Positions 1 to 64,000 of a stretch of DNA of 64,000 nucleotides are shown in pieces. Under the pieces are notes generated by a model. That model was not told the origin of the DNA and did not search any database. It saw only the letters and a list, made by a program, of their open reading frames with translations. Where the stretch lies: positions 62,001 to 126,000 of the forward strand of contig NZ_AP026709.1 in the NCBI RefSeq assembly GCF_027923765.1, in the 5' to 3' direction. Numbering within the stretch: the stretch's first letter is position 1; each line of letters begins with the position of its first letter. Source of the DNA: Pseudodesulfovibrio nedwellii. GTDB taxonomy: Bacteria > Desulfobacterota > Desulfovibrionia > Desulfovibrionales > Desulfovibrionaceae. The translations under genes were made by a program, and so were the position numbers.

Positions 1-65
1 ACCGGGAAAAAATCTAGAAAAGTGGTTTTTAAATTCAGGCTGAAAATGGTGAATTTGAGAAAAGG

Positions 66-94
66 TTGAATGTTTTTGTAAGATTAACTATAAA
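66..94 (+). promoter_or_regulatory. candidate sigma-70 promoter
   Basis: TTGAAT (66-71) and TATAAA (89-94) are separated by 17 bases in an AT-rich leader about 130 bases upstream of the first gene. The match is good by eye, but no transcript data support it. The rest of 1-222 shows no gene. Confidence 0.35.
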
Positions 95-222
95 TTTGTT
101 CATACTTTGACTCACAAGAAAAAAAACGATTATTTACAAATTAAATGATTTTTACGTGTTTTTTTCTTCCGCAAAAGGCCCAATTCTCTCTGCGTTGTTT
201 ACGTTGGCAAGGAGGGTGACAT

Positions 223-2052
223 GTGGGCGGTGGTCAGGCATTGTATCAGGGACTTGAAAAACATGGAAATCCGACCTGCGAGGTGAGCATGGGATTGGCC
301 CGGCATATAGAATCGATTCGTGACATCCAATACGGCCAGGATGCAGCCCTTGATGCGTTGCTACTTCATTTCATGACCGAGAATCATCTTGAGTACTCCA
401 TTGATCCTGATAAAAATGCATCGGGTGAACAGATTCGTTTTATGATGGCGCTTGAGGAAGGGGAATTTTATGCCCCGTGTTCGGATTGGATGTTTCGTAT
501 GCTCCTTGAGGATGGCCTGCCCGAGCGTCTGCTGGAAGAATATCTTGTCCAGTGGAAGACTTTTATCAGTCTGTCCCGTAATTTTTGTACTGACAGAGAG
601 ATTGCGCGGCGTTTTATTCAACTGGCTCGGCACAAGTTTCGGATGGTTCTCGCCTCCCCCATTATCTTACCGTCACGTCTGATGAAGCGATTTATTACTA
701 TTTTTATGACTCAGAGCGGTATTGATGACCCGTACAGGGATATTCGCAAGGCCCTGAATCGTAAGGCTTCCGAGATAGTAGAAAGTGATGTCTTTGATGC
801 CATGGTCAATGGTTGTCTGGCGAATGTCGAACAGCCCGGTCGTATTGATGATCTTCGTTTCAAGATAGATATGGTTGAAATTGAACGGCTCATGCGGATT
901 TCCACCATGACGGATCATTGGATGCCCGAGACGTTTACGCCAGAAGCGCTTAAATCGTCTGTTCTGTCTGAAGAGGTCAAGGAAGGCTCCCGACTCTTTC
1001 ATGATGTGTTTGAACGATTGGGCAAGGATAGAGAAAAGCGTCACCGTATTCTTTATCTTCCCAATCGGGCGGGTGGCATCTTGTTTGACTTGCAGGTGGT
1101 CCAGACTCTTTTGCGGTTGGGGCATCGCGTGGTCATGGCCTTGAAAGAAGGGTTTTATTTCGAGCATCCGACATTCTGGGATCGCGATAATGATCCGTTG
1201 TTGGCCAAGGCGTTTAGCGGAGCGAAATTTGTTAGCGAAGACAGGCTCTCCAAGAACGAATTGCTGGGAATCATGGCACAGCATCCTTTTGTTGTTATTT
1301 CTGACGGTACACGGGAACGTTTTAATCCCTATCGTGCGTCTGTGACTTTTGCTCGTGCTTGGAAAGAGTGTGATTTGGTTTTGGCCAAGGGGCAGGCTGT
1401 GCACAATCGGCTTATCAAGAGCAGTCATGATTTTACGCGGGATATAGTGAATTTTTATCGGGACGAGCATGGCGAATTTCATTTGCACTATCGTCCCAGA
1501 CCTGAATCAATTGTTTCTTTTAGTGAGCAGTATATCGCAGCCAAGGCGGATGAAATCATTGCAGAGATGCGGGTTGCCCGGTCTCTGGGTAAGACTGTTA
1601 TGTTTTACTCTGGTATCATCGGCTCTGTGCCCGGTCAGACTCAGGCCGCCATCAAGGTTATTACCATATTCGTGGAGCATCTTCGTTCACAACTTGACGA
1701 TGCCTATATTATCAACCCTGGTGAGCATTTTGAAGAGGGTATGGATGCCGATGATCTGATGTTCATGTGGGAAAAGGTCCAGCGAAGCGGCTACATCAAT
1801 GTCTGGCGTTTCCAGACGTATTTCGATATTGAGAAGAGCTTTGAGTTGATGGGCCGAAAGGTCCCGCCGGTATGGACCGGCAAAGATGCTACTTATTCGA
1901 CCGGATGCACCAAGGAAATGCACATTGCTTTGGATGTTCAGAGGGTGCATCCAGAGTTGCAGATAATCGGGCCGAACCCCGAAAAGTTCTTCCGTAGGCG
2001 GGAGTACGGGGTGGGTAAATTCTGTGATGTAGCTATTGATTCGTGTGGATAG
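223..2052 (+). CDS. DUF89/ARMT1-like domain protein
   Basis: 609-residue cytoplasmic protein with no signal peptide or membrane segment. The C-terminal half (about residues 280-600) looks like the DUF89/ARMT1-like fold: a Rossmann-like start around 'LPNRAGGILFDLQVV', an ISDGTRE segment near 365, and a closing stretch with STGCTKEMH and IIGPNPEKFFRRRE. DUF89 proteins are metal-dependent phosphatases acting on damaged or side-product phosphometabolites; that role is family knowledge and no substrate can be read here. The N-terminal 270 residues are helical and unrecognised. The GTG start is chosen because AAGGAGG (209-215) lies 7 bases upstream. An overlapping ATG at 221 is in a frame that stops quickly, and an in-frame ATG at 289 is the alternative. 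It lies 5' of mltA and may share its transcript. Confidence 0.6.
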   Translation: MGGGQALYQGLEKHGNPTCEVSMGLARHIESIRDIQYGQDAALDALLLHFMTENHLEYSIDPDKNASGEQIRFMMALEEGEFYAPCSDWMFRMLLEDGLPERLLEEYLVQWKTFISLSRNFCTDREIARRFIQLARHKFRMVLASPIILPSRLMKRFITIFMTQSGIDDPYRDIRKALNRKASEIVESDVFDAMVNGCLANVEQPGRIDDLRFKIDMVEIERLMRISTMTDHWMPETFTPEALKSSVLSEEVKEGSRLFHDVFERLGKDREKRHRILYLPNRAGGILFDLQVVQTLLRLGHRVVMALKEGFYFEHPTFWDRDNDPLLAKAFSGAKFVSEDRLSKNELLGIMAQHPFVVISDGTRERFNPYRASVTFARAWKECDLVLAKGQAVHNRLIKSSHDFTRDIVNFYRDEHGEFHLHYRPRPESIVSFSEQYIAAKADEIIAEMRVARSLGKTVMFYSGIIGSVPGQTQAAIKVITIFVEHLRSQLDDAYIINPGEHFEEGMDADDLMFMWEKVQRSGYINVWRFQTYFDIEKSFELMGRKVPPVWTGKDATYSTGCTKEMHIALDVQRVHPELQIIGPNPEKFFRRREYGVGKFCDVAIDSCG

Positions 2053-2086
2053 AGGTTCTAAGTCAGACTTTCAACAAATGTGGAAT

Positions 2087-3436
2087 ATGAAAGCACACAT
2101 ACACATTTTTGCATGGCGAACGATGCGGCTTTTGGTCGCAATGTTGTGCATGGCGGCACTCTTTTCCTGCGTGAAGGATGGTTCGTTCTTTCGCGTCAAG
2201 GTTGAATCTCCTCCTGCGGTGGAATCTGAGAAGTCTGTGGAATTGGTTGAGGAAGCGTGTTCCGGTAGTCTGTGTGGTTCCCGAGTCACAGATAAATTGA
2301 CTTTGCGCATGGTTCGTGAACCAGAGTCCGTTCCTGCCTGTGACATGTTTTTCCCGTTATCCAATGTTGAAGGAGCCGAGAGTACTGCTCGGATTGATAT
2401 CGCTAGTCAGGGGCTTTCGTCATGGACAGCGTTGGAGGGGCCGGTTCAACGCAGCCTTGAATACGCTTTGAATATGGATCAGGATGGCCCTGCACTGGTA
2501 CGGCCCGGTATGGTTTTGACTTGGGGACAGGTTGTTTGTTCACTGGAAGAATTTCTTGATTTATTGCCACACCTTGATGATGCCCCGGAGTTGCTTGGCC
2601 AGCGTTTTGTTTGGTACGGTATGCGGAAAAAACCTGTTATGACAGGGTATTATACGCCGGAGATTCAGGCTAGTCTAACCCGACAGCCCGGATATGAATT
2701 CCCGATTTATGGCGTTCCTGAAGATCTTCGTTATGGCAAAGTGCGCGGGTACAAGCAGTTTTATCGAGTGGAAAAGGGCCGTGTTCTGCCCTACTATGAA
2801 CGTGGCGATATGGATGTACACAAGGTCTTGACTGGGCGTGGATTGGAAATAGCCTGGGCTAAAGATCCCATTGATGTTTTCTACATGCAGGTGGAAGGGT
2901 GTGGGCGGCTACGGTTGCCTGATGGCACCACAAGAAATGTGCTGTACGGGGCCAAGAATGGATACGGTTTTAGAAGCCTTGGACGTATTCTTCATTCGCA
3001 GGGATTGCTTCCTCAAGGGAAATTGTCCAAAGGACATGTTAAATCCTATTTTGCCAAGAATCCCGAAAAGATGTTTCAATTGATGGCGGAAAATCGGAGC
3101 TATGTTTTCTTTCGTTTAGAGAACTCGCCGCCCGAAGGGACCATTGGAAAGCCGTTGACGCCGATGGTCTCACTGGCTACAGACCGAAAGCTCCTGCCGC
3201 TTGGCAGTTTGCTCGCCTTTGAAGCCGAGATTCCTGAAGCCAGGGACGGACGACCAATCGGCAAGCGGACAGTGTCTGGCATCGGGCTGGCTCAGGATAC
3301 AGGAACAGCCATCCGTGGAACGCGGGTGGATTATTACATAGGCGAGGGAAACGCGGTGGAGCCCATTGCCAACAATATAAAAACAGAGGCCACCGTGTAT
3401 CTCCTTATAAGCAAAGAAGCACTCATCAATGGCTGA
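2087..3436 (+). CDS. mltA: membrane-bound lytic murein transglycosylase A, lipoprotein
   Basis: Cleaves the MurNAc-GlcNAc bond of peptidoglycan to give 1,6-anhydro muropeptides, acting from the periplasmic face of the outer membrane. Visible: a hydrophobic N-terminus ending in a lipobox-like MAALFSC, an MltA barrel core (about 190-330; GYYTPEIQAS, then FYMQVEGCGRLRL) and a C-terminal 3D domain with SGIGLAQDTGTAIRG, whose Asp fits the catalytic acid of MltA. The start is uncertain: no strong ribosome site precedes ATG 2078, 2087 or 2123. ATG 2087 gives a 449-residue protein, a usual length for lipoprotein MltA, whereas ATG 2123 gives a minimal signal peptide. The end overlaps the next gene by 8 bases, so the two are probably translationally coupled. 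Confidence 0.85.
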   Translation: MKAHIHIFAWRTMRLLVAMLCMAALFSCVKDGSFFRVKVESPPAVESEKSVELVEEACSGSLCGSRVTDKLTLRMVREPESVPACDMFFPLSNVEGAESTARIDIASQGLSSWTALEGPVQRSLEYALNMDQDGPALVRPGMVLTWGQVVCSLEEFLDLLPHLDDAPELLGQRFVWYGMRKKPVMTGYYTPEIQASLTRQPGYEFPIYGVPEDLRYGKVRGYKQFYRVEKGRVLPYYERGDMDVHKVLTGRGLEIAWAKDPIDVFYMQVEGCGRLRLPDGTTRNVLYGAKNGYGFRSLGRILHSQGLLPQGKLSKGHVKSYFAKNPEKMFQLMAENRSYVFFRLENSPPEGTIGKPLTPMVSLATDRKLLPLGSLLAFEAEIPEARDGRPIGKRTVSGIGLAQDTGTAIRGTRVDYYIGEGNAVEPIANNIKTEATVYLLISKEALING

Positions 3437-4073
3437 TATTACCATAGACATTACCAAAGAGACTCTTCAGGACGCAATCGCTCACCAGACCCGGTCTGTG
3501 ATGGATTGGCATTATGGCGAACCCGTGTATGAGGGAGACCCTGCCGACGACTTGAACGGGGTGCCCGGTTTACGTGAACTCATAGCTCGTCAGCACTGGG
3601 CCAATTTTCAGCTCTGGCATGTGGAAGATCGCGCCCGTCGTAAAGACGTGGAAGCCAAGGTCATCGCTGATTGCAAATACGCCATCGATAAGCTTAACCA
3701 GAAGCGCAACGATTTGATCGAGCGGGTGGATGAGTGTCTGATCGGTATGCTTTCTCCGTTGTTGCCCGGTGATGCTGCCGAAAGGTACAACACTGAGACC
3801 GTAGGGGCCGCTTTGGACAGATTGTCCATTCAGGCACTCAAGATTTTTCATATGAAAGAGCAGTGTAGCCGCAAGGATGTCGATGAAGCCCATGTGGATC
3901 AGTGTAATGCTAAAGTCGAAGTCTTGGTGCGCCAACATGGAGATTTGGGGCAGGCCATTTTGGAATTGATTGATGAATACGCTGCAGGCACCAAGAAGCC
4001 CAAGGTGTATTTCCAATTCAAGATGTACAATGACCCCAGTCTGAACCCGGAACTCTACAAAAATAAATCATAG
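3429..4073 (+). CDS. DUF4254 family protein
   Basis: 214-residue soluble, mostly alpha-helical protein. The segment with LRELIARQHWANFQLWHVED, followed by KDVEAKVIADCKYAIDKLNQ and a second heptad-rich half, resembles DUF4254, a family of unknown function often found beside cell-envelope genes. It has no signal peptide and no catalytic motif. Its start overlaps the mltA stop by 8 bases and gatB begins 9 bases after its end, so it sits inside a tightly packed operon mltA-DUF4254-gatB. The family call is from memory of the helical HW...E/D pattern and is moderate; no function is proposed. Confidence 0.65.
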   Translation: MADITIDITKETLQDAIAHQTRSVMDWHYGEPVYEGDPADDLNGVPGLRELIARQHWANFQLWHVEDRARRKDVEAKVIADCKYAIDKLNQKRNDLIERVDECLIGMLSPLLPGDAAERYNTETVGAALDRLSIQALKIFHMKEQCSRKDVDEAHVDQCNAKVEVLVRQHGDLGQAILELIDEYAAGTKKPKVYFQFKMYNDPSLNPELYKNKS

Positions 4074-4082
4074 GTAAGCGAC

Positions 4083-5516
4083 ATGTCCCGCTACGAAACC
4101 GTTATCGGCCTTGAGGTGCACGCTCAGCTCAAGACCAAGACCAAGATTTTCTGTTCCTGTTCCACTGAATTTGGAAAGGATCCTAATGAGAATGTGTGTG
4201 CAGTCTGTTCCGGTATGCCCGGTGTCTTGCCCGTACTTAACGAAAAGGTGGCCGAGTACGCGACCAAGATGGGGATTGCTACCAATTGCGAGATCAACCT
4301 CAAGTCCGTATTTGCGCGTAAGAATTATTTTTATCCCGACTTGCCCAAAGGCTATCAGATTTCCCAGTTTGAACTGCCTATCTGTGAACATGGGCATGTC
4401 GATATCGAAGTTGACGACGAAAAGAAACGTATCGGTGTGACTCGTATCCATATGGAAGAGGACGCGGGTAAGAGTATCCATTCTGCGGCTGATAATGCCA
4501 GCTTTGTGGACTTGAATCGGACCGGCGTACCGCTCATCGAGATCGTGTCTGAGCCGGATATGCGGAGTGCCGAGGAAGCGATTGCCTATCTCAAGGAAGT
4601 TCGGTCCGTCCTCCTTTACCTTGGTATCTGTGACGGCAACATGGAAGAGGGGAGCTTTCGTTGTGATGCGAATATTTCCGTTCGTCCTTATGGACAGGAA
4701 GAATTTGGAACCCGTGCGGAGTTGAAGAATCTCAACTCCTTTAAGCATATTCTCAAGGCCATCAAGTATGAAGTGGATCGTCAGATCGATCTCGTAGAAG
4801 ATGGTGAAAAAGTTGTGCAGGAAACTCGGCTTTTCAACGTGGACAAGGGCATCACTCAGTCCATGCGTGGCAAGGAAGAGGCGCACGATTATCGCTATTT
4901 CCCGGATCCGGATCTTGTTCCGTTGGTTCTTGATGAAGCGTGGGTCAAACAGTGGCAGTCTGAATTGCCTGAGTTGCCCCGTGATAAGCGTGAACGGTTC
5001 ATGGTCGAATATACGTTGGCCGACTATGATGCTGCGTTGATCACAACTGATCGAACTGTTGCTGAATATTTTGAAGCTGCAGTCAAGGCGTACAACGGTG
5101 AAGCCAAGAAGGTCACCAACTGGGTGGTCGGCGAATTGCTGCCGTTCTGTCATGAAGTTGAGTCTGAAGCCTGCGATGTAAAGCTTTCGCCTGAAAAGCT
5201 GGCAGCTTTGCTTACGTTGGTTGATGACGGGACCATTTCCGTCAAGATCGGTAAGGATATTTTCCGTGATCTCTGTGAGTCCGGTGATGATCCTGCAGAA
5301 TACGTCAAGGCCAAAGGGCTTGCGCAGATGTCTGATTCCGGTGAACTGGAAGCCATGGTTGATCAGGTTATTGCTGATAATCCTTCTGAAGTGGAAGCAT
5401 TCAAGGGCGGCAAGAAAAAACTTATGAGCTTTTTCATGGGACAGGTCATGCGCCTTTCTAAAGGCCAGGCCAACCCCGGAATCGTGACCAAGATGATTCA
5501 AGAAAAACTCTCATAA
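4083..5516 (+). CDS. gatB: aspartyl/glutamyl-tRNA(Asn/Gln) amidotransferase subunit B
   Basis: Transamidates misacylated Glu-tRNA(Gln) (and Asp-tRNA(Asn)) with GatA and GatC. Full length at 477 residues. The N-terminal kinase-like domain shows the signature [13 protein letters not shown], the zinc-site cysteines CSCSTEFG and CAVCSGMPG, then [13 protein letters not shown] and [11 protein letters not shown]. The C-terminal YqeY-like tail ends around [12 protein letters not shown]. gatA and gatC are not adjacent, which is common. An AGG-type ribosome site lies just before the ATG. Confidence 0.97.
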
Positions 5517-5620
5517 TCGAGATTTTTAGAATTCCCTTTTTTGATCATGCATTGAATTTTGACTAAAACCCAATCGGCGCATATGGGCCTTTGCTGACCT
5601 TGAAACATAGAGCGCCACGA

Positions 5621-5682
5621 TACAAAGTTTTGGAGATTCTTAAGAGCCTTTTTCAAAAGGTTCTTGAGCCGCCGGAGGCAAA
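5621..5682 (-). repeat. dispersed hairpin repeat, copy 1
   Basis: Read on the minus strand this stretch has a GCCTCCGGCGG block, an inverted repeat around GAACCTTTTGAAAAAGG (hairpin arms within 5639-5668), then ATTCTCCAAAACTTT-like sequence (slightly diverged here). The same three blocks, in the same order, recur on the plus strand at 35614-35700. The left edge of this copy supplies the GGAGG (5674-5678) that acts as the ribosome site of mtnA. Confidence 0.7.
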
Positions 5683-5685
5683 AAA

Positions 5686-6738
5686 ATGACTGAACATATT
5701 CAATATTCCTCGGAAAAAGACGCTCTTATTCTTCTCGACCAACGATTCTTGCCCAATCGCGAGGATTGGTTCGAATGCAAGACCACGGACGATATTTGTT
5801 TCGCTCTGGTGGTTATGGTCGTGCGTGGTGCGCCCGCTATCGGCGTGACCGCTGCCTATGGCTGTTATCTGGCTGGTCGCGAAGTTCAGGGCATGGATGG
5901 CGACTGGAAGGTGAATCTTGAGGCCAAGCTCGACCAGATTCATGATGCCCGCCCGACCGCAGTCAACCTGCGTTGGGCCGTGCGCGAGATGCGTCGTATC
6001 TGGAAAGAAGCTGGTGATGTTTCTCTTGAGAAGTTGCTGGAAACCTGGCTGGAAAGAGCCAAGGAAATCCATGTCGGCGATATCGAAATGTGCGAGCTTA
6101 TCGGCAAGTTTGGCGGAGAACTCATGGACGATGGCGATACCATCATGACCCATTGTAATGCCGGTGCGCTGGCTACTGCCGGATACGGCACGGCTCTGGG
6201 CGTGGTGCGTGGTGCCATTGATCAGGGCAAGAAAGTGTCTGTCATTGCCAACGAGACCCGTCCGTTTTTGCAGGGCGCACGCCTGACCGCGTATGAACTG
6301 CATAAGGATGGTGTCCCGGTAAAGGTCGCCTGCGATAACGCCTGCGCATTGCTCATGAAGCGTGGATTAGTGGACAAAGTGGTGGTCGGCGCTGACCGTA
6401 TTACTGCTAACGGGGATGCCGTGAACAAGATTGGTACCTTCGGCGTAGCCATTATAGCTGATCGGTTCAACATTCCTTTTTATGTGGCCGCTCCGCAGTA
6501 TACCATCGATACCGAGACGTTGTCCGGTGACGATGTGCCTATTGAGGACCGCGATCCCAGAGAAGTAACGCATATCGGCGATCATCGTATTCCACCCGAA
6601 GGCGTTGAGGTTTATAACCTCGCATTTGATCCGACTCCCAATGATCTTATTGCTGGTATTATCACGGAAAAAGGTGTGTTGTACCCGCCATACACCGAGT
6701 CCATCAAAAAACTCTTTGCGGATTACCCGGAAGGATAG
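5686..6738 (+). CDS. mtnA: S-methyl-5-thioribose-1-phosphate isomerase
   Basis: Isomerises methylthioribose-1-phosphate to methylthioribulose-1-phosphate in methionine salvage. 350 residues, normal for the family. Visible: the RGAPAIGV motif near 47, [10 protein letters not shown] with the conserved Cys (about 158), [15 protein letters not shown], and [10 protein letters not shown] with the catalytic Asp (about 237). It is related to eIF2B subunits, but these motifs fit MtnA. Other salvage genes are absent nearby. GGAGG ends 7 bases before the ATG and belongs to the upstream repeat, so the repeat hairpin may influence translation. Confidence 0.93.
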
Positions 6739-6765
6739 ACTCGACATTCTTTTAAAGATAGGCTA

Positions 6766-6800
6766 ATCCCGCGCTTCCCCTGTTAACGGAAGTGCGGGAT
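6766..6800. terminator. stem-loop between mtnA and der
   Basis: 13-base arms ATCCCGCGCTTCC (6766-6778) and GGAAGTGCGGGAT (6788-6800) with one wobble pair and a 9-base loop. No long T tract follows, so it may be a processing or stability hairpin and not a strong intrinsic terminator. Confidence 0.5.
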
Positions 6801-6839
6801 CTTATCGTTCTCGCGTCATTTTTATAATCTGGAGCCAAT

Positions 6840-8351
6840 ATGCTGCCAATCGTCGCCCTTGTGGGTCGCCCCAATGTGGGTAAGTCCACACTTTTCAACC
6901 GTCTACTCAGGAAAGCGCGGGCCATTACCCACGATTTGCCGGGAGTGACGCGCGACCGCATCTATGGCGAATGCCGGATGGGTGACGTGCGTTTTGATCT
7001 CGTCGATACTGGCGGTATGGTGCTTGAATCAGAAGCCACACCCGAATTGTCCAAAGATTTTGAAGACGAGATTTTTGAACAGGCTCAGGAAGCCATTGAA
7101 GAGGCTAATGCCATCATCTTCGTGGTGGACGGCAAGGAAGGTCTGACTCCGCTTGATCAGCAAGCTGCAGAATATGTGCGTCGTTCCGGCAAGCCTGTGT
7201 TCATGCTTGTGAATAAGGTGGACGGCAGTGAGTTTGCCCCTCAAATGACGGGCGAATTTCATGAGCTTGGTATCGAGTTTATGCCTGTTTCCGCTGCTCA
7301 TGGTTATAATTTGCATGAAGTGCGTCATCGGGTGAAACAGTTCGTTATTGATCTGAATATCCCTGAAGATGAAGACGACGGTATTGAAAAAGGTTTGCGT
7401 CTGACCATGCTCGGCCGTCCCAACGCCGGTAAGTCTTCCATTATCAATGCGGTTATCGGCAAGGATCGGCTTATCGTTTCCGATGTGGCTGGAACCACCC
7501 GTGATTCCATTGACGTTACTTTCGAGAAGCGGGATAAGCGGTATACCTTCGTTGACACGGCGGGCGTTCGCAGAAGGGCCAATATTCAGGACCATCTGGA
7601 AAAGATCAGCGTTATTCGTGCCCTGAAAAACTCCAGACGATCTGATGTGACCATCCTGACTATTGATATAACCCTCGGGGTTGGGCGGCAGGATAAACGA
7701 CTCATCGAATTTTTGGCCAAGGAAAAGACCCCGTTTATCGTGGTGGTGAATAAGGCTGATCTGGTCCCTCGTAATGAGACCAATCGGGCTTTGGAAGCAT
7801 TCAGAAATGAATTGCGTATCATTCCGCACGTCCCCATCGTCATGACGAGTGCACAGAAAGGCGTGGGTATTGGAAAACTCCTTCCCATCGCCGAGGCCAT
7901 GCGTAAGGAGTGCCAGATTCGTATTGGTACCGGAATCCTTAATAGATCGCTTCAGGCCGTACTGGAGCGCCAACAGCCGCCTGTTGTAAAGCGTCGCAGA
8001 CCTAAATTTTTCTATGTGACCCAGGCTGACGAGGAAATTCCGACATTCGTGTTCTTCTGTAACGATCACGCCATCGTCAAGACATCCTACGTCCGTTATC
8101 TGGAAAACCAGTTCCGCAAGATGCTTGGCATCAAGACCGCGCCTGTGAATATTGTGTTCCGGTCCAGTCATGACAAGAAGGAATGGCAGAAGAGTCGTGG
8201 CATTTCCTCTATGGGCAAACGTGGTCCGGGCCGTGAACGCATGGGCGGTGCCAAGACCCGTCGTCATGAGACCAAATACAAGGCTCTCAAGAGCAAGCGG
8301 CGCAGAGATGAAAAAGATGAGAAAGAAAAGAGAGGGAAAAGAGGTAAATAA
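6840..8351 (+). CDS. der: ribosome-assembly GTPase Der (EngA)
   Basis: Tandem-G-domain GTPase needed for 50S subunit maturation. Domain 1 starts with GRPNVGKSTLFN, with DTGG and NKVD; domain 2 repeats GRPNAGKSSIIN, DTAG and NKAD; a KH-like domain follows. At 503 residues it is longer than many Der proteins because of a strongly basic tail from about residue 460 (RHETKYKALKSKRRRDEKDE and onward), probably an rRNA-binding extension. The start ATG 6840 places the P-loop at the expected distance. It is the last protein gene before tRNA-Ser. Confidence 0.96.
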   Translation: MLPIVALVGRPNVGKSTLFNRLLRKARAITHDLPGVTRDRIYGECRMGDVRFDLVDTGGMVLESEATPELSKDFEDEIFEQAQEAIEEANAIIFVVDGKEGLTPLDQQAAEYVRRSGKPVFMLVNKVDGSEFAPQMTGEFHELGIEFMPVSAAHGYNLHEVRHRVKQFVIDLNIPEDEDDGIEKGLRLTMLGRPNAGKSSIINAVIGKDRLIVSDVAGTTRDSIDVTFEKRDKRYTFVDTAGVRRRANIQDHLEKISVIRALKNSRRSDVTILTIDITLGVGRQDKRLIEFLAKEKTPFIVVVNKADLVPRNETNRALEAFRNELRIIPHVPIVMTSAQKGVGIGKLLPIAEAMRKECQIRIGTGILNRSLQAVLERQQPPVVKRRRPKFFYVTQADEEIPTFVFFCNDHAIVKTSYVRYLENQFRKMLGIKTAPVNIVFRSSHDKKEWQKSRGISSMGKRGPGRERMGGAKTRRHETKYKALKSKRRRDEKDEKEKRGKRGK

Positions 8352-8438
8352 CGGTTCTCTTTGTTGACAAGGAACCGTTGAAGAGTGTAGACGATTTTTC
8401 CTCGACACGTTGTTGTCACCAACAACAGGTTCGGGATA

Positions 8439-8532
8439 GGAGAAGTGGCCGAGTTGGCTGAAGGCGCACGCCTGCTAAGCGTGTATGGGGCCTTAAACTC
8501 CATCGAGAGTTCAAATCTCTCCTTCTCCGCCA
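8439..8532 (+). tRNA. tRNA-Ser (anticodon GCU)
   Basis: Acceptor arms GGAGAAG (8439-8445) and CTTCTCC (8522-8528), discriminator G and an encoded CCA (8530-8532). The anticodon stem CACGC/GCGTG encloses CTGCTAA, so the anticodon is GCT (8474-8476), reading AGC/AGU. A long variable arm, as expected for serine tRNAs, precedes the T arm GTTCAAATC. The downstream side of such a tRNA is a common insertion site, and unusual genes do follow. Confidence 0.96.
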
Positions 8533-8538
8533 TATTTT

Positions 8539-8572
8539 AAGGGCTTACGATGTAAATCGTAAGCCCTTTTTT
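8539..8572. terminator. intrinsic terminator after tRNA-Ser
   Basis: Perfect 12-base arms AAGGGCTTACGA (8539-8550) and TCGTAAGCCCTT (8557-8568) with a 6-base loop and a following T run. A related hairpin ends the dms cluster near 49250. Confidence 0.9.
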
Positions 8573-8859
8573 GGGTGTGTTTTGGGTGGTGTAAACAGGG
8601 GAGTGTGGAACAAAGTGTGAACATTTTGTTTGGGGAATGGTTTTCAGTGATCCCCAAAAAGAGCTAACAGGTAGCGTGCTGGGGGGGGGGCGGTCGTAAA
8701 GATAAGAAAAGATGACCACGCGATCGCCTTTTTGATTTGTCGACTTCCATGGTTTTTTATATTGATTTTGCTGGAAATAATATTGAACCGGGAGTAGTGT
8801 TAATTTTTGATATCGACGGGTAATTATTTAGTGCGTTCTAAAAAAACTTAGGAGCAGAA
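8573..8859. other. non-coding leader of the DprA/PRTase pair
   Basis: 287 bases without a credible gene. It holds an inverted repeat TTTGGGGA/TCCCCAAA (8629-8636 and 8651-8658, loop 14), a run of ten G (8681-8690), and an AT-rich stretch before the ribosome site AGGAG (8850-8854). No integrase remnant and no copy of the tRNA 3' end was seen. Confidence 0.6.
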
Positions 8860-9720
8860 ATGCCTAGTAATCCTCCTTCTTCTCGTAACACCCTTCAAGG
8901 TGAGTCCTTCGAGGAGAACGGAACTGAATACATTCTGTCTTTACCTCCGTATTATGCTGAAATATTTCAGGAGTTAGAGTCAGAGGTTTTTGCAAAAATG
9001 GTGGAAGTGCCTCCGCGGTCGTTTATGCAAACCAACAAGGTTTACCAGTTGGCAAAACCTGCCACACAAGAGGCGAAGCGAATTGAGCGGTTTATCAAGA
9101 TTCATAAGCGTGTAGTTATCATCAAGATAAATCGAAATATAACGGAGCATTTCTCAAACGAATTGGATTCATGCACAGCCATTGAATATATTTTTGATTT
9201 TGAGAAAAATGACAAGACTCACTATGGCAAGATGTTTAACAAGGCCAAATACAATCGGCATGAACCCTCGATTCGCGGTTTAATCTCAGCCTTATCTATC
9301 ATTGCCAAGCAGCTTCCATATGGGCAACATCTGACCGGTATTTTTATATCCTACGTACCGCCATATTCAGGCAAACCATATTATTTGCCGAAGATATTAG
9401 CGCATGGTGTGGCTGCGGAGATCAACAGTGCTGGCGGAAAATTGAAGTGTCATGTGCTTGACACATGGTTGAATGTAGAAAAGCCAGAGTTCAAGAGTCT
9501 TCCGATAGCTGAGAAGTATGCAAAGTGGGAGGAGTTGCTTGCTGGGCAAGTTGGTAGGCAGACCGATCAGAAACACTGGATGCCAGTCATTGTCATTGAG
9601 GATAACTATCAATCTGGCACGACGTTGTGGTCGTATGCAAAATATCTTAAGAGTCTAGGGTGCCCTGAAGTTCACGGACTTTGCTGTGTGAAGCTTATGA
9701 GAGATACGGATAATCAATAA
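8860..9720 (+). CDS. phosphoribosyltransferase-fold protein of a DprA/PRTase pair
   Basis: 286 residues, no membrane segment. The C-terminal part has a phosphoribosyltransferase-type loop, VIVIEDNYQSGTTL (acidic pair E247-D248), of the kind that binds the ribose-phosphate of PRPP or a nucleotide. It is followed by a helix and a strand, WSYAKYLKSLGCPEVHGLCCVK, as in ComF-like PRTases. The N-terminal half is unrecognised and contains several Lys/Tyr-rich stretches. An AGGAG ribosome site precedes ATG 8860. Only two bases separate its stop from the next start, so the two proteins are surely made together. Pairing of a PRTase with a stand-alone DprA is, from memory, a cassette proposed computationally as a prokaryotic conflict (defence) module; that role here is inference. 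Base use is AT-richer than neighbours, which suggests transfer. Confidence 0.6.
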   Translation: MPSNPPSSRNTLQGESFEENGTEYILSLPPYYAEIFQELESEVFAKMVEVPPRSFMQTNKVYQLAKPATQEAKRIERFIKIHKRVVIIKINRNITEHFSNELDSCTAIEYIFDFEKNDKTHYGKMFNKAKYNRHEPSIRGLISALSIIAKQLPYGQHLTGIFISYVPPYSGKPYYLPKILAHGVAAEINSAGGKLKCHVLDTWLNVEKPEFKSLPIAEKYAKWEELLAGQVGRQTDQKHWMPVIVIEDNYQSGTTLWSYAKYLKSLGCPEVHGLCCVKLMRDTDNQ

Positions 9721-9722
9721 GA

Positions 9723-10664
9723 ATGCCGTCAAATACCGAAATCATATTACATTTGCTCCAAACCAAAGGGCTTGGCCCTAAGGGATTGCGAAAGGTTTTT
9801 GCTGGTTTGATTGCTAGCAAATCGTCTTTTGCCGATATGTTGGGGATGAGCGTTGAGCAAGTAGTTATGAAACTCGGCCTAGGGCAGAAGCTTGCGGAAC
9901 GGATTTTAAATTTTAAAGCGAGTGATCTTAGCAAAGCGCTTGAAGATAATGTTGTGTCTGTTTTGCCCATCATTGATGACTCCTATCCTATGCGTTTAAA
10001 AATGACCTTGGGGGATGCGGCTCCACCTGTCCTTTTTGCTAAAGGGAATTTAGATATTCTGGATGATAAGTCTGTGGGGTTTTGTGGCGCCAGAAAAGCA
10101 TCAGAGAAAGGGCTGCTGGTTGCCGCTTTGTGCGCTGAGGCTTTGGTTAAAGAGGGGGTAAACGTTTCAAGCGGTTATGCCAATGGCGTAGACATGAAAG
10201 CGCATACTTCTGCTTTAGAGCATGGTGGTACTACAACAATAGTCTTGGCTGAGGGCATCCAGAATTTTCGTATAAAAAAAGAGATCAAAGATTTTTTTGA
10301 TGAAGACAGGGCCGTAATTGTTTCTGAGTTTTTTCCTACCGGACGTTGGTTCGTATCAAATGCAATGCAAAGAAATAGAACCATTTTAGGGCTGTCCAAG
10401 GCCATGATGGTTATCGAGGCTGCCATGAAAGGTGGAACGTTTTCTGCTGCTATGGATGCCATCGAGCATCGAGTTCCGTTATTTTTTGCAGATTACGAAG
10501 TTGATAATGTTTCTTCGGAAGGCAATCGCTATTTTCTTTCAAAAGGAGCAAATGCAATTCGGGCAAATCGTCATGGTAAACCTAATATTGATGGTGTTAT
10601 GCGAGCCGTTAATCGCGCCGAGGAGTTCTGTTCGACCAGCAGCAAACAGTTGCAACTGATTTAG
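9723..10664 (+). CDS. DprA/Smf-like Rossmann protein
   Basis: 313 residues. An N-terminal helix-hairpin-helix-like stretch (TKGLGPKGLRKVF, about 14-26) precedes a Rossmann-type DprA core: SVGFCGARKASEKG (about 118-131), SSGYANGVDMKAHTSALEHGG, then ISEFFPTG-like VSEFFPTGRWF and QRNRTILGLSKAMMVIEA with KGGTFSAAMDA. These are the DprA/LOG signature blocks. Classical DprA loads RecA on incoming single-stranded DNA and usually carries a C-terminal winged helix; that domain is not evident here, and no competence gene lies nearby. Coupled to the PRTase-like gene two bases upstream, it is better read as a conflict-system DprA. The ribosome site is weak, which fits translational coupling. Confidence 0.75.
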   Translation: MPSNTEIILHLLQTKGLGPKGLRKVFAGLIASKSSFADMLGMSVEQVVMKLGLGQKLAERILNFKASDLSKALEDNVVSVLPIIDDSYPMRLKMTLGDAAPPVLFAKGNLDILDDKSVGFCGARKASEKGLLVAALCAEALVKEGVNVSSGYANGVDMKAHTSALEHGGTTTIVLAEGIQNFRIKKEIKDFFDEDRAVIVSEFFPTGRWFVSNAMQRNRTILGLSKAMMVIEAAMKGGTFSAAMDAIEHRVPLFFADYEVDNVSSEGNRYFLSKGANAIRANRHGKPNIDGVMRAVNRAEEFCSTSSKQLQLI

Positions 10665-10730
10665 CATTTAGTCTAATGCGTGCTGAGTTCTTTAGATCAT
10701 TGTTTTTTGTGCAATTGATGAATTCAAAAA

Positions 10731-10762
10731 AAGGGGAGGGCTGCATATGCAGCCCTCCCCTT
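10731..10762. terminator. 32-base perfect palindrome, bidirectional terminator
   Basis: AAGGGGAGGGCTGCAT is followed immediately by its reverse complement. An A-rich run precedes and TTAAAT follows. It lies between convergent genes (DprA-like on +, choX on -), so it can stop transcription both ways. Confidence 0.85.
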
Positions 10763-10785
10763 AAATCTCAGAATGAGTGTTCTAC

Positions 10786-11736
10786 CTAGATGGAATCCAG
10801 GTATGCTTTGAAGGATGCTGTGGCCGGTTTGCCGTCGGCGGTGGTGACGCCTTTGAGCCAATTTTCGTATGTGGCGGGATTGGCCTTGAGCCATTTGAGA
10901 CCGGCTTTGCTCAGACCGATGGTCTTGTCATTGTGAACGGAAGTCATGATCTGGTTCATCATGGACACAGGGAAGGTCATGTTCTTGAATAGTTTGGCCA
11001 CGTTGGGGTTGTCTTGTTCCAACCCTTTACGGATATTGGTATAGACCGTTGCGGTGCCATTGTTGCCGCCGAAGGTCTGGTCTGTGCTACCTGTGAGATA
11101 GGTCATGTCGATGCGTTCGTTCATGCTGTGCGGAGCCCAGCCGAGGAAGACGATCCACTTATCGTTTTTGGCGTAGGCTTGGGCCTGGGCGAGCATGGCA
11201 ACTTCGCTGGAAGCAACCAGCTTGAATTTGCCAAGTCCGAACATGTCCTTGTCGATCATATCTTGAATGATCATGTTGCCATCGTTGCCTGGCTCGATGC
11301 CATAAATTTTCCAATCGAGCTTGTCGCCGAATTTGGCGATATCGCTAAAGTCTTTGAGGCCTGCTTTTGCGCAGAAGGTCGGTGTGGCGAGGGTATATTT
11401 CGCGCCGGGCATGTTCGCGACGTATTTGATGACCTTGCCGGTTTTGAAGAATTTGTCTGCGATGTTGGCCATGGAAGGCATCCAGTTTCCAAAGAACACA
11501 TCGGCATCGCCGCTGGCAAGAGCAGTGTATGTGATGGGCACCGAGAAGACTTTGTTCTCGGACTCGTAGCCAAGGCTTTCGAGAACGGAAACAGCGATTT
11601 CCGATTTAATGGTCACTCCGGTCCATGAGACGCTGGCGACGGTAATTTTTTCAGCTGCGTGTGCAGCGAAGGCGGAGCAGAAAAGGGTTGCGATGATGAA
11701 CGAAGCGAAGATAATCCGCTTAAGGCCAGAAGACAT
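10786..11736 (-). CDS. choX: choline/glycine betaine ABC transporter substrate-binding protein
   Basis: 316 residues with a cleavable signal peptide (hydrophobic core FASFIIATLFCSAFA, cleavage after AAHA). The mature part has the OpuAC fold for quaternary ammonium ligands: VASVSWTGVT, then FFGNWMPS and FLGWAPHSMN place Trp residues typical of the aromatic cage. The neighbours betA and betB make choline the likeliest ligand, by analogy with ChoX. GGAGG lies 5 bases before the ATG. The matching permease and ATPase genes are not in this window, so the protein must work with a transporter encoded elsewhere. It is the last gene of the minus-strand bet cluster. Confidence 0.82.
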   Translation of the reverse strand: MSSGLKRIIFASFIIATLFCSAFAAHAAEKITVASVSWTGVTIKSEIAVSVLESLGYESENKVFSVPITYTALASGDADVFFGNWMPSMANIADKFFKTGKVIKYVANMPGAKYTLATPTFCAKAGLKDFSDIAKFGDKLDWKIYGIEPGNDGNMIIQDMIDKDMFGLGKFKLVASSEVAMLAQAQAYAKNDKWIVFLGWAPHSMNERIDMTYLTGSTDQTFGGNNGTATVYTNIRKGLEQDNPNVAKLFKNMTFPVSMMNQIMTSVHNDKTIGLSKAGLKWLKANPATYENWLKGVTTADGKPATASFKAYLDSI

Positions 11737-11820
11737 TAAACCTCCACGGTTAAAATTACTGGGACAGCTGCTGATTAGGGAGCCATTCCCATACGCACGA
11801 ATGTGCGCGTGGTTTTATGC

Positions 11821-13296
11821 TCAGCCGCCAAACCAGTTGATGGGTTTGGTGGCATAGTTGCGGTAAATGTGTTTGACCTCGGTATATTCTTCGAGGCCGA
11901 TTTTTCCGAGTTCACGGCCCAAGCCGGATTGTTTGTAGCCGCCCCAAGGGGCTTGCACGAAGTATACATTGAAGTCGTTTACCCACACCGTTCCAAAACG
12001 GAGCGCCTTGGAAACACGTTCGATGCGGTCGACATTGCTGGTCCAGAATCCTGCGGACAGACCGTAAATGGTGTCGTTGGCCCGTTCTATGGCTTCTTCT
12101 TCTGTATCAAACCGTTCGATCGTGATGACGGGGCCGAAAACTTCTTCCTGCACAATGCGCATGTCATTCGCGCATTCGGAGAATAAAGTCGGCATGCAGA
12201 AATACCCTTTTTGCAGGGCTGGATCAGTCGGGCGTGTTCCACCCAGAAGGAGCTTGGCACCCTCGTTTTTTGCTATTTCAATGTAGTTTTTTACCTTGGC
12301 GAGATGGGCGGCGGAGATAAGCGGTCCCATTTGGGTCTTTTCATCGAAACCGTTGCCTACGACAATACGCTCCATGCGCTGACGCAGGGCTTCCACAAAG
12401 CGGTCGTGGATGCCGGACTGTACCATGACTCGGGCGCCAGCAGAGCATATCTGACCTGCATGGAAGAAAACGCCGTTGAGGGCGTAGTCCACGGCAAGGT
12501 CAAAGTTTGCGTCATCGAAAATGATATTGGGATTTTTGCCGCCCAGCTCCAAGGCCACTTTTTTCACGTTGCCTGTTGCGGCCCGCATGATGGTCTTGCC
12601 GGTGGCAATACCGCCAGTAAAGGAAATGAGGTCGACGTCATCACTCTCAGCCAGTTCTGCACCCACTTCCGGGCCGGGGCCGAGCACTGTGTTGATGACA
12701 CCAGCCGGAAATCCGGCTTCTTCAGCGAGTTCTGTTACCTTGAGGGTGGTCAGCGGGGTGATCTCGCTTGGTTTCATGACGATGGTACATCCTGCGGCCA
12801 GCGCTGGGGCCATCTTCCATGAAGCCTGAAGCAGTGGGTAATTCCAAGGGGATACCTGTCCACAGACACCCACCGGCTCACGTATCACTGTGCTGGTCGA
12901 GTCCGGGTTGGGTGAGGCGATAACCTCGCCGCCGTCCTTGTCTGCCAGCCCTGCGAAGTAACGGAAAATACCCGCGATATCATCCATATCCCACCGGCTT
13001 TCCTCCACAGTCTTTCCTGTGTCGAGACTTTCCAGTCGGGCCATTTCTTCGCGGTCGCGCTCGATGAAGTCGGCTAATTTGAAGAGGAGTTTTGCCCGTT
13101 CAGATGCTGGCGTTTGCGGCCAGCCTCCCTGATCGAAGGCATGGCGTGCCGCTTTGATGGCCGCTTTGGTGTCATCGCGATTTCCTTCGGCGACCATCGC
13201 AATGGTCGAAGCGTCAAACGGGTTCAGTATGTCGCGTTCCTTGCCGGAGCACGATTCGATCCATTGGCCGTTGATATAGAGTTTGCCTTTGATCAT
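11821..13296 (-). CDS. betB: betaine aldehyde dehydrogenase
   Basis: Oxidises betaine aldehyde to glycine betaine with NAD(P)+. 491 residues, the usual length for the aldehyde dehydrogenase superfamily. Visible: Rossmann SFTGGIATGK, general base in ELGGKNPNIIF (Glu near 252), nucleophile in GQICSAGARV (Cys near 286), EEVFGPV and a C-terminal NWFGG. It follows betA by 15 bases and precedes choX, consistent with a bet operon. Other ALDH substrates cannot be excluded from sequence, but the adjacent choline dehydrogenase makes BetB the natural reading. Confidence 0.9.
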   Translation of the reverse strand: MIKGKLYINGQWIESCSGKERDILNPFDASTIAMVAEGNRDDTKAAIKAARHAFDQGGWPQTPASERAKLLFKLADFIERDREEMARLESLDTGKTVEESRWDMDDIAGIFRYFAGLADKDGGEVIASPNPDSTSTVIREPVGVCGQVSPWNYPLLQASWKMAPALAAGCTIVMKPSEITPLTTLKVTELAEEAGFPAGVINTVLGPGPEVGAELAESDDVDLISFTGGIATGKTIMRAATGNVKKVALELGGKNPNIIFDDANFDLAVDYALNGVFFHAGQICSAGARVMVQSGIHDRFVEALRQRMERIVVGNGFDEKTQMGPLISAAHLAKVKNYIEIAKNEGAKLLLGGTRPTDPALQKGYFCMPTLFSECANDMRIVQEEVFGPVITIERFDTEEEAIERANDTIYGLSAGFWTSNVDRIERVSKALRFGTVWVNDFNVYFVQAPWGGYKQSGLGRELGKIGLEEYTEVKHIYRNYATKPINWFGG

Positions 13297-13311
13297 GGTT
13301 ACTCCGGCAGG

Positions 13312-14949
13312 TTACTTTTCATGCTTGTAAAAGGGGGCGTTATCAGGAGTTAATGGCGTATTACCAAGAATCAAGTCGGCAGCTTTTTCTGCGATCATCA
13401 TGGTAGGGGCGTAGATGTTGCCGTTGGTCACGTAGGGCATGACCGAGGCATCAACCACACGCAGCCCTTCAATGCCGTGTACGCGTAATTCCGGATCAGT
13501 GACAGCCATGTCGCCGGTGCCCATGGCACAGGTGCAGCTCGGATGGTAGGCTGATTCTCCTTCGTTCGCCACGAAGTCCAGAATTTCCTCGTCTGTCTGG
13601 GCCTGTATCCCTGGAGCAAGTTCTTTGCCTCGGAATTCATCGAACGCAGACTGAGTCATGATCTCGCGAGTTTTGCGGATGGCTTCGACCCATTCACGTT
13701 TTTCCTGTTCAGTGGAAAGGTAGTTGAACCGGACGCTCGGATATTCTTTCGGGTCCGACGACTTGATTTTTACATGGCCGCGTACATCGGTGTTCATGGG
13801 GCCGACGTGGACCTGATATCCATGTCCCTCGTTAGGAGCAGAACCGTCGTAACGGATGGCGATGGGCAGGAAATGATATTGGATATTGGGGTACTTAAGC
13901 TGGTCGTTGCTGCGAATGAAGCCGCCCGCCTCGAAGTGGTTCGTTGCCGCTTCGCCTTTGCCCGCAAGGAGCCATTTTAGGCCAATCCACGGTTGGTTAT
14001 ACCATTTGAGCGCAGGGTACATGCTCACCGGTTTTTTGCAGGCATACTGGACGTACAATTCAAGATGATCTTGAAGATTCTCACCAACGCCCGGAAGATC
14101 TTGAACCATATTAATACCGAGTGCAGAAAGTTCTTTGCCGTTGCCTATCCCTGAGAGTTGGAGCAACTGGGGGGAGTTGATGGACCCACCGCAGCAAATG
14201 ATTTCACCGGCGTACGCCTTCATGACCTGTTTGGCGCGAGTGTATTCCACTCCCACGGCGCGTTTCCCTTCGAACAAAATGCGCGTTGTCATTGCCTTGC
14301 ATTTGACAGTCAGATTGCGACGATTCTTGACAGGATGGACATATGCGCGGGCGGCATTCCAACGGCGGCCTTGGTAGGTGGTACGGTCGAATTTTCCAAA
14401 GCCTTCTTGTTGGTAGCCATTAACGTCCTTGGTCAATGGATAGCCTGCTTCCTGCACTGCATTGAAGAAGGCGTTGAAGAGTGGATTATCGCATTCCGGT
14501 TCTGTCAGATAGAGTGGGCCGACAGCTCCTTGATATTCATCTGCACCGGCTGTGCGGCCTTCAAAGCGTTTGAAATACGGGAGACAATGGGCATACGACC
14601 AGTTTTCCAGTCCATCTTCCTTGGACCACTTTTCGTAATCCATGGCGTTGCCACGGATGTGGATCATGCCGTTGATGCAGCTGGACCCGCCAAGCACTTT
14701 ACCTCGTGGCTGATAGATGCGGCGATTGTTCATGTGGGGTTCCGGCTCGGATTCGTACCACCAGTTGTAGGTCTTTCCCGTCAGGGGGTATGTCAATGCG
14801 GCAGGCATATGAATGCGGAAATCGAATTTGAAGTCAGGCAGGCCTGCTTCAAGGACGAGGACCTTGTTTTTGGGATTGGCACTTAGGCGGTTGGCAAGGA
14901 CAGAACCTGCGGAGCCGCCACCGACAATTATGTAATCATATCTTTTCAT
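13312..14949 (-). CDS. betA: choline dehydrogenase (GMC oxidoreductase)
   Basis: FAD-dependent oxidation of choline to betaine aldehyde at the membrane. 545 residues. The N-terminal FAD-binding motif is YIIVGGGSAGSVLANRLS. The GMC signatures GKVLGGSSCINGMIHIRGN (about 82-100) and GSINSPQLLQLSGIG (about 255) are present. The C-terminal HPSCTCAMG carries the catalytic His region and is followed by VMPYVTNGNIYAPTMMIAEK. The start is set by the Rossmann motif at residue 6 and an AGAGAAG-type ribosome site. It lies between the GntR regulator (18 bases) and betB (15 bases). Confidence 0.93.
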   Translation of the reverse strand: MKRYDYIIVGGGSAGSVLANRLSANPKNKVLVLEAGLPDFKFDFRIHMPAALTYPLTGKTYNWWYESEPEPHMNNRRIYQPRGKVLGGSSCINGMIHIRGNAMDYEKWSKEDGLENWSYAHCLPYFKRFEGRTAGADEYQGAVGPLYLTEPECDNPLFNAFFNAVQEAGYPLTKDVNGYQQEGFGKFDRTTYQGRRWNAARAYVHPVKNRRNLTVKCKAMTTRILFEGKRAVGVEYTRAKQVMKAYAGEIICCGGSINSPQLLQLSGIGNGKELSALGINMVQDLPGVGENLQDHLELYVQYACKKPVSMYPALKWYNQPWIGLKWLLAGKGEAATNHFEAGGFIRSNDQLKYPNIQYHFLPIAIRYDGSAPNEGHGYQVHVGPMNTDVRGHVKIKSSDPKEYPSVRFNYLSTEQEKREWVEAIRKTREIMTQSAFDEFRGKELAPGIQAQTDEEILDFVANEGESAYHPSCTCAMGTGDMAVTDPELRVHGIEGLRVVDASVMPYVTNGNIYAPTMMIAEKAADLILGNTPLTPDNAPFYKHEK

Positions 14950-14967
14950 TTGTATCTTCTCTTTTTG

Positions 14968-15723
14968 CTATTGTTCGTCTTTTTGGAGGAATTCGGCATC
15001 CGGCTCATTCGTGAGGGCTGCTTTTTCATCAATGCATTGGCGCAGGAGCACATAGTGGTGCCCGATGAAAGCCAAGGCTCGCATGAGTTCGCCTTCAGCG
15101 ATTGCACGCGCCGTATCACTCCAGTTGGCTGCTGCCCTTTCGCGGTAGGTCGCGTCTTCGTACAAGGCGTAGTCATGGGAACTGAATCCCATTTGAATGG
15201 CGTGCATGATCCACTCGAAAAGCGGGTTGCGGGCCATATGAGCCAACATGATGTTTAATTTCCGATCAAGCTCACTGCTAGCGATAAAGTCTGGCTCGTC
15301 TTCCCGAAGCATTGATTCCAAACGAAGTGCTTCTTTGAACAATTCATCCTTTTCGGTTTGATCTGCATGCGCGATGGCGAGTTGCGTAATCGTTCTATCT
15401 ATGGTCTCGCGAAATTCGATGAGCTTTTCCGGGTTCACAGGATTTTGCTTGAGAAACAAGGCAAGGGATTCTGAAACATTATCGACATCCATTTGTCGTA
15501 TATAGGCTCCGCCCTTGGCCCCTTTTTTTACCTCAAGGAGTCCTTTTTGTTTTAGGATTTTGATGGCTTCACGAACGACGCCGCGCCCGGTTCCAAATTG
15601 TGATTGCATCTCCCTTTCGCTTGGCAAACGTTCGCCGGGCGACAGACGTCCATCCATGATGGCTGCTTCAATTTGGAGAGCGACTTCCTCGCTGGCACGT
15701 CCGGCCTGAACGGGAATGAACAT
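14968..15723 (-). CDS. FadR-subfamily GntR transcriptional regulator of the bet genes
   Basis: About 251 residues. N-terminal winged helix with GRLSPGERLPSEREMQSQF and GRGVVREAIKILKQKGLLEV, then an all-helical FCD ligand-binding domain with the expected Asp/His positions (HMARNPLFEWIMHA). It is first in the minus-strand betA-betB-choX cluster, so it probably controls it. Classical bet operons use the TetR-family BetI, so this is a different regulator type. An in-frame TTG at 15750 has an AGGTAG ribosome-like sequence and is a possible longer start; ATG 15723 gives the usual short N-terminal arm of the family. FadR-like operator candidates lie just upstream. Confidence 0.85.
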   Translation of the reverse strand: MFIPVQAGRASEEVALQIEAAIMDGRLSPGERLPSEREMQSQFGTGRGVVREAIKILKQKGLLEVKKGAKGGAYIRQMDVDNVSESLALFLKQNPVNPEKLIEFRETIDRTITQLAIAHADQTEKDELFKEALRLESMLREDEPDFIASSELDRKLNIMLAHMARNPLFEWIMHAIQMGFSSHDYALYEDATYRERAAANWSDTARAIAEGELMRALAFIGHHYVLLRQCIDEKAALTNEPDAEFLQKDEQ

Positions 15724-15750
15724 GGTTTGAATACTGATATCGTGAGGCAA

Positions 15751-15761
15751 TGGTACTACCT
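15751..15761. promoter_or_regulatory. possible second GntR half-palindrome
   Basis: TGGTACTACCT resembles the FadR-type operator core TGGT-N3-ACC and lies immediately before the alternative TTG start of the regulator. It is weaker than the site at 15815. Confidence 0.35.
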
Positions 15762-15814
15762 ATTCGTGTTTGTATGGCGTAAAAACGAGATTTGAAGCTA
15801 TTTTCTTCGATGTT

Positions 15815-15825
15815 TGGTCGGACCA
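15815..15825. promoter_or_regulatory. FadR-type GntR operator palindrome
   Basis: TGGTCGGACCA is a perfect 11-base palindrome and matches the core of known FadR-subfamily operators (TGGTnnnACCA). It sits in the divergent intergenic region between the GntR gene and the sigma-54 activator, so it may mediate autoregulation and could also touch the divergent gene. Confidence 0.6.
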
Positions 15826-15980
15826 TTGTAGGCATGTTAATCCGATTCAGTCAAGAAGGCGTCGGGTAATAGCAGGAGGGCCGGGTATTAAAAATAGATC
15901 ATTGGGTTATAGGTATTTTCTAATTTTTGATATACTGGTACGCTGATTTCATCTGATAATTCAAATGGTAAAGATGTACG

Positions 15981-17534
15981 ATGAAACCAGCTGCAATACA
16001 CGATTTGTTCCCGAATATTGACCCCGGCTCCGTTCCTTTTCTTGCCATCCTCGACCAGTTTTATATGGGAGTGGTTATAACGGATACTGTCGGCAAGATT
16101 TTGTATTTCAACGATGTTCAGGCGCGTATCGATAATCTTGATCCGAATGATGTGATCGGACAAAAGGTTATGGACTATTACCGCGTGGATGATGACGTTA
16201 CTCCCATTATGAAATGTGTTGAATCCGGGGAGATTGTCGATAACTTTGCCTGTTATTACCGCACAAGATTAGGGAAGATAGTTAATTCCATACACAATGT
16301 TTATCCTCTGTATTCCCATGAAACATTGATCGGTACGATTTGTTTCGTGAGAGATTACAGCATTACTCGGGAGACTTTCGAAACTATTTCCCAACCTCAC
16401 GCAAGCCGAGAACTACGGACTTTTAATATTCCGGCCACTCCCGCCAAGAGTCGTGATCTGGGAAATGGAACACGATTTTCGTTTAAGGATATCATTGGAA
16501 AGTCCTCAGAATTTGTCAAAGCAGTGGAGTCTGCCCGTACGGCGTCGAATTCGCCTTCTTCCATCATGCTCTACGGCGAAACCGGTACCGGGAAAGAGCT
16601 TTTGGCTCAGTCCATTCACAACAAAAGCGCGAGAAAAGACAAGCCGTTCACCGCGATCAATTGTGCGGCTATTCCCGAGCATTTGTTGGAAGGAATTCTC
16701 TTTGGCACTGCCAAAGGTGCTTTTACCGGAGCCATGGATAAGCAAGGGCTATTCGAACAGGCCGATGGCGGCACGTTGTTTCTTGATGAGATAAACTCAA
16801 TGTCCATCGGATTGCAGGCCAAGTTGTTGAGGGTGGTTCAAGAGCGAAAGGTGCGCCGTGTTGGTTCTTTGAAAGAAACCGACATGGATATCAGGATCAT
16901 AAGTTCAGTGAATGAGGACCCTCATCAAGCCGCAGAAAGAGGGGCTCTTCGATACGATCTACTCTACCGCCTAGGCGTTTTGATTATTCGAATTCCTCCT
17001 CTTCGGGAGCGGATGGGTGATCTTGAAAAATTGATTCGTCATTTCTTGTACAAATATAGCGTTCTTCTCGATAGAAATATTAACGCTATATCAGCCGATG
17101 TGATGGATATATTTCATAACTACTATTGGGCCGGCAATGTTCGAGAATTAGAACATGTCATTGAAGGAGCGGTAAATTTGGTCACAGATGGCGAAGCTAT
17201 TACCATTCAACATTTGCCAACTCATATTTCTAAAACGATCGTTTCTCCATCTAACGAAGTCGTGTCTCCTTCTCGTCAGACTGGGAGGAGGGACGTTAGC
17301 CCCGCCAATTCACTCAATGTTGTTTTCCCGACAGATTCTTCGGTTACAGCATGCCCGCAAGATAAGTCTCTGGCGAAAATTCAAGCTGAAAATGAGAGCC
17401 AAACAATTCGTGAGATGTTGACATTCTATCAAGGGAATGTTTCACGATCCGCCAGAAAGCTTGGACTTTCTCCTCAACTGCTCAATTACAAGATGAAAAA
17501 ACACGACATTCGCAGAAGCGATTTTCTTGTGTAA
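15981..17534 (+). CDS. PAS-domain sigma-54-dependent transcriptional activator
   Basis: 517 residues. An N-terminal PAS domain (about 20-135; MGVVITDTVGKILYFNDV) senses a signal and replaces a phosphoacceptor domain. The AAA+ domain has Walker A GETGTGKE, an intact GAFTGA loop at 246-251 (contacts sigma-54), and Walker B GGTLFLDEI. A C-terminal Fis-type helix-turn-helix ends the protein (NVSRSARKLGLSPQLLNYKM). It shares the phrase EGILFGTAKGA with the activator at the right edge of the window. A strong sigma-54 promoter at 17746, directly downstream and before a TIM-barrel gene, is the obvious target. The signal is unknown. Confidence 0.9.
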   Translation: MKPAAIHDLFPNIDPGSVPFLAILDQFYMGVVITDTVGKILYFNDVQARIDNLDPNDVIGQKVMDYYRVDDDVTPIMKCVESGEIVDNFACYYRTRLGKIVNSIHNVYPLYSHETLIGTICFVRDYSITRETFETISQPHASRELRTFNIPATPAKSRDLGNGTRFSFKDIIGKSSEFVKAVESARTASNSPSSIMLYGETGTGKELLAQSIHNKSARKDKPFTAINCAAIPEHLLEGILFGTAKGAFTGAMDKQGLFEQADGGTLFLDEINSMSIGLQAKLLRVVQERKVRRVGSLKETDMDIRIISSVNEDPHQAAERGALRYDLLYRLGVLIIRIPPLRERMGDLEKLIRHFLYKYSVLLDRNINAISADVMDIFHNYYWAGNVRELEHVIEGAVNLVTDGEAITIQHLPTHISKTIVSPSNEVVSPSRQTGRRDVSPANSLNVVFPTDSSVTACPQDKSLAKIQAENESQTIREMLTFYQGNVSRSARKLGLSPQLLNYKMKKHDIRRSDFLV

Positions 17535-17972
17535 ATACGAGGCGTCATTCAAGACATACTGAACGGTTTTCGAGAATTTTGTGAAAGGGTTTTTGAAATA
17601 TTTTTGCTTTTTTAAAATGTAGCTTTAAAATAGCACAATCTGATTGTGTATACTTCCTTCCTTTTTTATTTCTTTTTTTATTTCCATCAAATATTTATAA
17701 GTTTTATCAAATGGTTGCATTGATTTTCCCCTTTGCCTTCGTATGTGGCATGTCCGTTGCTATCTCTTGATCAAAAGGCTCGGAATTTGATGGGCAAATG
17801 TCCATGAAATTGTATCGGAAGGGCTTTGAGAGTGGCGCGACATCTGGGAGATCATGGTTGTCGCCTTGAATACCAACGAATTATGGATTTGGTGCATCCT
17901 TTGAAACCGTCTGAGGGTTGCCAAAAGATTGTACGTAGAATTCATAGCAACTTTCATTCAGGAGACCTCGTT
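17535..17972. other. intergenic region with sigma-54 promoter and leader
   Basis: 438 bases without a credible gene. AT-rich from 17570 to 17710, where activator binding sites could lie. The -24/-12 promoter is at 17746-17760 and about 200 bases of untranslated leader follow before the ATG at 17973. A continuous reading frame extends upstream from 17973 to 17826, but it has no ribosome site and no family resemblance. Confidence 0.6.
17746..17760 (+). promoter_or_regulatory. sigma-54 (-24/-12) promoter
   Basis: TGGCATGTCCGTTGC carries the invariant GG and GC at the correct 10-base spacing and matches the consensus TGGCAC-N5-TTGC with one change. It lies between the PAS/sigma-54 activator gene and the TIM-barrel gene. 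Confidence 0.85.
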
Positions 17973-18866
17973 ATGGGAAAGAAAATGAAATTGGGACTAC
18001 ACACCTATACTTTGCATCTTTGGGGACTCGGTCAAAACTGGGGTATGATAGCGGAACCGCGTCCAAAGGAGATGAATTTGATTCAGCTGATGGATAGAGC
18101 TGTGGAATGGGGGCTGGACGGGCTTCATATTACCGGCTGTGATTTGGAAACCAAAGACGATCAGCGTTTGAAAGAAGTCAAGGAAGCCGCTGAAGCCCGA
18201 GGTCTCTATCTGGAATATAATTTCTCGTTGGATGAAGAGTTTGATCCCCGTTTGAGCGACAGCGTGGAGGAAGGTATCCATATCGCTGAAAAGATAGGTG
18301 CGGATTTGGGCAAGATCAGTCTGGATATACGTCGCCCTCGTCCGCTTTATGGCAGCTGTTTTCATCCCGATGTTATGAAACAGCTTTGCGCTGTCTATGA
18401 CGAGGTGAAGGCTGCGCTTCCCTTGCTGGAGAAGACCGGTATAAAGTTGGCTTTGGAGAATCATACTGAAACTTTTGCTGATGAGATTCTGTGGTTGATC
18501 GAAAGAATTAATCATCCGCTGGTGGGGGCTTGTGTTGATACGGTGAATTCCATGGGTGTTCTGGAGAACCCGGAAACAGCTGTGGCGAAATTGGCACCGT
18601 ATGCCTTTTCAAATCATTTTTGCGATCACAAACTTGATCGTGATCAGTTCGGTATTCGGTTTCATGGTGTCGCACTTGGTGATGGAGATATCGATTGTTT
18701 CAAGACCTATAACACCATAAAAGAGTTGTCTCCGACAGACCGTATCACTTTCGAAATCGAATGGGATATGGGGGAAGATTCTCTTGAGGTCGCACGAGAA
18801 AAAGAATTGGATGCCTGCATCAGAAGTATTAAGTACGCCCGTGAAGTTCTCAATATAGGAGCGTAA
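17973..18866 (+). CDS. sugar phosphate isomerase/epimerase-like TIM barrel protein
   Basis: 297 residues from ATG 17973, chosen because AGGAG precedes it by 8 bases and the family begins KLGLHTYTL. The xylose isomerase-like TIM barrel (AP endonuclease 2 family) shows the metal-ligand pattern on successive strands: LALENHTE (Glu), CVDTVNSMG (Asp), NHFCDHK (His/Asp) and a late TFEIEWD (Glu). These residues fit divalent-metal isomerases or epimerases. The substrate cannot be read. It stands alone behind a sigma-54 promoter and a PAS activator, with choline genes on one side and glycerol genes on the other. A hydroxyacid or sugar isomerase in carbon catabolism is plausible. Confidence 0.75.
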   Translation: MGKKMKLGLHTYTLHLWGLGQNWGMIAEPRPKEMNLIQLMDRAVEWGLDGLHITGCDLETKDDQRLKEVKEAAEARGLYLEYNFSLDEEFDPRLSDSVEEGIHIAEKIGADLGKISLDIRRPRPLYGSCFHPDVMKQLCAVYDEVKAALPLLEKTGIKLALENHTETFADEILWLIERINHPLVGACVDTVNSMGVLENPETAVAKLAPYAFSNHFCDHKLDRDQFGIRFHGVALGDGDIDCFKTYNTIKELSPTDRITFEIEWDMGEDSLEVAREKELDACIRSIKYAREVLNIGA

Positions 18867-18951
18867 GAAGATTAACGCCTCTTCGGGAGAAAGCTTTTCG
18901 GAGGGGGGTAAGTGCTCATGAATGCTGACGGCGTCATTGTACGCTATAAAA

Positions 18952-18979
18952 AAGGGGACGTTCTTCAGAACGTCCCCTT
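18952..18979. terminator. bidirectional intrinsic terminator
   Basis: AAGGGGACGTTCT and AGAACGTCCCCTT form a perfect hairpin with a 2-base centre, preceded by A-rich sequence and followed by TTGTGTTT. It lies between the convergent TIM-barrel gene and the glycerol transporter operon. Confidence 0.88.
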
Positions 18980-19003
18980 GTGTTTCATTGTATGGAGAGT
19001 TGG

Positions 19004-20731
19004 TTACTTAACCTTGCCAGCCTTCCATGCTTCGAGCAGCTTGTCGTAATCGACAGTTTCACCCTTGGGCTTTTCGTTGGCGAGCTTGGCCTTGGGGGAA
19101 CCCGGCTTGTTCAGCCAGTAGGATTCTTCGCGGGGCTTGTTCAGCTTGGGACCGCAATCACCGAGGATGCCTGCACGTTCGAGGCGCATGAGAATCTTGT
19201 CCTGTTCCTTGGCGAGGTTGTCCATGGCGGTGTCGACGGTGACTTCACCGGCAACAGCTTCACCGATGTTCTGCCACCAGAGCTGAGACAGCTTCGGGTA
19301 ATCAGGAACGTTGGTGCCGGTAGGCGTCCATGCGACGCGGGCCGGGCTGCGATAGAATTCCACCAGACCGCCCAGCTTGGGAGCGCGTTCGGTGAAAGAC
19401 TTGTCGTGGATGTCAGAGTTACGGATGGGGGTCAGACCAACGTGGGTTTTCTTCAGGGACGTGGTCTTGGCGACGCAGAACTGTGCGAACAGCCATGCAG
19501 CCTGACGACGTTTGATCGGAGTGGATTTCAGCAGGGTCCAGGAACCGCAGTCCTGATAACCGAGTTTCTGGCCTTCTTCCCAGTATGGGCCATGCGGGGA
19601 CGGAGCCATACGCCATTTGGGTGTACCATCAGCGTTGACGACCGGAGTTCCTTCCTGAACCATGGAAGCGGTAAAGGCGGTGTACCAGAATATCTGCTGG
19701 GCAACGTTACCCTTGGCAAGGCTGGGGAGAGACTGATAGAAGTCCATGCCCAAAGCGCCCGGAGGGGCGTACTTACGCAGCCAGTCCATGTATTTGCGCA
19801 GAGCATACTTGGCAGCGGGGCCGTTGGTGGCGCCACCACGGGCAACAGAAGAACCGACAGGACGGCAACCTTCTACACGGATGCCCCATTCGTCGACGGG
19901 CTTACCATTGGGAATACCCTTGTCGCCAGCACCGGCCATGGACAGCCATGCGTCTGTGAAACGCCAGCCGAGGTCCGGGGCTTTCTTACCGTAATCCATG
20001 TGGCCGTAAATGGCCTTGCCGTTGATTTCACGGACATCTTCACTGAAGAATTCAGCGATATCTTCGTAAGCGGACCAGTTGACCGGGACGCCCAGATCAT
20101 AGCCGTATTTGGCTTTGAATGCCTTTTTCAGCTCAGGTTTTTGGAACCAATCGTAGCGGAACCAGTACAGGTTTGCGAACTGTTGGTCAGGCAGCTGATA
20201 GAGCTTGCCGTCAGGACCGGTGGTAAAGGATTTACCCATGAAATCGTCGATATCAAGGGTGGGCAGAGTGACGGATTTACCTTCGTTCTCCATCCAGTCG
20301 GTCAGGTTGACCACGTGGCCGGAACGGAAGTGGGTACCGATCAGATCGGAGTCGTTGATGTAGGCATCAAAGACGTTTTCGCCTGATTGGAATTGGACCT
20401 GGAGTTTTTCAATGACGTCACCTTCCTGAATCAAGTCATGTGTGACCTTGATACCGGTGATTTCATAGAAAGCCTTGGCGAGTACTTTGGATTCGTACTC
20501 GTGTGTGGGGATAGTCTCAGAGACAACTTTGATTTCCATGCCTTTGAAGGGGGCGGCGGCTTTGATGAACCACTGCATTTCCTTCATTTGTTCCTCTTTT
20601 GTCAAAGTGGATGGCTGGAACTCGTTGTCGATCCATTTTTTGGCAGCCTTGCTGTCGGCAAAACCGACACTTGCGAGGCTGAGGCATGCTACTGTGAGCA
20701 CGCCTGTCATCAATAAACGCCGCAACTTCAT
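19004..20731 (-). CDS. glpV: glycerol ABC transporter substrate-binding protein
   Basis: 575 residues with a Sec signal peptide (LLMTGVLTVACLSLASVGFA). The mature part is a large extracellular solute-binding protein of the family-1 type: EYESKVLAKAFYEITGIKV near 77, TTGPDGKLYQLPDQ, then a C-terminal hinge region. At this size it matches GlpV-like proteins of the GlpSTPQV glycerol transporter described in rhizobia and not ordinary maltose-type binding proteins. The gene order glpR-ATPase-ATPase-permease-permease-DUF2160-binding protein is the same as in those operons. It is last in the minus-strand operon. Confidence 0.85.
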   Translation of the reverse strand: MKLRRLLMTGVLTVACLSLASVGFADSKAAKKWIDNEFQPSTLTKEEQMKEMQWFIKAAAPFKGMEIKVVSETIPTHEYESKVLAKAFYEITGIKVTHDLIQEGDVIEKLQVQFQSGENVFDAYINDSDLIGTHFRSGHVVNLTDWMENEGKSVTLPTLDIDDFMGKSFTTGPDGKLYQLPDQQFANLYWFRYDWFQKPELKKAFKAKYGYDLGVPVNWSAYEDIAEFFSEDVREINGKAIYGHMDYGKKAPDLGWRFTDAWLSMAGAGDKGIPNGKPVDEWGIRVEGCRPVGSSVARGGATNGPAAKYALRKYMDWLRKYAPPGALGMDFYQSLPSLAKGNVAQQIFWYTAFTASMVQEGTPVVNADGTPKWRMAPSPHGPYWEEGQKLGYQDCGSWTLLKSTPIKRRQAAWLFAQFCVAKTTSLKKTHVGLTPIRNSDIHDKSFTERAPKLGGLVEFYRSPARVAWTPTGTNVPDYPKLSQLWWQNIGEAVAGEVTVDTAMDNLAKEQDKILMRLERAGILGDCGPKLNKPREESYWLNKPGSPKAKLANEKPKGETVDYDKLLEAWKAGKVK

Positions 20732-20834
20732 ACGTACCTCCGTATGCTGATTAAAATAACACCTCTACCTCTAGTACCTCTTCACAGCCGTAGGTTCTCT
20801 CAATACGGGCTTGGTAATGTGTCGTGTGTCGGGG

Positions 20835-21113
20835 TTATCCCCAACGCATGACCACAATGAGAAAACACACGGATATTACCGTTGCAATCCAAACGCTGAA
20901 ATCAGTCAGTCCAATCCATGATAAATGTATATATGCGCTGCCCAGCAGCCCGATGAAAAGGCGGTCTCCACGAGTTGTGGTCAGCGGCAGTACACCGCGT
21001 CTGGCCACACATGGAGAAACTACTTCCCATATTGTCATCCCGATGAGCATCAAGGCGATGACGCAAAAGAACCCAGCCGTGACCGGTGTCCATGCCATCC
21101 ATTCCAGATTCAT
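20835..21113 (-). CDS. DUF2160 small membrane protein of the glycerol transporter
   Basis: 92 residues with two to three hydrophobic helices (GFFCVIALMLIGMTIWEVV, FIGLLGSAYIHLSWIGL, WIATVISVCFLIVVM). DUF2160 proteins are found almost only inside glycerol ABC transporter operons, between permease and binding protein, exactly as here. Its role is unknown; an accessory membrane subunit is plausible. It starts 15 bases after the upstream permease gene ends. Confidence 0.85.
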   Translation of the reverse strand: MNLEWMAWTPVTAGFFCVIALMLIGMTIWEVVSPCVARRGVLPLTTTRGDRLFIGLLGSAYIHLSWIGLTDFSVWIATVISVCFLIVVMRWG

Positions 21114-21128
21114 ATCCGTATCCTTTTC

Positions 21129-21932
21129 TTAAACCCGGCCGAGGGCAAAACCCTTGGCGAGGTGGTTACGTACAAACCAGATGACCAGTGCGCCCGGCAC
21201 AATGGTCAGGATTCCGGCGGCGGCCAGCAGGCCCCAGTCTAGTCCAGTGGCGCTTACTGTGCGCGTCATGGTTGCAGCAATAGGCTTGGCCGCAGTCGTT
21301 GTTAGTGTCCTAGCAAGGAGAAGCTCTACCCAGCTAAACATGAAACAGAAGAATGCGGTGACACCGATTCCTGCACGAATGAGCGGAACAAAAACCCGGA
21401 GGAAGAATCGTGGGAAGCTGTAGCCGTCAACGAAGGCTGTTTCATCAATTTCTCTTGGGACACCTGACATGAATCCTTCAAGAATCCATACCGAGAGCGG
21501 CACATTGAATAGGCAGTGCGCTAAGGCGACAGCGATGTGCGTATCGATCAGGTTGAATGTCGAATATAATTGGAAGAAAGGCAGCAGGAAGACCGCAGGT
21601 GGTGCCATGCGGTTGGTCAACAGCCAGAAGAACACCTGCGAATCTCCGATAAAATGGTATCGAGAGAAGGCGTATGCCGCAGGGAGGGCAACCAGTACTG
21701 AGATCACCGTGTTGATGGTCACATAAATGATAGAGTTGATGTACCCGGAGTACCATGACGGATCGGTAAAAATCTTCATGTAGTTGGTAAGAGTCGGGTC
21801 GCTTGGATACCATGCAAAGGCACCCATAATATCCGCATTGGTGCGAAGAGACATGTTGAGCATCCAGTAAATAGGGAGGAACAACAGTGCCAGATAGATG
21901 ATTAGTCCGATGGTTCTTTTTTTAATTATCAT
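21129..21932 (-). CDS. glpQ: glycerol ABC transporter permease, second subunit
   Basis: 267 residues with six predicted membrane helices. It carries the MalG-type cytoplasmic EAA loop: EIDETAFVDGYSFPRFFLRVFVPLIRAGIG (only part is diagnostic, about 165-195). The start ATG overlaps the preceding permease stop by 4 bases, so translation is coupled. With GlpP it forms the membrane channel for glycerol uptake. Confidence 0.88.
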   Translation of the reverse strand: MIIKKRTIGLIIYLALLFLPIYWMLNMSLRTNADIMGAFAWYPSDPTLTNYMKIFTDPSWYSGYINSIIYVTINTVISVLVALPAAYAFSRYHFIGDSQVFFWLLTNRMAPPAVFLLPFFQLYSTFNLIDTHIAVALAHCLFNVPLSVWILEGFMSGVPREIDETAFVDGYSFPRFFLRVFVPLIRAGIGVTAFFCFMFSWVELLLARTLTTTAAKPIAATMTRTVSATGLDWGLLAAAGILTIVPGALVIWFVRNHLAKGFALGRV

Positions 21933-22801
21933 GACTTTTCTCCTGTCCCGACTGCCTGAAGAGCTTGATAGAACAGCCAGCAGAACAACAGGATGATGAG
22001 GAAGTAGATCAACGAGAATGCCGCAGCCGGGCCGAGATCGAACTGACCGACAGCTATTTTGACGAGATAGATAGACAGGAACGTTGTGGAGTTACCGGGC
22101 CCGCCGCCGGTGAGGACAAAGGGTTCTGCGTAAATCAGGAAGCTGTCCATGAACCGCAGCAGCAGAGCGATGGTCAGAACTCCACGCATTTTGGGGAGCT
22201 GAATAAAACGGAATATGGCCCAGGCCGAGGCACCGTCAATTTTGGCTGCTTGATAATATGCCTCGGGAATGGCCCGAAGCCCTGCGTAGGCCAGCAGGAC
22301 AACAAGTGGCGTCCAGTGCCAGACTTCCATGAGCATGAGCGTTGTCCATGCGTCAAATGCGTGGGCTGTGTGGTCAAACGAAATACCGGCTTCGTTGACG
22401 AGATAGCCGAATAGGCCGATATCCGGTCGGGTGAAAATGATCCAGATTGTTCCGATAACGTTCCAGGGAATCAACAGCGGCAGGGCCAGAATGACCAGAC
22501 ACGCGGAAGCTGCCCATCCCTTTTTGGGCATAGTCAATGCGATGGCGATACCAAGGGGCATTTCAATCAGCAGGACAAGGCCCGAAAACGCCAACTGCCG
22601 CCACAAAGCGTCATGGAGTCGTCCATCTTGTAGAATTTCCTTGAACCATTCGACGCCAACGAAGAGTCGTTGTCCTGGCCCGAAGATGTCCTGCACTGAA
22701 TAGTTGACAACGGTCATCAACGGAATGATCGCACTGAAAGCTACGATGATAAAGACCGGGAGAATGAAAAACCATGCTTTATTATTGTTCCATTTATTCA
22801 C
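21929..22801 (-). CDS. glpP: glycerol ABC transporter permease, first subunit
   Basis: 290 residues, six membrane helices (first FFILPVFIIVAFSAIIPLM), MalF-type. The EAA loop is IPEAYYQAAKIDGASAWAIF (about 190-209), which docks on the ATPases. It is overlapped by glpQ and lies 12 bases after the second ATPase gene. By gene order it is the first permease of the glycerol importer. Confidence 0.88.
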   Translation of the reverse strand: MNKWNNNKAWFFILPVFIIVAFSAIIPLMTVVNYSVQDIFGPGQRLFVGVEWFKEILQDGRLHDALWRQLAFSGLVLLIEMPLGIAIALTMPKKGWAASACLVILALPLLIPWNVIGTIWIIFTRPDIGLFGYLVNEAGISFDHTAHAFDAWTTLMLMEVWHWTPLVVLLAYAGLRAIPEAYYQAAKIDGASAWAIFRFIQLPKMRGVLTIALLLRFMDSFLIYAEPFVLTGGGPGNSTTFLSIYLVKIAVGQFDLGPAAAFSLIYFLIILLFCWLFYQALQAVGTGEKS

Positions 22802-22813
22802 AGTTGCCTCCCA

Positions 22814-23899
22814 TTATTTAACCAGTCTTTCGTCGCAGTAAATCTTTGTCTTTTCCGGTGGGAAGGTCAGCCAGCACGTGCCATTCGGGATGTTCCGGTT
22901 GTCCTTGATTCTGGCTTTAATATCATTGTCACCGAATCGAGCAGTGATAATACGGCAAAATCCCTGGTCTTCAATGCCGATAACCTGAGCGGCAATACTG
23001 TTTTCAACTTCCGTGTCGTGAATTCCAACGTACATGGGACGAATGCCTATTTTGAGTTTGCCGCCTTGTTGAGTGGCTTTTTCGGCGTAGGAAGGAATCA
23101 GGGGGATGGCAACGTCGTCGACCAGAGCCTTGTTGTCGGTCACTGTACATTCAAGAAAGTTCATGCCTGGACTACCGATGAAATAGCCGACGAATGTGTG
23201 ATCCGGACTTTCGAAAAGTTCTTCCGGTGTACCTGTCTGGACGATTTCACCTTCGTACATGACCACGATCTGATCTGCGAAGGTCATTGCCTCCACTTGA
23301 TCGTGGGTAACGTAGATCATGGTCAGTTTGAATTCTTTGTGGATTTCTTTGAGCTTGCGACGAAGATCCCATTTGAGATGCGGATCGATGACGGTGAGCG
23401 GCTCATCAAAAAGAATGGCTGCGACATCGCTTCTGACCAGTCCTCGGCCAAGGGAAATTTTCTGTTTTGCGTCAGCGGAAAGTCCTGCGGCACGTTTGTG
23501 CAGGTCCTGTTTCAGGTCGAGGGCCTCGGCGATTTCGTCAACGCGCTTGTTGATGTCCGCCTTGGGTACGCCTCTGTTTTTCAGGGGAAATGCGAGGTTC
23601 TGATACACTGTCATTGTATCGTATAGGACAGGGAACTGGAAGACTTGGGCAATATTCCGTTGTTCAGGCTGCAAGGCGGATACGTCTTCTCCATCATAGA
23701 GGATGCTGCCGTGCGACGGTTTCAGCAATCCGGATATGATATTCAGCATCGTGGTCTTGCCGCAACCTGATGGGCCGAGCAGGGCATAGGCACCTCCATC
23801 TTCCCAAACCGTGTGGATTCGCTTGAGCGCGAAGTCGTCTTCGTCCACCGGATCTGGGCGATAGCTATGCTTGATTTCCTTGAGTTCAATGCGCGCCAT
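22814..23899 (-). CDS. glpT: glycerol ABC transporter ATPase (GlpT type)
   Basis: 361 residues, MalK/UgpC-like. Walker A GPSGCGKTT (near 40), Q-loop QVFQFPVLYD, Walker B ILFDEPLTVID, H-loop TMIYVTHDQVEA, and a C-terminal TOBE/MDB regulatory region. The ABC signature is degenerate: the usual LSGGQ position reads LSADAKQKISLGRGL. The partner ATPase upstream keeps LSGGQQQR, so the pair may be an asymmetric heterodimer with one consensus site, a known arrangement in ABC proteins. Not to be confused with the unrelated GlpT antiporter of E. coli; the letter follows the rhizobial operon. Confidence 0.88.
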   Translation of the reverse strand: MARIELKEIKHSYRPDPVDEDDFALKRIHTVWEDGGAYALLGPSGCGKTTMLNIISGLLKPSHGSILYDGEDVSALQPEQRNIAQVFQFPVLYDTMTVYQNLAFPLKNRGVPKADINKRVDEIAEALDLKQDLHKRAAGLSADAKQKISLGRGLVRSDVAAILFDEPLTVIDPHLKWDLRRKLKEIHKEFKLTMIYVTHDQVEAMTFADQIVVMYEGEIVQTGTPEELFESPDHTFVGYFIGSPGMNFLECTVTDNKALVDDVAIPLIPSYAEKATQQGGKLKIGIRPMYVGIHDTEVENSIAAQVIGIEDQGFCRIITARFGDNDIKARIKDNRNIPNGTCWLTFPPEKTKIYCDERLVK

Positions 23900-23911
23900 G
23901 AGATCTCCCGG

Positions 23912-24991
23912 CTAGTCAGTCTCTGGCGAGAGTAAAAGTTCTCCCGCCTTGTTGAATACATAAAAGGCACTCGGGTGGACATATATCGAGACCTGGCTTC
24001 CAGTTTTGTGAATGTGGATGCCGTCATCCTGAACGACGAGAGATTCGTCGCCGTGTTTGATGTGAACAAAGGTCTCTGACCCATTGATTTCCGATAAGGC
24101 CACTTCGCCAACGATACAAATGTGGTCGTCACTGTCACAGACCATGCTGAGTTGATTGGATCGAATGCCAAAAATGTAGTCGTCTTTAGGCAGGTCGGCC
24201 ATTGTTGAGGCCTTCTGGAAGGTCAACCCATTGATCATTTCCACTGTGCCGTTATTGATCGATCCATTCATGAAGTTGATGGGCGGATCGCTGAAAACCT
24301 GGGCAACCTGAGTCGTGGCGGGATGCTGGTATACTTCAGCTGTTGGTCCTATTTGGAGGACTCGGCCTTCGTGCATGACAATGACGTTGCCACCAAGCAT
24401 GAGGGCTTCGGTGGGTTCTGTAGTCGTGTAAACGACAACCGAATCACGTTTGATGAAGATTTTCTGTAACTCGTCTCGAAGTTCTTCTCTTAACTTGTAG
24501 TCGAGGTTGACAAGGGGTTCATCCAGAAGCAGAAGGTCGACGTTTTTTACCAATGCGCGGGCGATGGCCGTACGCTGTTGCTGCCCACCTGAAAGTTCTG
24601 CGGGGAGTCGGTCGAGAAGGTGTTCAATGTGCAGCATGGATGCCGCTTCCATAACACGTCTTTCAATTTCGGCCTTTTTTACGCCATGAATTTTTAAGGG
24701 AGAAGCAATGTTTTCGTAGATGGTCTGAGACGGGTAATTGATGAATTGTTGGTAAACCATGGCGATGCTACGTTTGCGAACGGTGACGCCTGTGACATCT
24801 TGGCCATCGGCGAAAACGGAGCCTGACGTGGGGCGATCAAGCCCTGCCATGATTCGGAGAAGCGAGGTTTTTCCCGCTAGCGTCCGTCCCAGAACCACGT
24901 AGCGAGAGCCCGAATCGAACTCCAGGTTGATCTCGTTGAGATGGACTTCCTGTCCAACCAATTTATTGATGCCTTTGAGCTGTAAACTCAT
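23912..24991 (-). CDS. glpS: glycerol ABC transporter ATPase (GlpS type)
   Basis: 359 residues. ABC signature LSGGQQQRTAIARAL is intact, Walker B is LLLDEPLVNLD, and a C-terminal TOBE-like part ends with YVHPSAFYVF. Walker A reads GRTLAGKTS, a non-standard P-loop that keeps the final GKT/S. Paired with the downstream ATPase, whose signature is degenerate, this suggests a division of labour between the two sites. It is the first transporter gene after glpR on the minus strand. Confidence 0.88.
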   Translation of the reverse strand: MSLQLKGINKLVGQEVHLNEINLEFDSGSRYVVLGRTLAGKTSLLRIMAGLDRPTSGSVFADGQDVTGVTVRKRSIAMVYQQFINYPSQTIYENIASPLKIHGVKKAEIERRVMEAASMLHIEHLLDRLPAELSGGQQQRTAIARALVKNVDLLLLDEPLVNLDYKLREELRDELQKIFIKRDSVVVYTTTEPTEALMLGGNVIVMHEGRVLQIGPTAEVYQHPATTQVAQVFSDPPINFMNGSINNGTVEMINGLTFQKASTMADLPKDDYIFGIRSNQLSMVCDSDDHICIVGEVALSEINGSETFVHIKHGDESLVVQDDGIHIHKTGSQVSIYVHPSAFYVFNKAGELLLSPETD

Positions 24992-25138
24992 AAATCGTAC
25001 TCCCGGTGGTCTATTCCGGTCAAAATTTTCACAACATATTCACAATATGACGTAGCATTGTCAGTAAATGTTCGCAAGTGAAAACGATTTTTCCATGACT
25101 CCTGAGTTATTTACTTTTTTAAAAAATACCTGTTTGAA

Positions 25139-25948
25139 CTACTCGGCAACATGGAGTTCGACGTCGTTGTGCTTCATTATTTCAACAAGTTCAGCCGGTG
25201 GCAGCTTGTTGGTGAACATGGCGTCAACTTCGCGGATATTGCCCAGTCTGACCATGGCGTTTCTACCGAATTTGGTGTGGTCCGTGACAAGAAAGACTTT
25301 GCGTGAATTTTCAATGATGGAGCGTGCGGCTGTGACCTCGCGATAATCGAAGTCGAGGAGTGTGCCATCTTTGTCTACACCGCTGATCCCGATGATGCCG
25401 TAGTCGACCTTGAATTGGCGTATGAAATCAATGGCTGCCTCTCCTACGATGCCGCAGTCCTTGTGTCGTACGATTCCGCCGGAGACGATGACTTCTATGT
25501 CTTTGTTTCCGCTTAATGTCTTGGCAACATTGAGGTTGTTTGTGATGACACGGAGTTTGTCATGGTTAACCAAGACTTTTGCGACTTCTTCGGTGGTCGT
25601 TCCCATATTGATAAAGAGCGAAGATCTGGTGGGGATGTTTTGGGCAACCAGTTTGGCGATGACCTGTTTTTCCCGAAGGCAGAGAATTTTGCGATCCGTG
25701 TAGTCGACGTTTTCTGTGCTGAGTATGGGGCCGGCCCCCCCATGGTGTCTTTGAAGGAGTCCTTGATCGCAGAGAGTATTGATATCTCGACGGACAGTTT
25801 GCGGGGTGACATTGAACTTGGTGGCCAAGTCTCCAATGGCAATAAAGCCTCGTTCTCTGACAAGGTCGACAATTTGTTTGTGGCGTATTTGGACGGAGGC
25901 GTGTTTGCCGCCTTTGGTTGTGGAATTGCCTGAATCTTGATCCGACAT
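25139..25948 (-). CDS. glpR: DeoR-family regulator, glycerol-3-phosphate responsive type
   Basis: 269 residues. N-terminal DeoR helix-turn-helix with FIAIGDLATKFNVTPQTVRRDIN (HTH core about 38-60) and RHHGGAG; C-terminal DeoRC sugar-phosphate sensor domain with NMGTTTEEVA, VSGGIVRHKDCGIVG and DFDYREV. The position between the ABC transporter operon and divergent glpA argues for GlpR. Two TCGAAAGT sequences in the divergent region are candidate half-sites. It is probably co-transcribed with the transporter. Confidence 0.88.
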   Translation of the reverse strand: MSDQDSGNSTTKGGKHASVQIRHKQIVDLVRERGFIAIGDLATKFNVTPQTVRRDINTLCDQGLLQRHHGGAGPILSTENVDYTDRKILCLREKQVIAKLVAQNIPTRSSLFINMGTTTEEVAKVLVNHDKLRVITNNLNVAKTLSGNKDIEVIVSGGIVRHKDCGIVGEAAIDFIRQFKVDYGIIGISGVDKDGTLLDFDYREVTAARSIIENSRKVFLVTDHTKFGRNAMVRLGNIREVDAMFTNKLPPAELVEIMKHNDVELHVAE

Positions 25949-26007
25949 AACTCTTCCTTAAATATGCAGTATGTTCAATTGTGAAAATAGATACTGGTGT
26001 TTTGTTG

Positions 26008-26016
26008 TTCGAAAGT
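26008..26016. promoter_or_regulatory. candidate GlpR half-site (TTCGAAAGT)
   Basis: TTCGAAAGT here and TCGAAAGT again at 26136-26143 (there followed by the partial inverse TCGTTTGA) resemble the TTTCG/CGAAA half-sites used by DeoR-family GlpR. Both lie in the glpR-glpA divergent region, which is AT-rich and holds no credible gene. Confidence 0.4.
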
Positions 26017-26203
26017 GAAAAAAATAATGACGCAATCCCTGTTTTTAGGTATGTTAGAGCTGCTTTTTTGCTTTGTTGCGTTTATAATTTTCTTTTTTAC
26101 TCATAACAGTTTCATTTTTTTGCTACAAGAGAAAATCGAAAGTTGTCGTTTGAATGGTCCATTTTTACTGTTTGCAGTTATTTGGGCATAGGGAGCCGTC
26201 ATT

Positions 26204-27793
26204 GTGAAATCATTTCAGACCAGAGTTCTTATATTAGGTGGGGGAGCCACCGGAACCGGTTTGGCCAGAGATTTGGCCCTGCGGGGTGTCTCGTGCCTTT
26301 TGGCGGAACGGCGAGATATAAACGCTGGTGCGTCCGGTGGTAATCATGGACTTCTGCACAGCGGTGCACGGTATGTTGCCTCTGATATGGAAGCCGCTGT
26401 GGAGTGTCGGGAAGAAGGGGCCATCCTCAAGGCCGTTGCTCCTCAGTGTATTGAAGATACCGGTGGTCTTTTTGTCGCTGTTGAAGGTGATGATGAGCAG
26501 TATGTGGCTGACTTTGAGGGCATGTGCAAAAAGAGTCTTATTCCTGCTCGACAGCTTGATCTTGGTGAAGCCCGTGAGCTTGAACCGTTGCTTTCAGAGA
26601 AACTTATTTCCGCTTATGCCGTTGAAGACGGTGCTGTTGATCCGTTCATGTTGTCGCTCGACAATATGGCGCATGCAATGACTCATGGGGCTCAATCGAT
26701 CAGAAATGCCAAGGTGGTTGGTTTTTCCATGGGCGATGGTCGAATCCAACGGGCCTTGTTTCTGGATGAAACTTCGGGCGAGTCCTTTGAGGTAGAAGCG
26801 GACCTTATAGTCAATGCGACTGGAGCGTGGGCGGGGCTTATCGCGGCCCTTGCCGGTGCTGAAATTCATATTTTGTATTCCTCCGGCAGTCTGCTCGTGA
26901 CGCAGGATCGATTGACCAAACGTGTTATCAATCGACTGCGCAAGGCGTCGGATTCGGATATTCTTGTTCCCGGCGGAACCGTGTCTGTTTTGGGGACAAC
27001 ATCGGTGACCATCGACTCTCCTGATGATTGCCGCCCGACAGTGGCAGAGACAGACCAGATTATCGAAGATGCTCAGGCCATGATTCCGGTTTTGGCAACA
27101 ACTCGCTATATCCGGGCCTATGCTGGTGTACGGCCCCTTGTCCTTTCGGGTGAGAGCGGCGATGCCCGGAGTGTCAGCCGAGGCTTTTCCCTTATCGATC
27201 ATGCCCGTGACAATGTGGACAATTTTATTACCATCACTGGCGGTAAGCTGACGACATATCGACTCATGGCTGAAAAGACGGCGGATATGGTTTGCAGGAA
27301 ACTTGGTGTGAAAGCCCCGTGTCTGACGCGAACCGAGTCGCTACCTGCTTCTACTATGGGGCGGTGGACCGAACCGGGGTTGGCTCCAAAATCGTGGGTA
27401 CGGAATCGGGACGAGGACGATCTTATCTTGTGCGAGTGTGAGATGGTGTCACGCAATTCCATTGATTCCATCATTGAAAACATGCCCGGTATGCGTGGTA
27501 ATTCCATGCTCAAGGCCATTGGTATGCGCAGTCGAGTAGGCAAGGGCCCGTGTCAGGGGGGCTTTTGTGGATTGCGGATTACGGGACATCTTTACGATCA
27601 GGGGCACGTGTCTGAAGCGCAGGGATTGATGGAACTCAAGACATTTGTCGGTCGACGATGGCGCGGTTTTTCACCTGTCTTGTGGGGACTCCCCATGGTG
27701 CAGGCAGACTTGCAGGAAGCTTTGTATTGCGGTGCGCTTGATATGGAACTTGATCATAACACGGACGATTTTACCTGCGAGGATGACGAATGA
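26204..27793 (+). CDS. glpA: anaerobic glycerol-3-phosphate dehydrogenase, FAD subunit A
   Basis: Oxidises G3P to dihydroxyacetone phosphate. 529 residues from a GTG start with GGGAG 8-9 bases upstream. Domains: FAD Rossmann LGGGATGTGLARDLALRG at 10-27, the SGGNHGLLHSGARY motif, and a C-terminal BFD-like [2Fe-2S] domain (CECEMVS near 410, then GPCQGGFCG) with four Cys ligands. Length and domain order match GlpA of GlpABC enzymes and not aerobic GlpD. The stop overlaps the glpB start by 4 bases (ATGA). Confidence 0.94.
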   Translation: MKSFQTRVLILGGGATGTGLARDLALRGVSCLLAERRDINAGASGGNHGLLHSGARYVASDMEAAVECREEGAILKAVAPQCIEDTGGLFVAVEGDDEQYVADFEGMCKKSLIPARQLDLGEARELEPLLSEKLISAYAVEDGAVDPFMLSLDNMAHAMTHGAQSIRNAKVVGFSMGDGRIQRALFLDETSGESFEVEADLIVNATGAWAGLIAALAGAEIHILYSSGSLLVTQDRLTKRVINRLRKASDSDILVPGGTVSVLGTTSVTIDSPDDCRPTVAETDQIIEDAQAMIPVLATTRYIRAYAGVRPLVLSGESGDARSVSRGFSLIDHARDNVDNFITITGGKLTTYRLMAEKTADMVCRKLGVKAPCLTRTESLPASTMGRWTEPGLAPKSWVRNRDEDDLILCECEMVSRNSIDSIIENMPGMRGNSMLKAIGMRSRVGKGPCQGGFCGLRITGHLYDQGHVSEAQGLMELKTFVGRRWRGFSPVLWGLPMVQADLQEALYCGALDMELDHNTDDFTCEDDE

Positions 27794-29058
27794 CCAAAAA
27801 TGACGACATATACGATGTCATGGTCATCGGAGCGGGCTTTGCCGGAATGGCTGCTGCTTTATTTGCTTCGGCACAGGGACTTAAGGTTGTTCAGACTGGA
27901 GCGACCGGGGGCATCGATTTTAGTACGGGTTTCATTGATCTTATGGGTGTGCATCCCATCGCAGAAGGGAAGCGGTGGAAGAATCCATGGTCGGCCATTG
28001 AAGCTGTGGTGCAAGACTGTCCGAATCATCCATATGGATTGCTTTCCTGCGATGAAATTTTCGAATCAGTGGCTTTATTTACCCGATTCCTCGCGGAACA
28101 AGGGCTGGAATACATAGGCCATACAGATCGTAATACCTGTTCCCTTACCCCGGCCGGGACAATCAAGCGAACATATCGTGTTCCCAAAACGGCATGGAAT
28201 GGGTCCGTGGCTCTTGGGAAGAAGGCTCCTACGCTTATTGTTGATTTTTATGGACTCAAGGGATTCAGTGGTGTGCAACTTGTCGAGACGCAGAAGCACC
28301 ATTGGCCGGAGTTGAAAACCGTTCGGATACAGTTCCCTAGCGGTCGAGGTGAGTTGTATCCCGAGCATATGGCGTGGGCGTTGGCCGACCCGGCTGTTCA
28401 GGAAAAAATGATCGCCGCCATTATGCCCCATGCCGTTGATGTCGAGTATATTGGATTCCCTGCGGTCCTCGGTCTCAATGACCCTCAAAAAGTTGTGGAT
28501 CATCTGGCAGCGTTGTCTGGGAAAAAGATATTTGAAATTCCGACAATGCCGCCATCCATTGCCGGTCCTCGTTTGCGTGCTGTTTTTGATCGCGGACTTC
28601 CCGCTCAGGGAGTTCGCACACATTCCCAAAAATTGGTGACGAGTGTGAAGGAACTGGACAGCGGTATGTTCGAGTTCTCAGTGGGCACTGGCGCAGCCAT
28701 GCTCCCGGTGGTGGCAAAAAAAGCAATATTGGCCACCGGACGTTTTTTTGGCAAAGGGCTTCGTGCCGAGCGAAAGAAGCTTGTTGAGCCGGTGTTTGAT
28801 CTTCCTGTTGTGCAGCCTGAAACACGTGAACAATGGCATGAACAGGATTTTTTTGCGCCGCAGGGGCATCCGGTGAACAGTGCGGGCATAGAGGTCGATG
28901 AAAGGCTGCGGCCCATCGGCCAATCAGGACGCCCTGCGTATGACAATCTTTATGCGGCAGGAGCCATTTTGGCTCATCATGATTGGATGCGTATGAAATG
29001 CGGAGCCGGACTTGCCATTGCCACGGCATACAAGGCTGTGAAGGAATTGACGCGATAA
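27790..29058 (+). CDS. glpB: anaerobic glycerol-3-phosphate dehydrogenase subunit B
   Basis: 422 residues, matching the length of E. coli GlpB. FAD-type Rossmann start DVMVIGAGFAGMAAALFAS (about 9-27), and a C-terminal flavin-binding block NLYAAGAILAHHDWMRMKCG. GlpB is the flavoprotein partner of GlpA that links it to the membrane. It overlaps glpA and is 34 bases from the next gene. Confidence 0.92.
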   Translation: MTKNDDIYDVMVIGAGFAGMAAALFASAQGLKVVQTGATGGIDFSTGFIDLMGVHPIAEGKRWKNPWSAIEAVVQDCPNHPYGLLSCDEIFESVALFTRFLAEQGLEYIGHTDRNTCSLTPAGTIKRTYRVPKTAWNGSVALGKKAPTLIVDFYGLKGFSGVQLVETQKHHWPELKTVRIQFPSGRGELYPEHMAWALADPAVQEKMIAAIMPHAVDVEYIGFPAVLGLNDPQKVVDHLAALSGKKIFEIPTMPPSIAGPRLRAVFDRGLPAQGVRTHSQKLVTSVKELDSGMFEFSVGTGAAMLPVVAKKAILATGRFFGKGLRAERKKLVEPVFDLPVVQPETREQWHEQDFFAPQGHPVNSAGIEVDERLRPIGQSGRPAYDNLYAAGAILAHHDWMRMKCGAGLAIATAYKAVKELTR

Positions 29059-29092
29059 CGGCGCACCCGATAGCGGGTAGGAAGGAAGGGGT

Positions 29093-30736
29093 ATGATTTT
29101 TTTTGATATCGGCCTGACCTTGGCACTCACCATATGCGTGATCGGTATTGTCTACCGTGTTGCACGATGGAACGGGGAGTGGACTTCCCGCAAGCCACAG
29201 CTTTCTTCCGGTTTTCTCTTGTGGATCGGTCGTGCAGTCAAATCACTGATTCTTGATGTTGTGCTTTTGGCGCGAAGTGGCAGGACAAGCTTTTTACGGT
29301 GGTTGGCACATAGCCTCGTCTTTTTTGGTTTCATGGGGCTTCTTTTATTCCATGCCATGGACGAGACGGTCACGGCGACTTTTTTCCCTTTCTATGAATC
29401 CACCCTTGATCCCTGGCAGTTCCTGCGCAACCTGTTTGGAGCCATGACGTTGGTCGGGCTTGTGCTCATGGTGTATCGCCGGGTGCATTCGACCAAACTT
29501 CGTTTGTTGACGCATTTTCAGGACTGGGCAGCATTGTTGATTCTCGGTTGTATTATCTTGTCGGGATTCTTTTTGGAGGCATCAAAGATCATGTCTCCAG
29601 CGGTTTTTGATCGGATGACCGATGAATATTTCGTTCCGGGAGAGGTCGGTGATCTGACTGCCTTGAAGGCTTATTGGGCTCATGAATACGGTGTTGTTTT
29701 TTCTGTGGAGTACCCCATGGATGAAGAAACACTCGAACTCGGGGCAAGTCTTGACGAAGACAGTTGTGTCGACTGCCATGCCAACACAGCCACCGCGTTT
29801 GTTTCTCGTCCATTGGCAACAGTCCTTACCCCGGTGGCGTTTGCCTTGAATACGAGCAGGGCGGATCAGGTCTTTTGGTATTTTCATGTCATATTTTGTT
29901 TTATCGCGTTGGCTGCCTTACCGTTTGGGAAATTTTTCCATCCGGTGTCCACGCCGATCAATCTGGTTGTGCGACAAGGGCGGCGGGATGATCTTGAAGG
30001 ATTTCAGCCTTCTGCTGTATGTCGGAGCGTAGGCATGGATGCCTGCACCCGGTGTGGGGAGTGCAGTCTGCATTGCAGTGTGGCTCCGGCTTTTACGGTT
30101 CTGGGAAATCAAAATATACTCCCTTCGGAAAAACTTGCTTCCCTCAAGCAGTTTCAGACTGGTGAGCTCATATCTCAAGCCGGTCTGACCGCTTTTTCGG
30201 AAGGGAGTCGTATTTGTACGGAATGTCTGCGGTGCACGGATATCTGTCCGGCCGGAATCAATCTTCAGGATTTGTGGATTGCATCCAAAGCCCGGATAAC
30301 CAAGCTGGCACCGAGTCCCAATGATCTGTTGAGAAACAAAACGGCAACACAGCGAGCGCGTGTTTTTGACGATTTGTGTAAGTCTTCCTCCATTTTGCCA
30401 GCCGTGACCGGACTTGCGGATGACTCCGCTTCCTATTGGGCCTGTGTGCAATGCACTACCTGTACGAGTGTCTGCCCAGTGGTTGCGGTTTGCGAAGATC
30501 CATCACGCGATCTTGACCTTTTGCCACAACAGATCATGAATCTGCTGCGAATGGGACTCAAGGAAGAAACGCTTGGAGCACGCATGGTTTGGAGTTGTAC
30601 GACCTGTTATAAATGTCAGGAACATTGTCCACAGAATATCCGTGTGGCCGACGTCCTTTATGAATTGCGAAATACCGTTGCCGCCCGAGTTCGGGATGGC
30701 GGTGCCAGTTGCGAAGGAAACGGAGAATCTTTGTGA
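29093..30736 (+). CDS. NarI/DsrM-like membrane protein fused to HdrC/GlpC-like ferredoxin domains, with a c-heme motif
   Basis: 547 residues in the place where E. coli has glpC. N-terminal part: about five membrane helices (SFLRWLAHSLVFFGFMGLLL, DWAALLILGCIILSGFF, FWYFHVIFCFIALAALPF) with conserved His residues suited to b-heme. Between helices 4 and 5, on the presumed outer side, lies one CVDCH motif (C225-H229), a c-type heme site. C-terminal part: four Cys clusters (CTRCGECSLHC, CTECLRCTDIC, CVQCTTCTSVC, CTTCYKCQEHC) for [4Fe-4S] centres. It probably carries electrons from GlpAB to or from menaquinone. AAGGAAGGGG precedes the ATG. The single covalent heme is unusual for this context. Confidence 0.82.
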   Translation: MIFFDIGLTLALTICVIGIVYRVARWNGEWTSRKPQLSSGFLLWIGRAVKSLILDVVLLARSGRTSFLRWLAHSLVFFGFMGLLLFHAMDETVTATFFPFYESTLDPWQFLRNLFGAMTLVGLVLMVYRRVHSTKLRLLTHFQDWAALLILGCIILSGFFLEASKIMSPAVFDRMTDEYFVPGEVGDLTALKAYWAHEYGVVFSVEYPMDEETLELGASLDEDSCVDCHANTATAFVSRPLATVLTPVAFALNTSRADQVFWYFHVIFCFIALAALPFGKFFHPVSTPINLVVRQGRRDDLEGFQPSAVCRSVGMDACTRCGECSLHCSVAPAFTVLGNQNILPSEKLASLKQFQTGELISQAGLTAFSEGSRICTECLRCTDICPAGINLQDLWIASKARITKLAPSPNDLLRNKTATQRARVFDDLCKSSSILPAVTGLADDSASYWACVQCTTCTSVCPVVAVCEDPSRDLDLLPQQIMNLLRMGLKEETLGARMVWSCTTCYKCQEHCPQNIRVADVLYELRNTVAARVRDGGASCEGNGESL

Positions 30737-31590
30737 AGTACGCCTATTTCCCGGGGTGTAAAATCCCTCACCATCTTCCTGAATATGGCGCATCCGTTGA
30801 AGCTGTATGCAAAGCTCTTGATATTGAACTGGTGCCGCTTGAATTCAACTGTTGCGGCTGGCCTGTGCGGCATGAAAATGAACTGGCTTCAATTTTTTCG
30901 GCTGTACGTAATTTTGCGGTTGCTGAAAAGGCAGGGTTGCCAATTTTTACTCCCTGCAAATGCTGTTTCGGTAATCTGAAATATGCCCAGTCCAGAATGG
31001 CGGAAGACGAAAAACTCTCAGGTCAGGTTGAATCCCTTTTGGTTCAAGATGGATTGGCGTTGCCCAAGTCCATGGATGTTTTTCATATGTTGACAATTCT
31101 TGACGAACAGGTCGGGGCCGAAATCCTCTACCGACGGACCGCAAATCCTTTGGAGGGAGTGAAGGTGGCTTGCCATTATGGTTGTCATGCACTTCGTCCG
31201 GGGAATGTCACTGGGTTTGATGACCCCATGGCCCCGACCGTGTTCGAAAGAATCATGCAGGCCATTGGAGCAGAGCCTGTTGATTGGGATTTACGATTGG
31301 AGTGTTGTGGATATCCCTTGCGTGGGCGTGATGACACCATTTCCGAAGCCCTGATGCGTAAGAAACTTGAGGACGCGGCTTCGGTTGGTGCTGATGTCAT
31401 GGCCACGGCCTGTACGTATTGTCAGCTTCAGTTTGATAAGGAGCGTGACGGGCTTCCGTATAGTGATCCGCTTCGGAAGGCACCGCCTGCAGTGCTCGTC
31501 AGTCAGTTGATAGGTATTGCCTTAGGATTGGAGGCGAATGCGCTTGGACTGGAGAGGAATTGTATTCCTTGGCACGGACCTGGTTTTTAG
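30733..31590 (+). CDS. HdrB-like protein with two CCG domains
   Basis: 285 residues from a GTG start that overlaps the previous stop (GTGA), preceded by GGAG. The start sits just before KYAYFPGC, where HdrB proteins begin. Two cysteine-rich CCG motifs are visible: NCCGWPVRHE (near 48) and ECCGYPLRG (near 192), with matching PCKCCFGN and TACTYCQ halves. In heterodisulfide reductases these bind non-cubane [4Fe-4S] clusters that do disulfide chemistry. GlpC itself carries CCG domains, so this gene and the one upstream together replace GlpC. Whether it has a thiol/disulfide substrate or is only a conduit is unknown. Confidence 0.82.
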   Translation: MKYAYFPGCKIPHHLPEYGASVEAVCKALDIELVPLEFNCCGWPVRHENELASIFSAVRNFAVAEKAGLPIFTPCKCCFGNLKYAQSRMAEDEKLSGQVESLLVQDGLALPKSMDVFHMLTILDEQVGAEILYRRTANPLEGVKVACHYGCHALRPGNVTGFDDPMAPTVFERIMQAIGAEPVDWDLRLECCGYPLRGRDDTISEALMRKKLEDAASVGADVMATACTYCQLQFDKERDGLPYSDPLRKAPPAVLVSQLIGIALGLEANALGLERNCIPWHGPGF

Positions 31591-31662
31591 GGATGTATCT
31601 TTATGGTATAGACGCAATCATCATCATGAATGTCACGTTTGGGATTGAATAAGGAGAGCGAC

Positions 31663-33174
31663 ATGGCGAAATATATCGGAGCCGTTGATTCCGGGACCAC
31701 GAGCAGCAGATTTATTATTTTTGACGAACGTGGCCGTATTGTCGGTCTTGATCAGAAAGAACATGAACAGATTTATCCCAAACCGGGATGGGTCGAACAT
31801 AATCCCATGGAGATCTGGAACAATACGCAGGAAGTCATCAAGGGAGCCTTGACCAAGTCCGGTATCAAAGGATCGGAACTGGCTGCCATCGGTATCACTA
31901 ACCAGCGTGAAACCACAATTGTATGGGATCGATACACCGGGAAACCTTTCTACAACGCCATTGTCTGGCAGTGCACCCGTACCCATAAAATTTGTAAGGA
32001 ACTTACGGCCGATGGCGGTCAAGATCGTTTTCGCGAGAAGACCGGGTTGCCCATTGCAACATATTTTTCCGGCCCGAAAATCAAGTGGATTCTGGATAAT
32101 ATTCCTGAAGCACGTGCCGCTGCGGAAAAGGGTGATGCCATGTTCGGCACCATTGAAACATGGATTATCTGGTGGCTGACAGGCGGCCCAAGGGGCGGTG
32201 CTCATGTCACTGATGTTACCAACGCCAGCCGGACCATGCTCATGGATCTTAAGACGCTTGAGTGGGACGAGGAGATCATGAAAATCATGGGTATTCCTGC
32301 CGAGGGCCTTGCTCGCATTGTGCCGTCATCTGATCAGGCGACATGGGGACCGACATCGGAAAGTGGTCCTCTGGGCGCACGTGTTCCAGTTTGTGGCGCC
32401 GTGGGCGATCAGCAGGCTGCATTGGTCGGCCAGACGTGTTTTGCGCCGGGGCAGGCAAAGAATACTTATGGCACCGGCTGTTTTTTGCTCATGCACACAG
32501 GGCATAAGCCTATTCAGTCCAAGCACGGCTTGATCACGACACTCGCCTATCAGTTCAGCGGACGTAAACCGTCATATTGTCTTGAAGGTTCCATCGCCAT
32601 TGCCGGTGCGTTGGTCCAATGGTTGCGAGATAATCTCCAGATGTTCGATTCCGCTCCCGAAGTTGAAGCATTGGCAAAAAAGGTGGAAGACACCGGTGGT
32701 ATGTATATTGTCCCGGCTTTTTCGGGCCTGTATGCACCATACTGGCGACCTGATGCCCGGGGAGTCATGGTCGGCCTGACTCGATATATCAATCGTAACC
32801 ATATTGCCCGTGCCGTTCTGGAGGCCACCGCCTATCAGACCAAGGACATTGTGGAAGCCATGAATAAGGATTCCGGCGTGGTCTTGGAAACCCTCAAGGC
32901 CGATGGTGGCATGGTTTACAATGAATTACTCATGCAGTTTCAGTCTGACATTCTGGATGTCCCGGTTGTTCGGCCCAAGGTGGCTGAGACTACTTGTCTC
33001 GGAGCAGCCTATGCGGCAGGCATCGCCGTTGGTTTTTGGTCTGGGCGTGAGGAGTTGTACAACAACTGGGAAGAAGACAAGACGTGGCAGCCTGACATGG
33101 ATGAGAAGGATCGGTCCGAAGGATATAAAGGATGGAAAAAGGCTGTCGAACGCACGTATGATTGGGTTGATTAG
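31663..33174 (+). CDS. glpK: glycerol kinase
   Basis: Phosphorylates glycerol to G3P, feeding GlpAB. 503 residues from ATG 31663 with AAGGAGAG upstream. FGGY-kinase motifs: [18 protein letters not shown] at the N-terminus, [39 protein letters not shown] and [18 protein letters not shown]. An in-frame ATG 33 bases upstream lacks a ribosome site. It completes the uptake-kinase-dehydrogenase pathway of this cluster. Confidence 0.97.
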
Positions 33175-33199
33175 GCCAAATATCTGAAATATGACAGAG

Positions 33200-33232
33200 C
33201 AAGGCGGTCGAGTGTGGCTGCCTTGTTTTTTT
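33200..33232 (+). terminator. intrinsic terminator after glpK
   Basis: CAAGGC (33200-33205) and GCCTTG (33220-33225) close a stem followed by seven T. It ends the plus-strand glycerol cluster. Confidence 0.7.
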
Positions 33233-33251
33233 AGCGTGAGCGAGGCTCGAA

Positions 33252-34370
33252 ATGCAGATGTACACGTCCCCGTCGAAACGAATTCCCCTGCTCGATATTG
33301 CCCGTTTTTTCGGTATGATATTGGTTTATTATGGCCATATTATTGAACGGATAATGTATCTCGAAAATCCAACAGCCACTGCTCAATACAAATTTATTTA
33401 TTCATTCCACATGCCCTTTTTCTTTCTTCTGGCCGGGTTCACTCTTGCGCCGGAAAAGATGGTGCTACCTGTGGGGAAGTTCTTCAAAAAGGTGTTGGCT
33501 TCACGACTTGTTCCCTATTTTGTGTTTACCGTTGTATTGGCAATTTTGAGTCTGCTTTTTGTTGGTCATTTCGTGGTTATCGATCTGTCAACTGCAGACG
33601 GGTACCTCAAGGGGATAATCGCGACCCTGTTGGGTTTCCCTGTGTTCAACATCCCTCTTTGGTTTATGGCCTGTCTGGTTTCTGTTGAAATACTCCATTT
33701 TTTTGTCGGTCGATTTCTCAACAGTACGTTCAGGATTCTTGGTGCAGCCATTGCCTTTTATGTTGGGGGATACGCCTTGACCGCGACCATTCAGTTTATT
33801 CCCGGTCCCAATTTCTGGCTTATTCATGAAGCCCTGGTTGTGTATGCCTTTTATTTGGTAGGTGTATTGTTCCGTCGCAACGGCATTATGCTTGGTAGAC
33901 AGCCGCGGTGGCGACTTTTACTTGCGACCGCTGTGTGTCTGCTGATTGTGGTGTTTACCTATGATATGAATACAGGACCATTCAGACTCTTTGACGCTGT
34001 TGTTATCGTCTTGTCAGGACATGGAAATATTTTGCTTTTCCCGCTCACGGCGTTAACTGGCAGTTTGATGATCCTTTTGCTTGCGCGAAGCTCTGGTGCC
34101 AACAAATTTCTGATGTTCATGGGAGAAAATGCTTTGATTCTTTTTTGTCTCAACGGCATTTTTTACCATTTTTTCAACGGGCCGTTTGCCGCATGGTTTG
34201 TTGCGACATTCCCCGGTCACTGGATGGCAGTAACAGGCGCGGGAATGGCATTTACCATAATCAGTCTGGCGTGTTGCGTTCCGTGTGTCTGGTTGCTCAA
34301 CGCCTATGTGCCGCAATTGGTCGGCAAGCCACGGCAGCAAGGGCCGTTTCTTCCCAGATTCCTACGGTAA
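33252..34370 (+). CDS. acyltransferase 3 family membrane protein
   Basis: 372 residues with about ten membrane helices. It begins with the family hallmark RIPLLDIARFFGMILVYYGH (Arg and His of the active site), followed by HMPFFFLLAGF. Members O-acylate sugars of lipopolysaccharide, peptidoglycan or exopolysaccharide using periplasmic or cytoplasmic donors; the acceptor cannot be inferred. It is convergent with, and 4 bases from, the alcohol dehydrogenase gene, with no envelope cluster nearby. Confidence 0.82.
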   Translation: MQMYTSPSKRIPLLDIARFFGMILVYYGHIIERIMYLENPTATAQYKFIYSFHMPFFFLLAGFTLAPEKMVLPVGKFFKKVLASRLVPYFVFTVVLAILSLLFVGHFVVIDLSTADGYLKGIIATLLGFPVFNIPLWFMACLVSVEILHFFVGRFLNSTFRILGAAIAFYVGGYALTATIQFIPGPNFWLIHEALVVYAFYLVGVLFRRNGIMLGRQPRWRLLLATAVCLLIVVFTYDMNTGPFRLFDAVVIVLSGHGNILLFPLTALTGSLMILLLARSSGANKFLMFMGENALILFCLNGIFYHFFNGPFAAWFVATFPGHWMAVTGAGMAFTIISLACCVPCVWLLNAYVPQLVGKPRQQGPFLPRFLR

Positions 34371-34374
34371 TGCT

Positions 34375-35529
34375 TTAAAGTGCCAGAGTGAGAATTCCTG
34401 TTAGTTCGGTTTTGCTTAAGAGAACAGGATTTCCTTTCATACTGCTGGCAGCGGCGGCTTTATCGGCCAGATCACTGAAATGTGTGGTCTCTACTCCCAT
34501 GTCTTTGAGCGTGGGGATTCTCATGTCCGTACAGAGTTCCCGTACCCATTTGATGCCATCTTCCGGCGTTGCGTTGACGTTTCCGGTCAGTATGACGGCT
34601 GTTTCCGTATATGCATCAAGGCTCGGAGATTTCGGCTCACGTTTCCTGAGAGCGTTGATGTTGATTTCCATTACAGAAGGGAGCAGGGCTGCGCATACAG
34701 CACCGTGCGGTGCCTTGAATTCGCCGCCGAGGGGAGCGGCAAAACCATGGACTGCGCCGAGTTTGGCATTGGACAATGCAATGCCGGAAAAAAGGCTGGC
34801 AAGGGCCATGTCTTCACGGGCTGAACTGTTTGAACCATCGTCATACGCGACATGCAATGAGCGGGCAGCGCGAAGCATCCCTTCGCGGCACAAGGCATCG
34901 GTCATGGGATTTGCCTTGTTGGAAACAAACGCTTCCATGAGTTGAGTCAGGGCATCCATGCCCGTGGCAGCGGTCAGGCTTGGCGGCATATCCTTGGTCA
35001 GTTCGGGGTCGACCACCGCAATATTCGGAATCATTTCCGATGAACGCATGCTGACTTTTACGCCATGTTGGGGTGAGAGAATGACGGCGTTAGATGTGAC
35101 TTCCGAGCCGGTGCCTGACGTTGTGGGAACCGCGATGAGCGGGACAGGAATTTGAGTTAGTGGTTGTCCTTTTCCAATGACTTCAAGGTAATCAAGAAGG
35201 TCGGCGTGGTTGGTAAGAAGTGCGGCCAAAGCTTTCCCGGCGTCAAGCACACTCCCGCCGCCAACAGCCACAACGACATCACATCCGGCTTGGCGTGCAG
35301 CTACTGCATTTTGTGAGATTGTTTCTACATTCGGTTCGCCGGATATGGAGATGATATGTGGAGTAAGCCCTTTATTTTTCAGGCCGTCGATGGCCCATTG
35401 CACTCGTTTGGAGGAACTGCCGATAACAAGGCAGACTGAAGTCCCCAGCGTTGCAGCCAAGTCGGGAATATCTTTTGAGGAGTTGGGGCCGAAAATTATT
35501 CGTGGAGCGGTGGCGAATTCAAATTGCAT
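34375..35529 (-). CDS. iron-containing alcohol dehydrogenase
   Basis: 384 residues, group III (Fe-ADH) fold. N-terminal NAD-binding half with VVAVGGGSVLDAGKA (GGGS loop, about 86-100) and PTTSGTGSEVT. C-terminal metal site formed by Asp in VVDPELT..GMDALTQ, His in GAVHGFAAPLGG and His in APHGAVCA. NAD(P)H-linked oxidation of a short alcohol or reduction of an aldehyde is expected. Near a glycerol cluster it could act on 1,3-propanediol or lactaldehyde, but the sequence does not decide. Confidence 0.88.
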   Translation of the reverse strand: MQFEFATAPRIIFGPNSSKDIPDLAATLGTSVCLVIGSSSKRVQWAIDGLKNKGLTPHIISISGEPNVETISQNAVAARQAGCDVVVAVGGGSVLDAGKALAALLTNHADLLDYLEVIGKGQPLTQIPVPLIAVPTTSGTGSEVTSNAVILSPQHGVKVSMRSSEMIPNIAVVDPELTKDMPPSLTAATGMDALTQLMEAFVSNKANPMTDALCREGMLRAARSLHVAYDDGSNSSAREDMALASLFSGIALSNAKLGAVHGFAAPLGGEFKAPHGAVCAALLPSVMEININALRKREPKSPSLDAYTETAVILTGNVNATPEDGIKWVRELCTDMRIPTLKDMGVETTHFSDLADKAAAASSMKGNPVLLSKTELTGILTLAL

Positions 35530-35613
35530 GGGGGTGGTCCTTTGGAATCGGTTCTGAAATACTCATGCCGTTTTGAATATCATTTCGATTCAGCCCCTTC
35601 AAGCGTGGGGGGG

Positions 35614-35700
35614 GCCTCCGGCGGGCCTACCGGCGGTCGCTTTCAGCGGGACCAGAGAACCTTTTGAAAAAGGTTCTCTGGATTCTCCAAAACTTTTTGT
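35614..35700 (+). repeat. dispersed hairpin repeat, copy 2, in a hairpin-rich intergenic region
   Basis: GCCTCCGGCGG (35614-35624), then a near-perfect hairpin CCAGAGAACCTTTT-GA-AAAAGGTTCTCTGG (35652-35681), then ATTCTCCAAAACTTT. The block order matches the element at 5621-5682 on the other strand. More hairpins follow to 35840: CTTCGCGAAG, CTTAAGGCC-CTC-GGCCTTAAG (35774-35794) and CCGCCAAAGGCGG. The whole gap 35530-35841 holds no gene. Confidence 0.72.
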
Positions 35701-35841
35701 GTCGCTTCGCGAAGGCTGCGGCAATAAGAATTTGTTTTTTTATAATAACCTTCGCCAAAGGCGACATGGGATTCTTAAGGCCCTCGGCCTTAAGCCGTCG
35801 GAGACGAAATCACCCGTCTATCCCGCCAAAGGCGGTTCCCT

Positions 35842-37152
35842 TTAATACTCTTGCGAATCAAGATCAACGCCCAAAGCATCCCATTGTGCTGTGGCGTCAG
35901 CTTTGGCTTTTTCGATCATGTCATTCGACCATGGCTCGATGACGAGGGCTTCGGCGACGAGCTGCCAGAGGTATTTTACTTCGAATTCACAGTCGTCAAA
36001 ATATTTTGGAATGCGTCGCATGATTTGGTCGCGACAATTGGAACACCCGACCACAACGACATTGGCACCGCTTTGCTTGATTTGTTCGTTTTTGTATCGA
36101 GCGTGCCATGCAGACTGGTCTTCGAAAGGCATAGGCCACATCCCGCCGCCGCCCCCGCAGCAATAGTTCTTTTCTCGGTTAGGCGTCAGTTCGACAAAAT
36201 TATCCACGCATTGCTGAACGATCCAACGAGGCTCGTCAAAATATCCTTTGCCGAAATTGCGCGCCAGTTCACGACCATGCTTGCAGGAGTCGTGAAACGT
36301 GAAGGTCTTTCCGGCATGGGCTGATTTGTCGAGTTTGATCCGGCCAGTTTTGATTAGGTCCATGAGGTAGTCATAAAGATACATGAATCCGATTTCGTTG
36401 GCCGGGTCCTGTGCCACGAGTTTTGTCATCCCCTTGCGGAATCCGTAGGAACCGCCACCGCAGTCGGGCATGATCAGAGACGTGATGTCGAATTCTTTCA
36501 TGTAGGCGATTTTGCGGCGGGCTAACTCGGTGTTACCGGCGTCATTTCCGGTGAACAACGCCCAATCCACGGCTTCCCAATTTTCGGAGGGAACGGTCCA
36601 GTTTTCCTTGGCCGCGTAGAAAATCTTCCACCACCAATACTGGTCCTCGAAATCTCCATAGACTTCTTTGGAGTTTGGGAAAAAGAGGATGTCTGCGTCG
36701 TGCTTGTCCACCGGTACATGGAAACCGGGGAGTTCCTCGGCCAGTTCTTCGCCAAGTTCTGCCATGCCTTCCAGATAATCTTCTTTGGAAATACCGAGAT
36801 TGTTGCCGGTCTCAAGGTTGTTGACCATGCCCTTGTGCAGGGAGCCGGGGACATCTTCACGCGGCCTGAGGCTTTTCAGATGAGCCATGATGGAGGTGAT
36901 GTCGAGGCCTCCGGGGCATGTGCTTGTGCAACGGCCACAGCCGGTACACAACCATGGAAAATTGGAGTCGATGACTTCGTCGACCAAGCCGTTGGCAAGC
37001 ATCCGCATGACCTTTCTGGCATCCAAGCCATCCAGCGCGGGTGCGCCAGTGGTAGGGCAGCCGTTGGCGCATGCTCCACAGACAAGGCAATTGGAGAAGT
37101 CGTAATTGTCAAGAAAGGTCAGTTTGTTGTTGGTGGTATGCGTACTTTGCAT
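35842..37152 (-). CDS. HdrD-like Fe-S oxidoreductase (two ferredoxin motifs plus CCG domains)
   Basis: 436 residues from ATG 37152, preferred over an upstream TTG (37188) because CAGGA lies before it. Order: two [4Fe-4S] motifs (CLVCGACANGCP and CTGCGRCTSTCP in the first 90 residues), then a CCG-type half with PDCGGGSYG, HDSCKHGREL and NYCCGGGGGMW, then GCSNCRDQ. This is the DsrK/HmeD/HdrD plan, linked in sulfate reducers to menaquinol or thiol/disulfide electron transfer. It stands alone and no membrane partner is adjacent. The physiological partner is unknown. Confidence 0.82.
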   Translation of the reverse strand: MQSTHTTNNKLTFLDNYDFSNCLVCGACANGCPTTGAPALDGLDARKVMRMLANGLVDEVIDSNFPWLCTGCGRCTSTCPGGLDITSIMAHLKSLRPREDVPGSLHKGMVNNLETGNNLGISKEDYLEGMAELGEELAEELPGFHVPVDKHDADILFFPNSKEVYGDFEDQYWWWKIFYAAKENWTVPSENWEAVDWALFTGNDAGNTELARRKIAYMKEFDITSLIMPDCGGGSYGFRKGMTKLVAQDPANEIGFMYLYDYLMDLIKTGRIKLDKSAHAGKTFTFHDSCKHGRELARNFGKGYFDEPRWIVQQCVDNFVELTPNREKNYCCGGGGGMWPMPFEDQSAWHARYKNEQIKQSGANVVVVGCSNCRDQIMRRIPKYFDDCEFEVKYLWQLVAEALVIEPWSNDMIEKAKADATAQWDALGVDLDSQEY

Positions 37153-37609
37153 GACGGTATCCTGGGCGTTTAAGCCATACCCAGCCAAGGTGGCGGGCTA
37201 TTTAACTGTGTTGAATGGATGTGTCGTGGAAGGACGTATCAGGACCATTCTGAGGTCGTCTGTCAGTGTTTGAGAATGCTTACTACATAAGAGTTCTGTG
37301 TAAGTCAAAGCCTGTGGATTGGGCTTATGGATTCAACGAGTCCTAAAGGTTTTGATGTTTTTCTTATGACCCTTTTGTCGGGATATGTCGGTAGCCATAA
37401 ATGAAGAGTATTTTTGTTTTCCGATATAACTGGAATGACGGATCTGTTTTTCTTGATGTTTTCCGCTTTTTTTGGAAACCCAGAAAACATGGGTGAAATG
37501 ATGTTGTCTAATAATTTAGAATAAAAGGAATTTTCTTTGTTTACGGTTGGTATGGTCTTTGTAGTAGCTTGTTCATCATATTAACGAGAATGTTATTAAG
37601 AGGTATATC
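37153..37609. other. divergent intergenic region without a gene
   Basis: 457 bases between the HdrD-like gene and the FmdE fusion gene. AT-rich, no credible reading frame. TGGTATGGTCTTTGT (37548-37562) has the GG of a -24/-12 promoter but GT in place of GC, so it is only a weak candidate for the plus-strand operon. Confidence 0.5.
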
Positions 37610-39280
37610 ATGGCGAAGAGCAGTGTTTTAGAAAAAGAAGTCTACCGGACAGTTGGTCAACATACATTTGAAGAGTTTATCGAGATGGCCAGCTTGTTTC
37701 ATAATTATGCTGCTCCCGGGCTGCTCATAGGTGGATATATGGTTGCCGAGGCCCAACAGTATATGCCTGAAGGAACATTGTATGAGGCTATTTCGGAAAC
37801 ATCGTGGTGTTTGCCTGACGCCATTCAGATGATGACACCATGCACGGTTGGCAACGGCTGGATGCGTGTCATGAACTTTGGACTGTACGCCATGAGTCTC
37901 TACGACAAGTTTACCAGAGAAGGTGTCAGGGTTTGGCTTGATCTTGAAAAAATTCCACATGATTCCGAAATTTGGACATGGTTCTTGAAGACCAAAGCAA
38001 AGCCGGATCAGGATTCTGAATTGCTTCGTCATCAAATAGGTATGGCCGGAGCTGACATTTTGTCTGTCGAAAAAATCACCTTGAATCGAAGCCTGTTGGT
38101 CAAGCGGAATAAGGGTAAAATCTCGGTGTGTTCTGTGTGTGGCGAGGCTTATCCTTCCGCCCATGGTCCGATATGTCGTTCATGTCGTGGGGAATCTCCC
38201 TACGAAGGGAATCTGAAAGCCGAGTCTACCATCTTGTACCCCCTCCCCAAACAGGTCCGCAAAATAGGCGCAGAAGGGGCGTTGGGTAAAAAAGCGGTTC
38301 ATGACATGACCCAGATTATTCCCGGTACGGACAAGGGCGCGGCTTTCAGGAATGGACAGACCTTTGATGTCGGCGATCTTTGTCGACTTCAACAGATGGG
38401 GAAAAACAATGTTTTTGTGCAGGATGAGGAACTCGACGAACAATGGGTGCACGAAGATGACTGCGCGCGGAGTTTTGCCGAGGCCATGGCTGGAAAGGGC
38501 ATCGCGCCAAGGGAAGATCCTCATGAGGGCAAAGTGACGCTTAAGGCGGAACATGATGGACTCTTGTTTGTTGATACCCACCGATTGAAGGCGTTTAATT
38601 TGGCACCGGGTGTCATGGCAGCGAGTAGGAAAGGGTGGACACTGGTTCGGAAAGGGGCTGAGATTGCAGGGACACGAGCCATTCCATTGTACATGCAGCG
38701 CGATCAGTTCGAGTGTGCGCAGGATGTGCTTACGGCTGGACCGATTTTTGAAGTCCTGCCTTTGAAGCAAGCAAAGGTTGGTATTCTGATTACAGGCAAT
38801 GAGGTCTTTAACGGAACGATCGAAGACCGTTTTGAAGAGATTATTCGTGCCAAATTGACGGCCTTCAATTGCTCGGTATACAAGGCCGTATTGGTACCTG
38901 ATGATCGTGAAGTCATTCGCGTCGCAGCCTTGGAAATGCTTGAAGGTGGATGCGATTTGATCATTACGACAGCCGGTCTTTCCGTGGACCCGGATGACGT
39001 GACTCGTCATGGACTGGTTGATGCCGGAGCTCATTCCCTGACATACGGTGCGCCGGTTCTTCCGGGGGCAATGACCTTGATCGGAAAAATCGGTTCTGCT
39101 CGGTTGCTTGGAGTTCCTGCTTGTGCCCTGTTTTTCCAACGGACAAGCCTCGACCTCTTGTTGCCTCGACTGTTGGCAGATGTAGATATTTCGCGAAATG
39201 ATCTGGCGGAGATGGGCGAGGGCGGTATGTGCCTTGGATGTACCAATTGTACCTTCCCCAAGTGTCCGTTTGGTCGATAG
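37610..39280 (+). CDS. FmdE domain / zinc ribbon / molybdopterin-binding (MoeA/MoaB-like) fusion protein
   Basis: 556 residues, soluble. Domain 1 (about 18-150): FmdE-type, with FHNYAAPGLLIGGYM and the Cys pair in SWCLPDAIQMMTPCTVGNG. A zinc ribbon follows (CSVCGEAYPSAHGPICRSC, about 172-190). Domain 3 (about 385-530): MoCF-type molybdopterin-binding fold, with VGILITGNEVFNG and TTAGLSVDPDDVT. The tail is Cys-rich (CLGCTNCTFPKCPFG). FmdE is associated with tungsten/molybdenum formylmethanofuran dehydrogenase operons and MoCF domains with Mo insertion or molybdate-linked regulation. The place beside dms and tor molybdoenzymes suggests a cofactor maturation or allocation role. An AAGAGG ribosome site precedes ATG. 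Only 16 bases separate it from the kinase gene. Confidence 0.75.
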   Translation: MAKSSVLEKEVYRTVGQHTFEEFIEMASLFHNYAAPGLLIGGYMVAEAQQYMPEGTLYEAISETSWCLPDAIQMMTPCTVGNGWMRVMNFGLYAMSLYDKFTREGVRVWLDLEKIPHDSEIWTWFLKTKAKPDQDSELLRHQIGMAGADILSVEKITLNRSLLVKRNKGKISVCSVCGEAYPSAHGPICRSCRGESPYEGNLKAESTILYPLPKQVRKIGAEGALGKKAVHDMTQIIPGTDKGAAFRNGQTFDVGDLCRLQQMGKNNVFVQDEELDEQWVHEDDCARSFAEAMAGKGIAPREDPHEGKVTLKAEHDGLLFVDTHRLKAFNLAPGVMAASRKGWTLVRKGAEIAGTRAIPLYMQRDQFECAQDVLTAGPIFEVLPLKQAKVGILITGNEVFNGTIEDRFEEIIRAKLTAFNCSVYKAVLVPDDREVIRVAALEMLEGGCDLIITTAGLSVDPDDVTRHGLVDAGAHSLTYGAPVLPGAMTLIGKIGSARLLGVPACALFFQRTSLDLLLPRLLADVDISRNDLAEMGEGGMCLGCTNCTFPKCPFGR

Positions 39281-39296
39281 GAAGATTGTACGACGT

Positions 39297-41897
39297 ATGA
39301 AACGAGTATTCGGATTTATCCTGTGTGTCTGCATGGTTCTGGTGGCATTTTCCTGCACCCCGCTTGACGGGCAGACTCCACTCACGGCCGAAGAACAGGA
39401 ATGGATTGAAAAAAACAAGGAGATACCACTCGGTGTCTCCTTGCACTATCCGCCGTATGAAGAGTTCGGTTTAAAGGGTGGATATCAAGGGTTGAGTGCT
39501 GATTATATCCGGTTAATCAATGAAAAAACGGGTCTCAAGTTTGTCCCGTTACGGTTTAGAAATCGGGATGAAGTCCTCGCAGGAATCAAGAGGGGCGAAA
39601 TCTCTGTTGTCGCCGCTCTTGAAATGACGGATGAACGTCGTGATTTTCTCGATTTCACCCAGCCTTATGTGAATGTTCCGGCTGCTATAATAACCCGGAA
39701 GGAGTTCAAAGGAGAGCTTTCTCTTGAAAAGCTGGATGGCATGAGAATCGGCGTCACTGTTTCGCCGGAGTTTATCAGTTATTTGGAGAAATATTTTCCG
39801 GGAGATTATACCGTCGTCACCATGGCGGGCGGGTATATCGGGGGTTTGCGTTCTTTGGCGGTCGGTGATGTTGATGCCTTGATCTGTGATATGGCGCTTG
39901 CTTCCCGGTATATTGCCAATGCTCGTATCAGTAATCTGCGAATAGCCGGTATTTCCAGTTATACGATTGATTTGCGAATAGCCTCGCTCAAGAGTCAACC
40001 CATAGTCGGTCAGATTTTGAGGAAAGGTCTCGCGATGATTCTTCCCCATGAACGCAAGACCATTGAAGAAAAATGGTTGACCTTGCACTACCGACCAATC
40101 TGGGCCAGTTGGACATTCTGGCTGGGACTGTTGGGTGTACTTGGTCTGGTTTTGGGTGGTATTGTTCTGGTTTTGGGTGGTATTGTTCTGGTTTTGTTCT
40201 GGAACCGCAGTCTTAAACGCCAGGTGGCTCAAAGAACCATGGCCTTGAGTTCCATTAATAAGGTTTTGCTTGGAGCATTGGATTGTCACACTGAGCGAGA
40301 GGTCATGTTGCGTTGTTTGCAGGAAGCAAAGACGATGTCGTCAAGTGAACGGGCATTTCTTGGCGAGGTCGAGCAAACAGGGGCAATCAAGGTTCTGCTT
40401 GCCACGGAAGGTGGTGCAGACTGCCCTGAATGGGATTGCGCCGAGTTTGAAAGTGTCATTCTTGAAGGTGAGCAACTGGACCGTCTGGCTGGTGGCCACG
40501 TCGTGAATGTGTCTATTGGTGGAGACAGGAAAGGTCATCCTCATCTGATTGTGGTTCCGCTTCAGATTCTTGCGGGTACCAATATGAAAATCATTGCGGT
40601 TGCTCGTAGCGAAAATCGGTATGTATCCAATGAAGTCTTGATTTTGGCGGAAGTCTTGTTTGCTTTTGAAGAAGCTTTGCAGCGTAAACGGACCGAGATA
40701 TCACTGCATGAAAAGGAACGGCAGCTTCAACGAGTCCAGCGCATGGAAGCTCTTGGGACGCTCGCTGGCGGTATTGCACACGATTTCAACAATATCCTTG
40801 GTGTCATTATTGCCAATGGTGAAATGATAGAAATGTTTCATATGGATGTTGATAAAACCATTCATCCAAAAATTCGGGCTATTCTTGCGGCAGCGTATCG
40901 AGGTCGTGATCTGGTGAATCAAATTTTGACTTTTACGAGAAAAAGTAACGATGAGGCCGCGGTATTGAATGTCGGTCCTATTCTTAAGGAAACCGTCAAA
41001 TTCTTGCAATCCTCGCTGCCGGCTTCCATTACAATTGAATATACGATTGATTCGCCGGAATCGACGGTGCTTGTCGATCCTACACAGATGCATCAGGTTT
41101 TGATGAATTTATGCACTAACGCAGCCCATGCAATGGAAAGTATGGGCGGGACGCTTTCTCTCTCCCTGCGGTCCGGGCAGGTGAATCCTTCTCAGGTCGG
41201 GGCACAGACCCTTGAGCCGGGGTCGTATTTGATTCTCGAAGTGAGGGATACAGGAAGCGGTATCGAACCTGAGTTGATCGAGCGTCTTTTTGATCCGTTT
41301 TTTACCACCAAAGAACCGGGCAAGGGAACTGGGCTAGGACTTTCTGTTGTCCAGGGCATTGTGAAATCTTGGGGAGGCGAAGTGCTGGTAAAAAGCATCC
41401 ATGGACGAGGCTCTCTTTTTCAGGTGTTCATCCCGGCTCGTAGCGAGAGTGGTGAACAGCCTGTGTTGTCGAGTGGCGGCGGAGAAATTTTTAAGGGGAC
41501 TGGGAGTATTTTGTTTGTGGATGACGAAGAGGAACTGGTCAAATCCTGTTCTGAATTCCTTGCAAACCTTGGGTATAAGGTCCATGCGGAAACAGACAGT
41601 CGGGCTGCGTTAGAGTTGTTTAGCAGCGCTCCAGAGAAATTTGACCTTGTCATAACAGATTACAATATGCCTGGATTGAGTGGGGATGATCTTGCTCGGA
41701 AAATTCTTGAAGAAAAACCGACTGTTCCGATTATTGTTTGCAGTGGGTATAGTCAGAGCTTCGATGAGAGTACAGCTACGTCCCTCGGCATAACGGAATA
41801 CCTCAAAAAACCAATCAGTCTGAAAATGCTGGCTTTGGCCGTGCGGAAATACTTGCGGCCCGATCTTGAAGACGAAACGCATGACTTCATGGAATAG
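39297..41897 (+). CDS. hybrid sensor histidine kinase with periplasmic binding-protein sensor domain
   Basis: 866 residues from ATG 39297; upstream in-frame codons overlap the previous gene and would mask the signal peptide. Order: lipobox-like signal MKRVFGFILCVCMVLVAFSC, family-3 solute-binding sensor (about 30-265; IPLGVSLHYPPYEEFG), a membrane helix around 280-305, a GAF-like region, HisKA with GGIAHDFNNILG (phosphorylated His495), HATPase (GTGLGLSVVQGIV) and a C-terminal receiver (ITDYNMPG, Asp788). The binding-protein sensor should detect a small periplasmic ligand such as TMAO, DMSO or an amino acid. The membrane helix contains a 21-base tandem duplication. The response regulator gene begins 11 bases later. 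Confidence 0.88.
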   Translation: MKRVFGFILCVCMVLVAFSCTPLDGQTPLTAEEQEWIEKNKEIPLGVSLHYPPYEEFGLKGGYQGLSADYIRLINEKTGLKFVPLRFRNRDEVLAGIKRGEISVVAALEMTDERRDFLDFTQPYVNVPAAIITRKEFKGELSLEKLDGMRIGVTVSPEFISYLEKYFPGDYTVVTMAGGYIGGLRSLAVGDVDALICDMALASRYIANARISNLRIAGISSYTIDLRIASLKSQPIVGQILRKGLAMILPHERKTIEEKWLTLHYRPIWASWTFWLGLLGVLGLVLGGIVLVLGGIVLVLFWNRSLKRQVAQRTMALSSINKVLLGALDCHTEREVMLRCLQEAKTMSSSERAFLGEVEQTGAIKVLLATEGGADCPEWDCAEFESVILEGEQLDRLAGGHVVNVSIGGDRKGHPHLIVVPLQILAGTNMKIIAVARSENRYVSNEVLILAEVLFAFEEALQRKRTEISLHEKERQLQRVQRMEALGTLAGGIAHDFNNILGVIIANGEMIEMFHMDVDKTIHPKIRAILAAAYRGRDLVNQILTFTRKSNDEAAVLNVGPILKETVKFLQSSLPASITIEYTIDSPESTVLVDPTQMHQVLMNLCTNAAHAMESMGGTLSLSLRSGQVNPSQVGAQTLEPGSYLILEVRDTGSGIEPELIERLFDPFFTTKEPGKGTGLGLSVVQGIVKSWGGEVLVKSIHGRGSLFQVFIPARSESGEQPVLSSGGGEIFKGTGSILFVDDEEELVKSCSEFLANLGYKVHAETDSRAALELFSSAPEKFDLVITDYNMPGLSGDDLARKILEEKPTVPIIVCSGYSQSFDESTATSLGITEYLKKPISLKMLALAVRKYLRPDLEDETHDFME
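40146..40196 (+). repeat. 21-base tandem repeat inside the kinase transmembrane segment
   Basis: CTGGTTTTGGGTGGTATTGTT occurs at 40146-40166 and again at 40167-40187, followed by a partial third unit. It encodes two copies of the 7-residue block GGIVLVL, lengthening the membrane helix. Confidence 0.9.
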
Positions 41898-41907
41898 GAG
41901 CTGATAT

Positions 41908-43326
41908 ATGGCCAAGGTACTGGTGATAGATGATGATCGCATGATCTGTGATGCGCTCATGGAGTTGATTCGAAATATTGGGCATGAGGCCGATTACGCA
42001 TCAAGCGTCCAGGAAGGATTGGAAAAGAATCTGGCTGAAGAATTTGATGTGGTTTTTTTGGATATCAGACTTCCTGATGGCAACGGGCTGGATATTTTGC
42101 CACAACTCAGGGAGCTTCCCATTCCCCCTGAAGTCATTATCCTCACAGGTCTTGGTGACCCTGATGGAGCTGAGTTGGCCATACGCAACGGGGCGTGGGA
42201 CTACTTGCAAAAACCTCTTTCTCCCAAGAAGATTTTGCTCCCGCTGCAACGGGTTCTCAAATATCGGGACACGTTACGTAACGAAGGGAATAATCAACCT
42301 CCTTTCAAGCGGTGTGGCATCGTCGGCAATGGGCCTGCCATCACTCATGCCTTGGAACGCTTGGGGGCGGCTGCGCATAGTGACGCCAGTCTTCTTCTGA
42401 CTGGTGAAACCGGAACGGGTAAGGAACTGTTTGCGCGTGCTCTTCATGAAAACAGCAAGAGGAGTCGAGGTCCTTTCGTGATTGTCGACTGTGCTTCAAT
42501 TCCGGCCAATCTGTTGGAAAGCACACTGTTCGGTCATGTCAAAGGGGCTTTTACCGGAGCGGATCGTTCAAGCTGTGGGTTGGTCCTTGAGGCGCATGGC
42601 GGCACTCTTTTTCTTGATGAAATAGGGGAAATGCCACTCCCCTTGCAGAAGAAACTGCTCAGGGTTTTGCAGGAACGCAAATATCGTCAGGTGGGCGGAA
42701 GTCAGGAAGTCAGCAGTAACTTCCGACTGGTCGCAGCCACGCATCGAGATTTGAATGAGATGGTCCAAAAGGGGCTTTTCCGCAATGACCTGCTGTATCG
42801 ACTGGGGGCCATGACTATCAACCTTCCCGTGTTACGAGACCGTAAGGAGGATTTGGGCGAACTGACTCAGCATTTTGCACGGTATATCTGCGAGAAAAAT
42901 GCAATTCCTCCCAAGACATTTTCTGATAATTTTATGGAAACTCTTGCCCGGTATGATTGGCCGGGCAACATTCGTGAGCTGGTCAACGTTCTTGAGAATG
43001 CAATGATTAGCGCCTACGGCCACACTGAATTATTCGCGAAGCATCTACCGGAGCGGACACGTATCGCGATGTTGAAACATGATCTTGTTTTGAACGAAGA
43101 CTCATATACCAATACCAATTTTACCGAAACTCAAACAGAAGAGTGCGGTACTTTGCCTTCGTATAAAGAATACCGTGGGCATGTTTTGGAGCAGGCCGAC
43201 AAGAGTTATTTTACCCGCTTGATGGAAGCTTCGTGTTGGGACATAGAACGTGCCTGTACAATCTCTGGATTGCGGAAAAGCCGGGTATACGATCAGCTCA
43301 AGCAGTACGGCATAGAGAAAGAATAG
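41908..43326 (+). CDS. NtrC-type sigma-54-dependent response regulator
   Basis: 472 residues. Receiver domain with phosphoacceptor Asp52 (VVFLDIRLPDG) and KPLSPKK; AAA+ domain with GETGTGKE, GAFTGA intact and GGTLFLDEIGEM; a Fis-like helix-turn-helix end (IERACTISGLRKSRVYDQL). It is paired with the hybrid kinase just upstream. Downstream lie dms and tor operons; a consensus sigma-54 promoter precedes torC. It is the natural candidate to activate both. In E. coli TMAO control uses the OmpR-family TorR, so this is a different solution. Confidence 0.92.
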   Translation: MAKVLVIDDDRMICDALMELIRNIGHEADYASSVQEGLEKNLAEEFDVVFLDIRLPDGNGLDILPQLRELPIPPEVIILTGLGDPDGAELAIRNGAWDYLQKPLSPKKILLPLQRVLKYRDTLRNEGNNQPPFKRCGIVGNGPAITHALERLGAAAHSDASLLLTGETGTGKELFARALHENSKRSRGPFVIVDCASIPANLLESTLFGHVKGAFTGADRSSCGLVLEAHGGTLFLDEIGEMPLPLQKKLLRVLQERKYRQVGGSQEVSSNFRLVAATHRDLNEMVQKGLFRNDLLYRLGAMTINLPVLRDRKEDLGELTQHFARYICEKNAIPPKTFSDNFMETLARYDWPGNIRELVNVLENAMISAYGHTELFAKHLPERTRIAMLKHDLVLNEDSYTNTNFTETQTEECGTLPSYKEYRGHVLEQADKSYFTRLMEASCWDIERACTISGLRKSRVYDQLKQYGIEKE

Positions 43327-43449
43327 CTTTCCAGACTTTTCGGAGTGGGTTGTCCAAAAGTGTTGGTCTCTTTCCAGATACGTTGGAATAATCTCTTTTC
43401 CTATGTGCTCAAATTCACATAATATACTGTTTTTATTTGTATTTTCTCA

Positions 43450-43464
43450 TGGCATAGTTGTTGA
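43450..43464 (+). promoter_or_regulatory. imperfect sigma-54 promoter candidate upstream of dmsA
   Basis: TGGCATAGTTGTTGA has a perfect -24 element and correct spacing, but the -12 element reads TTGA and lacks the usual GC. It lies 67 bases before the dmsA ATG and just after the sigma-54 regulator gene. Confidence 0.45.
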
Positions 43465-43530
43465 TATCAAAATTCCCATGATGTTAGATTCACTGTGCCC
43501 TCGCGCACAGTCAAACGAGTGAGGATAGTT

Positions 43531-45969
43531 ATGGGTAAGAAGGAATCTGAGAAACCCCCTGTAGAAGGGCGGCTTGGAAGACGTAAATTCCTGAAATGGA
43601 GTGCCGCGCTCGGTGGGGTGACAGCCCTGTCGGGAACCGGTTTTTTTTATGGTCTTCGGTCTGTTGAGAGCGCTGAACCATTCGCCGATAAGGTTGTTTG
43701 GACATCCTGCAATGTGAATTGCGGCAGCCGATGTGCCTTGCGGGCTTTTGTAAAGGATGGCGTGGTCACCCGTGTCGAAACAGACGACAAGGGTGAAGAT
43801 ATTTATGGCGATCATCAGGTCCGTGCTTGTTTGCGCGGTCGTTCAATGCGCCACCGTATTTATGCGCCGGATCGTTTGAAGTACCCCATGAAGCGTGTGG
43901 GCAAACGTGGTGAAGGCAAGTTCGAGCGTATTTCCTGGGACGAGGCTTTGGATGGAATCGCAAAGAGTCTGGGCGATACTATTGAGAAGTGGGGCAACGA
44001 GTCCGTATATCTGAATTATGGCACCGGCAACCTTGGCGCAGTCATGTCCAAGTCCTGGCCGACTGGCTCCACTCCTGTTGCCCGTCTCATGAACTGTCTG
44101 GGCGGCTACCTCAATCAGTATGGAACGTATAGTGATGCACAGATCGACATGGCGTTGCCGTACACCTTTGGTAAGGGGTGGGTTCGTGGCAACCTCTTGT
44201 CTGACATCGTCAACAGCAAGCTGGTGGTGTTGTTCGGCAACAACCCCGCTGCCACACGCATGAGCGGTGGTGGTCTTGTGCATGATGTGATTCAGGCCAG
44301 GAAAAAAGGGTATGCGCGGATTATTGTCGTTGATCCTCGTTTTACGGATACAGCCACAACACTGGCTGATGAATGGATTCCCATCCGTCCGGGCACCGAT
44401 GCAGCGCTAGTTTGTGGTCTGGCCCATGTGATGATTTCCGAAAATCTGGTTGATAATGATTTCATCAAGCGGTGTACCGTCGGCTATGACGAAGATTCCA
44501 TGCCTGAAGGCGTGCCTGCCGGTAATTCTTACAAATCCTACATTCTGGGCACGGGCAAGGACGGTCAGGCAAAGACACCGGAATGGGCTTCGAAGATTAC
44601 GGGTATTCCCGTTCGCCGTATTGTCCAGCTGGCCCGTGAAATTGGTCAGGCAGAGCCTTGCTATATCTCTCAAGGGTGGTCCGTACAACGTCAGGCCAAC
44701 GGTGAAAACAACTGTCGTGCCATCAGCATGTTACCTATTCTTACAGGCAACGTGGGAGTGCAGGGCGGTAACACCGGCGCCCGTGAAAGTGGGTATGGAA
44801 TCCCGTTTGCTCCTTTCCCGGTTCTTCAGAATCCGGTCAAGACATCCATATCCTGTTTTACCTGGACTGATGCCATTGAACGCGGCACGGAGATGACTGC
44901 GAAAAGGGATGGTGTGCAGGGACGTGATCGTCTGGAAGCACCTATCAAGTTTATCTGGAACTATGCTGGCAATTGTCTTGTAAATCAGCATTCAGACAGC
45001 AATCGGACATCGGAAATTCTTGCTGACGACAGCAAGTGTGAAACCGTTGTGGTCGTTGATAACTTCATGACGCCAAGCGCTAAATTTGCTGATTATCTTC
45101 TTCCTGCGACTTCAAACCTTGAAGAGGATGATTTTGCTCCTCAAGGTTTTTCTTCGGAAATGGGCTACGTTATTTTTGCAGAAAAAGTCATTGAGCCACT
45201 TTTTGAAAGTCGTACCATTTTTGATATCTGTGCAGGTGTAGCCAAACGTCTGGGTGCGGAACAGAAATACACTGAGGGACGGACCCGTGCGCAATGGGTT
45301 GAATATGTCTATCAGAAGTCTCGCGAAAAATTGCCCGAGCTTCCCGCCAAGCTTGAGGATGCCTTTGCCATGGGATTGTATAAGCGTGAAAAGCCCGGTT
45401 TGCCTCCGGTTCCTTACAAGGAATTTCGGGATGATCCTGAAGGCCATCCCTTGAGGAGTCCTTCAGGTAAATTGGAAATCTTTTCCAAGCAACTTTGGGA
45501 TATCGCTCATGAATGGGAACTCGCCGAAGGCGATGTCATATCCGGTCTTCCGGAATACGCTCCCACTTGGGAAGGCGTTTCTGATCCTTTGAGAAAGGAA
45601 TTTCCTCTGCAATTGATTGGTCATCATTATAAACAACGCACGCATTCCACCTACGGCAATGTGGACTGGCTGAAAAAAGTCGCGCCACAGGAACTCTGGA
45701 TCAATCCCATGGATGCCGAAGAACGAGGCATTGTCCACGGCGGAAAGGTCAAGGTCTTCAACGCTCGAGGCGTGGTTTACACCATTGCCAAGGTCACACC
45801 CCGCATCATGCCAGGTGTTTTGACCCTGCCTGAGGGGGCATGGTTTGATCCGGGCAAGGATGGAGCTGACCACGGTGGCTGTGTAAACGTTCTGACGACA
45901 CTTCGTCCTTCACCGTTGGCAAAGGGGAATCCCCAGCATACCAACCTTGTACAGGTCGAAAAGGCGTAA
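43531..45969 (+). CDS. dmsA: DMSO reductase catalytic subunit A
   Basis: Molybdopterin enzyme reducing dimethyl sulfoxide (and some N-oxides). 812 residues from ATG 43531 (an upstream start would bury the signal). Twin-arginine signal GRRKFLKWSAAL; FS0 Cys ligands in WTSCNVNCGSRCALRAF; then RACLRGRSMRHRIYAPDRLK. The block YLNQYGTYSDAQ supplies the Ser that ligates Mo, as in DmsA. The C-terminal end RPSPLAKGNPQHTNLVQVEK closely matches E. coli DmsA. The dmsB and dmsC genes follow. Exported folded by Tat; DMSO is the best substrate guess, with S-oxides and N-oxides also possible. Confidence 0.93.
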   Translation: MGKKESEKPPVEGRLGRRKFLKWSAALGGVTALSGTGFFYGLRSVESAEPFADKVVWTSCNVNCGSRCALRAFVKDGVVTRVETDDKGEDIYGDHQVRACLRGRSMRHRIYAPDRLKYPMKRVGKRGEGKFERISWDEALDGIAKSLGDTIEKWGNESVYLNYGTGNLGAVMSKSWPTGSTPVARLMNCLGGYLNQYGTYSDAQIDMALPYTFGKGWVRGNLLSDIVNSKLVVLFGNNPAATRMSGGGLVHDVIQARKKGYARIIVVDPRFTDTATTLADEWIPIRPGTDAALVCGLAHVMISENLVDNDFIKRCTVGYDEDSMPEGVPAGNSYKSYILGTGKDGQAKTPEWASKITGIPVRRIVQLAREIGQAEPCYISQGWSVQRQANGENNCRAISMLPILTGNVGVQGGNTGARESGYGIPFAPFPVLQNPVKTSISCFTWTDAIERGTEMTAKRDGVQGRDRLEAPIKFIWNYAGNCLVNQHSDSNRTSEILADDSKCETVVVVDNFMTPSAKFADYLLPATSNLEEDDFAPQGFSSEMGYVIFAEKVIEPLFESRTIFDICAGVAKRLGAEQKYTEGRTRAQWVEYVYQKSREKLPELPAKLEDAFAMGLYKREKPGLPPVPYKEFRDDPEGHPLRSPSGKLEIFSKQLWDIAHEWELAEGDVISGLPEYAPTWEGVSDPLRKEFPLQLIGHHYKQRTHSTYGNVDWLKKVAPQELWINPMDAEERGIVHGGKVKVFNARGVVYTIAKVTPRIMPGVLTLPEGAWFDPGKDGADHGGCVNVLTTLRPSPLAKGNPQHTNLVQVEKA

Positions 45970-45982
45970 GGGAGACTGATTG

Positions 45983-46603
45983 ATGTTAAAAAGACCTGCA
46001 TTTTATTTTGATATGGAAGCATGCACGGGATGTAAAACGTGCATGATCGCCTGCATGGATAAGAATGATCTCCCTGATGGCGTTCTTTTCAGGCGTGTTA
46101 CTGAGTATGCTGGCGGCGATTGGATGAAAGACAAAAACGGTGCATATGAACAGAACGTATTCGCCTATTACCTGTCTGTTTCGTGCAACCATTGCGAGAA
46201 TCCCATCTGCGTTCGTTCATGTCCGACTACGGCCATGCACAAGGATGAAAATGGTATCGTCAGCGTCGATCACGACAAGTGTGTTGGCTGTCGTTATTGC
46301 GAATGGGGTTGTCCCTATTCTGCCCCACAGTATAATGCCAAAAAGGGCAAGATGGAAAAATGCGACTTCTGTCGTGATTATCTGGAGCAGGGCAAGCCAC
46401 CGGCGTGTGTAGCAGCATGTCCCACTCGTGCTCTTGAGTTTGGAGAATATGAAGATCTGGTCGCCAAACATGGAGCGTCTCAAGTTGTCGCTCCGTTGCC
46501 TGACCCGTCTATCACATATCCCAACCTGATTGTTTCGGCCAACCGCAATGCGCAACCGGCTGGATCACGTCTTGGTACAATTCAAAATCCTGAGGAGGTG
46601 TAA
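45983..46603 (+). CDS. dmsB: DMSO reductase Fe-S subunit B
   Basis: 206 residues with four [4Fe-4S] motifs: CTGCKTCMIACMDKN, CNHCENPICVRSCP, CVGCRYCEWGCPY and CDFCRDYLEQGKPPACVAACP. This is the DmsB/PhsB/NrfC electron-transfer plan, moving electrons from DmsC to DmsA. ATG 45983 is preferred to the TTG just before it, with GGGAGA 8 bases upstream. It starts 13 bases after dmsA. Confidence 0.94.
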   Translation: MLKRPAFYFDMEACTGCKTCMIACMDKNDLPDGVLFRRVTEYAGGDWMKDKNGAYEQNVFAYYLSVSCNHCENPICVRSCPTTAMHKDENGIVSVDHDKCVGCRYCEWGCPYSAPQYNAKKGKMEKCDFCRDYLEQGKPPACVAACPTRALEFGEYEDLVAKHGASQVVAPLPDPSITYPNLIVSANRNAQPAGSRLGTIQNPEEV

Positions 46604-46605
46604 CA

Positions 46606-47481
46606 ATGCTCTTTAATGAATGGAGTCTGGTCATTTTCACCATCCTCGTACAAACCGCAATTGGTATGTTGTTGGTGTCTGAAGTCGCGCGGGTTATTTC
46701 GCCGTCTTCTGTTAGCAAGAGCTTCTCGTGGCAGCTTCCGACAATCAGTCTGGTGACAGGTGCTTCCTTGTTGTTTTCCTTAGGACACCTTGGGACCCCT
46801 ATGCACAGTGTCTATACGATACTCAACGCTGGTTCTTCATGGTTGAGTCGTGAGATCCTTGCCACCGGAGGCTTTTTTGTCTCGGTTGTGGCTTTGGCTG
46901 TCATTCGCATGAAATCGCCGGAAGCCAAGGCAACCGGAGTATCTGTGGCCGCCAGTATTCTGGGACTTGTCACTGTGTTCGTCATGTCCAGAGTATACAT
47001 GCTGCAAACCGTACCCGTCTGGGACAGCATTTCAACCATGCTGGGTTTCTATGGCACCATGTTGATTCTTGGTTCCATTGCGGGCGGCGTACTGTTTGGT
47101 ATCCAGACCAACAAGGGCGACGAGCTTAAAAAAGGCGATCATATCCGTATTGCTGGTGCATTCATTGTTGCAGCCATACTGGGGTTGGGATTGAAGTTTA
47201 TCGGCATACCGCTTGATATGATTTCCCTTGATGCAACGAATAATCTGGGCGTTTCCGGTATTGATATACTGACATCGGGAGGAACATTCCTGTTCGTTGC
47301 CTGTGTCGCATTGACCTTTTTGGGAACGGCAGTGTTTGCATGGGGTATCTACAAGATCATTGCATCCAATGAAATGAGTGCCATGACCAATCTCAGCCTG
47401 TGCGCCTTTGGGCTTGTGCTTGCTGGTGAGATTGTCGCCAGACTCATGTTCTACGGGACCTACCTTCGAATCGGACTGTAA
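46606..47481 (+). CDS. dmsC: DMSO reductase membrane anchor subunit C
   Basis: 291 residues with eight membrane helices (first VIFTILVQTAIGMLLVSEVA; then SLVTGASLLFSLGHLGTPMH). DmsC anchors DmsAB and oxidises menaquinol; it carries no heme. It follows dmsB by 2 bases with an AGGAGGTG ribosome site inside the end of dmsB. Length matches E. coli DmsC (about 287). Confidence 0.93.
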   Translation: MLFNEWSLVIFTILVQTAIGMLLVSEVARVISPSSVSKSFSWQLPTISLVTGASLLFSLGHLGTPMHSVYTILNAGSSWLSREILATGGFFVSVVALAVIRMKSPEAKATGVSVAASILGLVTVFVMSRVYMLQTVPVWDSISTMLGFYGTMLILGSIAGGVLFGIQTNKGDELKKGDHIRIAGAFIVAAILGLGLKFIGIPLDMISLDATNNLGVSGIDILTSGGTFLFVACVALTFLGTAVFAWGIYKIIASNEMSAMTNLSLCAFGLVLAGEIVARLMFYGTYLRIGL

Positions 47482-47492
47482 TATACAAATAT

Positions 47493-47518
47493 GGCCCGAG
47501 GAGTAATTCCCTCGGGCC
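47493..47518 (+). terminator. attenuator-like hairpin between dmsC and the chaperone gene
   Basis: GGCCCGAGG (47493-47501) and CCTCGGGCC (47510-47518) form a perfect 9-base stem with an 8-base loop, followed by TTT only. It could lower transcription of the chaperone relative to dmsABC or protect the upstream mRNA. Confidence 0.65.
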
Positions 47519-47529
47519 TTTGGAAAATC

Positions 47530-48168
47530 ATGGAAACATCAGATACATATTTTGCTGCGGCCATAGTATGCGCTTTTTTCGGCAGAGTCTTTTCGCACGA
47601 CCCAGAAAAAGAATTCATTTCTCAGGTTCGTGATGAAAACCTTTTGGAAGAATGGCCGCTGGAAACATCCGTTGAAGATAAGGCCTCCCTTGACATGCTG
47701 ATCTCCTGTATTGCCGAGCTTGATGAGCAGGGCATGGCCCTTTTGCAGGATGATTACACTGCGTTGTTTGTCATTCCTGATTCCGCTGTACCTGTGTGGG
47801 AGTCCGTCTGGACGACCAAGGAACGGCTCCTTTTTGGTGACCCTACATTTGCAGTACGTGAGGCGTACGCCCGTTACGGAGTTGTTGCGCCCAAGCTGAA
47901 CAATGAACCGGACGATCATATCGGATTGGAGTTGGATTTCATGGCTCGTTTGTTCGCTTTGTCAGCAGATGCGATGGAGGCGGGCGATACTGTCAAAGCC
48001 GATGAGTGCGCTGAAGATGCCAAAGCTTTTTATCAAGATCACATTGGGAAATGGGCAAAGGAATGTCTGGCGGAAATCGAATCAAAATCGGTCACGGAGT
48101 ATTACACCTCAATGGCCCGACTGTGCATGAGTCTGGTGGATTCTTTGCCCCGGATATTGGCTCAATAA
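47530..48168 (+). CDS. TorD/DmsD-family molybdoenzyme chaperone
   Basis: 212 residues, all helical. LDMLISCIAELDEQGMALLQDDYTALFVIPD and EPDDHIGLELDFMARLF are typical of the TorD/DmsD family, which binds the Tat signal of its partner and aids Mo-cofactor loading. Position right after dmsC points to DmsA as client. ATG 47530 is chosen because the earlier ATG (47491) is inside the preceding hairpin and lacks a ribosome site. A different TorD paralogue lies beside torA. Confidence 0.85.
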   Translation: METSDTYFAAAIVCAFFGRVFSHDPEKEFISQVRDENLLEEWPLETSVEDKASLDMLISCIAELDEQGMALLQDDYTALFVIPDSAVPVWESVWTTKERLLFGDPTFAVREAYARYGVVAPKLNNEPDDHIGLELDFMARLFALSADAMEAGDTVKADECAEDAKAFYQDHIGKWAKECLAEIESKSVTEYYTSMARLCMSLVDSLPRILAQ

Positions 48169-48187
48169 TTTTAGCTCGGTAAGCTGT

Positions 48188-49210
48188 ATGCCGTACCAAC
48201 CGGTTTTTACGGAAAGCACATGTCTCCGGTTTAAGGGGGGAGACTGCTCTTTGTGCGCCGATGTGTGTCCTTCAAAGGCAATTTCTCTTGCTGATATTTC
48301 GTGTTTTATCGGAGATATTTGTCTGGCATGTGGCGCCTGTGCTGCGGTTTGTCCTGTTGATGCGGTGACGCATAATGCAGCAGGGCGTCTCCTGAAAAAA
48401 ATCACCTCTCTCTGTCCAACTGTTACCATTTCTGTGGGGTGTTTTGCCATCCCCTTTGCCCCTGAGGGAATGGTACAGTTGGATGGTTGCCTTTCTGCTT
48501 TCGGGATGGATGTCTTGGCAGCTATGGCTCTTGCTAATGTTGAAACCCTTCGATTTGTGCATGGCGATTGTGCGAAATGTACAAAAGGAGATCAATGTCG
48601 TCTGTTTGCCAGAAATCTGGATGCCTTTCGTCTGGCATGTCCTGCCGTTTCTGCAAAAATGCACTGTGTTGAGAAAAAGAGTTCTCGCCCAATGAGTGCA
48701 AACACCATGTCCCGGCGAGGGCTGTTCAATCTGTTCGGTTCCCGGAAAGAGGCAGTGCCCTCTCAAGTGAAGGCCGATAAGTCGGTGTTTTTACATACCC
48801 AGACAACTGGTTTCAAACGACTCAGATTGCATACGGCATTTCGTTTGTTGTCGTGTGCAGAGCATGTGCCCGAACCCGTGCGAATTGCAGAGATGGAAGT
48901 TGTCCAGTCATGCACCGGGTGTGGGACTTGCTCCAGAGTTTGTCCGGTGAATGCGCTGGAATTTATTGTCGAGAATAATGAGTTTTCAATCCGATTTACT
49001 GCATGGAAATGCGTTGATTGCAACCTGTGTGTCAAATCATGCCTTTCTGAAAGTATACAGCGTCGTCCAGCCGTTTCCGTATCATTGACGGATGAAACTC
49101 CTCATATTCTGTATTCAGGCTCGTTTCAAACGTGTAAACGATGCAAGGCTGCGTCAACAACGTTGACCAATGGATATTGCACTGTTTGTGCGCATAAGCT
49201 GGGGGTATGA
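48188..49210 (+). CDS. polyferredoxin-like protein with C-terminal zinc ribbon
   Basis: 340 residues, no signal. Cys motifs in order: CSLCADVCP (near 20), CLACGACAAVCP (near 47), CAKCTKGDQC (near 132), CTGCGTCSRVCP (near 241), CVDCNLCVKSC (near 278), and a final CKRC...CTVC zinc ribbon. Four are ferredoxin-like. The middle region (100-150) has no clear family. It is last in the dms cluster, 19 bases after the chaperone gene, and is followed by a terminator. It could feed low-potential electrons or help assemble the Fe-S/Mo enzyme. No specific name is justified. Confidence 0.75.
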   Translation: MPYQPVFTESTCLRFKGGDCSLCADVCPSKAISLADISCFIGDICLACGACAAVCPVDAVTHNAAGRLLKKITSLCPTVTISVGCFAIPFAPEGMVQLDGCLSAFGMDVLAAMALANVETLRFVHGDCAKCTKGDQCRLFARNLDAFRLACPAVSAKMHCVEKKSSRPMSANTMSRRGLFNLFGSRKEAVPSQVKADKSVFLHTQTTGFKRLRLHTAFRLLSCAEHVPEPVRIAEMEVVQSCTGCGTCSRVCPVNALEFIVENNEFSIRFTAWKCVDCNLCVKSCLSESIQRRPAVSVSLTDETPHILYSGSFQTCKRCKAASTTLTNGYCTVCAHKLGV

Positions 49211-49246
49211 TTTACTCGTTCTTTTTATTCTACCAAAGATGCTTCA

Positions 49247-49277
49247 AGGGCTTACGTTGATACCGTAAGCCTTTTTT
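49247..49277 (+). terminator. intrinsic terminator after the dms cluster
   Basis: AAGGGCTTACG and CGTAAGCCTTT pair across a 6-base centre and are followed by seven T. It resembles the hairpin after tRNA-Ser. The region up to 49504 otherwise holds the torC promoter. Confidence 0.82.
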
Positions 49278-49433
49278 TTATGGTGTTTTTTTTGTTCCCA
49301 TACACATCGGTTTTCCAAAGTCTTTGGAAAACTCTCCGCTCTTGGTGGAACTTTCCAGAAAAAACGTAAATATGAACAAGTTTATTCGAGTGTAACTTAC
49401 TGGGATAGAAGGGGCTTTTGTTCTTATGCATTA

Positions 49434-49448
49434 TGGTATCCATCTTGC
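49434..49448 (+). promoter_or_regulatory. sigma-54 (-24/-12) promoter of torCDA
   Basis: TGGTATCCATCTTGC has GG and GC at correct spacing and a full TTGC -12 element. It lies 57 bases before torC. It ties the tor operon to the sigma-54 response regulator encoded upstream. Confidence 0.83.
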
Positions 49449-49504
49449 TTTTGCGTTTGAGGATAAGTGAATCGACCATAACAAAAACGTAAAGGAGAAT
49501 TTGA

Positions 49505-50662
49505 ATGGAAAAGGGATTCGGTGCCAGGATTGGCAAACATCAGTGGCTCCTGCTTGCCGGAATATGTCTGGGAGGGGTGTTACTTATTTCTGCCGCCGTA
49601 GGGGCCGGGTCAGAAGGTGATGAGGATGAAGGAAATAGTTTGTGTCTATCGTGTCATGTCATGGAACAAACAGTGTATCCTGAGTTCAAAAAAACAAAAC
49701 ATTTTAACAACTCGTCAGGTGTTCGAGCCAAGTGCTCATCCTGCCATGTGCCGCAACCCCTGATACCCATGTTGGAAAGAAAGGCCGCATCGGTTTCCGA
49801 AATATTCAGTTGGATGGCTGGCACCATTGATACTCCTGAAAAATTTGAAGAAAATAGACTGAGACTTGCAAAAAGTGTGTGGGCTGATTTTAAAGAAAGC
49901 GATTCTCGCGAATGCAAATCCTGCCACAATGTCACTGCTTTTGATTTTACAGCTTTCAAGAAGCCGGAATCTGCTAAGACGATGCAAAAGGGCTTGCAGG
50001 ATGGGCAGACGTGTATTGATTGCCATAAAGGTATTGCCCATACCATGCCGGACCTCTCTGCCGGATTTAGAATGTTGTATGAAGAAATCCAAAGTGAGGC
50101 CAAGAACGGCGACTTTGATGTCGAGGCAGTTTATCCAATCAGTGTCGCCAGTTGCTTTCTTGAAAAAGATGGCTCCAAAGCTGGCAGACTTCTTCCCCTT
50201 ACCAAACTTGAAGTACTCGAAACATCCGGTGACTGGGCCAAAGTCCGTGTTCGTGGTTGGCAGCAGATCGGGGCTGAACGCGTCATTTGTGAAGCTCAGG
50301 GGCGGCGTGTTTTCGCGGCTGCCCTGAGTAAGAAAGTGCTCGATACAGTCAAAGGCGGAGAACCCATGGTTGACCCTGAAACCGGGCAATCATGGCGTAA
50401 GGCTGAATTCGACTGCTGGATAAAGGTTGGAGAATTCGTGGCTGATATTGACCGGTTGAACAACTACGGCAGTGAACTTCATGCGGCAACGTGTGGTGGA
50501 TGCCATGCACAGACACCGGCCAGTCATTTTACGGCCAATCAGTGGATTGGCGGCATCAAATCGATGGGCAACAGAGTGTCATTGGACAAGAATAATTATC
50601 GGCTTTTGCTGAAATATCTCCAGATGAGAGCATCTGATGTCACCGGAGAGACTCATTCATAA
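49505..50662 (+). CDS. torC: pentaheme c-type cytochrome TorC
   Basis: 385 residues. N-terminal membrane anchor WLLLAGICLGGVLLISAAVGA. Five heme motifs: CLSCH (near 47), CSSCH (near 78), CKSCH (near 138), CIDCH (near 173) and CGGCH (near 330). The first four form a NapC/NirT-type tetraheme domain that oxidises menaquinol; the fifth lies in a separate C-terminal domain, the arrangement that defines TorC. It passes electrons to periplasmic TorA. An AAAGGAGAA ribosome site precedes ATG. Confidence 0.93.
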   Translation: MEKGFGARIGKHQWLLLAGICLGGVLLISAAVGAGSEGDEDEGNSLCLSCHVMEQTVYPEFKKTKHFNNSSGVRAKCSSCHVPQPLIPMLERKAASVSEIFSWMAGTIDTPEKFEENRLRLAKSVWADFKESDSRECKSCHNVTAFDFTAFKKPESAKTMQKGLQDGQTCIDCHKGIAHTMPDLSAGFRMLYEEIQSEAKNGDFDVEAVYPISVASCFLEKDGSKAGRLLPLTKLEVLETSGDWAKVRVRGWQQIGAERVICEAQGRRVFAAALSKKVLDTVKGGEPMVDPETGQSWRKAEFDCWIKVGEFVADIDRLNNYGSELHAATCGGCHAQTPASHFTANQWIGGIKSMGNRVSLDKNNYRLLLKYLQMRASDVTGETHS

Positions 50663-50673
50663 AGAGGTTTTGT

Positions 50674-51336
50674 ATGCTGAAAGAAGAAAAGAACACCATG
50701 ATCAATAGGCCGTTGATTCTGACGTGGATCGCAACATTGTTTGCACGCGAACTCACTCTGGACGATGTCGAAAGTTACAGGAACGGCAAGGGCCGAGTAC
50801 TTCTCGATACGATTGCAGGTGAGATCCCTGAGGCCGTTGAACTTGAACGTATGCGGTCTATTCTTCAGGGACCCGGAACATACGAGGATACCGTGTTGGA
50901 TTTGGCGGGTGCATTCTCGTGGCTTTTTCATGGAGTCGGGGGGCCAAAGGCTGCGCCTACGCATTGGCATGACTGGTCGGAGGAGTCCGACGGTTCGCAA
51001 ATGAATTGTATTGATACCTGTGCGGAACTCATGTCCCGATGCGGACTTGGACCGGCTTTGGAAAGCGATGAGTCTGCTGATCACGTGAGCGTGCAGTTGG
51101 AGTTTCTTGGTTATCTGGAAGCGCGGTCAGCGTCTGACCCTGATGGGCCATGGAATGAATATCGTGATCAATTGGTGCGTGATCAAATCAATGCATGGCT
51201 TCCTTACTTTTTGACTGCCTGTGAACGCAATGATCGAAACGGTTTCTATGCCGCTTTGGCAAGTTTTACGCGAAGGATCTTATCGGATTCTTTGACGGGC
51301 AGTGCAAATTCTACTCATGCAGCACACGCTGCCTAA
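50674..51336 (+). CDS. torD: TorD chaperone for TMAO reductase
   Basis: 220 residues, helical. ALAWLFH-like FSWLFHGVGGPKAAPTHWHDW and ESADHVSVQLEFLGYLEA are characteristic of TorD. It sits between torC and torA, 11 bases after torC and 24 bases before torA. It binds apo-TorA and its Tat signal before cofactor insertion. A possible internal ATG at 50698 would shorten it by 8 residues. Confidence 0.9.
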   Translation: MLKEEKNTMINRPLILTWIATLFARELTLDDVESYRNGKGRVLLDTIAGEIPEAVELERMRSILQGPGTYEDTVLDLAGAFSWLFHGVGGPKAAPTHWHDWSEESDGSQMNCIDTCAELMSRCGLGPALESDESADHVSVQLEFLGYLEARSASDPDGPWNEYRDQLVRDQINAWLPYFLTACERNDRNGFYAALASFTRRILSDSLTGSANSTHAAHAA

Positions 51337-51360
51337 CTACACATTACGGAGGTAATTCTT

Positions 51361-53811
51361 GTGACACAATCGAATCAGAACAACAGACCAGGAATGTCGC
51401 GTCGTCAATTCCTCGGTTATTCCGCAGCCGCTGGTGTTGCGACATCGTTGTTGGGACCATCCATGCTCGGGACAGCCATGGCCGGAAGCCCTGAAATGAA
51501 CGCAGGTTCCTGTGCTACTTTCTGGGGCATTTTCAAGCTTCAGGCTCAGAATGGCAAGATCGTGAAATCCGAACCTTTCGGCAAGGACAGCTCCGTCAAC
51601 GAGATGACCACTAATATGCCGGGATACGTTCATTCTCCCGCTCGTATCAAGTACCCCATGGTACGCAAGGGCTTTCTGAAAGATGGTTACAAGTCTGATA
51701 CTTCTGAACGAGGTAAAGGCGAGTTTGTTCGAGTCAGCTGGGATAAGGCCGGTGAGCTGATTGCCGACAACCTTTATCGTATAACCAAGGAGTATGGACA
51801 GGATTCCGTCTATTCCACTCCCAGTGGGTGGTACATGTTGGGTAAGGTTAACTCGGCAGGCGCCTGCATGAGCCGTCTTTCCAACTTGATGGGTGGTTTT
51901 GTCCGTGCCGTGGGTGATTATTCAACCGGTGCTTCGCAGGTCATCATGCCGTATGTTGTTGGTAATATGGAAGTCTATAGCCAGCAGACTTCATGGCCCG
52001 TGATCGTTGAAAATTCCGATGTGGTTGTCATCTGGGGCGGAAATCCGATGAACACGTTGCGCATCTCCTGGCCAGCTCCGACCCATAAGGGAATCGAGAG
52101 TTTTGAGGAGTTGAAGAAGCGCGGCAAGCGTCTCATTTTTATTGATCCGACCCGTAACGAATCCATTCAGGAATTGGGCGGCGAATGGATTGCTCCGCGT
52201 CCCAATACCGATGTCGCCATGATGTTGGGCATTGCGTATACGGTTCATGAAAAAGGACTGACAGACAAGTCGTTTATGGAAGAGTATACAAGCGGCTTCG
52301 ACAAGTTCCTTCCTTATCTGCTTGGTGAATCCGATGGTCAGCCAAAAACACCTGAATGGGCAGAATCCGTCTGCGGTGTGCCCGCCAAGACAATGCGTGA
52401 ATTGGCCGAAGTTTTTGCCAAGAACCGTACGATTTTGATGAGTGGTTGGGGTATCCAACGTGCCGACCATGGTGAGCAACCTCACTGGATGTTGGTAACT
52501 TTGGCGTGCATGCTCGGTCAGATCGGTCTGCCCGGTGGTGGCTTCAGTATTGGTCATTTGTATTCCAATCAGGGAACTCCGTTTGCAAACGCTCCGAGTG
52601 TCCCCGGTATGTCCGGCGGCAAGACGCCTGAAGGTGCTCCTACACCGATTCCCACCGCACGGAATATCGATATGCTGCTGAATCCCGGAAAAATTATTGA
52701 TTATAATGGTCGCAAGGTGAAATATCCCGACATCAAGATGATTTACAACGGTTTTGCCAACTCCCATACCCGTCAGCCGCAACGTGAATCCGCTATCAGG
52801 GCATGGCAGAAACCCGAGTGCATTGTTGTTCATGAAATGTTCTGGACACCCACCGCACGGATGGCAGACATCGTGCTGCCTATCTCCACGCCAGCCGAGT
52901 GCATGGATATGACGACCAGTGAAGACGGACGTTTCCTGATTCCGTTGAAGCCAGCTATCAAGCCGCAGTACGAATCCAAGCCGACCTTTGATGCTTTTGC
53001 CTTTGTCGCAGGCAAGCTCGGTATTGGTTCTCAGTTCACCGAGGGCAAGAGTGGCGCACAATGGCTTGAATCCTTCTATAATCAGGCCATGGCTGATGCA
53101 AAACGTAAAGGTTTGACCATGCCTGCCTTCAAGGAGTTCTGGGACAAAGGTGAAATTCTTGAATTCAAGGTGCCCGAATCCGCCAAGACGTGGGTTCGTT
53201 ATAATGAGTATCGCGAAGATCCGCTTCTTGAGCCGTTGGGAACGCCTTCCGGCAAGATCGAAATCTATTCCAACGCGATTGCCAAAATGGGGTATGATGA
53301 CTGCAAGGCGTATCCTTCTTGGATTGAGCCGACCGAGTGGCTTGGATGCGAGAAGGCCAAGACCTATCCTTTGCATTTGATGACCTCTCACCCCAGACAT
53401 CGCCTGCATTCGCAGATGAACCATGTGAAGGCACTCCGCAAACTGTACACTGTACAGGGACGCGAACCTGTGTGGATCAGCGTGGAAGACGCCAAGGCCC
53501 GTGGAATCAAGGATGGCGAGGTTGTACGCATCTTCAATGATCGTGGTGCCGTTTTGGCAGGAGCCATGGTAACTGACAACCTTCGTCAGGGAGTCGTTCG
53601 TCTTTGTGAAGGCGGTTGGTATGATCCCATCGAACCGGGAAAATCTGGGTCTATGTGCGCTTACGGTAGTGCCAATGTCCTGACTCTGGACAAGGGAAGC
53701 TCCAAGTTGGCGCAAGCAGTCAATGCCAACACCAGTCTGGTGCAGATTGAGAAATACAAGGGTAAACTGCCTGAAATAACTGTGTTTGATGCACCCAAGG
53801 GTACAATGTAA
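51361..53811 (+). CDS. torA: trimethylamine-N-oxide reductase
   Basis: 816 residues from GTG 51361 with ACGGAGG 9 bases before. Tat signal MSRRQFLGYSAAAGVATSLL, cleavage near AMA. Single-subunit periplasmic bis-MGD enzyme with no N-terminal Fe-S ligand set: the usual CxxC site is replaced by CATFWGIFKLQAQNGKI. AVGDYSTGASQ supplies the Ser Mo ligand; GWGIQRADHGEQPHW and EDGRFLIPLKPA are TorA/DorA-like. Substrate TMAO is expected; DMSO and biotin sulfoxide are alternatives in this family. The neighbours torC and torD fix the assignment. Confidence 0.93.
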   Translation: MTQSNQNNRPGMSRRQFLGYSAAAGVATSLLGPSMLGTAMAGSPEMNAGSCATFWGIFKLQAQNGKIVKSEPFGKDSSVNEMTTNMPGYVHSPARIKYPMVRKGFLKDGYKSDTSERGKGEFVRVSWDKAGELIADNLYRITKEYGQDSVYSTPSGWYMLGKVNSAGACMSRLSNLMGGFVRAVGDYSTGASQVIMPYVVGNMEVYSQQTSWPVIVENSDVVVIWGGNPMNTLRISWPAPTHKGIESFEELKKRGKRLIFIDPTRNESIQELGGEWIAPRPNTDVAMMLGIAYTVHEKGLTDKSFMEEYTSGFDKFLPYLLGESDGQPKTPEWAESVCGVPAKTMRELAEVFAKNRTILMSGWGIQRADHGEQPHWMLVTLACMLGQIGLPGGGFSIGHLYSNQGTPFANAPSVPGMSGGKTPEGAPTPIPTARNIDMLLNPGKIIDYNGRKVKYPDIKMIYNGFANSHTRQPQRESAIRAWQKPECIVVHEMFWTPTARMADIVLPISTPAECMDMTTSEDGRFLIPLKPAIKPQYESKPTFDAFAFVAGKLGIGSQFTEGKSGAQWLESFYNQAMADAKRKGLTMPAFKEFWDKGEILEFKVPESAKTWVRYNEYREDPLLEPLGTPSGKIEIYSNAIAKMGYDDCKAYPSWIEPTEWLGCEKAKTYPLHLMTSHPRHRLHSQMNHVKALRKLYTVQGREPVWISVEDAKARGIKDGEVVRIFNDRGAVLAGAMVTDNLRQGVVRLCEGGWYDPIEPGKSGSMCAYGSANVLTLDKGSSKLAQAVNANTSLVQIEKYKGKLPEITVFDAPKGTM

Positions 53812-53834
53812 CCGGTTTTCATTCAGTCGGTATC

Positions 53835-53872
53835 AAAGGCCTTCCTCGATTCCTCCTGAGGAGGGCCTTTTT
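53835..53872 (+). terminator. intrinsic terminator after torA
   Basis: AAGGCCTTCCTC pairs with GAGGAGGGCCTT (one wobble) and a T run follows. A second, similar hairpin lies 30 bases further. Confidence 0.82.
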
Positions 53873-53906
53873 CTCTGCTATGAAAATACACCCTTTTGAA
53901 TGAAAA

Positions 53907-53940
53907 GATCTTTGGCTTGTAGCCGAAGGTCTTTTTTTCT
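53907..53940 (+). terminator. second hairpin terminator
   Basis: AGATCTTTGGCT and AGCCGAAGGTCT pair with wobbles around TGT and are followed by T7. With the previous hairpin it isolates tor from tpx. Confidence 0.65.
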
Positions 53941-53942
53941 CG

Positions 53943-53972
53943 TTGACTTATTTCTGCTTCGTAGGTGATAAT
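53943..53972 (+). promoter_or_regulatory. sigma-70 promoter of tpx
   Basis: TTGACT (53943-53948), 18-base spacer, GATAAT (53967-53972), about 40 bases before the tpx ATG. A strong match overall. Confidence 0.7.
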
Positions 53973-54011
53973 AGTTACTTGGATAATAACCTTGTTAGCG
54001 AAGGAGAAAAT

Positions 54012-54530
54012 ATGAGTGAACGAACTGGAGTTATTACTTTTCAAGGGAATCCGTTGACCTTGGTTGGTCCCGAAATCAAAGTTGGGGACATTGCTCCTGA
54101 TTTTACTGTTGCCGCCAATGATCTGTCTCCTGCCACTTTGGCCGATTATGCAGGTAAAGTGTTGATTATCGCAGCTGTGCCGTCTTTGGATACTCCCGTG
54201 TGTGACATGGAAACCCGTCGTTTCAATACCGAGGCTGCAGCCCTTGGCGATGATGTTAAAATTCTGACTGTCAGCATGGATCTGCCGTTTGCACAGGCCC
54301 GTTGGTGCGGGGCAGCAGGAGTCGAAGCCGTCCAGACATTGTCTGACCATGCCGGCGCTTCCTTTGGTGAAAACTGGGGGACGCTTATCAAGGAACTGCG
54401 CCTTTTGACCCGTGCGGTTTTCGTGGTCGGCAAGGATAGAAAGGTCGAATATGTCGAATATTTGAAGGAAATCACTGAAGAACCAGACTATGCAACAGTC
54501 CTTGAGGCCGTACGAAAAGTTATTGGCTAG
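54012..54530 (+). CDS. tpx: thiol peroxidase (atypical 2-Cys peroxiredoxin)
   Basis: Reduces hydroperoxides with thioredoxin. 172 residues. Peroxidatic Cys64 in PSLDTPVCDMETRRFN and resolving Cys99 in ARWCGAAGVE, as in Tpx. AAGGAG precedes ATG 54012. It is a single-gene unit with its own promoter and terminator, expected for oxidative defence in an anaerobe. Confidence 0.95.
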   Translation: MSERTGVITFQGNPLTLVGPEIKVGDIAPDFTVAANDLSPATLADYAGKVLIIAAVPSLDTPVCDMETRRFNTEAAALGDDVKILTVSMDLPFAQARWCGAAGVEAVQTLSDHAGASFGENWGTLIKELRLLTRAVFVVGKDRKVEYVEYLKEITEEPDYATVLEAVRKVIG

Positions 54531-54548
54531 CAGTTTTGTCTCATTAAA

Positions 54549-54588
54549 ATAGTCCGTCTTTCTTGAAGGAAAGGCGGATTTTTTTTGT
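54549..54588 (+). terminator. intrinsic terminator after tpx
   Basis: TCCGTCTTTC and GAAAGGCGGA (one wobble) around a 6-base loop, followed by a run of eight T. Confidence 0.85.
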
Positions 54589-54654
54589 TGCATACTTCAT
54601 CCACTTGTTTTGCTGCTCTGGACCTTGGTTCATGGCTGGGGTATATCGAAACGC

Positions 54655-55359
54655 ATGTCACGACAGACCATTATATTGATCGAAGATGAAGTCGCCATCG
54701 CGGATGCTGTTTCGTTTGCATTGCAGCAGGAAGATTTCCTTGTGCGGCATTATACGCTTGGGCGGGAAGGGCTGGCTGATTATCATGCACACGGGGCCGA
54801 CCTGATTATTTTGGATGTCGGCCTGCCGGATATTAGCGGGCTTGCTGTGTGTCGGGAATTGCGGATTGAGTCTCGTGTTCCGGTGATCTTTTTGACAGCC
54901 AAGAGCGATGAGATCGACAGGGTGATGGGGCTGGAGATTGGTGGGGATGACTATGTAACCAAGCCATTCAGCCCGAGGGAGTTGGTCGCTCGCGTGCGGG
55001 CCATACTCCGTCGAACCAACGGGGAACCGATGGATGTCGTCACGCCTTTCGTCTCGACTTCAGATGCGCTTTTTCAAGTGAATGAAGAGAGTGGCGTTGT
55101 GATTTTTGCCGGGGTCGAGCTTTCATTGACCCGTCATGAATTTTTTGTCCTTGCGACTCTCCTTTCTCAGCCGGGGCGTGTGTTCAGTCGTTCTCAGATT
55201 ATGGAGCAGGCATGGGAATCTCCTGAGACCAGTTTGGAGCGATCTGTTGATACCCACATAAAGTCATTGCGTGCCAAGTTGCGCGAGGTTCTTCCCGATG
55301 TTGACCCTATCGTCACCAAACGAGGCTTTGGGTATACCATTGAGGTGGACCAAACATGA
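54655..55359 (+). CDS. creB: OmpR-family response regulator CreB
   Basis: 234 residues from ATG 54655. Receiver with acidic pocket IEDE and phosphoacceptor Asp54 (LIILDVGLPD), KPFSPRE near 105, and a C-terminal winged helix (VELSLTRHEFFVLATLL, then RSVDTHIKSLRAKLR). Followed with a 4-base overlap by creC and then creD, which gives the assignment. In E. coli CreBC responds to carbon source and envelope stress and controls creD. Confidence 0.88.
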   Translation: MSRQTIILIEDEVAIADAVSFALQQEDFLVRHYTLGREGLADYHAHGADLIILDVGLPDISGLAVCRELRIESRVPVIFLTAKSDEIDRVMGLEIGGDDYVTKPFSPRELVARVRAILRRTNGEPMDVVTPFVSTSDALFQVNEESGVVIFAGVELSLTRHEFFVLATLLSQPGRVFSRSQIMEQAWESPETSLERSVDTHIKSLRAKLREVLPDVDPIVTKRGFGYTIEVDQT

Positions 55360-56780
55360 GTTTGCGTTTGCGTCTGTTTATAGCCTTTGCCGTCATGGTC
55401 GGGTTGAGTCTGTTTTTTGTGCTCGATATTGTGACCGATGAACTCAAGCCAGCCATGCGTCAGTCCATGGAAGAAACACTCATTGATACCTCCATCATGC
55501 TCGCAGAGTTCGCGCGTGAAGACTTTCGTGAGGGAGTCTTCAAGGATGGGCATCTACTTGAGGCTCTTGATCGGTATACCAAAGCCAGTCCTGATGCACT
55601 CGTATGGGGTGTGCGCAAACAGAAAACCGACCACAGGATTTATGTCACTGATGCACGCGGCACAGTGCTTTACGATTCGGATGGAGGCAAGGCTGTTGGC
55701 CGAGATTATTCCCGGTGGAATGATGTTTATCTGACATTGCGGGGTAAATACGGGGCGCGTTCCACCCCCTCCGGTGAGGATGGAAAGTCGGTCATGTATG
55801 TGGCGGCACCAATTTATAATGATGCCAATAAACTGGTTGGTGTTTTGTCCGTTGGCAAGCCTACTGCCAGTATAGAACCGTATTTCATGAAGGCGCGGAA
55901 CACTATTATTCAGGCGAGTGTCTCATTGTTTCTTGCCGCGCTTGTTGTTGCCCTGTTGTTGGCATGGTGGCACGGGCGAGATGTAACTCGGTTGGTTGCA
56001 TATACCGATGATCGTGCTCGAGGACGGCAAACACGACAACCACGGCTTGGTGCGTCGGAGATGAAACGCCTTGGTGCAGCCGTGGAAAAGATGCGCGTGG
56101 AATTGGAAGGCAAAGAATATGTGGAACAGTATGTTCATTCGTTGACCCATGAGTTGAAATCACCAATCACCGCCATTACCGGGGCCGTTGAAATTCTTGA
56201 ATCACCTGATTTAAGTGATACGGATCGACGACGTTTTCTGCATCATATCGGCGCGGAAAACAGTCGTATGAGACAGATTATCGAGCGGTTGTTACTTTTG
56301 GCTTCTCTTGAGAAGCAGGAGGCTCTGAACAATCCTGCCGAAGTGGATATTGCAACGCAGTTGAACACTCTGCTTGAGGCCCAAGAAGTGCGGTTGTCTG
56401 CGTCGAATATTACTCTTGAGCGCCAAATACCTGACTCTCTCCTCTTGCTGGGGGAGGGCTTTCTCATCACTCAGGCATTGGATAATTTGTTGGGTAATGC
56501 TTTGGACTTTGTTCCTCAAGGTGGAACCCTTTCGGTGTTGGCGTATAGTGAAAATACGGGTGCCGTTGTTGAAGTGACGAACTCTGGTGATCCCATCCCG
56601 GATTACGCCTTCGATAAGATTTTTAATCGGTTTTATTCACTTCCCCGTCCATCAGGCGGTATGAAGAGTACAGGGCTGGGATTGCCTTTTATTCGCGAAG
56701 TAGCCGAGTTGCATGGCGGTAGCATCAAGCTTGAGAATATCGAAGGTGGGGTGCGCGCCATATTGCGTCTTGCCGTGTAA
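55356..56780 (+). CDS. creC: sensor histidine kinase CreC
   Basis: 474 residues. Helix 1 RLFIAFAVMVGLSLFFVLDI, a periplasmic sensor region of about 150 residues, helix 2 SVSLFLAALVVALLLAWW, HAMP, HisKA SLTHELKSPITAI (phosphorylated His265) and an HATPase domain with NLLGNALDFVPQ and GLGLPFIREVAELHGG. Overlap with creB (ATGA) and downstream creD support CreC; length matches E. coli CreC (474). Confidence 0.9.
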   Translation: MSLRLRLFIAFAVMVGLSLFFVLDIVTDELKPAMRQSMEETLIDTSIMLAEFAREDFREGVFKDGHLLEALDRYTKASPDALVWGVRKQKTDHRIYVTDARGTVLYDSDGGKAVGRDYSRWNDVYLTLRGKYGARSTPSGEDGKSVMYVAAPIYNDANKLVGVLSVGKPTASIEPYFMKARNTIIQASVSLFLAALVVALLLAWWHGRDVTRLVAYTDDRARGRQTRQPRLGASEMKRLGAAVEKMRVELEGKEYVEQYVHSLTHELKSPITAITGAVEILESPDLSDTDRRRFLHHIGAENSRMRQIIERLLLLASLEKQEALNNPAEVDIATQLNTLLEAQEVRLSASNITLERQIPDSLLLLGEGFLITQALDNLLGNALDFVPQGGTLSVLAYSENTGAVVEVTNSGDPIPDYAFDKIFNRFYSLPRPSGGMKSTGLGLPFIREVAELHGGSIKLENIEGGVRAILRLAV

Positions 56781-56812
56781 AATTCCATTCCACATCAAAA
56801 ACACATATTCGC

Positions 56813-56828
56813 TTCACATTTATCCCAC
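56813..56828 (+). promoter_or_regulatory. partial cre-tag upstream of creD
   Basis: TTCAC-N6-CCCAC. The CreB binding motif in E. coli is TTCAC-N6-TTCAC, so the first repeat is perfect and the second has two changes. It lies 66 bases before the creD start. Confidence 0.35.
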
Positions 56829-56893
56829 AGGCCCGGTGCAGGGTCTCCTTGACGGTAACGAAATGAGAATTCGTCCACAAAAGGAGACGTTTG

Positions 56894-58276
56894 ATGAAAG
56901 GGTATCTGGGGAAATTTTTTGTGATTACGGTCCTGTCTCTGTTGTGCCTTATTCCATTGAGCATGGTGGAAGGGGTGATTTATGAACGGGATCAATTGCA
57001 CCGGGAAGTCGGGCATAAAATAGCATCGCAATATGCGGGATACCAGAGGTTGACTGCGCCGGTGCTGGTGGCAAATTATACAGTGGAAGAGGTCTCCTCC
57101 AGAGTTGTCATCGACGAGTTGACCAAGGAACAAAAGAAAGAAGAATTCAAGACCGAGAAGCGAGAGCATCTGTTTTTCGTGCCGAAAAGTACAAGAGTTA
57201 AAGGTGTGCTGCGCCCCAATGAGCTGCAACGCGGCATTTTTTCCATTCCGGTGTATACTTCCAAAATTCAGATTAATGGCACTTTTTCTGAAATTAAATT
57301 GCCGCAAGTCGGTCAGGTGGTGGATGGAAGACCTGTAATAGCTGTTTCATCCCTGACTCTTCTTATGCCTTTGAAGGAGCCTCGTGGCATTTCGACTCCG
57401 CCTTTATTGCAATTGAATGAGCGTGCAATGGACGTTCGCCCCAGCCATGAAAATTCGTTGATAAAGCAGTGGCCCACGGGGTTTTCGGCTTCGGTTGACC
57501 CCAGAACGGTGGAAGGACTTGCTTCAGTTTCTTTTTCCATGACACTTGATCTTCATGGTTCTCATGATTTGAGCTTTATTCCTTTGGGCGGTGAATACTC
57601 GGTAGATCTCCAATCCATTTGGCCGCATCCTCGATTTGATGGCGAGTATTTGCCTGCTACCCGTGAGGTGACACGGACCGGCTTCAAGGCACATTGGTCT
57701 GTTACGGAATTCGCCAACAGTGCCGGGTTGGGTGGCAAGGAATTGTTGAGTTGGGATCGTCCGGCGTTTGGCGTGGAACTGATAGATCCGGTGGATATTT
57801 ATACTCAGTCTGAGCGGGCTGTGAAATATGGATTCCTGTTTATTTTGTTGACGTTGGAGTTTTTTCTTCTCTTTGAAGTCTTGCGGGGAATGCGAATTCA
57901 TGTGGCCCAATACCTTTTTGTGGGGGCTGCTTTAACCATTTTTTATCTGCTGCTGATCTCTTTGGCTGAACATATTGGATTTGGGTTTGCCTATCTTGCG
58001 GCCAGTGTGGCGTGTGTGTCAGTGCTTACGGTGTATGTCCGCAGTATGGTCGGGAAAATGAAGGTTGCCATCGGATTTGGATGTGCCATTTCAGTTTTGT
58101 ATGGTGCGCTTTATTTCATCTTGCTTTCGGAACAGTATGCATTGGTGCTTGGTTCCGGGCTGTTGTTCACGATATTGGCTGCGACGATGTTTTTGACCCG
58201 TAATGTAGATTGGTACGAACTGGAAGGCTCAGTGGATTATACGAAGATGTTTCGCAAAAAGAAGAAGGTTGAATAG
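56894..58276 (+). CDS. creD: inner membrane protein CreD
   Basis: 460 residues from ATG 56894 (AAGGAGA 7 bases before). N-terminal helix FFVITVLSLLCLIPLSMVEG, a large periplasmic region (YQRLTAPVLVANY; SSLTLLMPLKEPRGI; RPAFGVELIDPVDIYTQSERAVKYG), and five to six C-terminal helices. It matches the CreD family, whose role is unknown but linked to colicin tolerance and beta-lactam response in enterobacteria and Aeromonas. A 113-base gap after creC holds a partial cre-tag. Confidence 0.9.
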   Translation: MKGYLGKFFVITVLSLLCLIPLSMVEGVIYERDQLHREVGHKIASQYAGYQRLTAPVLVANYTVEEVSSRVVIDELTKEQKKEEFKTEKREHLFFVPKSTRVKGVLRPNELQRGIFSIPVYTSKIQINGTFSEIKLPQVGQVVDGRPVIAVSSLTLLMPLKEPRGISTPPLLQLNERAMDVRPSHENSLIKQWPTGFSASVDPRTVEGLASVSFSMTLDLHGSHDLSFIPLGGEYSVDLQSIWPHPRFDGEYLPATREVTRTGFKAHWSVTEFANSAGLGGKELLSWDRPAFGVELIDPVDIYTQSERAVKYGFLFILLTLEFFLLFEVLRGMRIHVAQYLFVGAALTIFYLLLISLAEHIGFGFAYLAASVACVSVLTVYVRSMVGKMKVAIGFGCAISVLYGALYFILLSEQYALVLGSGLLFTILAATMFLTRNVDWYELEGSVDYTKMFRKKKKVE

Positions 58277-58293
58277 ATCGTTTATTGAATAGC

Positions 58294-58330
58294 AAAGCCC
58301 CTTGCCGAGTTGGCAAGGGGCTTTTTATTT
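58294..58330. terminator. bidirectional intrinsic terminator
   Basis: AAAGCCCCTTGCC (58294-58306) and GGCAAGGGGCTTT (58312-58324) with a 5-base loop and T/A tracts on both sides. It separates creD (+) from the selenoprotein gene (-). Confidence 0.92.
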
Positions 58331-58357
58331 TGGTCGCTATGAAATTGATTCTCTGCA

Positions 58358-58651
58358 TCAGGCGTTCAGCGGAGTCAGGACAACTTCCTTGTTTTCGTTG
58401 AATTGCAGAGAATACGTTTTCCCATATTTTTCCAGAAAGTCTTCTTCTGCGGTGAACGGAACACCATTTATTTCAATTTGTACATCATCATCTTCATCCG
58501 GTTCGTCCATGCCCAGACCGAGCACTATTTTCGCGTGTCAGCCTCCGCCGACTTTGTATTCGCGCAGTCGAATACAGGTTTCCTCATCTTCGTCTTCAAG
58601 CATGGCCCGGAGCTTTTCAAGCATTTCTTCCGGGACGGTCAGTTCAAACAT
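58358..58651 (-). CDS. HesB-like selenoprotein (in-frame UGA read as selenocysteine)
   Basis: 97 residues if the TGA at 58540-58538 is read as Sec38. The frame is continuous on both sides: MFELTVPEEMLEKLRAML... then REYKVGGG-U-HAKIVLGLGMDEPDEDDD, ending VVLTPLNA. Small HesB/IscA-related proteins have a Cys at this GGG position, and HesB-like proteins are a known bacterial selenoprotein family. A bSECIS-like hairpin begins 12 nucleotides after the UGA: stem GUGCUC/GGGCAU, loop GGUCU, at 58525-58509. CGAGGG gives a ribosome site. The product is acidic in the middle. A likely role is Fe-S or redox chemistry beside the GRE genes. Ordinary gene callers would miss or split it. Confidence 0.85.
58509..58525 (-). 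promoter_or_regulatory. bacterial SECIS hairpin
   Basis: Stem GUGCUC with GGGCAU (six pairs, two of them G-U), loop GGUCU with exposed GU. The apical loop starts 18 nucleotides after the UGA, within the usual spacing of bacterial SECIS elements. Confidence 0.75.
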
Positions 58652-58674
58652 ATCGTTACCCTCGTTGATTGTGG

Positions 58675-59217
58675 TTAGAATCTGACGGGCTTGAGCCCGT
58701 GTGTGGCAAATGTTCCAGTATGGTAGTTGATGATTTCATCATCGGCGTTCTCTGCCTTTTGCAGTGAGTCGGGGTGGAGAAGCAAATCGGCGCAGATGGC
58801 TGTCGCCGATTCCACGTAATCGAGACAGACTCCTTTGGAATCGGAATTTGGATCGCGGTCCTTGCTCAAATCCCGGCAACAGATGCTGCCGTATTGAGTC
58901 AAGAAACGATCATATAATGCCTTTGATGCCTTTCGAACTTCATCATCATCGGTGGGCAGGGGGCCTTTTCCGAGAATGAGACTTTGGGCCATGACCGCAC
59001 CTGCCAATGCGCCGCAAACACATCCCGCATCGCCGATACCACCACAGAATCCTTTGGATATCGCAATGAGAATGTCTTGTGACAAGCCGCCGTCGAATTT
59101 CCGGTTGATGACCGTGAGTACTGCCTCGGAGCAGCACATTGAGCCATTGCCGTATAATTCTCTGGCTGTCGTGCCGGATTGTATAATGAGGCGTGTATCC
59201 TGGGAGCGGGGTTCCAT
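58675..59217 (-). CDS. C_GCAxxG_C_C family redox protein
   Basis: 180 residues from ATG 59217, chosen because GAGAGGA precedes it and earlier in-frame codons overlap the activase gene. Cysteine pattern SMCCSEAVL, GGIGDAGCVCGALAGAVM, then SICCRDL and GVCLDYV, as in the C_GCAxxG_C_C family of putative redox-active or metal-binding proteins. Function is unknown. It lies 20 bases after the activase gene and 23 bases before the selenoprotein gene, so all belong to one operon. Confidence 0.8.
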   Translation of the reverse strand: MEPRSQDTRLIIQSGTTARELYGNGSMCCSEAVLTVINRKFDGGLSQDILIAISKGFCGGIGDAGCVCGALAGAVMAQSLILGKGPLPTDDDEVRKASKALYDRFLTQYGSICCRDLSKDRDPNSDSKGVCLDYVESATAICADLLLHPDSLQKAENADDEIINYHTGTFATHGLKPVRF

Positions 59218-59237
59218 CGTGTGTCCTCTCTGATTGC

Positions 59238-60131
59238 CTATACAATCACGGTGTTGAGGCCGTGGTTTGCAAATCGTTCGAGAATGACATCCAGTTGTTC
59301 CGGCGTGTATTCGCCAGACATGCGGTAGGCCCACCCGAGAGCGGCGTATTTGTTGCGGCCAAAAGCGTGACACGGCATGACTTCGATTTCAGGGCTATCA
59401 AATTCCTTGAAGAATTCTGCCATGGCGGCGATATTTTCGTCTGAATCGTTCATCCCCGGCATCAGGGGCATGCGGAGGCGGACCTGTGTTTTTGAATTCA
59501 AGGCGGTTCGCAGATTGCGCAGAATTATTGTATTGTCTTGTCCTGTTAATTTTTTGTGCTGTTCAGGGTCCATGTGTTTGCAGTCAAACAAAAAAAGATC
59601 AGCCAATTCAATGGTTCTATCAAAGCGTTCAACGGGACAGAAACCGCAAGTATCCACGGTTACATGAAACCCTTCCTCATGTGCAGCACGTACCATATCC
59701 AAAAAGAATTCTCCGCCGGATGTTGGTTCTCCTCCGCCAAAGGTAACTCCGCCGTCAGAGTTTTCATAGAACAGAGCGTCTTTGCGCACGACATCCATGA
59801 CGTCTTCAACGGTCATTTCCTTACCGGACATTTCACGGGCTTTGCTGGGGCAAACTTCGGCACATTTGCCACAGTCGGTACATTTTTCGAGGTCACGGCC
59901 GAATTTTTCGTCCATTGGCATGACGGCTCCGTTGGGGCAGATCTCCATGCAGGCTCCGCATCCGGTGCACAGTGATTCAAAAAACATCATCTGCGGGGAG
60001 GATTTTTGAGATTCCGGATTACTGCACCAGAGGCAGGAGAGCGGACAGCCTTTCAAAAAAACCGTGGTTCGTAACCCCGGGCCATCCTGAACAGACATTC
60101 GTTGGATATTGTAAACCATTCCCTGACTCAT
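59238..60131 (-). CDS. glycyl radical enzyme activating enzyme (radical SAM)
   Basis: 297 residues. Radical SAM cluster CPLSCLWC (C29, C33, C36) followed by two extra [4Fe-4S] motifs, CTGCGACMEIC (55-65) and CTDCGKCAEVC (84-94), then GGVTFGGGEPT and VDTCGF. This is the activase type used by GREs other than pyruvate formate-lyase. It abstracts hydrogen from the Gly of the downstream-coded partner (here Gly793 of the GRE, whose gene is first in the operon). A hairpin in the 135-base gap to the GRE gene may reduce its expression. The specificity follows from context. Confidence 0.93.
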   Translation of the reverse strand: MSQGMVYNIQRMSVQDGPGLRTTVFLKGCPLSCLWCSNPESQKSSPQMMFFESLCTGCGACMEICPNGAVMPMDEKFGRDLEKCTDCGKCAEVCPSKAREMSGKEMTVEDVMDVVRKDALFYENSDGGVTFGGGEPTSGGEFFLDMVRAAHEEGFHVTVDTCGFCPVERFDRTIELADLFLFDCKHMDPEQHKKLTGQDNTIILRNLRTALNSKTQVRLRMPLMPGMNDSDENIAAMAEFFKEFDSPEIEVMPCHAFGRNKYAALGWAYRMSGEYTPEQLDVILERFANHGLNTVIV

Positions 60132-60210
60132 AAGTGTCTCCGCAGATAGTTGTTTTGAGTTTTACCATGGGGGCAGGCGTGTCCCCGTATTGAGTGTGTC
60201 GAAAAAGGGG

Positions 60211-60251
60211 GCAGGGTGGGGCCGATAGTGTGGAGGGCAACCCCACCCTGC
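60211..60251 (-). terminator. intercistronic hairpin between GRE and activase genes
   Basis: Arms CCCCACCCTGC (60241-60251) and GCAGGGTGGGG (60211-60221) with a 19-base loop. On the minus strand the stem is followed by CCCCCTTTTTC, so it looks like a partial terminator or an mRNA-protecting hairpin. Confidence 0.7.
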
Positions 60252-60266
60252 GGAGTGCTTTACCCT

Positions 60267-62720
60267 TTAGGAGTTGTATTCCGTACGTTTGATGATTTCA
60301 TTCTGTACGCCCATGTCCAAACGAGTGAAGTAGGCGCTGAAACCGGCAACGCGGACAACCAGATCTGAGTATTCTTTCGGGTTGACCTGCGCATCTTTCA
60401 GGGTCTTGGAATCCACGCAGTTGAACTGGATGTGGGAGCCGCCGAAGTCGCAGTATGTCTTGATTAGAGACACCAGTGTGCGTGCGCCCTGTGGGCCTTC
60501 CATGATAGAGGGAGAGAACTTCACGTTGAAGTGGTTTGCTCCGTAGCGGACTGTGTCGATGGCTTCTGCGCCGGACTTGATGAGAGCGGTGATGCCTTCA
60601 TGGTCAGTACCGGGCATTGCGGAGACACTGCCGTCAGTCAGTGCGACACCAGCCTTGCGTCCGTTGGGCAGAGCGCCCATGAGTGCGCCGAAGTAGTTGT
60701 GGTAGGACAGGGAGTATGCGTCCAGCGGAGTGCGGTAGCCGAAGCAGTCCGGTCCTTGAGCATGGTGGATAGCATCAACATCTTTGTAGTACTGCTGCAC
60801 AAAGCCTTCTACTTCTGGTTGGTCGTTGCCATGCTTGGGTGCTTCAAAACACATCTTGCGGATGTCTTCGCAGCCTTCGAAGTTTGATTTAATGGCGTCA
60901 AGCATCTCTTGCATGGTCAATTTCTTCGTATCGAAGACAAGATGCTTAATGGCGAGCAGGGAGTTCGCGGCATCAATACCAGCAGTCATGATGGGATTGA
61001 CCTGCGGGAAACGGGTACCGCCGGCTTCTTCGCAGACACCCTTTTCGATGCAGCCGTCGTACATGGCGGAGCGGAAGACGCTCGGAACGACCTGAAGTCT
61101 GGCCATTTGGCTCAGATCAGAGTGCTTCCGAGAGATGTTGAAGAGATGGTCGAGCTGTTTCTTGTAGGCATCGTACACCTCGTCAAAGGATGTGAATTCG
61201 GCGGGATCGCCGGTCTCAACACCAACTTTCTTTTTGGTGACAGGGCATTTACCGTTGTTCAGCATGACTTCGACGATTTTTGCGAGGCAGGGCTGGTCTT
61301 CCTGAGTGATGAAGCTGCCCTTTCCGCAGATACCTGTGGAGACACAACCATAGTTACCGCAGTTTCTGGCGTCTTCCAGAGAGATGCCGCCTTCGTATTG
61401 ACCGAAGCGGGAGAGGTTACGCTGAATAACCACGTTGTTGTTCAAAATCTGGGGCTGGCCGGAACCGCCGCGGATGCACTCTACAACTTTCTTCAGGTAG
61501 GAGTCTTTCATCTTGGGATGATAGAGCAGGGTCAGCGTGGGCTGAATGTTCTTCATTTTGACCTGAGTATCGAGCAACATTTCTTCCAGCTCGGTGCTGG
61601 CATCGTTGCCGTCGGCATCCACACCACCGATGGTGATGCTCTGTCCTGTGTGGCCGGAAAGGGTGAGAGCGTATGAATTGCCCTGATATTCAGCCAGTTC
61701 AAGGTGCTTGATCCATTGGAATTTGAGCAGAGTGGAGACCTGCTCACGTGTGAGGTTGCCTTCGTCGATGTCTTTTTTGAAGAAGGGGTACATGTACTGA
61801 CCGTAACGACCGGGGGACGTTGCGCATGCCATCTGTTCGATTTCAATGGCCAGATGGATGAACCAGAAGGATTGGATGGCCTCGCGGAAGTTGCGGGCCG
61901 GGAATTCTGGGACGCGGCGGCAAATCTCAGCGATTTCCAACAGCTCTTTTTTGGTCTTGGGATCGCTTTCATCGGCAGCGGTCTTTTCGGCGAGGTCTGC
62001 ATAGCGGTGAGAGTGGGCGATGACAGCTTCCAAGGTGACGAGCATTGACCGATACAGGTCGTGCTTTTCCTTGTTTTCCAATGTTGTGGGGCAGTCTTCA
62101 AAGCGCTTTTTTACATCATCAATGAGCCAGCGCAAACCCTTGTTCAGAGCCATGGGGTAGTCGGCGATACCGGAACCACTCGCGACACTGACATTTTCAT
62201 AGTACATGCCAGCTTTGGCGTACGGCTTGGGGTTGATGCCGTACTTTTCTTTGAACAATTTGTTGTTCAGATCGATGCAGGTGCGGCCTTTCCACAGTTT
62301 GTAGGTCTTTTCCAGCAGTTCCTGTGTCTCGGCGGGAATCTTCATTTCGCCAAGAGAAGCCATTTTGGCCATCTGCATTTCTTCTTTGATCCAGGAAACG
62401 TTCCATTCGGGGTATGCATATACACCGGCTCGCACGCCAGTCAGTGTACCAACGATGGGGTTGCCGTCGAGGAAGATGTTCTTTTTGGTCAGAACGCGTT
62501 CAAATAATTTTGCGCGGATATAGAAAGTGGATTCTCCCTGATATTCTTTATAAACTTCATTCAGGAATTGCAGACGTTCAGGGTCCATTACCTGCGGAGC
62601 GTTCATCAGGAAGTTTTTGAGTTCTTTGACACGGTCTTCAGCGGTGTTCCAGTCGATGCCATATCCCATGGAGGGGGTAGCAGAGGATTCTGAATCTTTT
62701 ATCATGGAAAGATTGGTCAT
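60267..62720 (-). CDS. glycyl radical enzyme of unknown substrate (GCVS active-site type)
   Basis: 817 residues, PFL/GRE fold. C-terminal radical loop VRVAGFSAYF with Gly793. The active-site Cys is Cys459 in NYGCVSTGICGKGSF. Most dehydratase and C-N/C-S/C-C lyase GREs (choline, diol, isethionate, hydroxyproline) have Glu two residues after this Cys as a general base; here it is Ser461. The substrate-side loop reads SPGRYGQYMYPFF, where many GREs have an RxDQY form. So it is not simply CutC, a diol dehydratase or IslA. X-succinate synthases also lack the Glu, but those carry small accessory subunits that are absent here. A sigma-54 promoter lies upstream and a PAS/sigma-54 activator is divergent. 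The substrate is open. Confidence 0.85.
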   Translation of the reverse strand: MTNLSMIKDSESSATPSMGYGIDWNTAEDRVKELKNFLMNAPQVMDPERLQFLNEVYKEYQGESTFYIRAKLFERVLTKKNIFLDGNPIVGTLTGVRAGVYAYPEWNVSWIKEEMQMAKMASLGEMKIPAETQELLEKTYKLWKGRTCIDLNNKLFKEKYGINPKPYAKAGMYYENVSVASGSGIADYPMALNKGLRWLIDDVKKRFEDCPTTLENKEKHDLYRSMLVTLEAVIAHSHRYADLAEKTAADESDPKTKKELLEIAEICRRVPEFPARNFREAIQSFWFIHLAIEIEQMACATSPGRYGQYMYPFFKKDIDEGNLTREQVSTLLKFQWIKHLELAEYQGNSYALTLSGHTGQSITIGGVDADGNDASTELEEMLLDTQVKMKNIQPTLTLLYHPKMKDSYLKKVVECIRGGSGQPQILNNNVVIQRNLSRFGQYEGGISLEDARNCGNYGCVSTGICGKGSFITQEDQPCLAKIVEVMLNNGKCPVTKKKVGVETGDPAEFTSFDEVYDAYKKQLDHLFNISRKHSDLSQMARLQVVPSVFRSAMYDGCIEKGVCEEAGGTRFPQVNPIMTAGIDAANSLLAIKHLVFDTKKLTMQEMLDAIKSNFEGCEDIRKMCFEAPKHGNDQPEVEGFVQQYYKDVDAIHHAQGPDCFGYRTPLDAYSLSYHNYFGALMGALPNGRKAGVALTDGSVSAMPGTDHEGITALIKSGAEAIDTVRYGANHFNVKFSPSIMEGPQGARTLVSLIKTYCDFGGSHIQFNCVDSKTLKDAQVNPKEYSDLVVRVAGFSAYFTRLDMGVQNEIIKRTEYNS

Positions 62721-62798
62721 TGATATCTCCTGTTTGTGTAAGATTTTCCCTGAAGAAAATTGAAAGCGGTGTTCGTTCGCTTGTTCTTTTTGTCACTA

Positions 62799-62813
62799 GC
62801 AGGAGGTGTGCCA
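62799..62813 (-). promoter_or_regulatory. sigma-54 (-24/-12) promoter of the GRE operon
   Basis: On the minus strand: TGGCACACCTCCTGC. The -24 element TGGCAC is perfect and the -12 GC has the correct spacing; only the first T of TTGC differs. It lies 79 bases before the GRE start and pairs naturally with the divergent activator. Confidence 0.85.
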
Positions 62814-62899
62814 TGTGGTGATTTGTCTTTTAATTTGTATTTAAATATTTATTATAATAAAGTTTATTCTTATTTTAAGTCTTTTTTGAGATAGTGAAA

Positions 62900-62926
62900 A
62901 AAGTTTTTTTTTGTAAAAAAAACTTT
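62900..62926. promoter_or_regulatory. inverted repeat, possible activator site
   Basis: AAAGTTTTTTTT and AAAAAAAACTTT flank a 3-base centre (TGT) about 90 bases upstream of the -24/-12 promoter and about 100 before the divergent ATG. The position suits an upstream activating sequence, but the homopolymers could be chance in this AT-rich gap. Confidence 0.35.
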
Positions 62927-63022
62927 CCTTTTTAATAAAAATTTTTCATTGGAGTCGCGGAAGCGCAGTTGTTAATATTTATATTTCCATTGCCCACACT
63001 AAATCTGAAGAGGTCGTGAGAT

Positions 63023-64000
63023 ATGTATTTTGACGAAAAAAAGTTCCTTAATGTCAGTCGTGAAAGCGTTTTGACACCTTCCATGAAAGCCATCTGGGAT
63101 GATATGGGACTTGGGGTCGCCGTTGTAGATGCCAATGGCATTTGCGAATACATGAATCCCATTCAGAGTCAGGTGGACGGTTTTGGACGGATACCTGTGG
63201 TTGGGCAACACATAACAAGTCTTTATGTGCCACACGAGTTGGAGTGTATTCCCACCATGGAATGTCTACAGAAGGGGCGACCGCTTCTCAAGAAGAGTTA
63301 TTTTTACAAGACGACAAATAATTATCTTGCCAGCACGGTTTCTGATTTCTTTCCGCTGTTTGATAACGGAAAAAAGGATGGCGTCATTGCCTTTACTATT
63401 TGGACCGGCACGACGTCACTGGTGAAGAGACAAAGGCGTCCTGCCAAGGCGATTGTTCCTGGGCGAAGCTCTTATGAATATTATACATTCGACAGTTTGG
63501 TCGGGAAAGATGATGCCCTGATTGAAGTGCTGAACGAAGCACGGACGGCAGCACTGGCGCCGTCTCCAGTGATGATTTGGGGAGAAAGTGGCACGGGTAA
63601 GGAATTGTTTGCCCAGGCTATTCATGCCGCGAGTGATCGGTGCGACCATTCTCTTGTCCCGGTGAACTGTGCTGCCATCCCTGAAAATTTGTTGGAGGGT
63701 ATTCTTTTTGGCACGGCCAAGGGCGCATATACTGATGCTGCTGACAAGCCGGGGCTTTTTGAAGAAGCCGATGGCGGAACATTGCTTCTTGATGAGTTGA
63801 ATTCCATGCCCATGGGATTGCAAGCCAAACTCCTTCGAGTGCTCCAGGAAAAACGTGTGCGTCGGCTTGGGTCGCGTACAGAAATACCAGTGGACGTGCG
63901 AGTTATTAGTATTTTGAACGTCGATCCTCTCTACGCCGTGGAGCAGAATATATTGCGGCGAGATTTGTTTTATCGCCTTGCTGTCGTGGGGCTTGCCGTG
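63023..64000 (+). CDS. PAS-domain sigma-54-dependent activator, partial (window edge)
   Basis: First 326 residues; the gene continues past the window. N-terminal PAS domain (MGLGVAVVDANGICEYMN, about 30-47), AAA+ domain with Walker A GESGTGKE, Walker B GGTLLLDEL and VNCAAIPENLLEGILFGTAKG. The sigma-54 contact loop reads GAYTDA (234-239) where the consensus is GAFTGA; F to Y is common, but G to D is unusual. It is a paralogue of the activator at 15981. It is divergent from the GRE operon, which has a sigma-54 promoter, so it is its likely activator. AGAGG precedes ATG 63023. Confidence 0.88.
   Translation, partial: MYFDEKKFLNVSRESVLTPSMKAIWDDMGLGVAVVDANGICEYMNPIQSQVDGFGRIPVVGQHITSLYVPHELECIPTMECLQKGRPLLKKSYFYKTTNNYLASTVSDFFPLFDNGKKDGVIAFTIWTGTTSLVKRQRRPAKAIVPGRSSYEYYTFDSLVGKDDALIEVLNEARTAALAPSPVMIWGESGTGKELFAQAIHAASDRCDHSLVPVNCAAIPENLLEGILFGTAKGAYTDAADKPGLFEEADGGTLLLDELNSMPMGLQAKLLRVLQEKRVRRLGSRTEIPVDVRVISILNVDPLYAVEQNILRRDLFYRLAVVGLAV

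Follow-up and report, generated by a model that had tools for sequence, protein, structure and literature searches.

The window analysed here, a stretch of 64,000 nucleotides from Pseudodesulfovibrio nedwellii, encodes a glycyl radical enzyme (GRE) that belongs to a clade lacking the catalytic glutamate of the GRE eliminases and tied, in its order, to an ErpA-related protein with selenocysteine or cysteine (Sec/Cys). This clade is a better frame for the enzyme than Ser461, the residue on which the sequence-only reading had centred. GREs underlie anaerobic transformations in gut and sediment, including the conversion of choline to TMA and of isethionate to sulfite, and the use of hydroxyproline. 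The lack of the usual acid-base residue beside the radical cysteine and the near-constant presence of a Sec protein partner in the order suggest an as yet undescribed type of radical chemistry in this clade. Its Sec/Cys partner also provides a concrete handle on the reaction: what does the selenol do?

A glycyl radical enzyme outside the named families

The GRE gene (60267..62720, minus strand) encodes a protein of 817 amino acids, in a genome made of a single contig of 3.76 Mb. The protein has the features of the GRE superfamily: a PFL-like domain (Pfam, 520.9 bits) and a Gly_radical domain (101.1 bits) with the RVxG motif, a catalytic cysteine, the GRE fold and an activase encoded nearby. 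Computed from the ORF start, the Cys loop Cys459-Val460-Ser461, devoid of the CXE Glu, maps to 61338..61346 and the predicted glycyl radical site, Gly793 in RVAGFSA, to 60342..60344, both on the minus strand. The Cys459-Val-Ser461 motif and the SPGRYGQY substrate loop had been proposed earlier, and the ORF, the Pfam domains and a check of residues C459, S461, G793 and the loop all bear this out, with the gene on the minus strand.

Each named NCBIfam GRE model that the enzyme matched leaves it short of the cut-off (best 513.8 bits versus 1100), among HypD, CutC, HpsG, HpfG, the indoleacetate and 4-HPA decarboxylases, PRK09983 and PFL, as does the broader subfamily model TIGR01774 (509.1 bits versus 678.2). 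Its identity to most solved relatives is 28-33%, and the closest named record among the matches is a Pseudodesulfovibrio sp. OB3 MAG (100%). The description of the system as self-contained and apparently undescribed agrees with these scores, with the lack of the CXE Glu, with the compactness of the operon and its signs of sigma-54 control, and with a search of open-licence papers, in which we found no account of it. The same genome has a second GRE match (L002, G000:C1:1713986-1716397), which is 32% identical and keeps the Glu; its loop, GCTEARMPN, is HpsG-type by motif and an activase-like gene adjoins it.

Two papers (PMC8473560, PMC7077986) present the CXE motif as a conserved feature of the GRE eliminases and give the E470Q variant of IslA as inactive. 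In contrast to the glycerol and propanediol dehydratases, HypD, CutC, IslA and HpsG, the window enzyme reads C459-V-S461 and has no such Glu. It differs from the eliminases at other positions too, in addition to lying far below the NCBIfam equivalog cut-offs: Gly307 stands in for the substrate-loop Asp, and the aromatic residue that precedes the GG strand, a Phe in CutC and HypD, gives way to Gly with a one-residue deletion (SGHTGQ versus GYQPFVN in CutC-type rows). Of the polar active-site residues of glycerol dehydratase, H281, S282, E435 and D447 align with C299, A300, S461 and Q473.

Absence of glutamate as the hallmark of a clade

In a tree of 75 rows, the window enzyme falls within a 59-row clade lying on one side of a branch with an SH-aLRT value of 100. 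The position of the CXE Glu is occupied in this clade by Ser, Gly, Gln, Ala or Thr; over 60 rows, the residues at Cys+2 are S (29), G (21), Q (5), A (3), T (1) and E (1). The absence of Glu is the hallmark of the clade, and Ser461 itself is not universal. The earlier question of whether homologues keep this serine is thus answered in part: GCVS is retained in homologues of at least about 75% identity among the matches listed, but at greater distance Cys+2 is Gly, Ala, Thr or Gln.

Clade members come from records labelled Desulfovibrio piger, uncultured Mailhella and Pseudodesulfovibrio, and from a yak-rumen Lachnospiraceae MAG. Among 297 genomes sampled from the order of the window's source, 49 have a GRE of this kind at E <= 1e-150. 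Two deep relatives inside the Glu-less clade, in which Cys+2 is Gln (L136 and L137, in G860 and G881), stand beside genes resembling acyl-CoA dehydrogenase. Enoyl-CoA hydratase and amidohydrolase genes are also close by, and these GREs may belong to a separate degradation pathway.

The operon and its predicted selenoprotein

The GRE gene is followed on the same strand by genes for an activase, a C_GCAxxG_C_C protein and an ErpA-related protein. The first encodes a radical SAM glycyl-radical activase of 297 amino acids (59238..60131, minus strand; TIGR02494, 370.9 bits versus a cut-off of 174.35), and the second a putative redox protein (58675..59217, minus strand; PF09719, 93.9 bits), 180 amino acids long if the ATG at 59217 is the start. 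These profile scores, together with an in-frame TGA in the last gene, confirm the operon partners named earlier, with a selenoprotein-like ORF among them. Do homologues keep the same operon? An activase lies within 8 kb in all 20 loci of at least 75% identity, but no ErpA-related gene was found at some other loci, and the C_GCAxxG_C_C protein is not a fixed part of the operon, since among the loci listed tblastn found a relative of it at 14, some of them from one genome.

The ErpA-related protein (58358..58651, minus strand; 97 amino acids) scores 140.1 bits against NF033940, above the curated cut-off of 65. Its in-frame TGA (58540-58538) would encode Sec38 in GGGUHAK, and a SECIS-like hairpin (GUGCUC-GGUCU-GGGCAU, 58509..58525, minus strand) directly follows the UGA. 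A hairpin with the GGUCU loop is present in 24 of 31 Sec copies versus 4 of 23 Cys copies, and SelB is encoded in the source genome (398.6 bits versus a cut-off of 242.25). A conserved in-frame UGA at a Sec/Cys site, the hairpin and SelB support the classification of this partner as a selenoprotein, with Sec insertion predicted. In the accessible part of a selenoproteome review (119 families and subfamilies, including HesB-like proteins with UxGP; PMC13188914), a term search for ErpA, IscA and NF033940 gave no match.

The predicted structure is IscA-like (pLDDT 92.2; best Foldseek match E. coli IscA 1s98, E 1.8e-4), and the protein shares with IscA, ErpA and SufA both this fold and a GGGC/U site that aligns with the GGGC of the IscA-family protein HI1723. 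In close relatives this site is mostly GGGU or GGGC, and up to three copies are adjacent. The A-type carriers IscA and ErpA have three cysteines, including a C-terminal pair. The ErpA-related protein, in contrast, has a single invariant Sec/Cys and, in all 23 rows, no Cys more than 20 columns past the GGGU/C site; the C-terminal cysteines of the true Fe-S carriers are missing. It further differs from these carriers and from the HesB-like selenoprotein by the presence of Sec in many copies and by its tie to one GRE clade in the order.

This tie appears when both proteins are searched in the same 297 genomes of the order (E <= 1e-8 for the ErpA-related protein, E <= 1e-150 for the GRE). The ErpA-related protein occurs in 48 of them (47 above the family cut-off), all among the 49 with the GRE, and in none of the 248 genomes without a GRE at that threshold (Fisher 7e-55). 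The one genome with a GRE and no ErpA-related protein (G215) has as its only GRE a 48% identical one. The genes are also physically close: of 83 copies, 72 are no more than 3 kb from such a GRE, 7 of the other 11 being on contigs without one, and 49 of 56 GRE places have one copy or more at this distance. Inside the order, co-inheritance is near-perfect.

The partner is not required throughout the clade, however. The ErpA-related protein is found at 20 of 20 loci L032-L051, but at none of the six loci L052-L056 and L106, nor at L135-L138, nor by the 48% GRE of L128. Two cases speak against exclusivity: a copy above the cut-off beside a CutC-like GRE (L152) and a similar copy below the cut-off, with a TGA, beside a Glu-bearing GRE (L154, G212:C5). 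The latter GRE reads GCVEH, is 27% identical to the window enzyme and has an activase; another GRE type may have this partner too.

Probable control by sigma-54

A sigma-54 type -24/-12 promoter-like site, TGGCACACCTCCTGC, lies at 62799..62813 on the minus strand, one mismatch from consensus. Divergently from the operon, an AAA+ sigma-54-dependent regulator starts at 63023 and runs past the window end (63023..64000, plus strand); it is 498 amino acids long in full (L112:6024-7520). Such a pattern does not by itself exceed chance in the window, with 78 matches of at most two mismatches versus 70.3 expected. Its conservation is more informative: among the fetched loci, 36 of 61 GRE genes have a site that agrees with consensus at 9 or 10 of its 10 bases in the 250 bases ahead of them, versus 16 of the 475 other genes there, although the P-value of 3e-27 overstates the case, the rows being related and not independent. 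Among the listed GRE genes of at least 75% identity, 16 of 19 have the site, at 80-137 bases upstream of the called start, and a score of 8 or more is reached by 18. The sigma-54 control claimed earlier from the regulator and the upstream site is sustained by this conservation across relatives.

Neighbouring genes as hints to the substrate

Within 8 kb of the GRE in the 20 loci of at least 75% identity, we find an APC amino-acid-type permease at 15, TauE/SafE at 12 and DUF4125 at 9; some of these loci end at contig edges, some are near-identical, and gene calling misses genes (TauE in L112). TauE-family proteins are not solely sulfite carriers. Other relatives have Ssu/Tau/nitrate-type ABC, TRAP, DASS and DctA, or MFS genes, with solute-binding and permease matches below curated cut-offs (SsuA_fam 82.7 versus 163.5), and in a single case (L128) an O-acetylhomoserine sulfhydrylase. 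The substrate range of each of these carrier families is wide. The neighbourhoods have in common the import of small acids or zwitterions, with sulfur as a recurring theme, and they hint at a possible C-S lyase of IslA-like function, which would release sulfite or a thiol.

Possible reactions and the role of the partner

Our working model, which we hold tentatively and with real doubt, is that of a catalytic GRE of a distinct Glu-less clade with a dedicated Sec/Cys partner, acting as a radical lyase on an imported small carboxylate or sulfonate zwitterion, most likely by C-S cleavage. The analysis establishes the component genes, the clade with its missing Glu and missing aromatic residue, and the co-inheritance; from these we infer substrate, reaction and partner role as follows. 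The activase would set a radical on Gly793, which would move to Cys459, and the Cys459 thiyl would take an H atom alpha to the charged group of a small anionic or zwitterionic substrate. This would be an amino acid-, betaine- or sulfonate-like acid, imported by APC, BCCT, Ssu/Tau-type ABC, TRAP or DASS carriers depending on the relative. Scission would then take place at the beta bond, probably C-S (or C-N), without the classical hydroxyl deprotonation, and therefore no special downstream enzyme would be needed. The selenol of Sec38 would most likely be the reductant or acceptor for the released group or electrons, rather than part of a general Fe-S carrier, and sigma-54 would induce the unit when the substrate is present. 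Counted as hints of C-S cleavage are the TauE (12/20) and APC permease (15/20) genes, the Ssu/Tau-type ABC genes and the one sulfhydrylase. If clade enzymes do release sulfite or sulfide, they would add a route to gut H2S. A more specific model, which we regard as unlikely, is a two-component system in which turnover of the Glu-less GRE uses the small Sec protein as electron donor or group acceptor, for reductive or transfer C-S/C-N cleavage in small zwitterions; to our knowledge, no described GRE has such a selenocysteine-protein radical system.

Could the missing base simply have moved? An acid, Glu474, is found near the Cys loop at Cys+15, and Asp or Glu occurs at Cys+14 or Cys+15 in 54 of 60 relatives, where it could be a substitute base. 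The enzyme would then be an ordinary eliminase-type GRE with a hydroxy, amino or thio substrate, but the place of this acid differs by one residue from clade to clade and 6 of 60 rows lack it, and H281 and S282 of glycerol dehydratase are replaced as well, so that we give this explanation limited credit. Ser instead of Glu at Cys+2 has precedents in E. coli PflB (CCVSP) and in TutD, a benzylsuccinate synthase (CMSP), and both groups perform C-C chemistry. A C-C bond enzyme, whether a PFL-like 2-oxoacid lyase or a fumarate-adding enzyme, is nevertheless improbable: the window enzyme, 20% identical to PflB, has Gly458-Cys459 in place of the adjacent Cys-Cys pair and, compared with XSS (TutD, MasD; 28% identity), it has Glu474 in place of the fumarate-binding Arg (Arg508 in BSS; also Arg in TutD). 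Of the small accessory subunits of XSS, none was recognised in the window operon, though the ErpA-related or the C_GCAxxG_C_C protein could bind the GRE. Because GCVS is not unique (CCVS in PFL, CMS in BSS) and Glu474 offers an acid nearby, the assertion of the sequence-only reading that the enzyme must use different chemistry is to be softened to likely, not proved; the absence of the CXE Glu behind it stands. Loss of a residue essential in eliminases might also denote a degenerate or pseudo-enzyme, which is very hard to reconcile with a Cys459 kept in all 37 aligned rows, a Gly793 at least 90% conserved, an activase at every one of the 20 close loci and relatives in several bacterial groups, sulfate reducers as well as other anaerobes.

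The remaining alternative concerns the partner, which may merely deliver Fe-S clusters to the activase of the operon, the GRE chemistry being unrelated to it. The NCBIfam name, the IscA-like fold and the closeness of the activase gene all point this way. We nonetheless find it doubtful, given the single invariant Sec/Cys, the lack of C-terminal cysteines and the occurrence of up to three neighbouring copies. A role as a general activase Fe-S factor is unlikely, since the protein is absent from the 248 genomes without the GRE, at least three of which (G141, G196 and G016) hold other GREs with activases.

Other GRE companions and redox genes of the window

DUF4125 genes, often with DUF4037 and a TPR protein, stand beside several different GREs and not solely those of the Glu-less clade (L163, L164, L165, L166; L112:8315-8902; L044, L045, L049, L050, L131, L132). 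These proteins look like general GRE companions. A study of limonene degradation (PMC12583861) describes an operon in which LrcL (DUF4125) and LrcM (DUF4037) come after a GRE chaperone gene.

The suggestion of methylated amines as substrates, made earlier from the window, finds little support, as the TorC-like and S/N-oxide reductase genes at 49505-53811 form a separate unit. One point touching betaine-type substrates is a 70% identical relative (L115) with a BCCT transporter of betaine type beside the regulator, below curated cut-offs. The separate unit, perhaps the source of the suggestion, is apparently one of TMAO/S-oxide respiration: it comprises a cytochrome matching the TorC model below cut-off, a 220-amino acid ORF with no NCBIfam match at E 1e-30, and an S/N-oxide reductase above the cut-off of TIGR00509 and below those of the TorA models. 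Elsewhere in the window, 43495-45969 encodes a catalytic subunit of the DMSO/selenate reductase family (TIGR02166, 1201.9 bits versus a cut-off of 777.7).
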